From Caenorhabditis elegans (taxonomy: Eukaryota; Nematoda; Chromadorea; Rhabditida; Rhabditidae), in the NCBI RefSeq assembly GCF_000002985.6, contig NC_003284.9:16182001-16246000 (forward strand): 64,000 nucleotides of DNA, read 5' to 3'. The stretch's first letter is position 1; every line of letters begins with the position of its first letter. Shown here piece by piece: positions 1 through 64,000 of this stretch. The position numbers and the translations under genes were made by a program. Below the pieces are notes generated by a model, which saw only the letters and a program-made list of their open reading frames with translations, was not told where the DNA came from and ran no database searches.

Positions 1-2392
1 TCAATTTTTTATTTGAAAACTGAAGTATATGCTGAAAAAATTAGGATCATTTAGAAACGTAAGTCAATTTCGTGAGGTCTAGTGAGGTTAGATCTAGATT
101 ATGAACTCCAGTTCCTAGGCATATTTTACTGATTTACAATGTTAAGAACTAAGATTAAGAACTAGGTATGATTCAGACTAAATTGTCATGATGTTACCTG
201 GCAACAACTCTAAACGTCACTTAATAACAGTAAAAACCAACGGACATACCAAATTAGCAGCCACCCACACTATATACCCACTTAGAACACGACGCTGCAA
301 TTAGCACAAAAGATCTTAGTGATTAGTCTATTCCAAAAACGACTACCATCTTCTTTTTCTTTTTTTTTGTCAGTGCTCAAAGTGAAATGAGCTTTTCAAG
401 TGTTAGGCTGCGCCAGGCGCGCTCTGTCTAGAATATCAAACGCTATTATTGAAGAGACATTCAATACCATATAAATGTATAGCAATTTGCCACCTTTTAA
501 GTGGAAATTTAATATATCCGTATATAGATATTGATATCAAATGGTTCTATTTTCTAAAGGTCGGGTCGACGTGCAATTGTCTAGGTTTATTTTACTTATT
601 TTTATTTGTGTTTGTTTTTCTTTGAACGAGAATTTGAAAAAAATACGAAAATAGACTTTTTGCCCTTTCGTCTGCATTTTTCCAGAACATTGAAACAAAA
701 AAAAACACATTTTAGACGCTCGGTAATGTGAAATTTCACAAATTCCTAGGAAGCGAGAAAAGAGAACTAATTATATAAAAGTCCTCAGGATGCCTAAATA
801 GAAACACACATACATAAGATGTGCATCTTGAAATTCACTGGAGCATGGTAGTATGTCCTTCGATTCCGCCCTCTTTTCGTGTCTGCTCCCGAAAAAAAAC
901 ACACACGCACGCGGAATAGAATTAAGAGTGTCCCATTCATGCTACAACTTTTCTCGTCTTCCTTTTCTAGTTTGCCGCGTCATATTAATTCGGCTCTACA
1001 CGACGACTTCCTGGGGGGCTGGTGCACTGATTTTTTTGGTCGCTGATCACTTTAACGTTTGCGGAACGAAACGAAAACCTTGAAATCTAGCAGAGATGAG
1101 CTGAACCGAGGTTTTTGGTTTCTCTGACTTTGTCGTAAAATAATTTTTGATAAGAAGTTAGAATAACAAGTACAATAACAAGCACATGATAGGTCGGTGA
1201 AGCTTCAGTTTGCTCACATTTTTCAGATTACTGTGCTCGATAATTAATCGGCTGTTTTCATATTTTCTCATTATTTTTTGTTTGATTTTGCTCAAGATCA
1301 CATTTTCTAGTTGTTGTATATTTTTATGTTTTCGTCACTGAAATCTTCAAAAAAAGTTGCTGCGTGTTTTGGCATGTTTTTCGATATGATGCAGATGTTC
1401 GAAAACAATTTTGCTCGTATTTTGAAGATGATCCCTTTTTTAAGACTTTTTGGAGTATAGAAGTTTGATGGTGTCATTCCAAATAGAATTCAGATAGAAA
1501 AAAAGAAAGAAAAAACGCACACCTACATATTGTCTCACGGACTTGACTGGGAGATCAATGGTTTATGATTCTAACCCTACATAAAATGAGGAAAAAAAAA
1601 ACAAAAAAAAAAGAGAGTTTCATATCCAGAACTTTTGGTTTTTTTCTCAAGTCTCCCTCGTCTTATCCGCGAAATTTGTTTCATTAAGTTATTGCACCTG
1701 CCCACCCAAGTGAGTCTCGACGTGAGTTTTCTCATTTTCACATCATTTCACAAAATTTTTTTTTTGTTAGAATAGTTTATAAGCAACGGATTTTGACAAC
1801 CCAATTTGCTCTCGTAACATAATTTCGAACTTTTTACTTACTTACGTTGTAAAATAAATTTCCAATCTAGACTTGACCTACCATATCTTCTTCTATGATT
1901 TTGTTCTCAGCTTCTACATAAGAACACAATTAAAGATAACAACTTTATCAAGTTTGCAAGTTGGCATTGTTCTTGTCTCTGTTGGGGGGTTCCCCCTTAC
2001 CAGCAAAAATGTTAAAATTACACAGACAAAAAAAAAACTACTTCGATTTCTCCCCGCCCATCTAGACGACGTCGCGCCTCCCCTCCTCCCCTCTCTGCCT
2101 CTTACACCACGACATCTTCTCACAGACACAGGGCGTCAAGCATCGAGATGTGGCGCACCGTTCCACACCCTTCAACTGTGTGCCACGTCATAAGTTTCGA
2201 GTTTCGAGTTTCCTGGTGGTGGCGTGGGGGGTCCCTTCTTGATTTCTTGGCGCGACATTATATTGCGCATCACCCCCTCAATTCGTCATTATTTGTTTGT
2301 TTCGAGTTGACCTCCCTACCATCTTGAATTACCTTTTTTTTTGGCAAGCCCTCTCAAAATCATTGGTCTTTTGCAGTGTCCAATATCTCAAC
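1..2392. other. Intergenic DNA upstream of the peptide gene
   Basis: No supportable gene. The stretch is AT-rich with many A and T tracts. Around 2040-2110 there is a pyrimidine-rich, C-rich segment, followed by GC-richer DNA to about 2280. This change close upstream of the peptide gene is where its promoter would be expected, but no specific regulatory motif can be named. A possible acceptor (ttttgcag) ends at 2376, 16 bases before the start codon, and could be a trans-splice or 5'-UTR splice site. Confidence 0.6.
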
Positions 2393-2918
2393 ATGAGGGT
2401 ACTCACTTTCTTGCTCGTCACTCTTTTTGCCCTCGCCAATGTCATGCAAGCACAGCGTTACGATCGAGCCATTTATGAAGCTCTGTTAAAGTGAGTTGTT
2501 TTGTTGTTGATTTTTAAAATGTTTTTTTCTAATTTGGAAAATTCGAGAATACTTGTGTTTTAGTGTTTCAGTTAAACTGTGCTCAATTTCAATATAAAAA
2601 ATTAACAAAAAAAAAAGAAAGCAGTACATCGAATACATCTAATTGAATTTAATATAGTGGGCGAGAGGTCCGAATTCATTTAGCTCCCACTTCCAAAAAT
2701 TGTTGCCCTTCTAAAGCCCTCCTCAACTTAACATTAATTACAGTGATCTGGAACGGGAATTTGTGGAGCGTGAGTTAGCACAGCACGTGCTGGAAAAACG
2801 AGAATTGCTCCGACAAGACCGCCAGGAGCTCGACCGAGTACGTCGAGCGTCTGAAAAGAAGTCGTACCCGCGTAATTGCTACTTCTCACCCATTCAATGC
2901 CTCTTCACACGTAACTAG
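2393..2918 (+). CDS. Allatostatin-C-like neuropeptide precursor
   Basis: Two exons, 2393-2490 and 2744-2918 (phase 2 junction, GT-AG intron), encode 90 aa. Residues 1-20 are a classic signal peptide ([20 protein letters not shown]). A charged Glu/Arg/Lys-rich helical spacer follows, then a dibasic KK site and the C-terminal peptide [18 protein letters not shown]. Two cysteines six residues apart in CYFSPIQC match the disulfide-ring core of arthropod allatostatin C (CYFNPISC), so a single cyclic peptide is probably released after KK cleavage. This family acts through somatostatin/allatostatin-C-type G-protein-coupled receptors (known for the family, inferred here). Unlike insect peptides that end shortly after the ring, this one has a five-residue LFTRN tail. 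The start is fixed by the signal peptide. I do not recall the worm gene name. Confidence 0.85.
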
Positions 2919-3424
2919 GATGCCTATATACAGCCGATCATCTCTTTCCATAGAACGCTTTCTTCTTCTTCTTCATCATCTTCTCACTCTCTCTCTTCGA
3001 AATGTCATAACTTTGTGATCAAGAGTCATTCCAATTCCCCCTCTTCCATCCCTCACTCAACACCTACCGTTTCGCCCATCTCCTCGTCCCCTTTTTTCTT
3101 TTCTCCAACTCTTTTTTTCAATTGTCATATATTCTCCCCCAAAATCCCCTCTTTCCGAAAATCTTCCTACTCTGAAAGCTCCGATCTCGTCTTGCGGCAG
3201 TCGCATAGCAAAAAGTTGCGGGTCGCAAAACCCTTACCATTCGAAATCCAATTCTGTTCTGTTCTGTTCCATAATGAGCAACAAAATGAATGAACGTTAT
3301 CTGCATATATACAGTACATTGAAAACAAAACAAGAGAGTCATCTCTCACTGTTTGTTCTTAAATAGTTCCGTGTAGCCTCCCCCTTACCAATTTCTTATC
3401 ACCTCCCGATTTTTTCTTCCAAAA

Positions 3425-3461
3425 GTACCCCCCCCCCCCCAACACACACACACACACCCTT
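3425..3461. repeat. Poly-C plus (CA)n microsatellite
   Basis: An uninterrupted run of about 14 C is followed directly by about nine CA dinucleotides. It is simple sequence in the presumed 3' flank of the peptide gene and probably polymorphic in length. Confidence 0.9.
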
Positions 3462-6400
3462 TTTTTTAGCCAATTATATTATATCTTCTTATTATATATG
3501 CCCCAATATCACTTTTATCAGTAAAATATCTGGAAAACAAATAATATGATTCTTAAAATAACTGCATGAGTAAGCCTCTCCGAGATCTGGACCCCACCTT
3601 CCCCGTTCGGAAGATAAGTGATGAACATCAAGATCGTTACTAATAAATTGTTAATTGAAACCCACTGATAAACGCTATGTTTGTATTTAACGTGTAATGT
3701 TTGAATGAAAATTGAATTGAATTTTTCGGTTACTGAATTGAAATCCCGACTAAAGAAGTTACAATGCTTTGGGCCGTGGTCGTTTGCTAAGTTTAGGCTT
3801 AGGCCTGGGCTTAGACGGTAAGCCCCCTTCCGGAATTTTTTATCTTGAAAAATAAAATAAAATTCCAACTTTTTATTTTTTCTTTCAAATTCTTTTTTTT
3901 TCAATTTGACAGGAATTTTTCAAAGGTAATACAAATATTGCTAAAAAAAACGTTATGACATCTAGATTTCAAGCACACTTTTCGGAAAAAAAGTTTAGTT
4001 TATTTTTGTTAAGTTTTATAAATTAGACGGTCGGGCCGCACCCTGAATGTTAATTTTCCTAAATTCAGATTTTCCAAGGAGTTTAACATGATTGTATCTG
4101 CACCATGAATAATAGAGAGCATTTCTTCTGTTCTTGTTTAGTAAAAAACTGTTTAGATATACTTGCAGGCTGTAGTTTTAAGTTGTGAACTATGCAGCCG
4201 ACAGAGATCGAGGCCTGCGGTAAATCACTCACACCTTTAATATCCCATTTTTAGTATGTTTTTCAATAGAGTCACCTGTACCTTTTTGATGATACGGTAT
4301 GAGAAGTAATTGTAGAGTTATTTAGAATATAATGTGATTTCGAGTTCAGAGAGGCTTAGGAAAAAATTAAACGTTAAAAAAAATCAACTTGGTAGATATA
4401 TTTTTAATAAATTGTTTTCTGAAATGTTTCATCAACAAATATTCTCATTAAAAAAAAATTTTCTAATTTTCTGGGTTTGCCTACTCGGATTTTTTTTGGA
4501 AATTATTTTGGTGCCCTGTAAAAATATTCTTCACTGAAAAAACCATCACATCAGTTCAAAAATTTCACAGAAACCATTGTACTTCAAGTGTCAAAACCAG
4601 AACAAAACAGATCTTCTCATTTCCTGGTACCATTTGCCGAAATACTTTATTTCCTCGAAAGGCTTTTTCAACATCTTTGTTCTCAAAGAAAATGCTACCT
4701 GTTTTACACATTACACAGTTTACCCTTTTGTTTGACCCAAACGATGACAGCAAAAGACAAGACAAAACCTCCCTTCTAATGTTACTGATAGAGGAGATGG
4801 CATTTGACGAGAGATGCGGAATTCAGTTTTTTTTATTAATTCCAGAATTTGTTGAAGTTCTCCGATCATTTGGATTGAAATTTAATGGGCGATAAGAAGC
4901 ATCATTAAGAAGAAAAACTTGTTGATGTCTAGAAAACATACAAATTGGAAAATCTTGAAGAATAGTTCAAAATGGTAGATACAATTGGAATTCAAATACT
5001 GAGTAATTGCCGCGAGAGTTGCTGCAGAAAAATGTGGCATTTAAGCACTTGAAAATAATTTATTTTTAAAGTTTCAAATTCTCATTTTAAATCAAATTTT
5101 GAAAAAGTTAAAATGTTTTAATAAGATTGGAAAAAATAAGCATGAAGTAAAATTTAATAACTTTGAAAAATATATTGATATTTGCGATTTTCAAGTTTTT
5201 AGATACAAACCCGAAAAAGCTAATGACGATATTCCAGAAATATATTTCTAGTTTCAGGCAGTCTTCAGTTATTTTTTTAATTGTTGTACACTTCTGTAGT
5301 ATTTTTCTCAAAACATCTAGAAAATTGCAGATTTTGTAATGACCATCCGACTTCTAAAATACAAAATTATCGCAAATGTATTCTTAGAAAAATTATTAAA
5401 TTGATTTGAAGAACACTTGAGTGAACGTTTTATAATCGCCTCAAATGTTGCTCACTTTTTTTTTTGATAAATAGAAATTGTTAGCTAATTTTTCAGATTA
5501 TTCTACATCGTCAACAAATTTCGGAGCATAACAAATTTTACAATATTTATTTTTTTTACGATGAAAAAGTTCCGTAATATGTCTCAATTGAGGGCTCATC
5601 CGCCAGAAGATATGCATGTTCGCGAGTGATACTTTCCGGTCCTCGAACGTTGTCGGCTGCACATTTCAGACATAGAATTTCAAAAATAGTTCGCTGGCAC
5701 TGAAAATCGTTCCATTGAAGTTGACGAAAGTGCCAGAAAATGACTGAATTTAGTTTGCACACATGAATGACTTTCGGCGGGAATTCAAATTTTGTCTATG
5801 TATGTTTCTTCTGACGATTTTCTTTGTAATTTTCTAATTTATTTTTATGCATTCTTTTAGAAAAATTGTTGCGCGGACTACAAATTTTTTGGAATTCTTA
5901 ATTTTTTTTAATTTTTAACGGAATTTTCTAGGAATTTTCTTTGTGTGTTTTGATGTAATTAGTAAAATATATATTATACTTTTTGGTAGTTTTCCCACTG
6001 ACGATGCTCCTTCTTTGAGTAGAAATTTTTTTTCGAATTTTGCAAAATACCCAAACTTGAATGATTCGACGAAAATAGAAACCACATTAATCTTAAAAAA
6101 CGCGAGTCCTTGCTATTTTCTTTGCAGATTTAAAGATTTAAAGAATGAAAAAGAAGATACTCGTGTTTTTTGTTCGAAAACGACTCACGTGGAAAAGGAC
6201 TCGATACAGCGTGTGGTGTTGTGTGTGTATATGTGTTTTGTTTTGCATTCGACACACCGAAGGACCCAGTTGTCTTATTTTTGCTGTTTCATTGCATTCT
6301 GATGATGTTTACTAATATTTTTATAGTGTTTGGTCACTTTCCGTTTTTAGAAACTTTGATTTATTTTTGGAAGTGGCGAGAATGTTTTGAAATGTTGCAT

Positions 6401-6849
6401 TTTTGAGTATGATCTTGTTGTGATATTTTGGAAAAGTTTGGAACATTAGGGGGCTTGATTTTGAAAATTTAAACGTTTATGGAGTTTGAACAAAATTGTT
6501 AGGTTTGTAGTTTATTACAGTGAGCTTTGATTTAAATTTTCCCCAATAATTTTTTAAAACGTGCAGAATTACAGTTTTATCAACACAAACAATTTAAACA
6601 ACAGCTTTTTTATCAGTTAGTTTCTCTTCTTTTTTTTTGATTTTCCGTTTTGTTCGAACAGTTTATCGTTTATAAATTTTAAAATTTGCTTCTCAATTCA
6701 TTTTAACGTAGGTAGTTTTTTTTTGTAATGTCATAACTTTGTTTTTTGTTGTAGGTTGTACTATGAAATTTGAAAAAGCAAAATTTGTAATTTCTCAGAA
6801 AATGAAGAGCAGCAGACATCGATTGAGGCCCGCGATTTGACTACATACA

Positions 6850-7027
6850 CACGTGATGTCAGGCTGCCCCATTACGGTTTAATCTACAAAAAATGCGGAA
6901 GTTTTTTGATCAAAAAAATTTGACGTCAGCACGCTCAAAATGATTTGAGAAGTCTGCATCTTAATTCCCGCAATTTTCGGAGATCTGAGTAGATCAAACC
7001 GAAATAGGATACTTTGACACCACATGC
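6850..7027. repeat. Dispersed CACGTG-ended repeat, copy 1
   Basis: The left end reads cacgtgatgtcaggctg and the right end is its imperfect inverse, ttgacaccacatg. Internal hallmarks shared with the other copies are CCCATTACGGTTT-ATCTAC, a TGACGTCAGCACG segment and GAGAAGTCTGC. There is no coding capacity. It is a non-autonomous inverted-repeat element or a remnant of one. Other copies are near 9.2, 12.5, 14.1, 24.7, 33.4, 33.8 and 36.7 kb. Confidence 0.8.
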
Positions 7028-7869
7028 ATGCACAGTTAATTTGTAATTTGCGCATACTGTGTGCACAATGAACTTTTTGTGATTTATAACGGAACACTAT
7101 GTGCAAATCGCAGAGTTTTGCGGGGCGTGATATGCGCATTGTGCTCCATGTGCAAATTCGTAAATGTACTGTAAAAAATAAAATGCGCAACCTATAACTT
7201 TAGGATTCAGTTTCATGTTTTCATCGTACTTTGCTTATTGATTATCGATAACCGATTAAATATTAAAGATCACAGATCAAACTAAATTATAAAATAAAAA
7301 AAACAAACTGTTTTCCATATACAACATTTTGTTGATTTTTGCACGTTCTTTTTTAACACAGTATCTGATTTATTTTTCCGTGTTTCTGTGTCTGCAATCA
7401 GCGCTCTATCAAAAAAGCGATTTGCAAAACCATTGAACGTTTTTTTGATTCTATCTGTTGGTTTTTCCAATCGACTGTTTTGAGTGAGAACGCAGCCGGC
7501 AACACGAGTCTCGGCATCTCGGCAGATGGGAAGAAGAGATAGGTGGTGGACCGTGTTGCAGTTTTCCTTCTCTTTTATTAACGGTTTCTTTGTGCTGCGT
7601 TTATCGATTTTTTTTACTTGAATTGGCTTTAAAAACTGCATGGTTTTTACTTGGCATCCCCTCCCCTAGTTTGAATATTACATGGATTTATTAGTGGTAA
7701 TTTGAGATTTTTTCTTCTGGTTTTCTTTTTCCAATTCTTGTTTATAAACCTATATTTTTGAACTCATTAATTATTTTTAAAATTTAATCTCAACTGTTCT
7801 ATGTTTTTCACTTTTTCACTTTTCCAATTTGATCCCAGAAATTCGTAACTTTCAGCTGACAAAAAACAA

Positions 7870-10800
7870 ATGGAGAAACTAAAAGAAGGTGGCAGACAAA
7901 TCACAGCTGGCGGGTCCGCAGGTAAGACCACATGCTTGTGAGGGTTCAATGGGAGAACAACAAATAGTTATTCTTGTCCTTGAATCAAAAAGCAAAGTGA
8001 CCTCATGACTGGTTGCTCTTTTACTTGAAATTTTTGAAAATTAGAAATGATATGAGCTAGGGTTGTCTTAGGCCGTCCTCTGCACTTTCTGTGGGTTTTA
8101 TTTGGTGTCGTTTTAACAAGAAACTTTAGCCTCAATTTTGACTCTAGATAGTATTTACCCAAATAATCAATTTTTCTTATTAAAATTAACGTATCAAGTT
8201 CGAGAACTTTGGTTTTAAAAAAATTTGGAAGGTGTTGAGGGCGTCCTACCTAACAGATCTAATATGAACAGTTTGAAATAATTTTTAAAAAAATGACCTG
8301 TCAAAGTACTTGTGTCATCAAAATTTTACATAGTTCAAGTACACCCAATAAAACCATATAAACGTTCTTTAAGCTTCCCGTAATAAAATCAAAAGTCTAC
8401 TTTTCGAATAAATCACCCTACTACCATTGTAATTGTTCCAATTCTGTCACCACACCTTTAAGCAGTTTTTCATTGTAAAATCTTCTTGAAAATATCATCT
8501 GATCATTAGGTAACCACAAGCTTTTGTAATATAAAAAGTCAAAAATCAAATGATAGCGTCATCAAAAACAAATGTAACAATGAACACGATTTTTGAAAAA
8601 CATGGGGGTCTTGAAAAAAGTTTGTGAAAAATCAAAAACTCAAACGTAGGAAAAAATGGACTGAGAAAAAAGTTACCTGCAAAAATTGATTTTTGCCCTT
8701 GTTTCCATCCGAACACACATCAAGCACAGCTTGTCCGCTAGACATTTATCAATCAAAATAACTAATCTTTGATTGGATACTATAATTTACTAAACCGTTT
8801 ATTAAAAACAACAAACTACGCAACGAAAAAAAACAAAGTAATCTTCGTTTCAGGTCTCGTGGAAGTATGTCTTATGTACCCATTGGATGTTGTGAAGACG
8901 CGACTTCAACTTGGACAACAGGATAAGGGAATGATGGATTGTGTGGTGAAAACGTTGAAAAATGAAGGAATCGGAGGGTTTTACAAGGTTAATTTAAACT
9001 TGAAGAAACTAAGATTTCAAGAAATTTCACAGCAAATTCTAGTGTCTGTTTAAAAAAAATTAAAAAAAAAACGTTTTTAAAACCCTAGTTGAAGTGAAAT
9101 CCTTTTCTGGTTAAGTGATGAAAATAAAAAAAAAACCTTCTTCAACGTTTTATACCAGGTCAGTGTGTCCCATTTGTTTTATCTACGTAGATCTACGAGA
9201 ATTGCGGGAACTTAGACGCAGACTTCTCAACTGATTTCGCATGGTTAAAAACGTGCTGACGTCACTTTTTTTTCGGAAAAAAATTCCCGCATTTTTTGTA
9301 GATCAAACCGTATTGGGACAGCTTGACACCAGGTGTACCAGTAGAGCGCTTATGAGTTCAAAGTTCAAGTTAATCGAGCCGTAATTAAATTCACAAAAAA
9401 CCAAGGAAGTTTTACAATGCAGTTTATTAAAACTCTATTATTTTTATACCATTCAAATCAGTTTTTTCCAGGGAATCCTGCCACCAATCCTTGCGGAAAC
9501 ACCAAAAAGAGCGACAAAATTCTTCACATTTGAGCAGTATAAAATTGCATTTACTCATTCGGAAATTCCTTTGCCTGTTGTAAGTTGATCTTTTAGCTTT
9601 TGAATGAAGAAACAAAGAAAGAAAGTTGTTTGTGCTTTGGTGCATGCTTCTCTCACGTTTAGTATTCGTGAGGTAAATTTTATTTTGGGAAATGTTTTTT
9701 TTGGAGTGGAGAAAGAAATAACTTTGTGAAAACTAAGGGGTGTGCATTGAAACTGCTATTTTATAATTCGATTTATGATACAAAAGATACAAAATGTTTT
9801 TAAAATGTTTTTTAAAAAATCTAAATCAAGTTTTAGAAATGTTGAAAAAGGAGGTGAAAAAACAAATAGCAAATCAAGAAAAAACTCAAGTCTCCAATAA
9901 CGGTACTCCACTTTTAAATTTTTTTTTGCTATTTATCTTTAAAGGTGGAGTAGCGCCAGTGGGGATTTTGTCTAAATACACTTATAAAGATCCAAAATGA
10001 CCAGATATCATAATAAAACACTGCAAAAATTTTAGATTTTTCATAATTTCCGATCAAAGGTTTGGCAAATTGCCAAATTTTTAAAAAATATGTGCTTTTG
10101 AGGAAATTCAAAGCAATGTTGCATGTTCCGACTTCTACAATGTTTTAATACGAATAATTAAAACAAAATTACAGTATAAGAAATGTAGAAAACCGATTTG
10201 TTTGGACGACTTCCAAAATTATTTTTTATTAGAATGGCAAAAACTGAGTAATTGTCACCTTTTGACAGTAAATAAAAAAAATTTCAAAAATTTTTTGAAT
10301 AGTTTTATTATGATATTCGGTCATTTCGGCATCATAGGAGTGGTTTTTAACAAATTCCCCACGGGCGCTACTTTATCTTTAATAAGTTAGTGTTGATTGT
10401 TTTTTACATTCAGGTAAAAGTGATTTGAACTTTAGATGTTATAAGTTAGAACTTCAGAAAAAAAAAAATAGCTGTATTTATTAATGTTATAAAAAAAATT
10501 TTCATGGTTATTATAATATTTTATCATGAGTTCCTCTATGTGCAAAAATAGATTTCGAATTTTAATTCTGTTTACATGCGTGTTTTTATTTTTTTTTTAG
10601 GATTTGAACTTAAAGCCAAATTTGTAAACATACGTATTACATAAAAACGCGACAAACTCTATAATCATATTTATCATTTAACTACGCACGCTCTCCCTCG
10701 CAAAAATGTTTTCCTTATCAGCTTCCTTATCACTCAATGAGCGAACATTGACCGCGAATTATGACGTTATTGCGTTAAAAATGTCTAATCCTTGTTTTTA

Positions 10801-12904
10801 AATTCATCTTCCAGACAATGTCATTCGCCGGTCTCTTCTCGGGACTCACCGAGGCCATCGTTATCTGCCCGTTCGAGGTGGTAAAAGTGAGACTGCAAGC
10901 GGACAGAAATTCAAGCGTCAAAGAGGTAAACTTTGATTCTCGGGTCTTGTTCGTCGTCTGAGAGCGAGACACAAAACATGCAATGGAAATTATTAATCTT
11001 TGGTGTTCCAGCAAAGATCAACGGCGTCGATGGCAAGGGAGATTTATAGGAACGAAGGATTCGGAACCAGTGGACTTTACCGAGGATTGGGGGCCACACT
11101 GGGAAGACATGGTGCATGGAATATGGTCTATTTCGGGTTGTATCATAGTTGCAGAGAAGTTATTCCTGATGCCAAGGTAGGGTATGAATCACGGGTGGGC
11201 GGCAAAACGGCAATTGCCGTTCGGCAAATTGAATTTGATTTCCGGCAATTTGCCGGTTTGCCGATTTGCCGGAAATTTTTATTTTCGGCAAATTGCCAAT
11301 TTGCCATTTGCCGAAAATGTTCAGAGGGATTTTTTATAAGACGGAAACTGTGCCTTTTTGAATTTTTCCGTTTTTCCTACATATTTTCATAGAGTTTACT
11401 TATTTTCAAAAATAGATGTAGAAATATTCATAAGACGCGTTTAATTTTGCCATTTGAAATTGAAATTCTGAAATTTGCAAAAAAAAATTTCGGCAAATCA
11501 GCAATTTGCGGATTTGTTGATTTGCCGGAAATTTCAATTCCGGCAATTTGCCGATTTGCCAAATTGTCGGAAAAAATCGTTTGCCGCCCACCTCTGGTAT
11601 GAATCGATCAAAATTTTTATATAAATATTACGCATATTTTTTTGAAAAATTCTTTTCAACGTATTTATCAATTGAAAATTAATTTGAAGTGTTCTAAGTT
11701 GCTATGTATTAGTTTTGGTTGACATTTCACAGGTAAACGTTTTCATTCAAGCATTTTGCAAATGTAATTTGCATACGTTGGCGCTAAAAATTATTTATTT
11801 TTTGGTGGAGCTAATCCAATTATGTGTCTTCTGCAAGAGCACATAACTGTCAATTAAAATTTTTTTTAGAAAACCAAAAAAAACACAAGAAATTTCTTTC
11901 AAACTTCTGATTGCTTCCGGTTATTTTCCCCCCAAAGGTTTTTTTCTTCAGCAAAATCCAACATCAAACTTAATTGGAAGAATCGCCTTAGGATTCACCG
12001 CCGGATCGCTTGCTTCAATCTTCAACATTCCATTTGACGTAGCAAAGAGCCGGATCCAAGGCCCACAGCCGGACCCATTCACTAGGAAATACAGTGGAAC
12101 AATGCAAACGATTTCTTTGGTTTACAAGGAGGAAGGGTACGTTTTGTAATGGGGACGAGCGTAGAAATTTTGAAGAAGTTGAGAAAATGTATTGAAAATT
12201 TGGAAATCGGCAAAACGGTCCAACTTCATAAAATACTCCTGCAGCTTCTTAGAGACCGTGGAACAGTTTAGCTTTTTTACAAATTCTTGTAGTTTTAAGA
12301 CGATTTTTGAAATTTCTTCGCAAGAATTTAAGCTAAATTTTGCTCAAAAATGCGTTGATTTCTGCAAGTTCCTAACAGTTTTGACAAAGTTTTATAAATG
12401 TTCTTGTCAAGTTGCAGGAGTTTTTTACGAAGTTGCGACGCAAAACCATAGAACTGTTACTCCCTTTTTTGCACGTGGTGTCATAGTGTCTCATTTCGGT
12501 TTGATCTACGTAGATCTACAAAAAATTCCGCCAGAACAGACGCAGAGTTCTCAACTGAGTTTGCATGATTAAGAACATGCTGACGTCATTTTTTTGAACA
12601 AAAAATTCCAGCATTTTTTGGAGACCAACCTGACACCACGTGTTTTTGCTCACAATGCCACAAGTTTTTTGAGAACATTGTGGAATACGTAGCACTTCAG
12701 TAAACTTCTGGGGTTTTTATATAAAACTTTCATATGATAATATCAATCAGTCTTATATGAACTAGTGTTCTAAAATGCCTAAATTCCAGATTCGGTGCTC
12801 TGTACAAAGGACTTCTTCCCAAAGTGATGAGACTAGGACCTGGTGGAGCTGTTATGCTGATTGTCTACGACGAAGTTTACTCTTGGCTCCAGAAAAATAC
12901 CTAA
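7870..12904 (+). CDS. slc-25A21: Mitochondrial 2-oxodicarboxylate carrier (SLC25A21 type)
   Basis: Seven exons (7870-7921, 8854-8987, 9472-9579, 10815-10925, 11012-11176, 11952-12136, 12790-12904) give a continuous 289-aa frame. The protein has the three repeats of the mitochondrial carrier family, each with a PX(D/E)XX(K/R) signature: YPLDVVKTR, CPFEVVKVR and IPFDVAKSR. The segments GILPPILAETPKRATKFFTFEQY, IQGPQP and LPKVMRLGPGGAVM mark the 2-oxodicarboxylate subfamily. The human protein exchanges 2-oxoadipate and 2-oxoglutarate across the inner membrane for lysine and tryptophan breakdown. Length is normal for the family and no key residue is missing. Introns hold repeats: a palindrome at 9943-10382, a hAT MITE at 11191-11597 and CACGTG-type copies. 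A poly(A) signal AATAAA lies at 12987-12992. The symbol follows vertebrate orthology and my memory of worm naming. Confidence 0.93.
9160..9335. repeat. Dispersed CACGTG-ended repeat, copy 2
   Basis: This lies in intron 2 of the carrier gene. It runs from accaggtcagtgtgtccc to the inverted end ttgacaccaggtg and contains the family's ATCTACGTAGATCTACG palindrome, the AGACGCAGACTTCTCAACTG segment and TGACGTCAC. The ends have drifted from the CACGTGGTGTCAG form. Confidence 0.75.
9943..10382. mobile_element. TTAA-flanked palindromic element in carrier intron 3
   Basis: The left arm starts AGGTGGAGTAGCGCCAGTGG after TTAA. The right arm ends in the inverse (ccacgggcgctactttatcttt) before AA. The arms share, in inverse order, the segments around 'ataataaaac' and 'gaccagatatcat'. 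It is a non-autonomous foldback element of the type called PALTTAA in worm repeat lists (name from memory). Related copies are near 18.4, 38.2 and 40.4 kb. Confidence 0.7.
11191..11597. mobile_element. hAT-type MITE (GGTGGGCGGCAA family)
   Basis: This lies in intron 5 of the carrier gene, 14 bases after the donor. The ends are GGTGGGCGGCAAA and the inverse TTGCCGCCCACC. It is flanked by an exact 8-bp direct repeat TATGAATC (11183-11190 and 11598-11605), the target duplication expected of hAT elements. The interior is an array of GGCAAATTGCC-type palindromes. There is no coding capacity. Confidence 0.85.
12474..12642. repeat. Dispersed CACGTG-ended repeat, copy 3
   Basis: This lies in intron 6 of the carrier gene. 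It has near-perfect ends CACGTGGTGTCA and TGACACCACGTG, flanked by a 6-bp direct repeat TTTTTG on both sides, which gives a likely target-site duplication for the family. The interior carries the ATCTACGTAGATCTAC palindrome and TGACGTCA. Confidence 0.8.
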
Positions 12905-12986
12905 ACTTTTAAATCATCTTTTCCGCAAATGTGACTGAACTTTATTCCACATATTTTTGTATCGAGTATCAAAAACTGACAAGTAC

Positions 12987-12992
12987 AATAAA
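12987..12992 (+). terminator. Poly(A) signal of the carrier gene
   Basis: AATAAA lies 83 bases after the carrier stop codon, inside the 667-bp gap between the two convergent genes. Confidence 0.7.
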
Positions 12993-13571
12993 GCGAATTG
13001 AGAGGGTAACTGGCTGTTATCGGCAAATCATTGACAAGAGTAAATGGGATAAAGGAAATTGAAAACGTTTCTAATACGAACATGCTAGCAGAATGATGAA
13101 TTGGATAGGAAAATAATGATAAGGTCGAGAGAATTGAATAGTTTGAATTGAACAACAAAAAATGGGTTGCAGTATCAGGAAGATATGCAAGGGGTACAAT
13201 TGAAATGATACACCAGGATTATAATAAATTATGAAGAATTTTCGAAAATTTTAAAGCAGAAATACAGGTATATATGTAGATTAAGAATATTGTTTTGCAA
13301 GTGCATTGATATAAATAAGAAATTGTGTCATTGAATGAAATTGTAGTTATTATTTGATAAATATTGCTCAATTATTGAGCCAAGCGCTAGAAGGTACCGT
13401 CAAACGTTTTGGAAACCAAGTGTTGGATATTAGAGCCCAATTGCTATTTGAAAAGGTAATAAACGAGATAATGAATGCTCAAACTGATGTTAGTAATTTT
13501 ATGGTGGAAAGAAAATGAATAAAGTTGGAGGGTTAGTTGGTTTTTGAAATTAATTGAATTAATGAGAAATC

Positions 13572-16500
13572 CTATAGTTTTTGGTACACAACTGGCATGA
13601 ACAAGTTGTAAACGGAGCTGAAGTTTCTGTCCAATCTGATCGAAGAGTCTGAATTTTTTTAGTAGTTACGATGAGAATTGGAACTTATTGCAAGATTGGC
13701 TTGTTAGTACACACCAGGGCTGTGCGGCAACCGAGATTTTCGGCAACCGGCAATTTTTGGTTGTCGAAACTTTGGCAACTTTTCGGCAACCGGCAACTTG
13801 ATTGCCGGTTGCCGCACAGCTCTGGTACACACTAGTGCTCTAATACATAGTGACTTACGAAAAATCTAGAAAATGACATAAAATTTTGCCGCAGCGGAGA
13901 ACCTTTGAAATTGAAAAATGTATATCTTAAAATTGCTCAAATAATTTTTCACTTTACTTTCACTTTTTTCACTAGTAGTTTTCATCCTTCTAGATTCAAA
14001 AAAGTTTAGATTTTTCAGAGAAAAAAATATACAATTTCTTATGAACACTTAAAGTTTTTCTCGGGTTTCACTGGTCACACTTGGTGTCAGGGTGTCTCAT
14101 TGCGGTTTGATCTTAAAAAAAAACGCGGGAATTTTTCCCCCATGAAATTGTGACGTCAGCACACTCTTAAAGGTGGTGTAGTCGAAATTTTTTATTGCTT
14201 TAGTAGACTCAAAATTGTCTGAAAACCCCAAATTTCCTAATGAAACTTCTTGAAAACTTCTCAAAAAAAAAAAAGTTATGACGGCTCAAAAAATGGCCTA
14301 AAATTAGTTAAAATTTGAAATTTGCCCGTCAATGTCGCAGCGGCTGAAATCTAATTTTTTTGTTTTGAAATCACTGTCAAATTTTGAGTATACAATGTAA
14401 TTATCTTGCGTTTTCAACTTTATCTAGACATTTTAAAGTCGATGGATGATGAGATTTTTAATTTTTTTAAACCAAATTTCGCCGTCCATTGCCTTAAAAT
14501 ACCTTTTGAAAAAAGTTGAAAACGTAAGAAAATTACATAGTATACTCAAAATTTAACGGAGATTTCAAAAAAAAAAAGGTTTCCGGCCGCTGCGACATTG
14601 ACAAGTCGGTCAAATTTCAAATTTTAACTATTTTCAGGCCATTTTTTGAGCCATCATAATTTTTTTTTGAGAAGTTGTCAAAAAGTTTCAGTATGAAATT
14701 CGGTGTTTTCAGACAATTTTGAGTCTAATAAAGGAATAGAAACATTTGACTGCACCACCTTAAACAACGCGAAATCAGTTGAAAAGTCTGTGTCTCTTCT
14801 CCCGCATTTTTCGAAGATCAAACCAAAATGGGACACTTCGACACCACATGTGATCCTGCACAGAGCACCATTTTTTAAATTTTTGGAAGCAATTTTTGAA
14901 AAACCATGACCTAGAAAATTTTCAGACAATAGTTTGTCTGGATACAAGCGATTTTGAAACGTTGCGGATTCAAAACTAACAGGTTTAGAAAAAAACCAAC
15001 TATTTTAAAACATTTAGTCTCACCTTGAGTATCACTAATTTCTTCTTCTGGCATCAGATGAGCTTCCATCATTCTCTCATCTTCACCATTTTTCATCTTA
15101 TACTCTTTGACCACAAATCTCAGATACTTCTCCTCCCAAATCATCTTGTAATCCAGATTTGTTCCCTTCTTCTTACGGTATTTCTTCCTCTGTTGTTTGT
15201 CCACAACCATCGGGTCAAAGACTGCAGCTGGTGCTTGTTCTGACTCAAGTTGGGATCTCAGAGCCCATGCCAGTTTCATTGCTGGAAAATTAACTGTGTT
15301 CCGGGCGCCCAGTGGTGGATCTCCGAGATGGACGGTGTTGACTTTGATGTATATGTAACGATAATCTCCAGTTAAATGTCCTGCAGAAGTCATGATTAAG
15401 GGAGTAGAAAATTAAAAAAAAATTATTACCACAATTATTTTCCAAATGACATTTCTGGTGGACACATATTACCGGATGAATGTTGCTGAAGTCTAAGCCA
15501 ACTTCGGGAATGTTGAGAGTAGTATCACCATTGACTGCAGTTGTTAATTGTGTTAATAAGTTAATACGGTAGCTGCTGTATATCAGGGCTGTGCGGCAAC
15601 CGTAAACCAAGTTGTCGGTTGCCGAAAAGTTGCCGAAGTTTTGGCAACCAAAAATTGACGGTTGCCGAAACATTTTGGGTTCGGCAACTTCGGAAATCGC
15701 CGATATCAATGTCAAACATTTTGTAGCTCACAAAACAGCATTCAGAGAGCCTGAGACATGCAAAAATTTCACTGTAAACAAAAAAAAAGAACGTACTTTT
15801 TTCCAAAACGCTCAAAAATAAAATTTGAACAAAAAAAACTTTGAAACTTGGTTGCCAGCTGCCGAAAACTTGCTTACTTTCTGGTTGCCAAAAATTTTAG
15901 GGTCATTTTTTATTTTAGGGTTAACTTTAGGGTCAATCATTCTATACATATAAACTTTTTAACTGCGAATATTTCAACTTAGAACTTGATTTCTATATTC
16001 GACAGATTAGAAATATCTACAAATCTGGCAAAAAATCTATAAAATAGCGCCTAATTTTAAAAAGGCAACTAAATGAATGCCAATTACGGAGCAAGTTGAT
16101 TTTTGGCCAAAGATTAAATAAAAGTTGCCGATTTACAACACTGTTAAAATAATTTTCAACTGACAGTGAGCTCAATTTTTTCCAACAAAATAGTTTCTTC
16201 AAAAAAATATAGGCTAACATTTCAGCACTAGAAACAATTACAAGATTAGAAAAAACTTTAAAAAATTAATAATAAATTATGAGATATCCGTAAAGGTAAA
16301 AAAAAACTCACTTTTGTACCCAATAAACATTGCGGGGCGCTCCTTCAACTTTGTCACCACATTGTACATCCCAATCGCGAATTTGGAATTTGATTCCAGA
16401 TTCTTCACAATTGTGATCTTCCGTGCCAAAAAGTACTGATGCGCTTTGGCAATCTCCACCACAAAGCGTTCTTGATCAGCTGTCACTGCTCCGTGGACAA

Positions 16501-17258
16501 GAATGTTGCCAAGATGAGAGATTTCTTTTTTGAAGATTGATGGTGATAGAGTGTTCACTGGGCTGAACATAGTTGGGTCTAGTCTTGGAAGTAACTTGGG
16601 ATCTTGAATACTTTCAGTTTTAAGGTTCACTGAAAAAGCAGCACAAATGAGGGAGCAATCGAGAAATTTGAGAAGTGCTATATCTAGATCATTGCACCAT
16701 TTGATGATTTCCTGATGTGTAGCTTTGATTGTAGGATAATTGCGATCGATGAGATTTATAATTGATAAATATTCATCTAACGCCCTCAAGGGATGGTTTT
16801 TGTCCAAAGTGATTTTGACCAACAGTGGCAGAAGGCCAGGTTGCAGGTTGAAAAGTAGACGTTGTTTTTCCATGGCGACCGGATGTCTCATCATATGAAT
16901 ATCCAGTACCGTGTTCCCAAGATTTACACTTCTCGAGTAGACCAGTTTGAGAAGTTCGTACTGCGAAGTTATATTCTCAACTCGTGGTAGCTTTGCCAAA
17001 TCGAGATTTTCCGGACGAGTTTCATATTGAAGAACTTGCCGGATTGTGTGCAGAGCTATGTTCTCCCCTGGAACAAAAATTTATAATTTTCAAATTTTTG
17101 CAGTTACTATCGCGAGTGGCTAAAATGGCTAAAATGTCCGAAAAGCTGCTGATTGGTGGGAGATCCTAAAAAGATAAAACAAGGATCTTACCTGCCGAAG
17201 GACTCGGTAAACCTTCCGACATCCGTAGCAGAAGCAGTTGGGGGAAGTTTCTGAACAT
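13572..17258 (-). CDS. Unrecognised 453-aa protein, five exons
   Basis: Exons on the minus strand are 17258-17192, 17067-16312, 15534-15430, 15380-15024 and 13648-13572. All junctions are phase 1 with GT-AG borders and the total is 1362 bases including TAG. The protein starts MFRNFPQLLLLRMSEG, is alpha-helical and leucine-rich to about residue 250, then has a Cys/His-containing stretch VICVHQKCHLENNCGH near residue 280. A lysine-rich segment (QQRKKYRKKKG) follows, with an acidic tail after it. The N-terminus could be a mitochondrial presequence, but it is weak. I do not recognise the family and assign no function. The gene converges on the carrier gene. Its second and last introns hold hAT, TTAA and CACGTG repeats. 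Exon structure is well supported; function is unknown. Confidence 0.78.
13715..13824. mobile_element. hAT-type MITE (CAGGGCTGTGCGGCAACC family)
   Basis: A 110-bp element with terminal inverted repeats CAGGGCTGTGCGGCAACCG and CGGTTGCCGCACAGCTCTG. It is flanked by an exact 8-bp duplication GTACACAC (13707-13714 and 13825-13832). It lies in the last intron of the 453-aa gene, 66 bases upstream (on the minus strand) of the final exon. Confidence 0.88.
14078..14852. repeat. CACGTG-type repeat, copy 4, split by an insertion
   Basis: The left part (14078-14170) runs from cacttggtgtcag to TGACGTCAGCACACTC. The right part (14761-14852) resumes with ACGCGAAATCAGTTGAAAAGTCTG and ends in ttcgacaccacatgtg. 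The two halves join into one family member once the palindromic insert at 14171-14760 is removed. Confidence 0.8.
14171..14760. mobile_element. 590-bp palindromic element inserted in a repeat
   Basis: The ends are AGGTGGTGTAGTC and GACTGCACCACCT. The arms match inversely through AGACTCAAAATTGTCTGA, the AAAATGGCCTAAAATTAG segment and GTCGCAGCGGC. TTAA precedes the left end and overlaps the right end, so this is a TTAA-targeting foldback element. It is younger than the repeat it splits. Confidence 0.78.
15584..15895. repeat. Degenerate hAT-type repeat (GGCAACC family)
   Basis: It begins with the same CAGGGCTGTGCGGCAACCG terminus as the element at 13715. GGTTGCCGAAAA-like segments continue to about 15895, but a clean right terminus and target duplication cannot be found. 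It lies in intron 2 of the 453-aa gene. Confidence 0.6.
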
Positions 17259-17437
17259 TTTTTGTTGGAAAGCTCAAAAAAGAATACACGAATATTGAGT
17301 GGGGAATAAAGAGAAATGAAGAAGGCACACAAAACATTTTCGGGTCGTCATGGAGCCATTTCCACATTCATATGGCAATAAAATATTTCTGTCCTCCTAG
17401 GAAAATGTCATGGTTATCTGGTCTTTGTTTAGGACAT

Positions 17438-17643
17438 AGGTCTTAAGGCTTAGGCTTAGGCCTTAGGGCTTCGGGCTTAGGGCTTCAGGCTTAGGGCTTT
17501 GGGCTTAGGGCTTAGGGCTTAGGACTTAGGGCTTAGGGCTTAGGGCTTAGGGCTTAGGGCTTAGGGCTTAGGGCTTGGGGCTTAGGGCTTAGGGCTTAGG
17601 TCTTAGGGCTTAGGGCTTAGGGCTTAGGGCTTAGGGCTTAAAC
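17438..17643. repeat. Telomere-like heptamer array (TTAGGGC)n
   Basis: About 29 tandem units of the 7-mer TTAGGGC with scattered variants (ttcgggc, tttgggc, ttaggac). The left edge contains two exact TTAGGC units, the nematode telomere hexamer. The array begins about 180 bases upstream of the start codon of the minus-strand 453-aa gene. It is probably a replication-slippage derivative of interstitial telomere sequence. Confidence 0.9.
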
Positions 17644-20600
17644 CTTAATGCTGGGTGCTTTGGGATCAGGGTTTTTGATTTATTTTAATTTGAAAAAGTA
17701 GGAACGGTCTTTTTTCAAATGAAATGCTACTAACATCCAGAGGCAAAGAAAATATATGAGTTTCTTCAGTGGGCAAAAAAAAAATTCGAAATTTCATTGG
17801 TTCTGCACCCGGCGCCCACCCCTTCGTCTTATTAGCTTTTGGCCCACATGCCAGTAGAAAGAGAGCAGGGCGAAAAAAATAACTAGAAAAAAACCAAACG
17901 GAAGAGGCACGAAAAACTTTCAATTGGGTCATGGCGAGCAGAGAATGAGCGACGTTTGTGGATTAAAAAAGACGTTTTTCATTGGAAAGTGTAGATCTTT
18001 TTAATGAAGAATTTCGACTGAGAAACGTACGAGCAGAAACAAGAAAAGTCGGCGGCAGGGCAGAGATCGAAAAACGTTAAAATTTCGAATGGAACACAAA
18101 AGGGGCAGCGTATTTGCATAAATCTGTAGGTAGAATGTGTAGACGCAGACAGTGTGACTGATGGCAAGGTCGTTTTTTGTTCGGTTGCGAATGTGTTCCG
18201 TTTTTGAACGAAAAAAAAAGAAACCTCGATTTTATGGTTAACAAAGTTGGGAAGCAAGGTTTTTTGTATTTGATAAGACTGTCGATCTTATGGTCTAAAA
18301 CTAATTCTATAAATATTAATAGAAACATTTAACAACAAAAATTTCAAAACGTGGGGAAAGTTTTTAAAACTACTCATATGGTGACAAAAAGACCAAGTAT
18401 CATAATAAAACTTTTGAAAAAATTTTTGAAATTTTTTTATTTACTGTTAAAAAGTGACAATTACTCAGTTTTTGCCAATCATAATTTTGGAAGACGGCCA
18501 AAAAAAATTTATTCCAACGTTTTTTATATTTTAATTTTGTTTTAATTATGTGTATTTAAACATTGTGGGGGTCGGGACATGCGGCATTTTTCTGGATTTC
18601 CACAACTCATATTTTTCAGAATTTCGGAAAGATGTCAAAACTTTGACTGGAGATTTTTGAAAATCTAAAATTTTTTTGAATCTTTTTTACGATATTAGGT
18701 CGTTTTAGACCATTATAATTGTGTTTAGGCAAAATCACCACTGACGCTACTCTACCTTTAATAAAATCATCTTGAAAAAAAGCTTTAAAAAATTGAAAAA
18801 AAGTGTGAAAAAAGTTTATTTCAGTAAATAAAACATTTGTACTGTTAGCGTAACCTATACTATTTTTCAAAAAAAAAACCGCAGTTTTCATATCTTTAAC
18901 TTCAAAGGTCAAAGATAAACTAGATGCAAAAATCCATCTGATCTATGCGAAAAAAAGTATATAATCCCACCTTAATTCCATATTTTTCAAAACGGAAGCA
19001 TGCATATTATGTCTGCCCGAGTTGTGACCACAGGTATTAGTTCTGATATGAATGGGTGGGCTTTTGCTTTTTCTTTGGTCTACGTCGAAGTATAGAAAAA
19101 TTAATTTAGAAGTTAATCCCAAGCTTGAGAATAGAAGAAGCTTAAAAATTGGAAAAATACAAGTCTAAAGATCCAAATAATACGCGAGATTACATTTTCA
19201 ACAAAAAAAAACAATTTAGAAAAATTAAATAAAGTAGGCACGTTGGAATTGAAAAATAATTGCAGCTGAATTGTTTATTTAACCTATTTGATTCACCTGC
19301 ATTATGTAAATTGTCAATAAGTCAGGTCTGATTGAGTTTTGATTCGACAAATCACACTTTTAACAAATGTTGTACTTTTGATAAATGTTCGAGTATTATA
19401 TTTTCTGTAATAAAATATACAAATCTTTTGTTTTTAGGGCCCAATCAATTTCAAGCGTAGCATTGAAAATTTCCAAACATCTTAGCATTAATTTGTTTAA
19501 AAAACCGGCATACTTGAGACACTCCCGACTCTGACGCCTGAAATGCCTTGTATGACTGCCCGACATTTCGCTGCAATTGTTGCCGAAATTTGGCCTAAAA
19601 CTATTAATTTGATTTGGAAAAAAATTGACATCTGGGTTTTCTACATTAACTTTTAAAAAGTAATTTAAATATAGCGAATTATAGATTTGCAAATTTGAAA
19701 GAAAAATAGAAAGAAAAATAGGCTGAACTATTTTGAATTTTTGAGTTCCCGCGCAAATGAATGACCTATTTCTGACATTTTTCGCATTTAAACTACACTA
19801 GTTGGTTTGTCTAAATTTATTGAATCTCTATTATTTGGTATTTACGTTTTCTTCCCAAAAGTTTTAAAATCGTGTTCGAACTTAATAACCAATGAGGAAT
19901 TTTGAGAAAATTCAATTAATATAGCCGGAAAACTCAAAAATGCCAAAACTATTTAAAAACCGACAGACGCTTTTGATATAAAATCAAATTTTTTGTCTGA
20001 TTTTTGTTATCAATTTAATATTTTATGGAAATTATACTTTAACAATTTTTCTCAACTTTTTATTCCTATACTGCCCTCTCCATTTAAAATAACAGATTCG
20101 GAAATTTAATGCCCTAGAAAAAAATCAGCAACCTATTCCAAATTCTCCATTCGCATTGCAATCTTTGTGTTTCATATCCTTCCTCCCTTTGCGCGTCAAC
20201 ACGAAAGAGCATTCTATCCCTTCCACATGTATCGGTAAGAGACGGCCGGGGGCACAAAAAAGAGCTGCGCAGAGTAGACGTCGCCGTCTGTGCTGCTACT
20301 GCTGCTCATCTTTTAATCGATAGAAGACAGAGAATTGAGAGGGGGAAAAGAGCTCTTGGAGCACTGTGAATTGACACAGATACGCATCGAGAAAGAGACG
20401 AAAAATTGCGAGGTACGAAGAGCCACTTTTTTCTGACGAACGGGAGTGAAGACTATTTGTGAAGGGAAAAAAGAACGAGACGCCGATGAAAAGGGCAAAG
20501 ATGAATTTGCCCTTGCACCCCTGCGCAAAAGATTGTTTCAGGGGGAGAAATAGATCAACTTCAGGGGGAGAAATAGATCTACTGTTTAAAAGTTAATGTG

Positions 20601-22149
20601 TGGATTTTTTATTTTACTAAATTATTTTAGAAAAAAAAATGCGCCGATGAAAATAAAAAATATTCTAAGAAAACGTTTTTTTTTTGGCATTTTAACCCTT
20701 AATTTTGGAATCTGGTTTTCTTTTAAATAAAAATTTATCAGTAGATTGCTGGAGTGAAATCATGTATGGAATATTTCAATTGTATTCCATAAAAAATGAA
20801 AAAAATAAAATTGAAATCTCAGGAAAATCTGAATATACTATCAAGTTAGATTGTTCAAAAGCAATATGAAAAAAAAAATCTAACAAACTTCTTTATTTAT
20901 TGTTTAACTAAACATTTAAACAAATTCGATAATTTTTTAATCAATACAAAATTTAGTTAAAATAATATTTGAAAATCAAAAAAAATTGAAATGCATAGGT
21001 TTTTCACCTACTCTCGGTATTTTCAAATACAATATTTACCTAAAAAACACATTTTTGACACTACTTATAAGATTAGTAGAGCATAATTCTGATATTTTCC
21101 AGATTAGATATATAAACTCAAATTTTTCGAGGCAAAGTTTTTAATACATAATTACTCAACTTTTTCCAAATTTAAAAAGTTGAACATTTTTATTTGTACT
21201 GTCTGGTAAAGCTTTTAATAATTCCTAAAATAAATTAAAATTGGGTGTACTCATAATTTTTTCAGTTGAGAAAATAAATAATTATTTCTACAAAAAATCA
21301 ACAATAAAATTTTAAGTTTTCGTTGAATATTTCTCTTTTTTCAAAATATAACATTAAAAAATGTCAAGAGCCTGTATGTTCCTAGAAAACAAAAAAGAAG
21401 AGAAGGAAAAAACCACTTCATTACATTTTCGATTTCCTATAACCGACACTGACCTTACCCGGAAAAACAAGAAAAAAAAGAGCTGACCACACATTGAGCC
21501 AGACAGGCAGAAGGCGTAAACAAAAAACAAATAACAACTCACTGGGTGGCACGCAAAAAGGCAAAAGCTCCTTAGCATGCTCCTCGTCTCTCACACTTCA
21601 TCCGCTCCTCTTCTGTCCAAAGGCGGAGCTATTACGTTTTTAGAGCAGCAATTTTCAACACAAAACCATAAAATTTCGACGCGAACGATGTTTCGGTTTC
21701 AATAGCTCCTCGCCTTCCTGCGTCGAATAATATATCGTTTCCTTGAAGGAAAGGATAGGGTTGAGACAATGGTGAAAAGGTAAATGAGGAGGAAAAGAGA
21801 TGGCAGAGAGTAAATGGATGAAGAAGGAAAAAGACACGTGATATACGTCTAATTGGGAGACAGGATAAACCTGCTCAAAATCAATGACAAATGATTAAGG
21901 AAGTGAAATAGGAAGTGTGGAAAAAGTATGGCATAATATTCAATCGAAAATTTAACAGAGGGTAATTCTTCAAACTTGTGTTTGAAAATATTTCGGCAAT
22001 TTGAAAAATTGGGCATCTCTAATTTTATAAGATTTATCCTCTTAAAAAGTTTCAGCGAACAAAAATATATTATATTTCAATGTTTAGTTTCGAACGAATA
22101 AACGTAATTTTAAATATACGGGTTTTAATATAAAGTCTTAAATAGGGCT
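17644..22149. other. Gene-poor intergenic DNA
   Basis: I see no supportable coding exon in about 4.5 kb. It contains a diverged palindromic element at 18350-18762. A GC-richer segment at about 20200-20530 has a run of CTG-like triplets (tgtgctgctactgctgctc) but no durable frame. Purine-rich DNA follows at 21700-21850. The 20.2-20.5 kb segment could be regulatory, but nothing in the sequence proves it. Confidence 0.55.
18350..18762. repeat. Diverged TTAA-type palindromic element
   Basis: The right end (gccactgacgctactctaccttta-like, before ATAA) matches the terminus of the elements at 9943 and 38182. Inverted internal blocks around 'tatcataataaaactt' and 'acgatattaggtcg' are recognisable. The left end is worn. 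Confidence 0.6.
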
Positions 22150-22235
22150 TCCGTGGGAGGCAGGCGCGGTTTCAAGGCCTGAGACCTGCCTCAAACATGC
22201 CATCATCACGCCGGCCTCTCGCCTTATTTCTGCAC

Positions 22236-22618
22236 TAGGGCTGTGCAAATCGGCGTCCGGTCGTCCGATTTTGACACCACCGGACGCACATGCGTCCGGT
22301 TTGGCGTTGTTCTCCACGGCGGTCGACAATTTCCGAGTTTCGCCACTCGCTTTACTAATCACAGAATTTTATAGTGAGTGGCGAAACTCGGAAATTGTTG
22401 GCCGCCGTGAAAACCTACTCCAAACCGGACGCATGTGCGTCCGGTGGGTCAAGGGTGCGTCCGGTGGTGTCAAAATTGGACGACCGGACCAGGGGTGAGC
22501 ATTTGTCGGCGATCGCCGACCCGCGATCGCCGAATTTCCGTTGGTTTTCGGCGATCGGCGATCGCCGATTGCCGACAAATGCTCACCCCTGGACCGGACG
22601 CCAATTTGCACAGCCTTA
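22236..22618. mobile_element. hAT-type MITE (TAGGGCTGTGCAAAT; CCGGACG family)
   Basis: The termini are TAGGGCTGTGCAAATCGG and CCAATTTGCACAGCCTTA. The flanking 8-mers TTCTGCAC and TTCTGCGC differ at one position and fit a hAT target duplication. The interior has CCGGACGCACATGCGTCCGG palindromes and a long hairpin made of two inverted copies of CGACAATTTCCGAGTTTCGC. Related copies are at 31714, about 39195 and 57109. A second element is nested at 22490-22591. Confidence 0.85.
22490..22591. mobile_element. 102-bp hAT-type MITE nested in another MITE
   Basis: The ends are CAGGGGTGAGCATTTGTCGG and the inverse CCGACAAATGCTCACCCCTG. The exact flanking 8-bp duplication GACCGGAC occurs at 22482-22489 and 22592-22599. 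The interior is built of GGCGATCGCCGA palindromes. It is clearly younger than the enclosing element. Confidence 0.9.
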
Positions 22619-24580
22619 TTCTGCGCTATGGCGATAATTCAAAGGCTTGGTGTTCACACCACATAGTGCGAAAAGTGGTTCTTTCACCGCGTCCGACAAT
22701 TTTTAGGTTCTGCGCCGCACTATACTGAAAGCGTGGTTTGCCGCGCAAAGCAGGCGGAGGTCGCCGTAAGGTGGGCGCGGCAGGCATTTTGGCGCCTGCA
22801 TGAAAGCCGAAAATATATATAAATCAACAATGACAGACTTTTGACCAAGCAGGAATGTTGGGAAGGTTTTTTTCATTGTTTTTTGTTTCTTCTAGGCCGG
22901 CTGAATAGCGGTATATCCACAGTAGCTTTTACCGCAATGCTACAAGAATATAAACTACGAATAAATCAGGGCTGGGTGGCAAAACCCCGTTTTCAGGCAA
23001 AACGGCAGTGTTGAGTTTGGCAATTTTTGTTGGATATTTTATAAATTCCATTTTCAAACTGTAAAACCAAACCTATTTCTTCAATGTTTCTACAATTATT
23101 AGCGAAAAAAACCAAATTCTACAAACGTATCAAAAAAAAGGGGAAAAATGCCAAAAATATACAGTTGTTACTGTTTTTACTTGCCTTAAAAAAGCTCGGA
23201 AAATTTGTAAATTGCCGTTTCTTCACATTTTCGACGATTCGGCGATTTTGGCACTTGCCCGATCAATGTCGGCTGCAGGCTAATTTTCAGGCTGTCTACA
23301 AAAGTTTGATTTTTAGAATCAGCACTGCAAACTATGGTAAATATGAAATCCTTCTTAAAATCTAGCGAAACTGAATTTGAAGTTACAAAAACGATTTACC
23401 AAGCAGAGTTTCTGATTTTCTGAAACAGCGAGTGAAAAATTCAATATTTGGAATACAAAACACAGACCGTTTTGTTCAAAATTTGCTTCTAGAAAGGCGA
23501 ATATCATAATTACAAAAAAAGAACACCTCCGATTTTACGAGACTTTTTCTAAAACAAATCTTGAGTCCTCAAATATATTTTACAGCTTCGCATTTTAGGA
23601 TGTTTCAATTTTTGGAATTTGGATAGAAAAAAGAAGATATTTACGGTTTCGCTCGATGGACGTTACCGTAAAATTAAACTGGTCCTGACAAATGGCTGAA
23701 TTTTTAGAAATGCACATTCAAAAGCCAAAATGTACTTTTAGGATCGAACGTAAAACTTCTAAAATTGTGAGCTAACTATATTAGAAATGAGCCTAATTAC
23801 ATTATTCAACCTTTCACTTACAGTATAATTATTGGATTTTTAGTTTTCTAGTTTTCTTTTTTTATATATTTTTTTTATTAGTTTTCTATTGTTCGTCGCT
23901 AGCGAAATTTCAAAAAAAAATCAATAAATATTTTGGTTCATTTTTATTGCCCAAATGCTGCTGTAAAAAGTGTTTTATGGAGATTTATAAAGCGACAGGG
24001 GAAATTGTCAGGCGCTAGACTACCACTTGCCAATCAGACATCAGCCTCTATTTTGTGCTACCTTTTCAACCTGCTCTCAAAGTAGTCGTCTGAAAAGAAG
24101 AAGGCACGAGTGAGTGCTACATTGAAGAAATTCAATGACACTCTTGATTTTTTTCCTCTTCATTTTCTGTTTCTTATTATCTCGTCTCATAAGAGTAGTC
24201 TGCTCTGGGGAAATGAAGTGCACATGGACAAACGTGTTGGAGCAGGGGTCGTCGTCGCATTCCTTGAAATTATGTGCATTCAGAACAAGATGAAGGGAAT
24301 GTGTGATGGATGATAGTCTATCTTGTTGAAACGATATTATATCTTTTTTACTTTAATCAGTTGATAAACTGATATTGCAAGATGTTTGACGGACGTTAAA
24401 ACAGTGTAGTTGGAAAAACCGAAAATATTTCCGGTAGAAAGGGCAAATGTTGACAATTCTAATGGGAAAAAGTATGATCTTGTTCTTTTTGTAGTTTTGA
24501 ACAATGTGTACTTTGTATAAAAACAATGCTGATTTACTGGATGAGGGATCAACACTTTGCACATTTTCACAGAGAAAACC

Positions 24581-25178
24581 AAAGGTGGGCGGCAATGGTC
24601 GTTCGGCAAATTTTGTTGTAGACAAATTCGGCAAATCGGCAAATTGCCGGTTTGCCGATTTGCCGGAAAATGTTATTTCCTGCAAATTGCCAATTTGCCG
24701 TTTGCACGTGGTGTCAGAGTGTCTCATTTCGGCTTGATCTACGTAGATTTTTCGGACAATAAATTCCCGCATTTTTTGTAGATCAAACCGTGATGGACAG
24801 TATATCACCACGTGCGTTTGCCGGATCTCAATTTGCCGGAAGTATTTAGAGTGATTTTTATAAGACGGATACACTGAAAACTGTATTTTTCTGAACATTT
24901 TTCCCGTTTTCTTCAGATATTTTCATAGAACTTGCTTACTTTGTAAAACAGATGAAGGAAGTTTATAGGATGCGTACAAATTTGCCGATTAAAATTGAAA
25001 TTCCGAAATTTCCAAAAAAATCTGCAAATCCACAGTTTGCCGAAAAGTTTTGGCAACTGCCGTTTTTCCGGCAAATTCAGCAAGTTTGCAATTTGCCGGC
25101 TTTCCGCGTTGCCGGAAATTTCAATTCCGGCAATTTGCCGATTTGCCAATTTGCCGGAAAAAGTGTTTGCCGTTGCCG
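24581..25178. repeat. hAT-type GGTGGGCGGCAA repeat, interrupted
   Basis: It starts with GGTGGGCGGCAATGG, like the element at 11191, and continues as GGCAAATTGCCGG palindromes to about 25178. A complete CACGTG-type repeat is inserted at 24705-24814. Confidence 0.7.
24705..24814. repeat. CACGTG-ended repeat, copy 5, short form
   Basis: A 110-bp version with CACGTGGTGTCAGAGTGTC at the left and ATCACCACGTG at the right. It is flanked on both sides by the 6-mer CGTTTG, a likely target duplication matching the 6-bp size seen at 12474. Confidence 0.8.
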
Positions 25179-26262
25179 TTCGTGTTTTTTCATACAATTT
25201 CTCCCTGATTCTCGCGAAAATGGGAAAGCTTAAAAATGAAAAAAAAAACCTCAAAAATGAAAAGCTGGAACTTTTAAAATGACAAAATTTCATAGTAAAA
25301 CGTTGCAAAAATATATGAAAAGTTCTCGAGTCAACGAGCTGGTAGAACTAAACTTTCTTCTATTTTTAACGTCGTCAATCAATGAAAAAACCTTTTTTAA
25401 AGTTATATGTTTTCTAAGTATTTGAAATATTCATATTCCAACATTGTAGATTTCTTGAAAAGCTGCGCAAACTCAGTTCTTCCCTTATACAGAAAAACTA
25501 TGTTTTGTCGAGACCGTCTAAATTTCACCTCTGGGACATAGGAAACCCTCTCCAAAACTGCATACCATTAAACAAACCTCCAATTTTCCCACCGACGCGT
25601 CGCCCTAAAGGCTCTTTGATTTTTATGAGCTATGGGTCTCGATCGGAATCAATGTTTGCAGTTGCTGTGAACACTTGTTCTTTTTGGCATTTTTTTGGCT
25701 GGCCTAAAATGAGAACAGTTTATCATTTATCTATATCAGTTGCCTTAAAAAAACTGAAATGCGTCCTTAATAATTATAATTATTTGTTCTATTCTATAAT
25801 AGATATATTTTGATGAAATATGCTCAGATGGCAGATCATAGGCTGACTTTGCAAGCATTTTATACAAAGTGGCATTTGATAAGCCATCTGACTATCATCT
25901 AATTCGTATTATCTGCTACTTATTAAAAACTTTATATATATATTCATGCTGAAAAATCAGTGATCAATCATGCTCAAAACATTCGACATAACTTAATTTC
26001 TTTGTGGAATGATTGAGCTTGATGGATCGATGAAAGAGTACACATTTTTCTACAAAACGGTTTCCAAGGGCATCAAGTTACCATAATTTTGATGCACAAC
26101 CTTGAGAAATGTTCCTAGAATTTCCGACAGCACAGTTAGTCCACATTTTTCATTGTGGAAAAAATTGGTCACACCTGTCACACGTTTTAATAAAATATAA
26201 AACGTCTTGAATTGAAAAAAAAATTTTTTTTTTGATTTTTGAATAAAATGGACAAAAAGAAA

Positions 26263-26346
26263 TCCGTCGAACCGGATTCGAACCAGTGACCTAAGGATAC
26301 CTGCTGACTCTACAGTCCTCCGCTCTACCAACTGAGCTATCGACGG
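26263..26346 (-). tRNA. tRNA-Tyr (GUA) with intron, copy 1
   Basis: An 84-base gene on the minus strand. The acceptor stem is CCGTCGA/TCGACGG with discriminator A. Box A is TAGCTCAGTTGG, box B is GGTTCGAATCC, and the anticodon GTA is in ACTGTAG. An 11-base intron (AGTCAGCAGGT) lies one base 3' of the anticodon, leaving a 73-base mature body. A TTTTT pol III stop follows on the minus strand. Confidence 0.97.
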
Positions 26347-26824
26347 CATGGAAACTTGCCGTCAGGAAAGTAGTGATTAGAATAATTGACACATGTTTTC
26401 AGTTGGACGGACAACTGTCTATCGCATGATTGATGATCGAGGTGAAGACAAAAGTGAAGAAGCCGTTTTCAATTTGAAATATTAAAATTAACCGTAAAAT
26501 AAAACGATTAAAAATAATTTACTTCAGCATTTATTTTTTTAGCTCTAAACCACCTTCATGGTAATAGTGTCAAATAAGAAACAAACATGCTTAAATTGCT
26601 AAATGTTTTTATTCAGGACTTCTAACTATTGAAAATGAGGTTTCACTATTTGACCAATAACAATTAAAAGCCATATTATGAGAAAAAGCTCAATTTTTGA
26701 TTATTCGGTCAACCTTAATTGTAAAAACAAATGCAATACAATTTTTTACAAATGTTTATCAACGTTTATTAGGTTGATATTCTGATTTTTAACTCGATTC
26801 CTGCATAACGGAAACAAAAAAAAA

Positions 26825-26908
26825 TCCGTCGAACCGGATTCGAACCAGTGACCTAAGGATACCTGCTGACTCTACAGTCCTCCGCTCTACCAACTGAGCT
26901 ATCGACGG
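26825..26908 (-). tRNA. tRNA-Tyr (GUA) with intron, copy 2
   Basis: Identical in the mature body and intron to the copy at 26263. A run of T follows on the minus strand. The 5' flank shares the block attagaataattgacacatg with copies 1 and 3, so the array arose by duplication of a unit larger than the gene. Confidence 0.97.
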
Positions 26909-27227
26909 CACGGAAAACTACCGTCAAGAAAGCAATGATTAGAATAATTGACACATGCGTTCAGTTGACGGATAATTTCTTTAATGATCGCGTTGAGGAC
27001 TAATCATAATACTAGACGAAAAAATTATAGACGGAGTTTTAGAAAGTAAAAATATAAAACTAAACATTTAACAAACTTTTATTAGGTGCATATAAAACTT
27101 TTTGGAAACTCTTCAGAACTTTTTGAATCTTGAAATATTAAACCTTGAAATATTAAGTTTATCAAAGTTTATTCGATTGATATTCTGATTTTTAACTCGA
27201 TTCCTGCAAAACGGAAACAAAAAGAAA

Positions 27228-27311
27228 TCCGTCGAACCGGATTCGAACCAGTGACCTAAGGATACCTGCTGACTCTACAGTCCTCCGCTCTACCAACTGA
27301 GCTATCGACGG
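27228..27311 (-). tRNA. tRNA-Tyr (GUA) with intron, copy 3
   Basis: Same 84-base gene. The 3' flank on the minus strand contains TTTCTTTTTG, which gives the pol III stop. Flanks are similar to copies 1 and 2, with 'ttctgatttttaactcgattcctgca' shared with copy 2. Confidence 0.97.
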
Positions 27312-27768
27312 CACGGAAAAGTTCCGTCAGGAAAATAGTGATTAGAATAATTGACACATGCCTTCAGTTGGACGGACAATTTCCTGTTGCATTGTCAATG
27401 ATCGCGGGCGAATCATAAGACTACGCGAAAAAATTATACACGTAGTTTTTATAAAGTAGAAATATGAAACTAAACGTATAACAACTTTAATTAGATACAT
27501 ATATGACTTCTCGGAAAAAAGTTAACTTGAAATATTGAGCTTCTGTCTTGAAATCGAAATATGTTTTTTTTTAAGAATTTGTTTATGGGTTTGAAATTAT
27601 TTTCGAAGTCAATTGTTTCAATTAAAAAGTGAGAAATACAAACGCATTATTTGATTTTTTGATGTTAAAACTGTATGTATACGTTTTTCCAAAAGGTTAG
27701 TCACAGTACCGCATTGCTTTTTTTTTCAAACTTTTAACTTCCAAACAACTTAAAAAATGAAAAAGAAA

Positions 27769-27852
27769 TCCGTCGAACCGGATTCGAACCAGTGACCTAA
27801 GGATACCTGCTGACTCTACAGTCCTCCGCTCTACCAACTGAGCTATCGACGG
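27769..27852 (-). tRNA. tRNA-Tyr (GUA) with intron, copy 4
   Basis: Same 84-base gene. The upstream flank (plus side beyond 27852) differs from the other three and is purine-rich. The downstream flank retains the T-rich stop. Confidence 0.97.
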
Positions 27853-28420
27853 CACGACAGAAGGCATGTTGAAGGGAGAGAAGTAGATGCAAGAGAAGAA
27901 GAAACGATGGAAAGTGGTCGGCCGCTGCAGAAGACTGCTCATGTGGACAATTGTAAATGTAAAGGGAGATGGAAATGTTGGAGAGAAGAGAAGAAAAGAA
28001 AGGAGGAGACACCGAGGAAGAATAATTTGCGAAGAAGGTATGTTCAAATATCTAAATTGTAAGAATGCTCAACGTACTGAAAATTTGTATAAACTGTGTT
28101 TGTCAAAACTTCCAAAATCGACGGGAAAATTTGTTCTTAATTTTTTTTAATGTTCCACAAATTAGAAATGTAGAATGTTTCCAAATTGTCATTTGATAAT
28201 GAATTTGTCGTGTTTTTTTTTTTCTGAATCGCAAGTTCTTGTGTAATTGCTGAAAAAATCGAGGTTTTCTGACTCTGGTGAGTTGTTTTCCGAACGAGTT
28301 TTGAAAGACATTATTTTATTACAAAAGTACACATTGAGTTGGAAAAAAAATACACGTTGAACGATAGGCAGAGTCACAAGAAAACAATAAGTGTAATAAT
28401 ACTTGTAAAGTTGAAGAAGA
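27853..28420. other. Intergenic DNA after the tRNA-Tyr array
   Basis: Purine-rich DNA from 27860 to 28040, then AT-rich DNA. Open frames on both strands are low in complexity and I do not support a gene here. The last part is probably the 3' UTR of the minus-strand gene at 28421. Confidence 0.5.
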
Positions 28421-28618
28421 TCAGCAAAGTTTCATGGCTCCGAAGAAGCAGAGAATGGCGATGACAAGAATTCCAACAAAGATGGCGATCTCTTTTCCAG
28501 TAGACGTGTGAGCTGAGGCGTACTGCTCCTGGATGCTTTGAGCAGCTGGCATCTCGACGGCGACCTTCTCAGCCTTTTGGGTCTTGGAGCTCTGGACAAG
28601 TGGGATGATCTTGTTCAT
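28421..28618 (-). CDS. Small single-pass membrane protein, 65 aa
   Basis: A single-exon frame of 65 aa with a hydrophilic N-terminus (MNKIIPLVQSSKTQKAEK) and one C-terminal membrane segment, IAIFVGILVIAILCFFGAM, ending KLC. A pyrimidine-rich acceptor (ttttttcag) ends about 32 bases upstream of the ATG, consistent with trans-splicing or a 5'-UTR intron. The composition is richer in G+C and less repetitive than its flanks, which supports coding. It resembles the 62-aa protein at 35408 in its start (M-x-x-I-x-P-x-V), size and topology. Function is unknown. It is short, but codon use and the membrane segment argue that it is real. Confidence 0.72.
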   Translation of the reverse strand: MNKIIPLVQSSKTQKAEKVAVEMPAAQSIQEQYASAHTSTGKEIAIFVGILVIAILCFFGAMKLC

Positions 28619-28650
28619 GGTTGGTTTGTTGAGTGAGAGGGAGAAAGGTC

Positions 28651-30465
28651 TGAAAAAATGTTATTAGTTAATGGTAAAGGAAGTTAACAAAATAACAAAT
28701 AATTAAACGATTAGTATACTTAGGATGTGAACAAGAGAAATAATTCTAGACTTGGCAATACTAGACGTCTAAACTAGACAATGCCTCAATTCGGCCAAAA
28801 GAAAAGAACAACTAATACAGTGAGAGAAATAATGACACAATGAAGCAATGCATAGTCTGCAGTTGAGTGAGGGGGTCCTCTGAACGCGGCGTTACAGATT
28901 TCTGTGCAATAAAAAAATCGATACCTGGAATCTTGCAAAAATGGGCGAAGAAAGGAGGAGAATAGGTGGATAGGATAAAATGCGCGTAGGATTTCATAAT
29001 GCTATTATGTAGCAAGAGGGACAATGTTTAGGTACAAATGATGAAATTGGAGGTGGCTAGAGCGCGGCGTTACATTCAGTACAAGATAAATAGGCAAAAA
29101 TAACGTTGTCTGAATTTATATCTTTACTTGAAGAAAAAAAAGAATGAAAATAGATTGTGCTAGATCCGCTGACATTGGAAAAAGTTAAGTCAATGTGAAT
29201 AAGAAATTAACCAGATAAATGAATGAGAAACTGCCTGATGGAATAAAGCTCACAAATAAACAACCATCGGCTAGCTAGTAAAAATTACTTATTGAGAAAC
29301 TGCACCACCTGGAATGGGATGAGCGCTCTAAACGCGTCGTAATAGGTTTTTGTGTGATCGATATCTGGAACCCAGCCAAAAAGTGGCAAAGAAGGGGAGA
29401 GAGAGAGGAGACGGGAGAAAATGTACCAAGATGCTCAAACTGCATATCCGAAAAACCGAGAAGGATAATACTTATACCAATCGAAAGATCACATAAAATT
29501 GAAGCGGCGGAATTTTGAACTCTAAAAAAGCCATCTTAGGAATTTTCTCTTATAAATTTTTAATACGAGTTCTAGAAAACGCTGTATAACAGAGGGAGGG
29601 GAAAAATAGGGGAAAAATACGTGTAGGATGTGTTAATTCATTTAAAGTTTCTTAAGATTCAGATTTTTAAGATTCAGAACTACTACGCGATTAGAGAGAA
29701 GAAACAATTTACTCTGGACAACTGAAATTTGATAGTAGCTATTGTATAAGTAACCCATTTTGGCTATGGCTAGTGTTTAAAAAATTGTTTGAAAAAATCA
29801 ATTTGGGTAGAAATAAATAGACAACGTATTGGAATTAAAGGTTTGCCTAATCTTACATGTGTACTAAAATATATAGTTCTGATTGAAAACACTTATCACC
29901 GACTTATCATTGGCCAAAATTGCATAACTGCAGAAGTGTACGTCATTATGCGCAAAACTGCCCGTTTGATGTACCAAGAATGCACCCTACCATCCTACTT
30001 ACCATGGTGTACATGATAGTCGGAATATTGAAAAATACAAATAAAGTTCTTATCTTGAAGCAGTTTTACAATGAAAATTAAAAAATAATTATTAACTAGT
30101 AAAACAGTTTATATTAAAGGAGATCATACCAATATCTACAAAAACAAACAGAAAAAACATTTATAGATGTCGATTTGCAATAAAACGACCATAATTATTG
30201 CGCCGAAAAACCGGGAAGAGGACGATAGGCTGCCCAAATGTGCACTGCTATTGTCCAAAACTCTGCAACAACAATTCTTGTTTGTAGATCTTTTCTCTCG
30301 ATTTCTTACTCTAGAATCTGCTCTAGAATCTGCAAACAATGCAAAACAAGTCAATATTAAACGTAACATTGCAAATTATAAGAACCTACAGTAATAATTC
30401 TCTGGTGAATTTTATTTTCCAAATATCACGCCATTTTTATGAAAGGATTGGTGAATGAATGAATA
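28651..30465. other. Intergenic DNA, no supported gene
   Basis: Two diverged blocks near 28870-28990 and 29310-29430 resemble each other. Each has 'aacgcg-cgt', then ATCGATA-CTGGAA, then a purine-rich GGGAGA stretch. They may be an old tandem duplication. Otherwise the DNA is AT-rich without durable frames. Confidence 0.45.
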
Positions 30466-30468
30466 TAT

Positions 30469-30615
30469 ACAGTACTACCGTACTCCTACAGTACCTCTAT
30501 AGTCTCACTGCAGTACCGCGACACTACTCTGCATTCCGAGAAGTACGAGCTTGCCGCTTGCATTTATCGTTTTCCGCGAGCGGTTATGTAAATTCCAATT
30601 AAGTCATGCTGCAAT
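30469..30615. repeat. Segment duplicated upstream of SINE-like copies
   Basis: About 147 bp starting agtactaccgtactcctaca and including gcttgccgcttgcatttatcg is repeated almost exactly at about 31236-31382, in each case directly before a tRNA-derived element. A third partial copy at 31671-31713 and 31957-31990 is split by a hAT MITE. Confidence 0.85.
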
Positions 30616-30835
30616 GGGGCGTCGATAGCTCAGTTGGTTACAACACTGACTTGCAATCGACAGGTCACGAGTTCAAGTCCGGCCTAGTCCCCCCAGGTTT
30701 GCTCAGCCTGGAGATTGATGAGTATTCATTGGGTTGCCATCAAACCCAATGTCTTATGTCGATGGTGGTGTCGGAAAAAAATCGCATGGTCTATTCTGGA
30801 GTTGGAGCTTAACTCCGCTCCCAAAAAAAAAAAAA
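30616..30835 (+). repeat. tRNA-derived SINE-like element, copy A
   Basis: The 5' part is tRNA-like: GTCGATAGCTCAGTTGGTTA supplies box A and GGTCACGAGTTCAAGTCC a box-B-like segment. A non-tRNA body of about 130 bp follows (AGGTTTGCTCAGCCTGGAGA ... GGAGTTGGAGCTTAACTCC) and the element ends in a 13-base A tract. A tRNA head, unrelated body and A tail together define a SINE. The first 18 bases match the local tRNA-Tyr genes, but the rest diverges. Confidence 0.75.
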
Positions 30836-30915
30836 TTTGCGTTTTCGCGCTTTTTCGTTTTCCTCAAAAACACGACATCGGTGCATTTTTTAATTCTGCA
30901 TTTTTTAATTTTGAA

Positions 30916-31081
30916 GGTCACGAGTTCAAGTCCGGCCTAGTCCCCCCAGGTTTGCTCAGCCTGGAGATTGTTGAGTATTCATTGGGTCTTCCATCAAACC
31001 CAATGTCTTATGTCGATGGACGAAACAAAAATCGAAAGGGCTATTCTAGAGTTGGAGCTTAACTCCACTCCCAAAAAAAAA
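30916..31081 (+). repeat. SINE-like element, copy B, 5'-truncated
   Basis: It begins at the box-B-like segment (ggtcacgagttcaag) and lacks the tRNA 5' half, then follows copy A to a terminal A tract of about 9. The 5' truncation with an intact 3' end fits target-primed reverse transcription. Confidence 0.75.
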
Positions 31082-31382
31082 TTGTTTTTTACGCTTTCGC
31101 GCGTTGTTGTTATTCTTGAAAACTCGGCATTTACGTTTCTCTCGAAAGTAAAATTTCAGTGCACTCTTTAATTCCGATATCTGAAAACCAACATTTAATA
31201 ATACGGAGATATATATCCCACAAATGTTCAAAACTACAGTACTACCGTACTCCTACAGTACCCCTATAGTCTCACTGCAGTACCCCGACACTACTCAACA
31301 TTCTGAGACGTACGAGCTTGCCGCTTGCATTTATCGTTTTCCGCGAGCGGTTATGTAAATTCCAATTAAGTCATGCTGCAAT

Positions 31383-31601
31383 GGGGCGTCGATAGCTCAG
31401 TTGGTTACAACACTGACTTGCAATCGACAGGTCACGAGTTCAAGTCCGGCCTAGTCCCCTCAGGTTTGCTCAGCCTGGAGATTGATGAGTATTCATTGGG
31501 TTGCCATCAAACCCAATGTCTTATGTCGATGGATAAAACAGAAAAACGAAAGGTCTATTCTGGAGTTGGAGATTAACTCCACTCCCAAAAAAAAAAAAAA
31601 A
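31383..31601 (+). repeat. tRNA-derived SINE-like element, copy C
   Basis: Nearly identical to copy A over its whole length, including the tRNA-like head, and ending in an A tract of about 18. The near-identical 5' flank shows that copies A and C arose, at least in part, by local segmental duplication rather than two independent insertions. Confidence 0.75.
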
Positions 31602-31713
31602 TTTTGCGCTTTCGCGCATGTACTTCTCTCCCTTCATTTTTTAAGAAGGCATTGGTGAATGAATGAATATAGTACTACCGTACTCCTACAGTACCCCTAT
31701 AGTCTCACTGCAG

Positions 31714-31956
31714 TAGGGCTGTACAACCGGACGTCCGGTCGTCCGAACCGGACGCACATGCGTCCGGTTGGGGGTAGCTATCCACGACAGCCGACAATTT
31801 CCGAGTTTCGCCACTCACTATAAAATTGCTGATTAAGCATAGTGAGTGGCGAAACTCGGAAATTGTCGGCCGCCGTGGAAACCTACCCCAAAACCGGACG
31901 CAGTGCGTCCGGTGGTGTCAAAATCGTACGACCGGACGCCGATTTGTACAGCCCTA
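31714..31956. mobile_element. hAT-type MITE (CCGGACG family), copy 2
   Basis: The termini are TAGGGCTGTACAACCGG and its inverse TTTGTACAGCCCTA. The exact 8-bp duplication CACTGCAG occurs at 31706-31713 and 31957-31964. The interior is like the element at 22236. The unoccupied target sequence is visible at 30507 and 31273, which confirms the insertion event directly. Confidence 0.93.
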
Positions 31957-32419
31957 CACTGCAGTACCCCGACACTATTCTCCATTCCGAGATGTTCGCT
32001 TGCATTTTTGATTCTGGACAATTGAAATGTATAATTTGTTTAAAATGTAAAGGTTATCGTCTTTAGAGAAATAATTCAAAACATCTCATAGATGACTAAT
32101 GTTATATAATAGTAAAACTTTTCAAAATTTATTTGAATTTTTTTTCAGCCAAAAAGTGCTGAATATTCAGTTTGCTCCTACATATCATAATTTTAGAAGT
32201 CAACTAGAAAAATTGTTTTCTACCGGTGTATTTTATAATTGCATCAAATATTTTGGAGTGATTTATTATGATTTGTAGACATATTTACACTAAACCCTTT
32301 CTGACGATAACCCCATGTATGAAAAAAAAAGCATCGAGTTCCAATAAAGTATTTGTAACAAGAAAAATCAATCAGATTATTTATCACCGTCGCCCATCCC
32401 CAAAAATCAATCGTACTCA

Positions 32420-32638
32420 TCATACAAAAACTAGAATGAATATCAAAACAATAAGTCCAATTATCACTGGGACTGCATTCCAAAGTGATGTGCAGGTTTG
32501 ATTCAAATCACCGTCCGGTTGCTCAAGGGACGTATATTCCGGGGCCACCTGACCAGTGTGATTTCCCACGCTTCCGATAATTGGTGGTGCAGCCATAGCA
32601 TTCATGATCGATTCTGAATTTACACTTGAGATCATCAA
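32420..32638 (-). CDS. Small single-pass membrane protein, 72 aa
   Basis: An open frame of 72 aa (or 61 from the second methionine, MNAMAAPPII). The N-terminal part has an N-glycosylation-like NHT and an NQT site. The C-terminus is a single membrane segment, VPVIIGLIVLIFILVFV. No introns are needed. It has the same size class and topology as the proteins at 28421 and 35408, which lie within 7 kb, though the sequences are not clearly related. Start choice is uncertain and I assign no function. Expression data would be needed to be sure it is a gene. Confidence 0.5.
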   Translation of the reverse strand: MMISSVNSESIMNAMAAPPIIGSVGNHTGQVAPEYTSLEQPDGDLNQTCTSLWNAVPVIIGLIVLIFILVFV

Positions 32639-33340
32639 AAGTAGAGAAGGTGAAAATTAAAGAAAAACAAGTTTCTCTAAATGCCAGATGTGGCGAGGAA
32701 TCTTGGTTGACCAGTGGGACAATAAATAGTACTTCAATTCTTCTTTTTTTTAAATATAATTTTACTATAACTTGTACTGGATGTTCCAGCTGCTAGTAAG
32801 GCTGTAATGCCTATCTTCTGGATCCCAAACAAATAAAATTAAAAAAAAATGGAGCAACAGTTTACAGTTGTTGTAGCGTGACAAATGAAAGCCCGATCCA
32901 TTTAATGCGGTTCCACGCCAATGCCAGTTTACAGATTTCTTTTGTTATTGGCCTATTGATGTGTAAATTAACTGATACAGTCAAAAAACATGCAAAAGAA
33001 AAAATTGTGCTAATTCTGCAAAAATCGGTGGAACAGCCAGAAATTTCATGTTGAAAAATGAAATAGTCGCATCCGAAATGATGTGTTATACCAAATGAAA
33101 AGAACAAATCGAATTATTCGGAATGTGAATAGAAATTGATTCAGAAATGCTTGTAAACCATTGTTTAAAAACACGAAAAATAACTGAAAAATATGTTGAG
33201 AATTTGGTGAACAAAATGGCGATGTATTTAAAGTCTAAATAGTTGTAGATATCAACAACTTGAAATAGAGTATTTACTAAATTTTCCAATTTTAGCTCAA
33301 ATTAGCCAGTTAGCAGTTTTACGAGAAAAAAGCTTCGAGA
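32639..33340. other. Intergenic DNA, no supported gene
   Basis: AT-rich sequence without long frames of good composition. Nothing can be supported up to the repeat at 33341. Confidence 0.5.
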
Positions 33341-33475
33341 AAAGCAGGAGAAGAGACGCAGACTTTTCAACTAATTTCGCATAGTTAAGAGTATGCTGAC
33401 GTCACATTTTTCTGGCGGAAATATTCCCGCATTTTTTGTAGATCACACCGCAATGAGACAGCCTGACACCACGTA
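33341..33475. repeat. CACGTG-type repeat, 3' half only
   Basis: It contains GAGACGCAGACTTTTCAACT, TATGCTGACGTCAC, CCCGCATTTTTTGTAGATCA and the end AGCCTGACACCACGT. The left half of the element is missing or unrecognisable. Confidence 0.7.
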
Positions 33476-33754
33476 CAGTTTAGATTTACAGACTTTGTAT
33501 ACTCATAAAGTATGTGAATATGTATACGCCAGAAATTTCTTAACAAATTATTTGTTTGATCTACATATTGGGCGATACTCTTTCTCCAATTGTTTTCTAG
33601 TTTTTTAATTGTATCTTTAATGTTGTGCTTTATATTATTGAGAAAATATAGTAAGATCGCAATTTTTTTTGCACACTATACAGTTTTTGATCTACCTGGT
33701 AAACTGTACTCAATCCTTCATTTTTTTCTCTGTTTTTATTTCTACAGTTTTATA

Positions 33755-33902
33755 GCAACGTGTGGTGTCAGAGTGCCCCATTTCGGTTTGATCTAAGAAT
33801 TTCGGGTATTTAGACGTTTTTTGATTTTTCATGATTGAGAGTGTGCTGACGTCACATTTTCTGTGCAAAAAACTCTGGCATTTTCTATAGATACCCTTTC
33901 TT
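33755..33902. repeat. CACGTG-type repeat, 5' half, fused to retrotransposon
   Basis: It has GTGTGGTGTCAGAGTGCCCC, TTTCGGTTTGATCTA, GTGCTGACGTCAC and GGCATTTTCTATAGAT, then stops abruptly where the reverse-transcriptase frame begins. The retrotransposon fragment probably inserted into, or recombined with, this repeat. Confidence 0.65.
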
Positions 33903-34748
33903 TTTTTGGTCTATATAAATGACCTTCTTGATCTATTCCCCCCCGATGTTCACGTTATTGCATTTGCCGACGACCTCAAACTTTTCAGCAATAACTATCA
34001 AAGCTTGCGGTCATCTATTAAAATAATTGAAAACTGGTGTAAAATTTGGCAGCTCAAGCTAGCCGAAAATAAAACAAAGGTACTTCATGTTGGTAAGAAA
34101 AACCCAAAATATAAATATTATGTAAACGGACAAAAGATTGAATGTTTTTCTAAAGCCTGTGATCTTGGCATATGGGTCGATGATCAATTAACTTATGAAA
34201 AACACATTCTAGTCAAAGTAAATGCAGCAATGTTTAAATGCCGCCAAATACTCAAAAACTTTCGCTCTCTTAATATGATGTTCTACTTCAAATTATTTAA
34301 TACTTATATTAGACCAATTCTGGAATACGGATGTGAAATTTATCATCCTAAATCTGCTTCCCTGACCAAAAAATTAGAGCAGCCCCTACGTTACTTTTCT
34401 AGGTATGTTTTCAAGAGATGTAAAACTCAACACGATTCATATGAGCACCGCCTCATTCAGTCAAACCAGCAGTCCTTGAAGCACAGACGAGTCTTCCTTA
34501 TATTGAAAACATTCCACAACAAAATAACCGGCAAATATCATTTTCCAAATCAAGCCCTCTATCTTAAAAATTCAAAATCTCCCCGGTTTCCATATCAAAT
34601 GACTGCAATAGGCAAAACAAATAACAACAGTTTTCTCCACACACATCTTACAATATGGAATTTAGTAACAAAACATTTCCCGGTGCCAGTGTCAGGCTAT
34701 ACGTTCTCCAAGCGCATTTCTTGCCTCCCCCTTGAATCTTATGTATGA
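33903..34748 (+). pseudogene. 5'-truncated non-LTR retrotransposon reverse transcriptase
   Basis: An open frame of about 280 codons begins inside the reverse transcriptase domain. The conserved YINDLL is followed by the catalytic AFADDLKLF box near residue 22, the thumb region with [20 protein letters not shown], and [15 protein letters not shown]. The C-terminal region has typical [13 protein letters not shown]. Everything upstream (endonuclease and most of the polymerase) is absent, as expected of abortive target-primed reverse transcription. The remaining frame has no stop or frameshift, so the insertion is relatively young. It resembles LINE elements of the CR1/jockey type. It is not functional as it stands. 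Confidence 0.88.
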
Positions 34749-35381
34749 TCTCATTTCCTCACTCATTTGTACATGATGTCATATTTATTTATTTATTTTT
34801 TTTGTTTTCTCATCAACTTTTCTTGGAAATCAATTGTATCATCTGACCTCGGGCATGTTCCAATCTGGTCACCTTATCATTCACATTTCTTACCTCATCT
34901 CATTTTTATTACTCATCCACGTGTAGCATGAGGAAAAATTCAGTTTACCGGGCTGATAGATCAAACACTAATTTCCTAAAAAATATTGATAATACATTTC
35001 TAGCACAAAAGTAGGAAAGTCCAGTGTACATAGCTCGTAGAACAAAACTGATTTTTTCCAATTTCCAACATACTTTTCTATTCCATTATTTGTAAGCAAC
35101 GTTTCTTGTGAACAGAAAATGTCCCCCATTCTCTGTTGCGCTAGTCTCGATCGATACCATTTTTTATAGATGCGACATTTGTCGTAGTGTGCGTATATGT
35201 CGGTGCAAGGACGCTTTCTTTTTGTTTCCCAGTAAATATGGTCAATTATTTTTTTCACAATGCGCAGTCCTTGTTCATTTGGCTTATCTAACTGATTTTC
35301 AATGCTCTTTTTTATAAAAAATTTATATATTAATTTGAACACTTCAAAATCAAAATTTATTATTAAATTTCCCATTTTCAG
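34749..35381. other. LINE 3' region and intergenic DNA
   Basis: The first 170 bases after the reverse transcriptase stop are probably the retrotransposon 3' UTR, with a TTTATTTATTTATTTTTT tract at 34784-34801. The minus-strand frame at 34968-35405 is long (145 codons) but AT-driven and shows no domain, so I do not call it a gene. An acceptor ATTTTCAG ends at 35381 upstream of the next gene. Confidence 0.5.
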
Positions 35382-35407
35382 ATCTCTCATCATTCCAAGT
35401 TGCAACC

Positions 35408-35596
35408 ATGTACAACATCACTCCAATTGTCCCAAAACTTACCAAGTACAACGTCGTCGTCGACATGCCTGTCTCCATGGAGCTCTCTGAGCAGAAAACC
35501 GCACCTCACAAATCGAACAAACTTGAGCTCATCGTCTTTGCCGGATTTGTTGTGCTTGCCGTCGTTACCTTCCTTGAAATCCAGAAAATTATCTGA
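35408..35596 (+). CDS. Small single-pass membrane protein, 62 aa
   Basis: A frame of 62 aa: MYNITPIVPKLTKYNVVVDM, a hydrophilic middle, then one membrane segment LELIVFAGFVVLAVVTFLEI and a short tail QKII. The acceptor TTTTCAG at 35381 lies 27 bases upstream of the ATG, fitting a trans-spliced 5' end. A poly(A) signal AATAAA is at 35680-35685. Codon use (many C-ending codons) contrasts with the flanks and marks it as a well-expressed gene. Architecture and N-terminus resemble the 65-aa protein at 28421, so the two may be divergent paralogues. Function is unknown. Confidence 0.82.
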   Translation: MYNITPIVPKLTKYNVVVDMPVSMELSEQKTAPHKSNKLELIVFAGFVVLAVVTFLEIQKII

Positions 35597-35679
35597 GCAG
35601 ACAGTGAAAAACACCAATGAAGACTGTTGCATTTTCTCTTCTAAATATTGCCTGATTTTTTTTTTGTCCAACCATCTGT

Positions 35680-35685
35680 AATAAA
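35680..35685 (+). terminator. Poly(A) signal of the 62-aa gene
   Basis: AATAAA lies 84 bases after the stop codon, in a T-rich 3' flank. Confidence 0.65.
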
Positions 35686-35894
35686 TTTTGGTGAATCAAC
35701 CTACAGGATGAAGTTTATCGCAAAAATTATATGACAGCTGGCACATTGCCACATTCCACAAATTGTGCTCTGGAAAGTTCAAAATTAAAATTTGGTGTCA
35801 ATCAATTTTTAACCATTCCCATTCTCCCATTAATTTTATTTTCAATATTCCTTACAATGTGCTAACTGAAAATTTCCAAAAATGCAAAAAGTCA

Positions 35895-35967
35895 AGCCAC
35901 CTAGGGGACTCGAACCCCTGACCTTAAGATTAAAAGTCTCACGCTCTACCAACTGAGCTAAGGAGGC
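35895..35967 (-). tRNA. tRNA-Lys (UUU)
   Basis: A 73-base gene on the minus strand. Box A is TTAGCTCAGTTGG, the anticodon loop CTTTTAA has anticodon TTT, and the T arm AGGGG-TTCGAGT-CCCCT is perfect. The acceptor stem GCCTCCT/AGGTGGC has a T-T mismatch at the fourth pair, and the discriminator base reads T. A TTTTT stop follows. It folds well otherwise, but the mismatch makes it either a diverged copy or a tRNA pseudogene. Confidence 0.85.
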
Positions 35968-36736
35968 CCTTGGTCTGCAGGCAGATGTTGAAGGGAAGGA
36001 AACAACGGTGATGGACCATTTTCGGCGGACATGGAAGTCACTATGCCGTGTGTAGAAAAAGTGCAATACGTGTAAAAGCTATACGTTTTAGATGTTGGAG
36101 AATCTTACACAATGGCATTGCACAATAATGCAACAGCCTGGCCATGTATAGTTTTGTGATTGACGTATAATGCAATTTGCATTGTTTTGTTCAATGATTT
36201 TTAAATTTTGGATGGCATATTTTTTCATATTTTTTAAAATACAGTTCGGAAAATTGACTTTGCATAAAAGAAAGTCACTACCCGTTTTGTTCAATCTTTT
36301 TGGGTCAGAGCGCTTGATGAACGACTTGTATACATCAACCGGTTCCTTATCAATACCTTCAGTTATGTTATTGCTTCACAAAATCTACTGCAAGTAGTTT
36401 TTGTGGGAAATTGGTCTGAGCTTCATACGTCACTATTCCCGTTGCTCTTTTTTTGCACCGCTAAAGCACATGTCTGCGTCTCTCACATGTCACATGTTTC
36501 TGAAGTCTGAGCGAGCGTCTGTGCCTCTCACTGAACACTATCTTTTTTGAGAAGCAGCGTAATGAAAAAAAATTCAATAGCTGCTGCATATCAGTGAGTG
36601 TGTCAGCTAATAGGGCTTCACGCGTTATTTCATCTTTTCATAAAAAGTTTCCCAGTGACTTCGCGGGATATGTTTAATTTTTTGAATGTTTTCCTCCTTT
36701 ATTAATTCAGTGAAAAGCTCAGTTAATTTAAGCCAC
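35968..36736. other. Intergenic DNA, no supported gene
   Basis: Nothing supportable on either strand. A direct repetition of short blocks (tctgcgtctctcacatgtc, tctgtgcctctcactg) occurs at about 36473-36532. Confidence 0.45.
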
Positions 36737-36925
36737 ATTGTGTCATGCTGTCCCATTACGGTTTTATCTACAAAAATTGCGGGAATTTTTCTCCAAAAAA
36801 ATGTGACGTCGGTACGTTCTTAACCATGCGAAATCAGTGGAGAAGTCTGCTTATAAATTCTGCCTTCCAATTCTCGTAGATTTACGTAGTTCAAACCAAA
36901 ATGGGACACTCTGACCCTACGTGCT
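36737..36925. repeat. CACGTG-type repeat, copy 8
   Basis: It runs from CATTGTGTCATGCTGTCCCA through TTGCGGGAATTTTTCTCC, GTGACGTCGGTACG and ATGCGAAATCAGTGGAGAAG to GGGACACTCTGACCCTACGTG. The ends have drifted, but the order of internal blocks is complete. Confidence 0.75.
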
Positions 36926-36971
36926 ACGTTGTTAAATGCAACCTCGTTTGACGACTAATTGCGTATATATA

Positions 36972-37889
36972 CAGTGCTGGCCAAAAAGATATCCACTTTC
37001 AGTTTTTTGACAATTTCGATATTTTTTCCAATGGGCATAACTTCAAAACTAGGAAAGGTATCAAAAAATTTTCAACTGGTAAAATGTAGCTCGTGATCAG
37101 GCCTATGTATTTTTACATGTTGCAATTATTCATCCATCACATGGCAAGTAATAAAGCGGCGGGCATCTCGTGAGTCCGTTTTTGACGATGATTACTAAAA
37201 CGACTGTAACTCAAGAAACATATTTTTAATGAAAGGTTTGAGAAAGTAACAAAATGTTTATTTAATTTTTCATTGTTTGAACATATCAACTTTGTCCTAA
37301 AACCTCCATTTAAAAAAATGTGTGCGCTGAAACTAGTGTCTCATTAGACACTGTTTAGAGGCTTTGTTCAAAAATCAGGTTTCTTGGATTGAAAATCTTT
37401 TTCCGACAATTTTTGTGAAGAACTGATGTTGTTATTATATTTGAACTACATATTAACCAATAAACAGAATTCAGAAAAAAAAATCTACTATTTTTGAGAA
37501 ATGAGCTCGATATTACTCTACACTTCTCTTCTTTAAACTCTCTTGTCTTTTTCAATGGAGGTTTCAGGACGAAGTTAGTATGTTCAAACAATAAAAAATT
37601 ATATAAACATCGTGTTACTTTCTAAAAACCTTCCATTAAAAATATGTTTCTCGAGTTACAGTCGTTTTAGTAATCATCATCAAAAGCGGACTCACGAGAT
37701 GTCGGCCGCTTTATCACTTGCCATGTTTTGGGTGAATAATTTAATCATGTAAAAATACATAGGCCTGATCACGAGCTACATTTTACCAGTTGAAACTTTT
37801 TTGATAGCTTTCCTAGTTTTGGAGTTATGCTCAATGGAAAAAATATCGAAATCATCAAAAAACAGAAAGTGGATATCTTTTTGGCCAGC

Positions 37890-37893
<4 letters not shown>
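36972..37893. mobile_element. Non-autonomous foldback element with Tc1-type ends
   Basis: The left end CAGTGCTGGCCAAAAAGATA follows TA. The right end is the inverse (TATCTTTTTGGCCAGCACTT), followed by TA. The outer 28 or so bases match the Tc1 transposon terminus as I know it. The arms stay inverted for about 350 bp each (for example GTAGCTCGTGATCAGGCCTA and its inverse) around a short centre. No transposase frame is present. It would be mobilised in trans by a Tc1/mariner-type transposase that recognises the ends. The last terminal base is T instead of the expected G. Confidence 0.88.

Positions 37894-37933
<40 letters not shown>
37894..37933. repeat. (TA)n microsatellite
   Basis: About 19 TA units directly abut the right end of the Tc1-type element. 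The element inserted at TA, so the tract may predate the insertion or have grown from the target. Confidence 0.92.
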
Positions 37934-37939
<6 letters not shown>

Positions 37940-38015
37940 ATTTATTATGGGATACAATACTAAATGAAAAGTACGTTATATACATAAATACGTAATATTT
38001 TTAATTCAGCAAAAA

Positions 38016-40351
38016 ATGGTACGAATCATTTGCAAAAGAAAAACGGCCGAGGACAAGCCAAACGCATTTGAATTCAAAAAAGTCAACAAAGGTCTAACTT
38101 CTCCCAGTGATGGCCCTTTTGTCATAGCACATTTTCCTAAAAACATGATTTGGGAAATTGACCAAGAGGTAATTTTTTTAAAGAGGATTAGCGCCAGTGG
38201 GGAAATTGCTTCAAAACATGCCTATGGTACCACAATGACCAAATATCACAGTTAAAAATTTGAAATATTTTTTCTAAATTTTATATTATTTTTCGAAAAT
38301 CAACAAAAAAAACCCAAATTGCATCAAATCCCCATTTGAATTACCGCCAATAGTTCGATGCTCGATAGAGCGCGCTTGCCATTTTATTAAATTTTTTATT
38401 CATCAATTTCTCTCATTTTTGACTGATTTTTCATGTTTTTTCTAGAAATTTTACTGGAAATAAATTGAAAAATTCAAGATAATTGTAATTTTTTTCATTA
38501 AAAAGCGGGCGCTAAAGCCTAAACCTGTGAAATAGATTTGTTCAGGCTAAACGTCGTTGAAAAACGTTCTTTCTTTGTTTTCAGTTATTTTCAGTGGACA
38601 ATCTACATTTATCTTGAATTTTTCATTGAATTTCTAGTAAAATCACACAAAAAAACATGAAAAATAAGTCAAAAATGAGAGAAATTGATGAATAAAAATT
38701 AAAAAAGGCAAGCGCGCTCCATCGAACATCGAACTATTGGAGGTAAATCAAATGGGAATTTGATGCAATTCGAGATTTGTTCATTTTTCAAACAATCATA
38801 TAAAATTTAGAAAATTTTTAAAAATTTTTTTACTATGATTTTTGGTCATGGTCTTTGTGGTACCATAAGCATCTTTTAAAGCAATTTTTCCAATGGCGCT
38901 ACTCCATCTTTAATTATCAAGAACTGGTCGGGTTCAGTAATCAAAATTGACCCACTATCTTTCAAAACAAATTAAAAATTTTCAGACATCAAACGAAAAG
39001 TACATTGCGTATTTCCCAACAATAGTTTCTTCGCCCGATACAAAGCGACTGATGGAAAATGATCAGCTGAAAATGTTGTATGAGAAACTTCGCGATCACA
39101 AATCCGGCCCACTGAAAACACAGGTTTTTTTGCTTTTTTTTTTTTGAAATGAATTTTTCTCATTTTCGGAATTATTTTGTCAATTTTCTCTGGAGCTGGA
39201 AAATCCGACGTCGTCGGTTTTTACAAATTTTAAATTTTTCCGATGTGTAGGTTTTCACGTCGCCCGACATTTTGCGAGTTTGGTTACTCATTATAAAATT
39301 GAATAGAGCTTATGAGTATAGTGAGTGGCTAAACTCGGAAATTGTCGGCAGACTTGAAACTCTTCTTATTGGTATATTTTCAAAATTTTGAAAACCGGAC
39401 ACCGTACGTCCGGTCCGGACGTTGTACGTTCAGATTTGCGACCCCTAAATTTTTCATTGAAAATATACAAAAAATATAAAAATTCCTTTTTCGTGGAAAA
39501 GTGTGACCCAAAAGCGTAAAAAAGAAACCAAGATAGAAGCAGAGCCAATTTTTCAAAATAATTATACTTTTTCATGAATTGGAAATAATCATAATAAAAC
39601 GAATCTTTTAGATAGATTAAACTAGAAATAGTCGAATTTGAAATTTTAACAGTGCATTCTCACACTACTTCCGAGGGCTTTAAAATTGCTCCAAAAGTAA
39701 ACTTTATCAAATTTTAAAGAAAAAAACGGGAATTCCAACAATAAATTAATTATGTATGTTTTCAGATCGATGGGACAAATTTTGTGGCAGTTGAACAAGA
39801 TGCTGAGCCACACCAGGTTAGATATTTGTTTCTTTCTCGATTTGTTTGAAATTTTAATGCTTATGTAGATCGAATCGATTCAATTGCTACCAAATGGCAA
39901 TCTGAAATTATATTGGCCTGTTATATGTAGAGATGAACTGGAAGAAGACACAAACAAAGAATTTAATGAAATGAAAAAAGACCTTTACGAGACAAAACGC
40001 GAATTAACAGAAGTTCGAATATCACTGATGAATTTGGAAGCGGAACACAGAACACTCCAAACTAACTGTAACAGAAAGGATACCCAACTTTTCGAACGCC
40101 ACGAGGAAATCCAGCAACTCAAAGACCACATTCAATGGAAGTCAAAAGATACTGAGGTGGCTGCCAAAATGGTTTTCCAGATGCAGAACAAGCATAAGGA
40201 GGAAGTTGAAAAGTACACTTCAACGATCTCGAAGTTGAAAGAGGAAGTTGTAGCCAAGGACAAAGAAATTGTTGAGAACAAAACTGCTAATGATAATATG
40301 GTATCTGCACTTTTGGGTTTGATAAACAAGCAACGAAGAGTTGGGACCTAG
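38016..40351 (+). CDS. Unrecognised protein with C-terminal coiled coil, 275 aa
   Basis: Four exons, all in phase 0: 38016-38168, 38986-39123, 39766-39816 and 39869-40351. The product is 274-275 aa. The first 115 residues are of mixed composition (MVRIICKRKTAEDKPNAFEF start). From about residue 130 the chain is a long charged heptad-like coiled coil (DELEEDTNKEFNEMKKDLYE onward), ending LINKQRRVGT. An acceptor AATTCAG ends 7 bases before the ATG, as in trans-spliced worm genes. The last acceptor (atgtag) is weak. Intron 1 holds a 728-bp TTAA palindrome starting 13 bases past the donor, and intron 2 a hAT remnant. Coiled coils suggest a structural or scaffold role, but I cannot name the family. 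Confidence 0.78.
38182..38909. mobile_element. 728-bp TTAA palindromic element in intron 1
   Basis: The ends are AGAGGATTAGCGCCAGTGGG and CCAATGGCGCTACTCCATCT, with flanking TTAA on both sides (38178-38181 and 38910-38913). The arms share the inverse pair 'ctatggtaccacaatgaccaaatatca', the ATAGTTCGATG block and a GCGCGCTTGCC block. It makes up most of this intron. Confidence 0.85.
39195..39450. repeat. Diverged hAT-type CCGGACG-family repeat
   Basis: It shows the family hairpin (gacattttgcgagtttggtta ... gtgagtggctaaactcggaaattgtcgg) and GTACGTCCGGTCCGGACG. Termini and target duplication are worn away. It lies in intron 2 of the coiled-coil gene. Confidence 0.65.
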
Positions 40352-41564
40352 ATTGCATTGGTGAGTTTTTTTCAGGTTTTTTAATTAACATGGGTATGTA
40401 CGTGGCCAAAAATATATGCATTTAAAGGTGGAGTAGCGCCAGGGAGCATTTTGTCTAAATACATTTTTAATAATTCGAAACAACCGAATATTATAATAAA
40501 ACACTTCAAAAAGTTTTTTCGGCAGTGTACCTGACTTCCAGATCCGCAGTACATTGAAGAACGGATCGTCTTTTAATCCTTTTAATTTTTAAACAATCGA
40601 AGTTTTGGCAAATTGCCAAATTTTTTAAACGAATGAGATTCCTAGATTGTCTTAAAATAAATGACAAGAGAGGGTAAAGCCGTACAGATAGCTGATAAAG
40701 TTATTGTTAGCAAAATTTGATAAGTGGGTTGTGAGAAACATGTCTAGAAAATTTCGTAACGAAAACTCACCCGGTTGCTCAGAAAAGAGCTCAGAAGCCT
40801 TCTGGAAACAAACAATAGGGAAAAGCCAAGTACAAATTCATCTTTAAAATGGCTCAAAAAAGTGCGAAATGTAGGAAAATGCACCAGAATGTGAAATGAT
40901 GTGTAATTTACCAGATTTGGAAGTTTGGTGAGCATTGGAAATGCAGTAGCTTCAAAACGGGCTTCAAGGTACTAAAATGTGAAAATTGGAAGGATTCCTG
41001 TTTCATCTTTATTCGATGATATGAAAACCAAAAAATATACTGGCAAAACATGTGATTGAATGTTATTCAACGTGACACTTTTCGAAAAATCGAACTTTTC
41101 GTGAAAAATTCTGAAAATCTGAGGGAGCCCCATAGCAGTTGGGCGGTCAATTTTTCAACTTTTTGCTCTTTTGCTCTCAATTGTTGAGCAATCAGAACGA
41201 AACTGTAGGTACATAGGTTTTTTGATATGCTGAATCCAATTCCCGCATTAGTTTTCCCCGAAAAAGTTCGAAAATATCCGAAATCCCTAAAGTTAGGGGT
41301 GTCCCAGTTGGACGCACTATATGTGCGCTATAATATATGTGTAGACGTATACCATTTTGCAATGTTTCAGACGGATGCACGTGTTTCCTGCGTATTCAAT
41401 CAACAAAACCAATCACACAAAAATGCAAAAATTTCTGGCATTCAACTTTCAAACCGTCTTCTTCCATTCCCTGAACATGTTCCTCGCCCATTTTATTTTT
41501 ATTCACAACTCTCTTGCTGGATAGGTCCGAACGTCGTCTAATGTTATTAACTTTTGTATTAGAA
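40352..41564. other. Intergenic DNA with a TTAA-element end
   Basis: No gene can be supported. At 40426-40640 there is a single left arm of the AGGTGGAGTAGCGCCAG element without its partner arm. The remaining frames are short. Confidence 0.5.
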
Positions 41565-42352
41565 CATGTCACTGCAACTTTTTTCGAACGAGGGCTGAGA
41601 AAAAATGCGAAAAATCGGTGTTTGCACACAATACACCGCATTTTACGACATTTTCTACTTGCTTTCTTTTCTTGTGTTTTTTACCGATTTTTCTTGTGTT
41701 TTCTTATTAAAACTGATAAATACATATTTTTTGTTAATGCTAAAATAATTTCCAGATGAAAAATTGTGAATTCAGCCGGCAAGTAGCGGTGAAAGTGGTC
41801 AATGTAATATGATGGATTACGGGAATACAAAACCCAAACTTTTCCCCAAACATGATACATATGATGTTTAGATGCTAAAAGTACCTGATTTTCATAATGA
41901 GACCGCTGAAAAAGTTTTGAGATTTTCAAAATTCAACTTTTTTGGTAAAAAAGTCGAGATTTTGGCACAAAATGTTGAATTTTGATAATCTAAAAACTCT
42001 TTTAGCTGTCTCGTTATGAAAATCAGGTACTATCAGCATCTTAAAAGCATATATATTATGTTTCAGAAAAAGTTTGGGTTTTGTATTCCCGTAATCCATC
42101 ATATTACATTGCCCACTTTCACTGCTACTTGCCGACTGAATTCACAATTTTTTCACTTGGAAATTGTTTTAGCATCTGCAAAAAATATTTATTTATTTGT
42201 TTTGATAAGAAAAAACGGAAAAAATCGGTGAAAAATGAAAGAAAACACGCAGAAAACAAAGCACGATAAATGGCCGCTGAAATTTGTCGGGGACTCGCCA
42301 TGGCCTAGAAACCTTTTTGCCTCGTCCCTCGTTCGAAAAAAGTTGCAGTGCA
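41565..42352. repeat. Large imperfect palindrome, about 790 bp
   Basis: Left blocks ACTGCAACTTTTTTCGAACG, CGGTGAAAGTGGTCAATGTA and ACGGGAATACAAAACCCAAA recur inverted at 42327-42346, 42106-42125 and 42070-42090. The centre is near 41955. The arms differ by small indels; the right arm has an extra GACTCGCCATGGCCTAG segment. It is most likely a foldback transposon whose ends I cannot define. Confidence 0.8.
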
Positions 42353-42795
42353 TGTGCAACCATTCTTTTCTAGCTCTCTGATTGAAAATAAATTGTTCAA
42401 AATACATTGATTTTCTCAGCATATTTATTTTGAAATTAATATGTTTCGTTTTTTCTTCGAGGTTGTTTAATTATTTTCAATGTTTCCATGATTGAATGAA
42501 TATTTCCACTTTTATAACAGAATTCCCATAACTAAAATTCGAAGAAAATATTTTTTGGAAAATGAATGTATTTTTGGAATGGCAGATGCTCCATGAGAAT
42601 AGAATATTTTTCTTGTTTTCTTTTCATTTGAGATAGTCGTTTGTTGGCAGTTAGTGTTATTTATTAGTTGCCAAAACAAAATTTTCAATATCAAATGTTC
42701 AGTATGATTCTCAAAATCCAAGAAACTGTTTTAAGAAAATCCATCATACCTTCCAATGGTTGATTAGTAGAGGTGAGTAGACAAGTAGAAGACAG
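42353..42795. other. AT-rich intergenic DNA
   Basis: No gene or clear repeat seen between the palindrome and the tRNA relic. Confidence 0.5.
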
Positions 42796-43335
42796 CGCGG
42801 GAGTGTGGGTTCGAACCAACGACCCCCATATGTAGGCCTGTTGAATGGGTCGAGATGGGTCGACCCGCGACTCAATTTTGGGTCGGAGTCGACGTCCCCG
42901 ACCCATTTTCGGAAAATGTCCGAAATTGAAAAAAAAGTTTGTTTTGTTGTAAATCGTGTTTAAACGTTGACTCTTATGCTTGTTTGTATCGAAAATAGGG
43001 TATGTTTTTTTTAATTGATGAAAATACGATAATTTTATAATTTTCAGCTTTTACACGTGTTTTTTGACAAAAAATAGTTTTTCAAGTTTTTGATAATTTT
43101 CTGTTAAATTTTGAAAAAATGGGTCGGGGCATGACCCCGACCCAAAAAGTGGGTCGGGGCCACGACCCCGACCCAAATAATGGGTCGGGGTCGCGTCCCC
43201 GACCCAAAAGTGGGTTGGGGATGTGACCCCGACCCCGACCCGGCCGACCCAAAAAAAATGGGGCGACCCACTCCACAGGCCTACCCATATGGGTCGGTTT
43301 GGAACCAGCGCCTTGTACCACTCGGACGCCCCCGC
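42796..43335 (-). pseudogene. Class II tRNA relic split by a hAT MITE
   Basis: On the minus strand the flanks of the MITE join into a tRNA-like body. The acceptor strands are GCGGGGG and CTCCCGC, the D arm is TCCGAGTGGTACAAGGC, and the anticodon arm GCTGG-TTCCAAA-CCGAC has CCA in the anticodon position. A GACCC-ATATG-GGGTC-like extra arm and box B GGTTCGAACCC follow. The body resembles Leu/Ser class II tRNAs. The 451-bp MITE at 42833-43283 lies in the extra arm, so the gene is presumably dead. Confidence 0.6.
42833..43283. mobile_element. hAT-type MITE (TAGGCCTGT; GGGTCGG family)
   Basis: The termini are TAGGCCTGTTGAATGGGTCG and CGACCCACTCCACAGGCCTA. The exact 8-bp duplication CCCATATG occurs at 42825-42832 and 43284-43291. 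The interior is dense in GGGTCGGGG/CCCCGACCC palindromic units. It has no coding function, and frames that cross it are artefacts. Confidence 0.92.
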
Positions 43336-46300
43336 GCCGGAAAAGCATGAACACTGTGAAGGTGGAATGTGGAATGGAATCACGTTGTGAAACCCAAACC
43401 TAGCTCGAGCTAGAATTTCCTTGTTTTTAAGCGGCAAAATGGTCTCGACGTGGAAATGTTTCATGGGTGTTCCAAAAATTGTAGGAGTGACTTAACTGGT
43501 TTTTAGCATTTTCTCAGCAGTGTTATTAATTTTTGTAAAGTGATTTTTGTAAAATGCACTTTTAACGAACTAAAACTGTCTTCCAATCAATAAAACACAC
43601 GAAGCTTGATTAAATGTTTTGCACAATTTTACAATTCATGTATAGTTAAATTTAAAAAACGGAGAAACTAAAAAAAATTGGTTCAAAAATTTGAAAAAAA
43701 ATTTAGTTCAAAAAAAAATTCTCGAATCAAATAAAAACGAACAGAAATGCGATTGAATTTTTTATCACACGTGTCTGAGTCTTTCTGTATAACCATACCA
43801 TAAAAACTACGCGAGAGAAGTGCACCCTTCCATTTCGTTCATAAACGTTTCCTTTCATTTTAATGTTTTATTTTGTTTCTTCTCTTCATGAAATCATTTC
43901 AATTACTGATAACGGCGGACTCCCCCACCCTCCGTTTTTTAAAAATAATTTTTCATGTTTTTCTGAGTGAAATATATGCTTATTAAATTTGCTTTTGTAA
44001 GTTGAGCTTGTTTTGAGAAATACATTTTGGATCTGACAATAGAGAATTATGGAATAGCAAGGTGATGGGGATTTTTATTTTGAAACTACTTCAAAATATA
44101 TCTTAATAGAATTTTCCAAAATCCTCTAAATTTCCCAAAAATTTAAGGCAATCTTTAAAAATTTGACCAGTTAAGAGCATTTTTGCATATTTATAATAAT
44201 TGGTAACTTTAGCACCGTTTTTGTGATTGCAATCTTTTCTTTTACCAGAACTAGGTTTCCTTAATTTTCATAATTTTTTGGTTTTCAGATTACTGTCAGC
44301 AGTTAGCAAGTTATAATCCTATACTTTATTTTGACGTTTGTTCACAGTATGACATTGTAGGCTCATTTGTGTGCAAATAGATTTGCTGTAAATACCTAAT
44401 TTTGTACTTCCCATTCCAATAAATTCAAGGCATATACATATAAGTTTCAATAAAATCCACTGCTTCACGGAAGATTTGTTGGCATGGTAATTTTATCAAT
44501 TTCATAGCCCTTTTTTGCGTTTTTTTTGTTTCAGCTCCTGAGAACGTCACAATTTTAATCCGCTCAAACAAGTTAGTTTCAGTTTTATATGAGTGTGAAA
44601 GTTGCTCACAAAAATTGAAATTATTTAAGTTTTTTCTGAATTAAAAAAATGTTCCCTTTTTGTCAGTATACCCATAAATATCACATTTTCTTAAAACCCA
44701 TGTAAATCGGGTAATATTGCAAATTGAGATCAACACATTGACTTGACTGATTTGATTTATTTTAAACATTAAAAAGTAGTACAATTTAGAGCAATATAAT
44801 TCAAAGTTTAAAGTTCCCAGCTGTGCTAATTAAGACATGCCCTAAAATTAAATTACATACTAAAAATTAGGATAATTTAAATTTTTCTTCTGAATTTAAA
44901 ATAGTTTTCTATTTTTTTCAGTAACCAAAAAGAACAATTAAGAGCTTGAAATTTTTTGTCACTTGTGGGCTTCCAAAATCCCAACTTCCAAATATTCAAA
45001 TGTCCCAAACCAAGCCAAATAAGTTTTAACTTTCTAACCGTAGACTAAAAAAATGAAGAAAGAAATATGCAACAAAAAAAACTAACCGTAAGTAAGATCT
45101 GAAATTAGGCTCCGCCCTTACGTCGCCTTTTTTGTGTGTCTTCAGACAAAATTTATCGTAGTTCCTCGAAGTTTTTGCAGTTTTATTTTACATATATTTG
45201 TATTAATAAGTATGACCGAGTACTGCAGTTTGAGACAAAGAACCCACAAGTGATAGGCCACTTTTGATAGCTTTTTTCTGATGGAGAGGCACAGGCTGAT
45301 GAAAAACATTATCCGCTTCAACAATACTGATCAAAAGTTTATCTCTTCTTCTCGGACACTTTTTCATACATCTAAAGGGCTTTTGAAACACGAATGACAG
45401 AAAAAAAATCCGCTCCAACCGGGATTTGTTGGCATGGTGATACTCACAACCCTGTTATCAATACACGATTGACCTTATCAGTTTATTTTTTAAAATGAAT
45501 TCTGTTTTTTTTTAATCTCAGGATTTCTTATTTCAAATCTCACTCAACATATTTCAATTCACGTTGCCAACTTATAAATTTTCTCTAAATTCCAGATGAG
45601 ATCCCACTGAATTTAGTATGCCACGAGTTTCCATTAAGCCTCAGAAAATTTACACAATCTTGATAAAACGTTATCATTTATTGATTTTGAGTGCTTAAAA
45701 TTTGTGGCAGAATCCCTTTCCAAAAGTTTCTTGCTTTTACAATTCATTGTGTGCTTTTGGGTCAACAATAGACGAGTCGGGAAGCTCCATTCTTGTGAAT
45801 TCATTAAACCCACGATGAAAGTCAAAGCTGTGAATCACACTTTTTTATTAGATTTTTCTTGTTTTGTTGCTGAACTAACTTTTTTTTCACTCTTTGTTTA
45901 AAATATTATCTTTTTCAATGTTTCCAACACGCTATCTACAAGCTAGGTAAATGTAAAGTTTATCGTGAAAGGGATTTGTTGGCATGGTGATACTTACATA
46001 CCTATTATTAACAGAACACTTGCCCTTTCTGTTTTTCCTCACCTCACACTTTTTTATCCACCTCTCACTTTACTTGAGCAAGACAACTCAGCATTCTAGA
46101 GCACACTGATAGTTTTTAGGGCACAACTTTTCAACCTAAACTCACTTGTAAATCATTAATGAAAATCGAAGTTGTATTATCAGTTTAAGAAATTGATTAA
46201 ATTCTTTGTGAGACCTCTTACATCTACAAAGATGGCTAGAAATTTATAATTAGCATCCCACGGGTTAGTCATTATTTATTAGGTTACAATAGACACAACT

Positions 46301-46928
46301 ACGGAAGAAATACGAATGTAGACTTTCCAATAAAATTTCAGTAAATGGCGATGTGCAGCAATCTGTTGCATATGAACAATTTTCGTATTTACTGAAGTTT
46401 CTGGCTCATTGCCAACTTTCCAGGACACACTGCTTGTGTCCCCACACGTATTGTTAGAAAGGTGACAAGATGTTAGAAAGGTGACAAGATGGTAAGTTAG
46501 GCCGACTTGCCGAGATGTCACAATACTGCATTCTTTTCAAGCAGGAATGTCCAGCCAGAAACCTCAAAATCTGCTAATATCGACAAATTTTTCAAATTCA
46601 CAGTTTTCAAAAATTTTAACTATTGAAATTAAAAAAAAAATTATTTGCAAATGACAAAAGTTTTTTTTGTTGCATATTTGAATAGAACTTTTACATCCAT
46701 ATTTTATTGCTTTCAATCTCTATGTTACATTGATCATTCTCGTAAAAAATATTCCTCCTTTCCTTCTCTGTTCTTATTTCACTTTTTTCGGTCGGCCGTT
46801 TTAGGCTGTTTTTGCACAGTAAGAAACATCTTTGTAAAATCATAAGTTGAAGAAAAAAGTAAACTGTTGTCTATTTTCCAACTCAACTAGCAATTTTTTT
46901 AAACTTTCAAAACTTGTCGTTTTTCAGG
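43336..46928. other. 3.6 kb without a supported gene
   Basis: AT-rich DNA. The motif GATTTGTTGGCATGGT is found three times on the plus strand, near 44473, 45423 and 45973, the last two with longer flanking identity (GGTGATACT-ACA). Minus-strand frames at 45203-45418 and 46279-46521 have slightly better composition than their surroundings and could be decayed exons. I found no splice structure that joins them. Confidence 0.45.
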
Positions 46929-46965
46929 TATTTAAAAATCATCTTATAAGCCTGTGAAAGTTTCA

Positions 46966-49900
46966 ATGGAGCAGTATATAAAAGAGCCGCTGTGAGTTTT
47001 GAAAAAATTGTTTTTTGTAGAATTTAAGTGAATTTTTATGTGGAAAAAAAGCACTACCGTAAAGTAAAACAATTTTAATTAAAAATTGCAAAAATATTTC
47101 ATACAGTTATCGATATGGTTACTTCCTTTCAAAATGTTTGAAAAAAAAGTAAACTTATCTCTTTTGCTGGTTTAGACTCAATTTTATGAGAACCCAACTA
47201 TAGCAAATTGCCGGTTTTTGACATTGGTGGGAAACAGAAAGGATGTTCTATTTTCTACGAGTTCAAATTTTTTAGATATGCACCTAGTATTCCTATTCAT
47301 ATATCGAAAGAGTTGAAACACCCAATATTGTTTTTAATATTGTTTTTAATATTGTTTTCAATATTAAAAAAAAGCTCAAATTCTGTCAAAACCTGGGAAT
47401 TTATCAAAACATTGACTCAAATGTTTGATTAAAAATTGTTGTAGAGGCGGGTGTTTTTTGTGATGTTTTTTTTAAACTTTTCCTGCTTAAAAAAATTTAC
47501 AAATAATTCAATTCAAAAAACTGTGAAAAAAATTTTTGTTAATGAGTTATGTAGACAAATTTTTTTTAAATTAGAAGGTCTTAATCTGTAAGTACTGAAT
47601 AAGAAGTTCAAACTATTTTTCAAAGGCACAAACGATTTCAGAGAAGACAATAGGTACGACCTTAACAAAAGATTCTTTCGATGCAGTTTCCCAAAGCATC
47701 GGAGAGGAGATGAGTGCGGTTACGTTAGTACTATCACGAACGTGAACACTCACTTTTCCCAGCACACGTGAGTGATAATAATTTCTATTTGAATCTCAAA
47801 TAAAAAACGTTTAAAATCAGGAAGGTCTATCAATATAAATGTCGTGCCTGTGAACGGAAAATGGTGCAAACGATGGAAATATATTGGCACTATGACCCCA
47901 GAGATGGCGGGAGATGCTCCTCGACGGAATTCGAGCTTCTCGTTATCAAACGAAAAGATGCGTATTTAGACCATCGCGCACGCAACTGTTACATTGATTC
48001 AGCGACAGATGACGACTATGATAGCTATAAGGAAAGAAAAAAGTTCGAAAATTCGGGAAAACGAAGGAGATGTACTCCATATGGAACTCCCAGTTTTGAA
48101 AATACATGCTCATCTCAACAGAAAACTACGGGAGTTCCGATCATGACTTTGTACCGATCTTCGGAGGCTGACGTTTGTGGTTACAGTCAAGTTCCTGCCA
48201 TGACTTATCCACCATTTGATCCAACGGATCGACCAAGGTCCAGAAACGGATCTCCTGTGGTGGGATCTTCTTTCAGTTCACGAAAAGAACCATCTACTCC
48301 CGGATCTGCGCCGGTACCTCATACACGACATGGTTCTTCAACCCCAGGGCACGGAAACCATCAGCTGCAGAATAATTATGGCGGTGCAAGTTCAAGGGGA
48401 GCTCAATCCAGAGGTTCACCACCAAGGGATCCTCGTCGTCATGCTAATGGTTCCTCTTCTCATCGACGCGATAAAACTGTGTCGGATGAACTTCAGCATG
48501 AAAATTCCCATACTCCAAGACAAGAAGAATCACAGTCAACTTTTGGAAGTTCGTTCAGGCCATCACAATATAGTTCGATTCTGAGAGATCCTCGTTTGTC
48601 TGGTAGAATCACATTAAATCAAGAGACTTTGAGAACTTCACTTAATGAAGTGTTCCCGCAACCACACACTCTTCCATTTGGAGGTTCATGCCCTCCGGGG
48701 CAAGAAAAATCACCATCAAATGGCCACAACCTTCTCCCACATCAACAAAAATTCGGAGGTTCCATCCCAGTGAGTTCAACTCTCAGTGATTCTCATACGT
48801 CAAACGGTGGATCTACTCCAAATCAAGATACTTCGCAAATCCTGGAGAAAGATCAGAATTCGGATAATTTGGTCCCAGTTTCAAGCATTCGTCGAGTGCC
48901 TTCGACAACCGGGTAAGTGCTTGATGTGCTTGGGATAGTGCCGGAATTTTTATTTCAAAATAATTCAGGCTTTTCATTTGATAAGTTTAATAAAACGGCG
49001 CAAAAGTTTATTTAATTCAATTATTCAATAGGTTTTTTATTCAAAAAAGTTTTTGGGATTTTTCGAGTGCCTTTTGGCACAACTAAAATAACTGTAGCAA
49101 ATCCTTAATCTCCATTAGAAAAATAATTTTAGTTTTCCTTTGTCTGCAAGAGTTTCCCAAAGTTTCTCAAACATTTTACAGAGTCTACAATATTCGAATT
49201 CAACGTCCACAAGACATGGTTCGAAGAGAAAGAAGTGCTGTGAGGTATCGTTCATCAAGTCGAGGAAGTCCATTGTATGAACCGGACGAGGAGGATCTTA
49301 ATAGTGAGTACCTTAAAAATTAGATTTTTTTAATTTAAAAAAACTCACAAAACTGCTCGAGTCGCTTTTGATACAGAAAACAAGTGTACATATAATTGAA
49401 AAAAACTATAACAGCAGAAAATTCTCAACTGCGTGGCGTGTTCGGAAAATCCCAGGGAAAATGCAAAAACTGCGACCCCAATCAATATCAGCCGCCGACA
49501 GCTTATGGATTCCGCTTGCCACTATATTTCCTTTGCAGTGTGCGGGGCAGCTCGCCACGCCCACAGCGAGTTAAACGAAGCGGGGCGCAGAAACCGTAAA
49601 ATGTCGGCGGCTGATATTGGTTGGGGTCCCGAATATTGCCTTCCCCCGTGATTTTCCGAAAAAAAAGGTTATTTGGGCGTACATACCACGCAGTTGTATT
49701 ATTTTGAGTGAAGAATATCTCCATCTTTCTGAACTGTAAATATACTCAGACAGGTGCGAGTCACGGCTAACCGACTCAAAATCACTGCTAATTAGCAAAA
49801 CGCCAAAAAACCAGAACTAATTAGCTTGAAACCATGGCTAATTAGCAAACCATTGCTAATTAGCAAAAAAGCAGTGCTAACTAGCAAAAAAGCAGTGCTA

Positions 49901-52900
49901 ATTAGCAATAATATCGATTTTTTGTTTTCTTTCATTTTATTTTATTATCCTTGCTTTTTATAAGTAATATATTTGTTTTTTTACATTTAATTCATAATTA
50001 ACGTGTTTCATTAAACTTGTTCGATTTTTTAAAACAATTTTTGTATTTTTCTAGGCAGATACACGTTTCGAATGGTGAAAAGTCCGAGAACGACGGTTCA
50101 AAGGATTCTGAATTCTGCTCCACGAAAGTTGCTGATCAGAAATGTGATTCCTGTTGGACGAGGTATTACTTATTTATCAAATCATTACATTTTGAACATT
50201 ATTCCTCAGGTCCAGCACATTTCGAGGAGTTCAATCAGCCAATAACAGGAATTCAGCGAATAACTTCCACTTCGAACTTGGTACCGGAGGTTGTAAGAGA
50301 AGGAGAAGAAGTAGAAGTGAACAGCTATTTGGACGACGAAGAAACTTCAGACTTTATAGACGAGAATGGTGATTTTCGCTACCCGGTTGACGAACTTGGC
50401 CATCAAGAAGTGGATCTAGACGTCGAAACCGACGAATCATTATATTTGAATTCTCAGCAAGAGGGATTTCTATGCGATGAACGGAGTCAAATGTTGCGAT
50501 CTCTGAGCAATCAAAATTTGAGAACTATTTTTTTCCTCATCAGTACTACGAACTCAAAAGCTGCAGTTATGAGATATCTCGATTTTCACAGTGTGCCACA
50601 GGAAAGGACTGTCAAGAAATTTTTACTGGAAGATTCACATCTGATGCGTGTCGAAGTATGCAATCTATGCGCCAGGAATCTTGAAATGTATGTTTTACAC
50701 GATATATCAACCCTAAAACATTTAATTTTAGTTGCGAATGTGGAAGTCAGCAAGAAAAGTGTGAACTCATTTACGGAAATCTGAAAAAGTGGCTGGAATT
50801 GATACTGAACTGTTATGGAAATATAATAATTCAAACAAAAAAATCAATGTTCGAAGAACTCCCAAGATCCTGTCCCATGAGTAAAGGAATCTTAAAACAA
50901 AAACTCCTTGACGAAATGGCAGACGATGAGATGTGGATGCACTTTGAGAGTAGTTTCGACGGAATTAAAGTCCATAAAAACGGAAAGTACTTATCCTTTG
51001 TGATCGGTTCTTGTTTCAATGATGGTTTTTTTCAGGCAACACATTTGGCCGTATTGTTTGCTGAATTTGGATCTTGAAGACGTCTACCGTGCATCTCCTC
51101 AGGCACTAATTCTCGCAGCTCTATTCATTGGTCCCAAGAGTCCGTCCACCAAGATTCACGATAGAATCACTCAATGGGTAATGATCCAAATGGATGAGAA
51201 CTTATTTTATTTGGATGGAATCGCTTGGAAAGCAGAAATTACGTGTGCAAATCATGACGACCCGGTAAGGACAAAAGTTTTCAAATTTTGCATATATATA
51301 TATATATAATTTTATTCAGGCACGACGAATGGTTTACAATCAGAGTGGACTGCGATCTTCGGGATCCTGCAATTATTGTCTGAATCAGGGTACAGAATGC
51401 AAGATTAATGATGACACCACAATACGTATGTGACTTGAATTTTCGAAAATAGGGAATTAAATTTTTTAAGTACGCGAGAATGTCATCGGACAGTGTCCTA
51501 CAACTATCAACGAAGGTCTTCGTCAACGCGGTCAAACTTCTCAATTTCACGAACTTGTTTTGCAAATGCACTTATGTCCCGTTGATTTATTTCATTGTTT
51601 TGAGGAAGGAATGTTTGGCAATATTAACACAGGTTACTGAAACCATCCAAATTTTATGTGTTGAGTTTGTTTTTCAGCACTTTTTACTAAAGGAAAATGG
51701 AGTACATTTTTTCCAAAGTCTCTGAATTTTGGCTCTATTCCTTCTCTACCATCTCGATTCCGGACTCTATCAGGAAAAATTTCTCAGTGTACTGGCGCCG
51801 AAAAAGCACTGGTAATGAGATAAACTCTTATCACTTCATTAAATCATTTGATTTTTCAGATTTTCGAGTCAATTGTTGTCGTGGCTGCATTCTCAGGTGA
51901 ACTTGGAGGTGTATCGTCATCCATTATTCTGAGCCTTCACGCAATCTATCGTCTTTCTGTGGAGCCACAGTCAATCACAGACGACACTCTTCATTTAAAA
52001 GTAAATTTTGATTTAATTTTAATAATTTGGAATCAAATTCTACAGATCGAACAAGTTTGCAACGCTGTTGAGGTTATAATTGTGAAAAAAGCACCGGAAA
52101 TGATAAATGGAATTAAATTACATGTAAGAAATCTAAAATCAGTGCTCAATATGTATTCTCTTTGCAGCAAATTTTGTATCATTTGGCAAGGATGACTCAG
52201 TTGTATGGAAGCTTATTTCCCATATCGACGCAGTGGTTCGAATATTTCTATCACACAATCCAGAGAACCCTGGTCCCTGAAATCTATAATGGCATTGGAA
52301 TGAGTATCATGAGAAAGTATGGAAATTTTTTTTTTAAATAGTTAATGAGAACACTTTTCAGGATGTCAGCTCTCCAGGAGATAAAAGCAGAAGTTGCATT
52401 TCGTCTACACTCAGATGTACAGTTTCCAACAAATGCAAACTTAAAAATGTGCTACGAACTTGGAATTCTAAGACGTCTTAAAAAAACTTCGATTGTTCCA
52501 GTACCTCCAGAATACGAGAAATACTGCTTAAATGGAGACGTTTTTCTAAACATCGTATACCACGACGGCATCAGATACTCCATTTATCCCAACAAAAATA
52601 CAGACGACTCCAATATTATGTTCTTCGAGGGAATTAGAGTTCGATTTGGAAAGATCGTTGGAATTCTGATCAATAAAGACAACACTCATCTTCGCTTCAT
52701 TCTGAAGAAGTACTGTAACACGAATGAGCATTTGCTGGACATTTCGAACAAAATGGCCCAAGAAGAAGTACCGCAGATGCATATTCAAAATTGGTTCGAT
52801 TCCGTTGCGAAATCAAACTTCGGAGGCCGGGTTATGCTAACAAACACGGTTCTTGTTCTTAATGCTGATTTGGTTCTTGGTAATGCTTCTGTAGTCGCCC

Positions 52901-54826
52901 GAAATGGAAAACTAATCGCACTTCCTTTTTCTCGTCGCATCAGCTTATTCTAATTTGAGTTACTTGAAACAATTATTACATCATAGAAAAAGCGAAAAAA
53001 AATTATCTTTCAGCTCTCATCAACGTCAATTATGTCTTTTCGACTTTGATCATCCAAGATGGAACTGTGAAATCCATCGTTAATGCTATGGCCAATCATT
53101 GGATCGATTATGTGAGGCATTGAGTACAGCTTATTCCAATCATTGTTTGAACTTTCAGCTCGTCCCCAGAAAAAATCAAGGAGCCTTCTCGATTAGCAAC
53201 AAATCGGAACATCTCACTGCCTTCCCAGGAGACCTGATGAACTGGCCTTCAGGTTTTATTAAAGATCGTTATGATTTCAACAATTTGGAACAATGTCTTT
53301 CAGGCCTTCTCTATAGCGCAATCAAACTGGAAGATGAGAACGTGGACACAAGCCTTTTGTCTACAGCCGTGAGCTCGCTGTTCACAAATCATCTGAAAAC
53401 TAGATTGTAAGTTTTTATTTATCTTGAATTTAGCTAGAAGTCCAGTAAACTTAGTAAATCAAAACTTCTTACCAATTGATGAATTTTTGCAGTGAACACG
53501 CGCGCAGTGCCTATCGTAAAAAGTACGGAGAGGATCCACCAAAAATCACGCTTGTGAAGCGTCCAATTGCCGATGCGGAGCAATTTCTCACTGAAGGCAA
53601 CGATGACGAGCTTAATGAACAACATCCATCAACTTCGAATGCAGACAACAATGACTAGTAAGAACCATACTCAATCCCCACCATATAAACAATTTTTTGT
53701 TTTGATTCCTGCAAAACTCCTCTGTGAAACGTTTTCTTTTCTTCTAATGCCTTCCTCATGTTTTCATTTGTTATTTCATTTGTTTTCCATAATAAATATT
53801 GTTTTTCTTTTTTTTTTAAATCAAAATGAATTAAACGGAGTTCGAAAAAGCGACAAATCACAACTAGCTAGCAAAATACCAGGACTATTTAGCAAAAGAA
53901 CCAGAGCTAATTAGCGAAAAACCAGAGCTAGCCAGGTTGACTCTATCCCTGGTCAAAAAGCTAATTAGCAGTGATTTTGAGTCGGTTAGCCGTGACTCGC
54001 ACCTGTCTGAGTAGTATTACAATTTACAAATTTGAACATTTTTTAATCTTTTTTTGTTGATTTTTTAAACGATTCCGTCAGTCTTTTTTGAGATTGGCTC
54101 GTTTTCTAAAAACGTAACTGCCAGCTTGGGTTTCTACCAATTTAACAGTAATTAGAAAATCCCGTCGCTTAAGACCTATCAATTTTTCAAATTATATTTC
54201 AGACATCAGATTTGCTCGTGAAAAATACCCAGTTTTGAGCCGAGCAACTTCAAAAGCATGTGGCGGCAATTCAAACCGCACGGCCTCCCTTATCGATCCA
54301 CCCCAGATCGGTTTATCGAAATCGAAGCCTACACTACCAGATACAGCTGAGACAGCTCAAGAAAGAACAGACGCTCGTAGATTGTTAGTGATGGGAAAGT
54401 ATATCAAAAAAAATCCTTCCCTCGCTTTAACATTAGGGCCTGAAGATGCGGCCAAACTTAATATAGACGTGGTAAGTTTGTGCAAAAAATTCGAAATACT
54501 GTACTTAAGTATCGCTGCACCCAATGCTAGCCCAAGTTTTAAGCATTTTAAAATTCATCCCCGTACAGTCCTTTTGTGCATATTTTAATTTTGCACATAA
54601 TTTTCTGGTTCTTTAGGAAGCTCTCAAGAAAAAACTTATTCCATCTACCTCTGGATCAATCGAGAAAAGACGCAGTCAATCTCGTTCCAGGAGCCGGGAT
54701 TCGAGACGACACAGTCGATCTCGTTCCGGGAGCCGGGGTTCACGACGACGCAGTGATCGCAGAGCAAGACACGAGAGAAGACATCGCGACGATGACAAAA
54801 GTGGTAGGGACAGACAAAGAAGATAA
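46966..54826 (+). CDS. Zinc-finger/RS-domain protein, host gene of the transposon
   Basis: Six exons: 46966-46991, 47642-47767, 47821-48912, 49182-49303, 54203-54471 and 54617-54826. They total 1845 bases with compatible phases and encode 614 aa. Residues 20-50 form a Cys/His cluster (C23, C34, H46, H50), followed by CRAC at 58-61, so the N-terminus probably binds zinc. Residues 80-450 are low-complexity Ser/Gly/Pro/Gln. The last exon is an RS domain ([20 protein letters not shown]) ending DRQRR, as in splicing or other nuclear RNA-related proteins. An acceptor TTTTTCAG ends at 46928 upstream of the ATG. The fourth intron (49304-54202) contains a whole transposon with its own gene. The 49303 to 54203 junction (A + AC) restores the frame exactly. 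I do not recognise the family; a nuclear role is inferred from the RS domain. Confidence 0.75.
49425..49695. mobile_element. MITE with AACTGCGTGG ends in the host intron
   Basis: The left end reads CTCAACTGCGTGGCGTGTTC and the right end ACATACCACGCAGTTG. Internal arms CAATATCAGCCGCCGAC and GTCGGCGGCTGATATTGGTT are inverted. It lies between exon 4 of the host gene and the CACTA-like transposon. No coding capacity. Confidence 0.8.
49745..49912. repeat. Left inverted terminus with subterminal repeats
   Basis: The terminal 52 bases are followed by about five copies of GCTAATTAGC or one-base variants (gctaactagc) spaced by A-rich linkers such as AAAAAAGCAGT. These are candidate transposase-binding sites. 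Confidence 0.85.
50072..53658 (+). CDS. Tnp2-like transposase, 14 exons, 950 aa
   Basis: Exons: 50072-50162, 50210-50687, 50732-50986, 51036-51264, 51320-51425, 51471-51632, 51678-51811, 51860-52000, 52046-52123, 52168-52316, 52362-52879, 53014-53111, 53159-53406 and 53493-53658. All phases agree and the total is 2853 bases. An acidic N-terminal region is followed by a Cys cluster ([15 protein letters not shown], about residues 182-196). The core has [20 protein letters not shown] (about 264-283), an Ala/Leu-rich [13 protein letters not shown], then HDDPARR (about 349-355) and [11 protein letters not shown]. The order DG...WP...L.G...P...D.PAR...C..C is that of the Tnp2/Transposase_21 group of CACTA elements; the aspartates are candidate DDE residues. 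AATAAA is at 53791. No internal stop is needed. The ATG at 50072 lies inside an exon whose acceptor is at 50054, so transcripts may start in the host gene. Confidence 0.8.
53791..53796 (+). terminator. Poly(A) signal of the transposase gene
   Basis: AATAAA lies 133 bases after the transposase stop and before the right terminal repeat, so the element carries its own 3' processing signal and could truncate host transcripts. Confidence 0.7.
53866..54011. repeat. Right inverted terminus with subterminal repeats
   Basis: This is the inverse of the left terminus for the outer 52 bases. Copies of CTAATTAGC-like motifs (gctagctagc, ctatttagc, gctaattagc) spaced by CAGAGCT/CAGGACT linkers precede it. 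Confidence 0.85.
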
Positions 54827-55453
54827 TATTATTTTAAAGATAGTGGAAAGACTTTTACAAAAATTTTATTTTTTGCGTATTTTTATTTAATTTTTGATTA
54901 TTCTTGGTTTTAACTTATGATTACTGTGTTGCTGATCTTTCTTGATTTTTTTTGAAATTTTCACCATGACACCCAATTTTCGTTGTTTTCATTACTCTTA
55001 TACATATGAATTCAATACTAAGAAAGTATTTATTTTGTTCATCTCTATTCGGTTAATTCATTAGTATTCATCTTATATAAGAAAGTATCCAGTGATGGTT
55101 TTTTGTAATTTCAAGTTTACCCTTTATTTATCAAAATATATTCCTTGGTTTTTTTTACGGTAGCTCGCAATAAATATGGTAAGGTTTAATTTGTTCTTGA
55201 AACGTTTATTTATTAGGATCACAAATAGAAAATGAAGATTGAAAAAAGAATAGAAAATTGTAATACTTGAATAGTTAAGTAGGCTGTCCCATTTTGAAGT
55301 TTGTGTCGCTGGTTGAGGATTCTAAAAAAACCACTTTAAATAATGTTAATTTGATGAAAATTGAATATTTGAATTATTGAAGAATGTGCTTTCTTTCTTT
55401 TTTCTGCCTTGCACTAAAATAAAATTCCAACCTCTTTTTTTTTTTCTTATAAC
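54827..55453. other. Intergenic DNA between host gene and RING gene
   Basis: It contains the 3' flanks of two convergent genes. No additional gene or repeat was identified. An AATAAA lies near 55170 on the plus strand but is distant from the host stop. Confidence 0.5.
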
Positions 55454-56023
55454 TCACACATTTAGGTTTGAACGGAAAAAAAATGATTGCTCATAGTTAA
55501 CCGAGCAGAGACGGCACTCTGGACATTTGAGATACTTTCCGTGATGGTCTTCAATCAGCATCTTATCGAAACAAGTTTTGCATCCGGAGTGACCACATTC
55601 GGTCACACGAACAACGACCTCGACCTCGTCATATCTTTTGCAGCAATAAAAACAAGTACGATATTGGTTGAGCCGGCGGTTTGTCCACTTGCTGTAGCTG
55701 TGGTTGAAGGCCCGAATGTGCTCCACTTTCAGTTTTTCAATCAGCTTCTCCTGTTCAGCGATCTTTTTAGCTCGGTTCTTCAGCTTCTCAGATAGGCCAG
55801 CATTAATTTTTCCATAGTTGGTACAGTGATCTAACTCATCACGGTAGCTCGCGTAGACATCATCAACTTTGCCCTTGAGATGAGAGTTTGTTGTATTGCT
55901 TCCTGGGCATCGACGATGAGGAAGACCTGAAATTAGAGATAATTTTAATTGTACAGCTCTGGGAAGTGGGCCGCAGTCCCTAGCTCGGACGTGGCTTGAA
56001 GTAAAGCCCAGTGGTAGCAGCAT
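55454..56023 (-). CDS. RING-finger protein, about 189 aa
   Basis: The C-terminal half is a clear C3HC4 RING: C124-X2-C127, C143-X-H145, C148-X2-C151 and C167-X2-C170 (CFYC ... CGHSGCKTC ... CPEC). A short basic coiled coil (LKNRAKKIAEQEKLIEKLKV) lies just before it. RING proteins of this build are usually E3 ubiquitin ligases; that is family knowledge, and no substrate can be inferred. The frame is open up to the ATG at 56023. A good acceptor (AATTTCAG) ends at 55927, so the first 32 codons may instead be an upstream exon or non-coding, and the true start may lie further upstream. The domain is certain, the 5' end is not. Confidence 0.78.
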   Translation of the reverse strand: MLLPLGFTSSHVRARDCGPLPRAVQLKLSLISGLPHRRCPGSNTTNSHLKGKVDDVYASYRDELDHCTNYGKINAGLSEKLKNRAKKIAEQEKLIEKLKVEHIRAFNHSYSKWTNRRLNQYRTCFYCCKRYDEVEVVVRVTECGHSGCKTCFDKMLIEDHHGKYLKCPECRLCSVNYEQSFFFRSNLNV

Positions 56024-56365
56024 CAGGCCTGCAGACCAGACAAATAACGAAGTTAAGCTTTATTTTGAGAATTAATGAAAGATAATAAATATTCCGTAAG
56101 TGTTTGAAAAATGGTGTAGTATAGATTTATAGGGAGCATTCAAAGCTGATAAAAAAGATTGATGTACAATATTGTGATTGGTTATTGTTTGAAATCAGTA
56201 AAGAAGTCGTGTAAATGCATTGAAAATCAATGAAGGAGTATCATGATTATACGAGAAGCCAATCGCCATCCAAGTCTTCGTTGGTCCCTTTATCAGTTGA
56301 TTGATCTGATGTTTGTTGATCGCTGTAAACTCAATCTTAAGGTGTAATTTTTTCTGCTTCATGGC

Positions 56366-58696
56366 TTACTCAAGCTTTATCTTTTTCGTTTTCTCACTGA
56401 TCTCTCCGACTTGATTCTTGGCATGCTCGAAATAGAAGTGGAGGTTCAAAGTGGCAAGCGACTTACTGATAGAAAAACATTTGTCACAACCGTATCCTTT
56501 CAACTGGCTGCAAACAAAATATTGATTTTTGAAAGAAACAATTCATATAAATACCTGTCATACTCCATGTATACTGGATAATCTCTTTTTGTAACACTAT
56601 CAGATATCTGAAAATTGTAAAATAATTTTAACGATCGACACTGAACACATACCTTTCGCTTTCTCGGTTGTTGGGTTTTATGTCGGAACCATTGTAAGTC
56701 TTTCCCAATGAATTGTAAAACATCAGATGCTACAATAATGTTGGAAGACCAGAGAGTGATCGATTCGAAAGCCTGGAAATATCTAAGATTATCAGATTTG
56801 ATTTTTCCCAGTACCATAAATGCTTTTAAGATCTCTAGAGTATGAGGCTTATAGTAGTCAGAAGCTTTCATGATAGGGAGAACATCCTTAAGGAATGGGT
56901 AAATGTGTCCGATGGTAGTTTTCAACAAAAAAACGTGTCTGGCTGCATTTTCCAGAGATGTAGATGAAGTTTTCTTCTCAAGACAACTGTTTTCCAAGTC
57001 ACGAGAAGTCAATATTGTATTGGCCAGAAGGTTCATGTCGTATTTGAAGAGGGTCTGTAATAACATTGTAAGAAGTTGTTAAAAAATTAATGATAAAAAG
57101 GTTTCTTGTAGGGGCTGGCATGTGGGACGTTCGGTATCCGGTTTTGGAACTTTGAAAATGTTTTGTGGGGAAGGTTTTTCACGGCGGCCGACAATTTCCG
57201 AGTTTAGCCACTCAATATAAAATTCTATGATTAGTGAGTGGCCAAACTCGGAAACTATCAGCCGCCGTAAAAACGTAGCCCTCTGAAAATTTTCAATGTT
57301 CTAAAAACCGGACGACAGGACGCCAAATATTCCAGCCCTAGTAAAAAATTCGGTATTACTTCTAGTTTATTATTAAAAATACCTTTCAAAAAAATCAATT
57401 CTAAAAAGACTTAGTAGCGGAGCATATCTCGTTTCACAAATTAATTTATATTGTAATTTTTAAAATTTAATTATACTTTTGTTGAGCTCTATTATCAAGT
57501 TAAATAAAATCAATTTAAACTAAATTCACTGCAAACAATTACCTTCACCGCGACATCCATGATCTTACAATAATCGGATTGATACTCTTTTTTTTCAGAT
57601 ATTTCTTTGATCTCCTCCAAATGTTGATAAATCTGTAAGTAAATTAATTTGTAATTTTCTATTTAAATTGCTTACTTGGCTCAAGTGCTACGCCAGAGTC
57701 GAAAAATGAGAAGCTAGCTCTTTCGATACTTCCGCTGATAAACCAGATGTTTGAGAGTCTTTCAGTATGTGTTGAGTGTGCTTGTAGTAGTAATGATAGT
57801 TTAGTTCCATCACCGTCAATGACCTTTTGGAACATCCCTCATAATCGCAAAAGAAAACCGACGTAAGGGTTCTGAGGTTGCTGTGAATATGGATTATTTT
57901 TGAACACTTTTCCAAATTTAGAAATTACCGTTGAAATCTGGGATAAATTTTATTCCCCTTTACTATTTGTTCCCGGTTTTCTATGTTTCTCTGTAAGCTG
58001 AACTTGTGAAATTTTGTGGAAAACAATGTAAAATACCATCTCTAAGGTGCGCAAACTACTATCAATTGAAAATCGATTGCATTTTTGATTCATCCCAATA
58101 AACTTTAGCAATTGGTCACCATCTCTGTGTAAATAATGCGATGTCTGAATTTGAAAAAAAAATTAAATCTTGGATCTTCAAATTAAACAAACTGAGAAAG
58201 CTTTTGCCATTTCTTTTCCGGTTTGTCTATATTGATCAGAAGTCTCAAGAAAGTCTTTAATGTCGGGCTTGAATCGCCAAAGCTGCAAAAAAGGAGGTTT
58301 ACACTAGAATTTTTACTTTTGCTCACTTTATTCAAATTTTCTTGCAGCTCGTTTAGATGTACTCCGGCGTTGTTAAGATAAACTACGGGGATCGTAGATT
58401 CAACATATGATTGATCAGTGGGTTCTTCTGACAATTTCAAGTCCTCCCCGCAAATGTCCTTATAAAGTGCCACTGCCAATTCCTTGAAATCGTAGTTCAC
58501 TAGAGTTGGCAATTCTACGCTTGGCGACTTATAACGTGGTTGTGCTATAATTGCCATCACCTCCTCGGCATGTGGTTTTAGCTGGAATATTTATTCATTT
58601 CAGTTATTATTTTTAGTTCCTTACTTGTTTCAAATTTTCAGACATTCCTAGCAAAGCATTTGTGAGTGTTTTCAGCTCGGCTGGTGTAAAGTCCAT
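56366..58696 (-). CDS. Two-C2H2-zinc-finger protein with an in-frame TAG problem
   Basis: Ten minus-strand exons: 58696-58625, 58581-58327, 58282-58193, 58144-58037, 57990-57929, 57880-57730 (or 57676), 57632-57543, 57054-56653, 56607-56555 and 56507-56366. The product is 474 aa with the shorter sixth exon. Finger 1 is CDYEGCSKRSLTVMELNYHY with H-X4-H, in exon 6. Finger 2 is CDKCFSISKSLATLNLHFYF with H-X4-H, in the last exon. The rest is helical without a known domain. C2H2 fingers suggest nucleic-acid binding. The strong donor CAA|GTAAGC at 57676 would need reading through a TAG at 57690-57688. Using GAA|GTATCG at 57730 avoids it. Either the gene uses the weaker donor or this is a recent nonsense allele. 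Intron 7 contains a hAT MITE. Confidence 0.7.
57109..57340. mobile_element. hAT-type MITE (CCGGACG family), copy 4
   Basis: It has TAGGGGCTGGCATGTG at the left and ATATTCCAGCCCTA at the right, plus the family hairpin (cggccgacaatttccgagttt ... aaactcggaaactatcagccg). The target duplication is not recognisable. It lies in intron 7 of the zinc-finger gene. Confidence 0.75.
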
Positions 58697-59916
58697 CGTT
58701 TTCTGGAATACAAATTGTTAAGAAAATGGAAGGCTAGAATTGTATAGTGTTTTAAGCAATTATAGCAAATACAGTTGAGACTGTTTTAGGCCGAATTGGT
58801 AGGCGTTGAATGGAGACAAAGGGAAAAAGAATCGATAGGTCGCGCACAAAAATGTCGACGGACCAGTCTGATGAAAATAGTAAGGGGAGATGAGAGTTTC
58901 AGGAGGTGAGATGGTCTCTTAGATGTGGTCCAGTGGACTACTGCAATAGGTGGGTGATTGGAGCCGTAACAGATTTTTGAACAGATGGACTCTAGTTTGG
59001 GTGAGATGGTTGTGAGTTGCAGAGTAGTTAAGGTCCGTGAAACTAGTTGTGCTCTCTGTTTATAGAAATTTACGAAATGTTAAAAATGTATCATAAATAT
59101 TTCCCCGTTTAAAGCAAGATTTCCTGTTTTCACCAACAAAAACCAAATTTTAAGTTCAGAAAGTATAAAATACGGTGGTCCTGTGGGAAGAGCAGAGAGA
59201 CAGATAGAGAGACAGGAGAACAACCAGCTGTTTTCTCCATGAAACAGCTATTGAATTTAAATTTAAAATAAAAGGATTAAAGGACAATCCGTTTTTCAAG
59301 TGCTATATCAAACATTTTCGGACAAGTATTTTTTTACCCAAAAAAAACAGTTACTAGATGACTGAAAACAATTATGGAAAAATTCCTTCCGTACTAGCTA
59401 GCATACTTTGTTTGGTATTTTGTGGTATAAATGGCATTTCTGAATATTTTCATGAACGAAAAAAAATACTTCCTATGATTTTCACGTACTTTCGAATATG
59501 GGAAAAAATTGCTTTTGGTCAAATATTGCAATTTTCTTTAACAACATTCCGTACTAGTTAGCCTACTTTGTTTAATATTTTCTTGTATGAATGACAATTT
59601 TAACAGTTTTATGAAAAAAAAGAAGGACTTCCAATGATTTTCACGTATTTTTGAATTTTGGAAAAATTAGTTTTTGGTCAAACTTTGCCGTTCAAAATTT
59701 GACAGAAATTCCAGTTTTAGCTTTTGCTTAAATTTATTCCAAATTACAAAAAAATAATTTCTTCAACCACATACACCCAAATGTTTTTAAACTTTTCATA
59801 TTCACTCATTCATGTCTGAACAATAATATATTGACATTAACTCAATACACACCGTTCAAAGTTAGAATGAAAACCTAGTTTCAGTTCCGCTGCCAAAAGA
59901 AATTCATTCGGTTTGC
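58697..59916. other. Intergenic DNA with a two-copy tandem repeat
   Basis: No gene is supported. At 59385-59520 and 59546-59685 an approximately 160-bp unit is repeated in tandem with about 80% similarity (ccgtactagctagcatactttg; gatttt-cacgta-tttcgaat). This explains the 67-codon frame at 59358. A purine-rich stretch (gagagacagatagagagaca) is at about 59196-59216. Confidence 0.55.
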
Positions 59917-59920
59917 TTAA

Positions 59921-61159
59921 AGGGGGAGTAGAGTTTGTGGGGAAATATATGTTTCTGACTCTAATTGTGCTCCTGATACCGAATATCGATGTGAAAAAAA
60001 TTAAAAAAATTTCCCTGATTTTATATTAATTTTTAAAATCCGCAAATCCATTGGATGCCTATATGTGAGATTTCAAACGCAAGATTTTCCCGCCAGAGAC
60101 GCCCCGCCCACGAAACCGTGCCGCACGTGTGGGTTTACGAGATTAATTTTTTCCTTCTATTTTTATTTAATTTTATGCCGATTTTTTCCATTTTTTCGCT
60201 GTTTTATATCGAAAATGTTGTTATTTAGCGTTAATTTATGTCTTTTTATTGATAAAAATCAACAAAATTCCATTAAAGTTCCATTTTCAGCACAAAATCG
60301 ACGCGAAACGAGGTGGAAGCAACCATGGACAATAAATTTATCATTTATTCCGTGTAATACTATTGTTTTTCATAAAAACCCAATAAATATATTATAAAAC
60401 TATTTATTTTCAATAAAATTTATAAAAAATCACATTTCTGGGAAAGAACAATAACAAAAAAAAAACAAAAATTGAAGTTTGTCCTTGGGTGCACTACGAA
60501 TCAACGTATTCCGGATTTCTGGAATGTTAAATGTTTGTATTAATGTGGAGAACTTTCGTTATTGTGATTTGTAAAGGAAATATGATGAGTATTTGGATGA
60601 AAATTGGAATTTACCGACTAAATCGACAAACTGTTGATTTTTTAAAGATGTTTTAGGCCTAATTTTTTAGCGAACGGAATGTTTTTCACTTTTAAATTGT
60701 TTTTTGAAAATGTTTTTTAAATGAAATGCTCACTTTTCCTAGAAACGTCGTGTCGCCGTAATTTTCCTTGTTTTCCGTCGATTTTGTGCTGAAAATAGAA
60801 CTTTACATGGAATATTGTTGATTTTTATCAATAAAAAGGCATAAATTAACGTTAAATAACAACATTTTCGATATAAAACAGCGAAAAAATGGAAAAAATC
60901 GGCATAAAATTAAATAAAAATAGAAGGAAAAAATTAATCTCGTAAACCCACACGTGCGGCACGGTTTCGTGGGCGGGGCGTCTCTGGCGGGAAAATCTTG
61001 CGTTTGAAATTTCACATATAGGCATCCAATGGATTTGCGGATTTTAAAAATTAATATAAAATCAGGGAAATTTTTTTAATTTTTTTCACATCGATATTCG
61101 GTATCAGGAGCACAATTAGAGTCAGAAACATATATTTCCCCACAAACTCTACTCCCCCT
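59921..61159. mobile_element. 1.24-kb TTAA-flanked foldback element
   Basis: The ends are AGGGGGAGTAGAGTTTGTGG and its exact inverse, with TTAA duplicated at 59917-59920 and 61160-61163. Inverted arms of about 385 bp are nearly identical, including CGTTTGAAATTTCACATATA and CCACACGTGCGGCACGG in the right arm. A loop of roughly 470 bp separates them. The loop and arms contain no transposase frame. The high arm identity suggests a recent element or arm conversion. Confidence 0.88.
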
Positions 61160-61583
61160 TTAAGAAGACACAGGTACCGTGCTGATGTATCTCAGATAAA
61201 TCGAACCACGCAGGCACCGCTCCAAACCACGCAAGTGACTGCCCACCATGCAGGCAACGCGTCAAGACCACGCAGGCCACCAAAAAGCACGCAGGTGACG
61301 CCTAGGAACCACGCAGGCGGCTCGACGGTGGGCAGCAGTGCTGTGCGACTCTCGGCTCTTGGCGCGAGCCGAAAGCCGACATTTTGGGCTTTTTTCGGCT
61401 TTTGGCAGGAGCCGAGAGCCGAAAAAAATTTTGACTCGCCAAGAGCCGAATAATTAGGATTTTTGCCGAAAATTAGGTGTTTTTTCGGCTTTCGGCGCGA
61501 GCCGAGAGCCGACTTTTTTCAAGAGCCGCACAGCACTGATCTGAAATCAATAGTAACTTTATTTAATGGGTCTCGAAGTAACT

Positions 61584-61877
61584 TTATTCCAACTCACTTG
61601 AAATTTTAATTATTTTGGCATATGATTCATTCACAACACTGTCATCAACCACATAGTCGCGTTCAAGATCCTCCCAACTGATGAACTTCTGCCAACCCTT
61701 CTTATCCAGCTCTTTGAATGTGTGCACTTTATTCCTTGGCAAACATTTCCCGTGAGGTGACACCAATTTTAATGTGAACTCAGTTTCGACCGGCAATTTC
61801 CACAAAGATTGCTCTTTGTCGCATATCAAAAATGATACCATATCACCATTGTGTGTTGAATAATAGGCTCTGGCCAT
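61584..61877 (-). pseudogene. MATH-domain gene fragment 1
   Basis: A 97-codon frame carries the central and C-terminal strands of a MATH domain: VETEFTLKLVSPHGKC, the hallmark GWQKFISWEDLERDYVVDD, and NESYAKIIKISSELE. Worm MATH and MATH-BTB (bath) proteins share this signature and often act as adaptors of cullin-3 ligases. The N-terminal strands and any BTB part are missing, and no flanking exons were found, so I regard it as a captured or decayed fragment. The short frame itself is uninterrupted. Confidence 0.7.
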
Positions 61878-62121
61878 CCATGGACATCAATTTCAGCGTG
61901 TACTAACTCCGATGAACGATTCGATAGTTCTATAATCGTTATTATGATATCTTAGAGATAGTTTGAAGAGTCCATCTTCTGTATTAATCACGAGACTCCA
62001 TAAAAATATGATTATTGAGTTAGAGTTAAGGTTTCTAACCATGGAATACCAAAACGTGTTTCAGTGTTAGTATGATGTCTGCCTCCTTCTCGAATGCTTG
62101 AATCATTTCTAACAGTGTGAT

Positions 62122-62304
62122 TCAGCATACTGTTTCACATTGCTCTTTGTTGCATATCAAAAATAATATCATATGACTTTTCTCATGAGGTGACACCAAT
62201 TTCAATGTGAACTCAGTTTCGACCGACAATTTCCTGGTTTCACATTGCTCTTCGTCGCCTATCAAAAATAATAACATATCACCATTGTGTTTGCTTATTA
62301 TCAT
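62122..62304 (-). pseudogene. MATH-domain gene fragment 2 (partial duplicate)
   Basis: A 60-codon frame repeats the NGDMLLFLIGDEEQC and VETEFTLKLVSPHEKS part of fragment 1, then runs into an internal repeat of SHMILFLICNKEQCET. The GW..SWEDLE half is absent. It is a scrambled local duplicate with no function visible. Confidence 0.65.
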
Positions 62305-62790
62305 TCTCCTGTAACACGTTGGTTACCTATGTTCGAAAAAGAATAAACTGAACTAACCATGGAATATTGAATCGTTCTTCTACATCAGTAAAGTACTGCT
62401 CTCCACCCACAAATTGTGAGATGTTAAAGTTTAATTATTTCTGAAAAGAAAGATTTTCATTTGCATTTTTCACAGTAAAAATTACCTTTCTAATTTGCAA
62501 GTGGCAACCAAAACTGATAGGCAGATATTAGGCTAAATATTGAAAAAAAAATCTCTTCCAAATCATTCAAAATGAGTTGGAAAATTATATAATGTGGAAA
62601 CGTGACTTTTAATTTATAATTTATAATTTAATTTTTTTTTTCTTAAAACTTCACGGGAAACTCATGCACTTTTCTTTTTTATTTCCGTAACAAAAATATA
62701 AATTTATGATTTTAAATAACTGAGAATTTTACAAACAGATTGATTATCTTATCCCAGCCACAAGCAGTTTTTGAAAGTACATATATTGCG

Positions 62791-62838
62791 TGTTGAATGA
62801 TAGGCTCTGCCCATCCACGGACATCAATTTCAGCGTGC
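62791..62838 (-). repeat. Third short duplicate of the MATH-fragment 5' region
   Basis: GAATGATAGGCTCTGCCCAT and ACATCAATTTCAGCGTG closely match 61857-61903, the upstream part of MATH fragment 1. It is too short to code for anything by itself. Confidence 0.7.
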
Positions 62839-63193
62839 ATGCAACTGGAAACATTTAACAGTGTGAATCAGCAGAAATGTCAATTTTAATGGGTACCTGA
62901 CAGTGCTGTGCGGCTCTCGGCGCAAGCCGAGAGTCGACTTTTTTGAAGAGCCGCACAGCGCTGGTGTGCAGCGGCTGCAAGACCACGCAGGTGACGCCTA
63001 CATACCACGCAGGCAGCCAACGTTCAGCCACGCATGGGATTCCTAGGCCAATGGCTGCGTACTCCTCTCGGACAACCTTTTCTTCTAATTTTTTTCCCAG
63101 TTTAATGGAATTTTCCGTTGTTTTCTTGCAAAAAGCACTTTAAAGTTTCTTTTCAATGTTTTCATAAAACTCAATGTATGTTTTCAGCTAAAT

Positions 63194-63585
63194 ATGCCAA
63201 CACCAGCCCGTAAAACTCAGAAAGGAGGCCGAAAGCGACGTGTCAATGGAGTGGAGGAGGAAATTCTGTACATCATCGGATTCTTCCAGGACGACTCGTC
63301 AATTGGTCTATCAGTAAGCCATTCGTGTCCAATTTTCATTAAAGAAAAAAATTTCAGACGTTCTTCACAAAATTCTGCATATTGTACCAGGATTCGAAGA
63401 GCAATTTCCGAGTGCTGAATTTGGAGATGTTTTCTCCCGAAAAGTGGATCAAAAATTGTAAACACCCTTCTATCTATATGCGTTTCCAAAAATCAATAAT
63501 ATTGCAGCTTGAATGCACGGAAAAAGATGAGTCAGGAAAAGGACACACCCTCACACTGAACACTTGGAGGAAAAAAACTGGCTAA
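63194..63585 (+). CDS. Unrecognised basic protein, 115 aa, within a transposon
   Basis: Two exons, 63194-63313 and 63358-63585, with a 44-base intron (GTAAGC ... TTTCAG, phase 0), encode 115 aa. The N-terminus MPTPARKTQKGGRKRRVNGV is strongly basic, like a nuclear-localisation or DNA-binding arm. Then come EEEILYIIGFFQDDSSIGLS and a mixed alpha/beta-looking body ending NTWRKKTG. The acceptor TTTTCAG ends 6 bases before the ATG (trans-splice-like), and AATAAA is at 63766-63771, so the gene looks complete and intact. It lies between the subterminal repeats of the element at 61190-63950. It could be a transposon accessory protein or a captured host gene. I do not recognise the family. Confidence 0.7.
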
Positions 63586-63765
63586 TAGACTTAAATTTTT
63601 TTCAACCTTTTTTTTGTTGTTATTTTTGAGATTTTCGTTGTTAGTATTTTGTACTTATTTTTCGATTTTTTTCTGTTGGATTTTGTTAGGAGTTTTATCA
63701 CAATTAGTCAGATTTTCTGTAAATTTCGTGACTTTTTTGGTTATTTTTTATTTTTTTAGTTTATA

Positions 63766-63771
63766 AATAAA
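63766..63771 (+). terminator. Poly(A) signal of the 115-aa gene
   Basis: AATAAA lies about 180 bases after the stop, in T-rich DNA, and before the right subterminal repeats. Confidence 0.65.
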
Positions 63772-64000
63772 CAATATTTTTGAGAAACAATCTTAATTTG
63801 CGTTTTATATAATTAAACGGTAGGAAGGGGAAGGAGCGGGCTGCGAACTGCCATTGCTGCAAGACCACGCAGGCAACGTGTTGAAACCACGTAGGTAGGC
63901 GTTGCCTGCGTGGTTTGGAGCGGCGTCTGCGTGGTTCGATTTATCTGAGATAAAGTGTGCTTCGGATGCTCGTTTGGTTTCTCACAATCCGATGATGTCT

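Follow-up and report, generated by a model that had tools for sequence, protein, structure and literature searches.

A Mirage-group DNA transposon of Caenorhabditis elegans, sister family of MIRAGE1, with an open transposase gene and a second gene cut at its 5′ part

Mirage and CACTA/EnSpm Elements

Mirage transposons generate a target duplication of 2 bp. For the CACTA-Mirage-Chapaev clade as a whole, one source gives target duplications of 2 to 5 bp, a D-D-C(2)C-H(3-4)H-E transposase pattern and 5′-CA..TG-3′ termini "in most cases," and for CACTA/EnSpm elements CAC..GTG termini with a usual duplication of 3 bp (PMC12730594). The Pfam family DUF1258 corresponds to the Mirage group and is a relatively close homologue of Transposase_21 (PMC3985635). 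MIRAGE1 is reported to be derepressed in heterochromatin and piRNA mutants, its knock-down partly restoring fertility (PMC5395297), and to be among the families with most insertions in wild isolates (PMC5850821); as to activity, a comparison of two C. elegans lineages counts no CMC movements (0/17) between them (PMC12239620).

The locus described here lies in the window, that is, the whole 64-kb stretch of C. elegans DNA that was analyzed; the genome searched is that of one strain. Six 5.6-kb copies in the genome, which we take to be MIRAGE1, served for comparison; they are 99.8-100% alike across the first 4.5 kb. The best explanation of the locus (probability roughly 0.87) is a Mirage-group cut-and-paste transposon, sister to MIRAGE1, in which the transposase gene (ORF1) is intact and an internal deletion has removed exons 1-6 of a second gene (ORF2).

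The Element, Its Ends and Its Target Site

The transposon occupies positions 49745-54011 (4,267 bp, + strand) and is assigned to a sister family of MIRAGE1 on its ends, TA flanks, DUF1258 match and 71% DNA identity to MIRAGE1. The left terminal inverted repeat (49745..49796, +) equals the reversed right one (53960..54011, -) at 52/52 bases, and a TA dinucleotide adjoins each (49743..49744 and 54012..54013), identified as the two copies of a 2-bp target duplication by flank comparison and duplication count. The termini read CTCAG..CTGAG, as in MIRAGE1. Subterminal palindromic repeats GCTAATTAGC are found at both ends, six with at most one mismatch on the left (49787..49906) and two exact on the right (53906..53969). 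With one mismatch allowed, the motif occurs eight times in the 64-kb window, 8/8 within the element near its ends, against 1.31 expected, and this count was reached in 0/100 shuffles. The bare 10-mer CTCAGACAGG is uninformative as a family marker (46 genome occurrences vs 40 for the reversed control). The element sits in a host intron on the same strand (49304..54202); the exons on either side join in phase, and the frame stays open until a stop at 54824-54826. Pfam returned no match above cut-off for two pieces of the host gene. Inverted ends of about 52 bp with TA flanks, subterminal repeats and an intronic position had all been proposed in a preliminary description made from the sequence, and all three hold.

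A 2-bp duplication is present at 24/26 insertions, comprising 7/7 with window-type ends, 6/6 of MIRAGE1 and 11/13 related MITEs, whereas 15 off-register controls give 0-4/26; it extends to 3 bp in 1/24. This count leaves aside a long copy on chromosome III (24/27 with it), C5:18345136-18345493, which has one end, a partial copy of MIRAGE1 (C2:2266802) and four unmeasured matches (C6:9249355, C2:666842, C5:3478606 and C2:7036887). Because ten different dinucleotides are duplicated among the relatives, the TA flanks are not a target rule, as might have been supposed from this locus. Modest as it is, this tally of 2-bp duplications at many different dinucleotides can be checked and tells how such elements insert. 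The window element is a real, fairly recent cut-and-paste DNA transposon.

The Transposase Gene

ORF1 (50072..52953, +) encodes a transposase of 804 codons in 11 exons (50072-50162, 50210-50687, 50732-50986, 51036-51264, 51320-51425, 51471-51632, 51678-51811, 51860-52000, 52046-52123, 52168-52316 and 52362-52953), a model based on the exon plan and on 70% amino acid identity to ORF1 of MIRAGE1, the closest relative found among the matches listed. Both genes have 11 exons, of which 10 agree in length and exon 2 is 18 nt shorter in the window element; the stop of ORF1 (52951-52953) falls at the same place as the MIRAGE1 ORF1 end, and the two proteins share a C-terminal motif (last residue F/S). 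Ka/Ks between them is 0.11, with Ks saturated. Over the last 24 codons there are 10 silent differences, 6 identical codons and 8 amino acid changes, and the two shifted frames of the same stretch yield 0 and 1 silent codons. This excess of silent changes indicates that the tail is protein, not intron.

Three residues, D266 (50958..50960), D349 (51256..51258) and E583 (52240..52242), all on the + strand, are putative catalytic residues assigned by motif, the first by the Tnp2 pattern. The first cysteine of a C(2)C pair is C368 (51368..51370, +) and the first histidine of an H(4)H pair is H558 (52121..52123, +), following the motifs given in PMC12730594, and the protein fits the clade pattern in its D-D-C(2)C-H(4)H-E form. 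D266, D349, C368-x2-C, H558-x4-H and E583 are all present in the MIRAGE1 protein too. A solved-structure search with ORF1 gave no match at E up to 1. The product is probably an RNase-H-like DDE transposase that would recognize the 52-bp inverted ends and excise the element; its integration through a 2-bp stagger would then duplicate two bases of target, here TA.

The Second Gene and Its Junction

In MIRAGE1, ORF2 comprises 10 exons and 414 amino acids (modeled in one copy), and the six copies match residues 1 to 414 piecewise. The window element retains the last 4/10 exons (53014-53111, 53159-53252, 53304-53406 and 53493-53658; together 53014..53658, +), recognized by exon lengths and by protein match to MIRAGE1 ORF2, and ending in a TAG stop (53656-53658, +). 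The lengths of the first three (98, 94, and 103) equal those of MIRAGE1 exons 7-9. Only residues 243-395 are matched; the first 242/414 are absent. The junction (52954..53013, +) lacks about 1.32 kb of MIRAGE1, covering ORF2 exons 1-6 and the preceding gap, and 60 nt separate the ORF1 stop from ORF2 exon 7, vs 1,380 nt in MIRAGE1. The element had been called apparently intact, which is true of its ends and of ORF1 but not of ORF2.

A genome search with MIRAGE1 ORF2 gave 75 matches. When these were inspected for a window-type 5′ part, residues 1-242 were covered by the six MIRAGE1 copies and by a 36-residue piece with 67% identity at C5:19259753-19259860; C3:13338133-13338297, matched weakly (E 0.1), extends into them. 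The chromosome III copy is without the stretch around the ORF1-ORF2 junction and therefore cannot show whether the family once had a complete ORF2. As for the nature of the second protein, a solved-structure search with MIRAGE1 ORF2 found no match at E up to 1, and DUF2388, the sole Pfam match (E 0.09), lies below its own cut-off and was taken as noise.

The preliminary description had joined both parts into one stop-free frame of 14 exons and 950 codons. Such a frame does exist, with 15 exons and 933 codons, but as the main gene model it was rejected and corrected, because the comparison with MIRAGE1 divides it into two separate genes, ORF1 and the last four exons of ORF2. An intact autonomous element whose single transposase of 933-950 codons carries an ORF2 C-terminal part, fused by a splice from 52879 to 53014, is accordingly unlikely. 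The spliced frame is in phase and free of stops, all introns are GT-AG, a GT donor is present at 52880, and the ORF2 remnant is open for about 152 codons. However, the donor is missing at the same place in the compared MIRAGE1 copy (GGT in the window, GGA there), the fusion would lose the last 24 codons of ORF1, which evolve as protein, and the extra "exons" match a separate MIRAGE1 gene in length and sequence; the open remnant may just reflect a recent deletion, and phase agreement has a chance of 1 in 3. It is equally doubtful that a Mirage element with a single gene arose through the deletion, in which a 933-residue fusion would mobilize the family and its short relatives without ORF2. If the fusion were true, the window element and MIRAGE1 would form a natural pair on second-protein function in two-gene transposons.

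Under the preferred reading of two genes and an internal deletion, the ancestral plan would have been ORF1 followed in tandem by ORF2, the first six exons of ORF2 having presumably been lost here rather than gained by MIRAGE1. The window copy probably makes the transposase and not a full second protein. Since the first part of ORF2 is lost, the element is probably not autonomous, if ORF2 is needed; in that case it would depend on another copy, e.g., MIRAGE1. A sister family with a MIRAGE1-like transposase gene and most of ORF2 missing offers a natural comparison for the role of ORF2.

Placement Within the Clade

Against Pfam, the spliced protein matches DUF1258 as the sole family at E up to 10 (62 bits vs a cut-off of 33.1; E 5e-17 to 7e-17). 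The spliced protein is needed for this result: an exon-by-exon search of the genome for DUF1258 gave 18 matches, the window locus not among them. No Transposase_21 match appeared at E up to 10, a search in which HMMER filters drop most weak matches. The usual 5′-CA..TG-3′ clade ends are found neither at the window element nor at MIRAGE1, both of which begin CTCAG.

These results bear on the earlier naming of the element as Tnp2-type CACTA/EnSpm, of which a distant relationship of the transposase to Tnp2 survives and the superfamily does not, nor does the profile comparison then suggested recover Transposase_21. That this is a true CACTA/EnSpm element is very improbable: the clade motifs are shared, DUF1258 and Transposase_21 are homologous (PMC3985635) and some CACTA-type elements are reported to carry 2-bp duplications (PMC6004678), for which reason duplication length cannot exclude CACTA, but the ends are not CAC..GTG, the MIRAGE1 exon plan is shared and the protein is 70% identical to that of MIRAGE1.

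Related Copies in the Genome

The proposed search for other copies and non-autonomous derivatives found both. A second long copy on chromosome III is damaged, about 99% identical to the window element and nearly the same at its right end; at the left end AATAGACAGG replaces CTCAGACAGG, and it is flanked by TT on one side and TG on the other, without a duplication. Short relatives (MITEs) with near-identical ends, such as the 216-bp C2:5542758-5542973, are ready substrates. One complete ORF1 of the window family was found among the matches listed, which, together with the low Ka/Ks against MIRAGE1, could be read as a domesticated host gene resembling a transposon, but the retained perfect inverted ends and target duplication, the nearly identical chromosome III copy and the selection on ORF1 expected from the transposon's own past make this reading the least credible.

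Complete elements had been considered rare in nematodes. Against this, the C. elegans genome holds at least six full-length copies (5,617-5,625 bp) of the sister MIRAGE1, and PMC5395297 also speaks against rarity.

Comparison With Known Systems

CACTA/EnSpm elements (Tnp2, Transposase_21) resemble the window element in belonging to the wider clade and in the D-D-E, C(2)C and H(3-4)H motifs, but differ in the Transposase_21 match and in CACTA or CAC..GTG ends, neither of which the window element has; their usual 3-bp duplication contrasts with 2 bp here and is not decisive. Closer at the level of Pfam family are three DUF1258 loci on chromosome X (C6:16065437-16066868, C6:16516177-16517634 and C6:1695074-1696632). 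With 21-41% identity to the window or MIRAGE1 ORF1 over stretches of 37-95 residues, they appear by sequence to be a more distant lineage. MIRAGE1 itself shares the 11-exon transposase gene, 2-bp duplications and the last four exons of ORF2; its ends likewise begin CTCAG, with 79% identity across 53 bp. In contrast to the window element, it has two complete ORFs. The 71% DNA identity between them covers most of the transposase gene, and the window element is therefore treated as a separate family: a further member of the known Mirage kind and sister to MIRAGE1.

The element and its host intron

In the window, which spans C6:16182001-16246000, the transposon at 49745-54011 (4,267 bp) lies on the strand of its host gene; its inverted ends match at 52 of 52 bases and TA adjoins it on the left and right. 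A palindrome, GCTAATTAGC, occurs eight times with at most one mismatch, always near the ends of the element and nowhere else in the 64-kb window, a count reached in none of 100 shuffles. The host exons join in phase across 49304-54202 and the frame stays open until the stop at 54824-54826; the element is thus intronic and in the orientation of the host. The tail of the host protein is arginine-serine-rich by eye, and Pfam returned no match above the cut-off for two pieces of this protein. The intron also carries a fold-back element (49404-49720), immediately to the left of the transposon, whose arms at 49455-49548 and 49554-49647 are 70% complementary. It has at least 81 genome matches on both strands, in roughly 40 places or more, mostly at 69-84% identity (40 of 209 candidates scored).

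Transposase and superfamily

Splicing with GT-AG introns gives a frame of 933 codons in 15 exons without stops, and DUF1258 is the sole Pfam match (E ≤10) of the 933-aa protein, as it is of the shorter product of ORF1, the transposase gene (50072-52953). The available text of PMC3985635 equates DUF1258 with the Mirage group and places it fairly near Transposase_21, whose cluster also includes the CACTA transposases. The preliminary description of a CACTA/EnSpm-like element was therefore sound in calling a transposon and, at the level of the clade, a Tnp2-like transposase; its superfamily is replaced by Mirage. The catalytic acidic residues, picked by motif, are putative. This is a Mirage element of a known kind and may already have its own Repbase or Dfam entry.

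Relatives in the genome

Against 100,286,401 bases in 7 contigs, the 933-aa protein gives at least 67 matches (49 of 70 candidates scored). Those listed are the window element, another long copy, on contig 3 (chromosome III), seven copies of a family with 71% DNA identity, six of them full-length and one partial (C2:2267382-2268492), and three fragments (C5:13639106, C6:9249910, C2:666225). The full-length copies measure 5,617-5,625 bp and share 99.8-100% identity across their first 4.5 kb. We take this family to be MIRAGE1, because it agrees with the description in the accessible part of PMC5395297 (autonomous, two open reading frames, 69 annotations, full-length copies only six). One copy, C5:765783-771399 (loci L054 and L077), interrupts a short tandem repeat whose unit is about GGGGTACTGTA, and has GG at each flank. 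An exon-by-exon DUF1258 profile search of the genome gave 18 matches, among them the MIRAGE1 copies and, on the X contig, three loci that are less closely related; the window locus was not matched in this search, its DUF1258 match appearing only after splicing.

Two genes, one of them incomplete

Both MIRAGE1 genes were modelled in one copy, C4:701905-707528. Its ORF1 has 11 exons, 10 of which exactly match window exons 1 and 3-11 in length, and window exon 11 continues to the ORF1 stop at 52951-52953. Over the final 24 codons the two copies show 10 silent-only differences, 6 identical codons and 8 amino-acid changes, compared with 0 and 1 silent-only differences in the two other frames, so this stretch is conserved as protein. 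The 15-exon model fusing ORF1 to the remnant of ORF2 was rejected as the main gene model, since it splices out this very tail as an intron, and the earlier 950-codon model was likewise abandoned. ORF2 stands apart from ORF1 in MIRAGE1, with 10 exons of its own and a product of 414 aa. Exons 7-10 of this gene correspond to the last four of the window element, with equal lengths (98, 94, 103) in the first three, and similarity covers residues 243-395 only; from the ORF1 stop to ORF2 exon 7 there are 60 nt in the window and 1,380 nt in MIRAGE1. Most of ORF2 is missing from the window copy. ORF1 shares 70% identity with MIRAGE1 (Ka/Ks 0.11; Ks 1.69, saturated) and the ORF2 remnant 57% (Ka/Ks 0.22, 151 codons), both ratios spanning the whole time since the families split and so not being evidence of selection after the deletion.

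Age and activity

In 2,163 aligned columns, divided among four main pieces, the other long copy (C3:6626318-6631713; loci L049, L044 and L072) shows 14 mismatches to the window element, with 4 gap openings. Most of its transposase gene is gone, its left end is broken, and it contains two insertions, each of about 1.6 kb, at whose edges element bases are repeated in the manner of a target duplication (about 5 at the first, 3 at the second). Six shorter two-ended relatives show 0-2 differences per side from the 52-bp repeat; four of them (labelled C1b, C6, C5a and C3s) are 95.7-100% alike piecewise, the remaining two less so. The near-identical second copy and ends indicate that the family moved fairly recently. 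Among the matches listed, no member of this family other than the window copy has ORF1 in full. For MIRAGE1, raised RNA in several mutants (PMC5395297 among the reports) and many insertions among wild isolates (including PMC5850821) are described in the portions available. Against these stand the 0 of 17 movements between two lineages for the CACTA-Mirage-Chapaev class in the available text of PMC12239620, and PMC5850821 itself, which in the portion at hand names MIRAGE1 for its number of insertions, yet does not place it with the families highest in active reference counts.

Target duplications

Matching 2-bp flanks occur at 24 of the 26 two-ended insertions counted: 7/7 with window-type ends, 6/6 for MIRAGE1 and 11/13 in a third group, short elements whose ends are CTCAGTCAA (210 bp long in twelve cases, 284 bp in one). 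Fifteen off-register controls gave 0-4 of 26, and one of the 24 duplications reaches 3 bp. The long chromosome III copy, its left end damaged, was excluded and has no duplication at its flanks. One 210-bp MITE from the CTCAGTCAA group, at C2:1198400-1198690 (locus L082), is without a direct duplication; the sequences on its two sides are each other's inverted copy, a pattern such as a fold-back rearrangement would leave. TA was the expected target of Mirage elements. The duplicated dinucleotides (TA 5, TT 4, CA 3, AA 3, TC 2, AT 2, TG 2, GG 1, CG 1, GA 1) do not support this as a strict rule.

Comparison with related elements

In the available texts, duplications of 2 to 5 bp are given for the whole CACTA-Mirage-Chapaev clade (PMC12730594) and of 2 bp for some CACTA-type elements (PMC6004678), so we do not claim a 2-bp duplication as unreported; the literature searched, as far as available, held no direct statement of its length in Mirage. 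The CA..TG ends usual in the clade are absent from both the window element and MIRAGE1. The three X-contig DUF1258 loci (C6:16065437-16066868, C6:16516177-16517634, C6:1695074-1696632), also Mirage-like, are only distant kin of either. The accessible part of PMC4592977 describes in Sly1-1, a fungal element of the same clade, likewise two genes, a transposase and a gene of unknown function.
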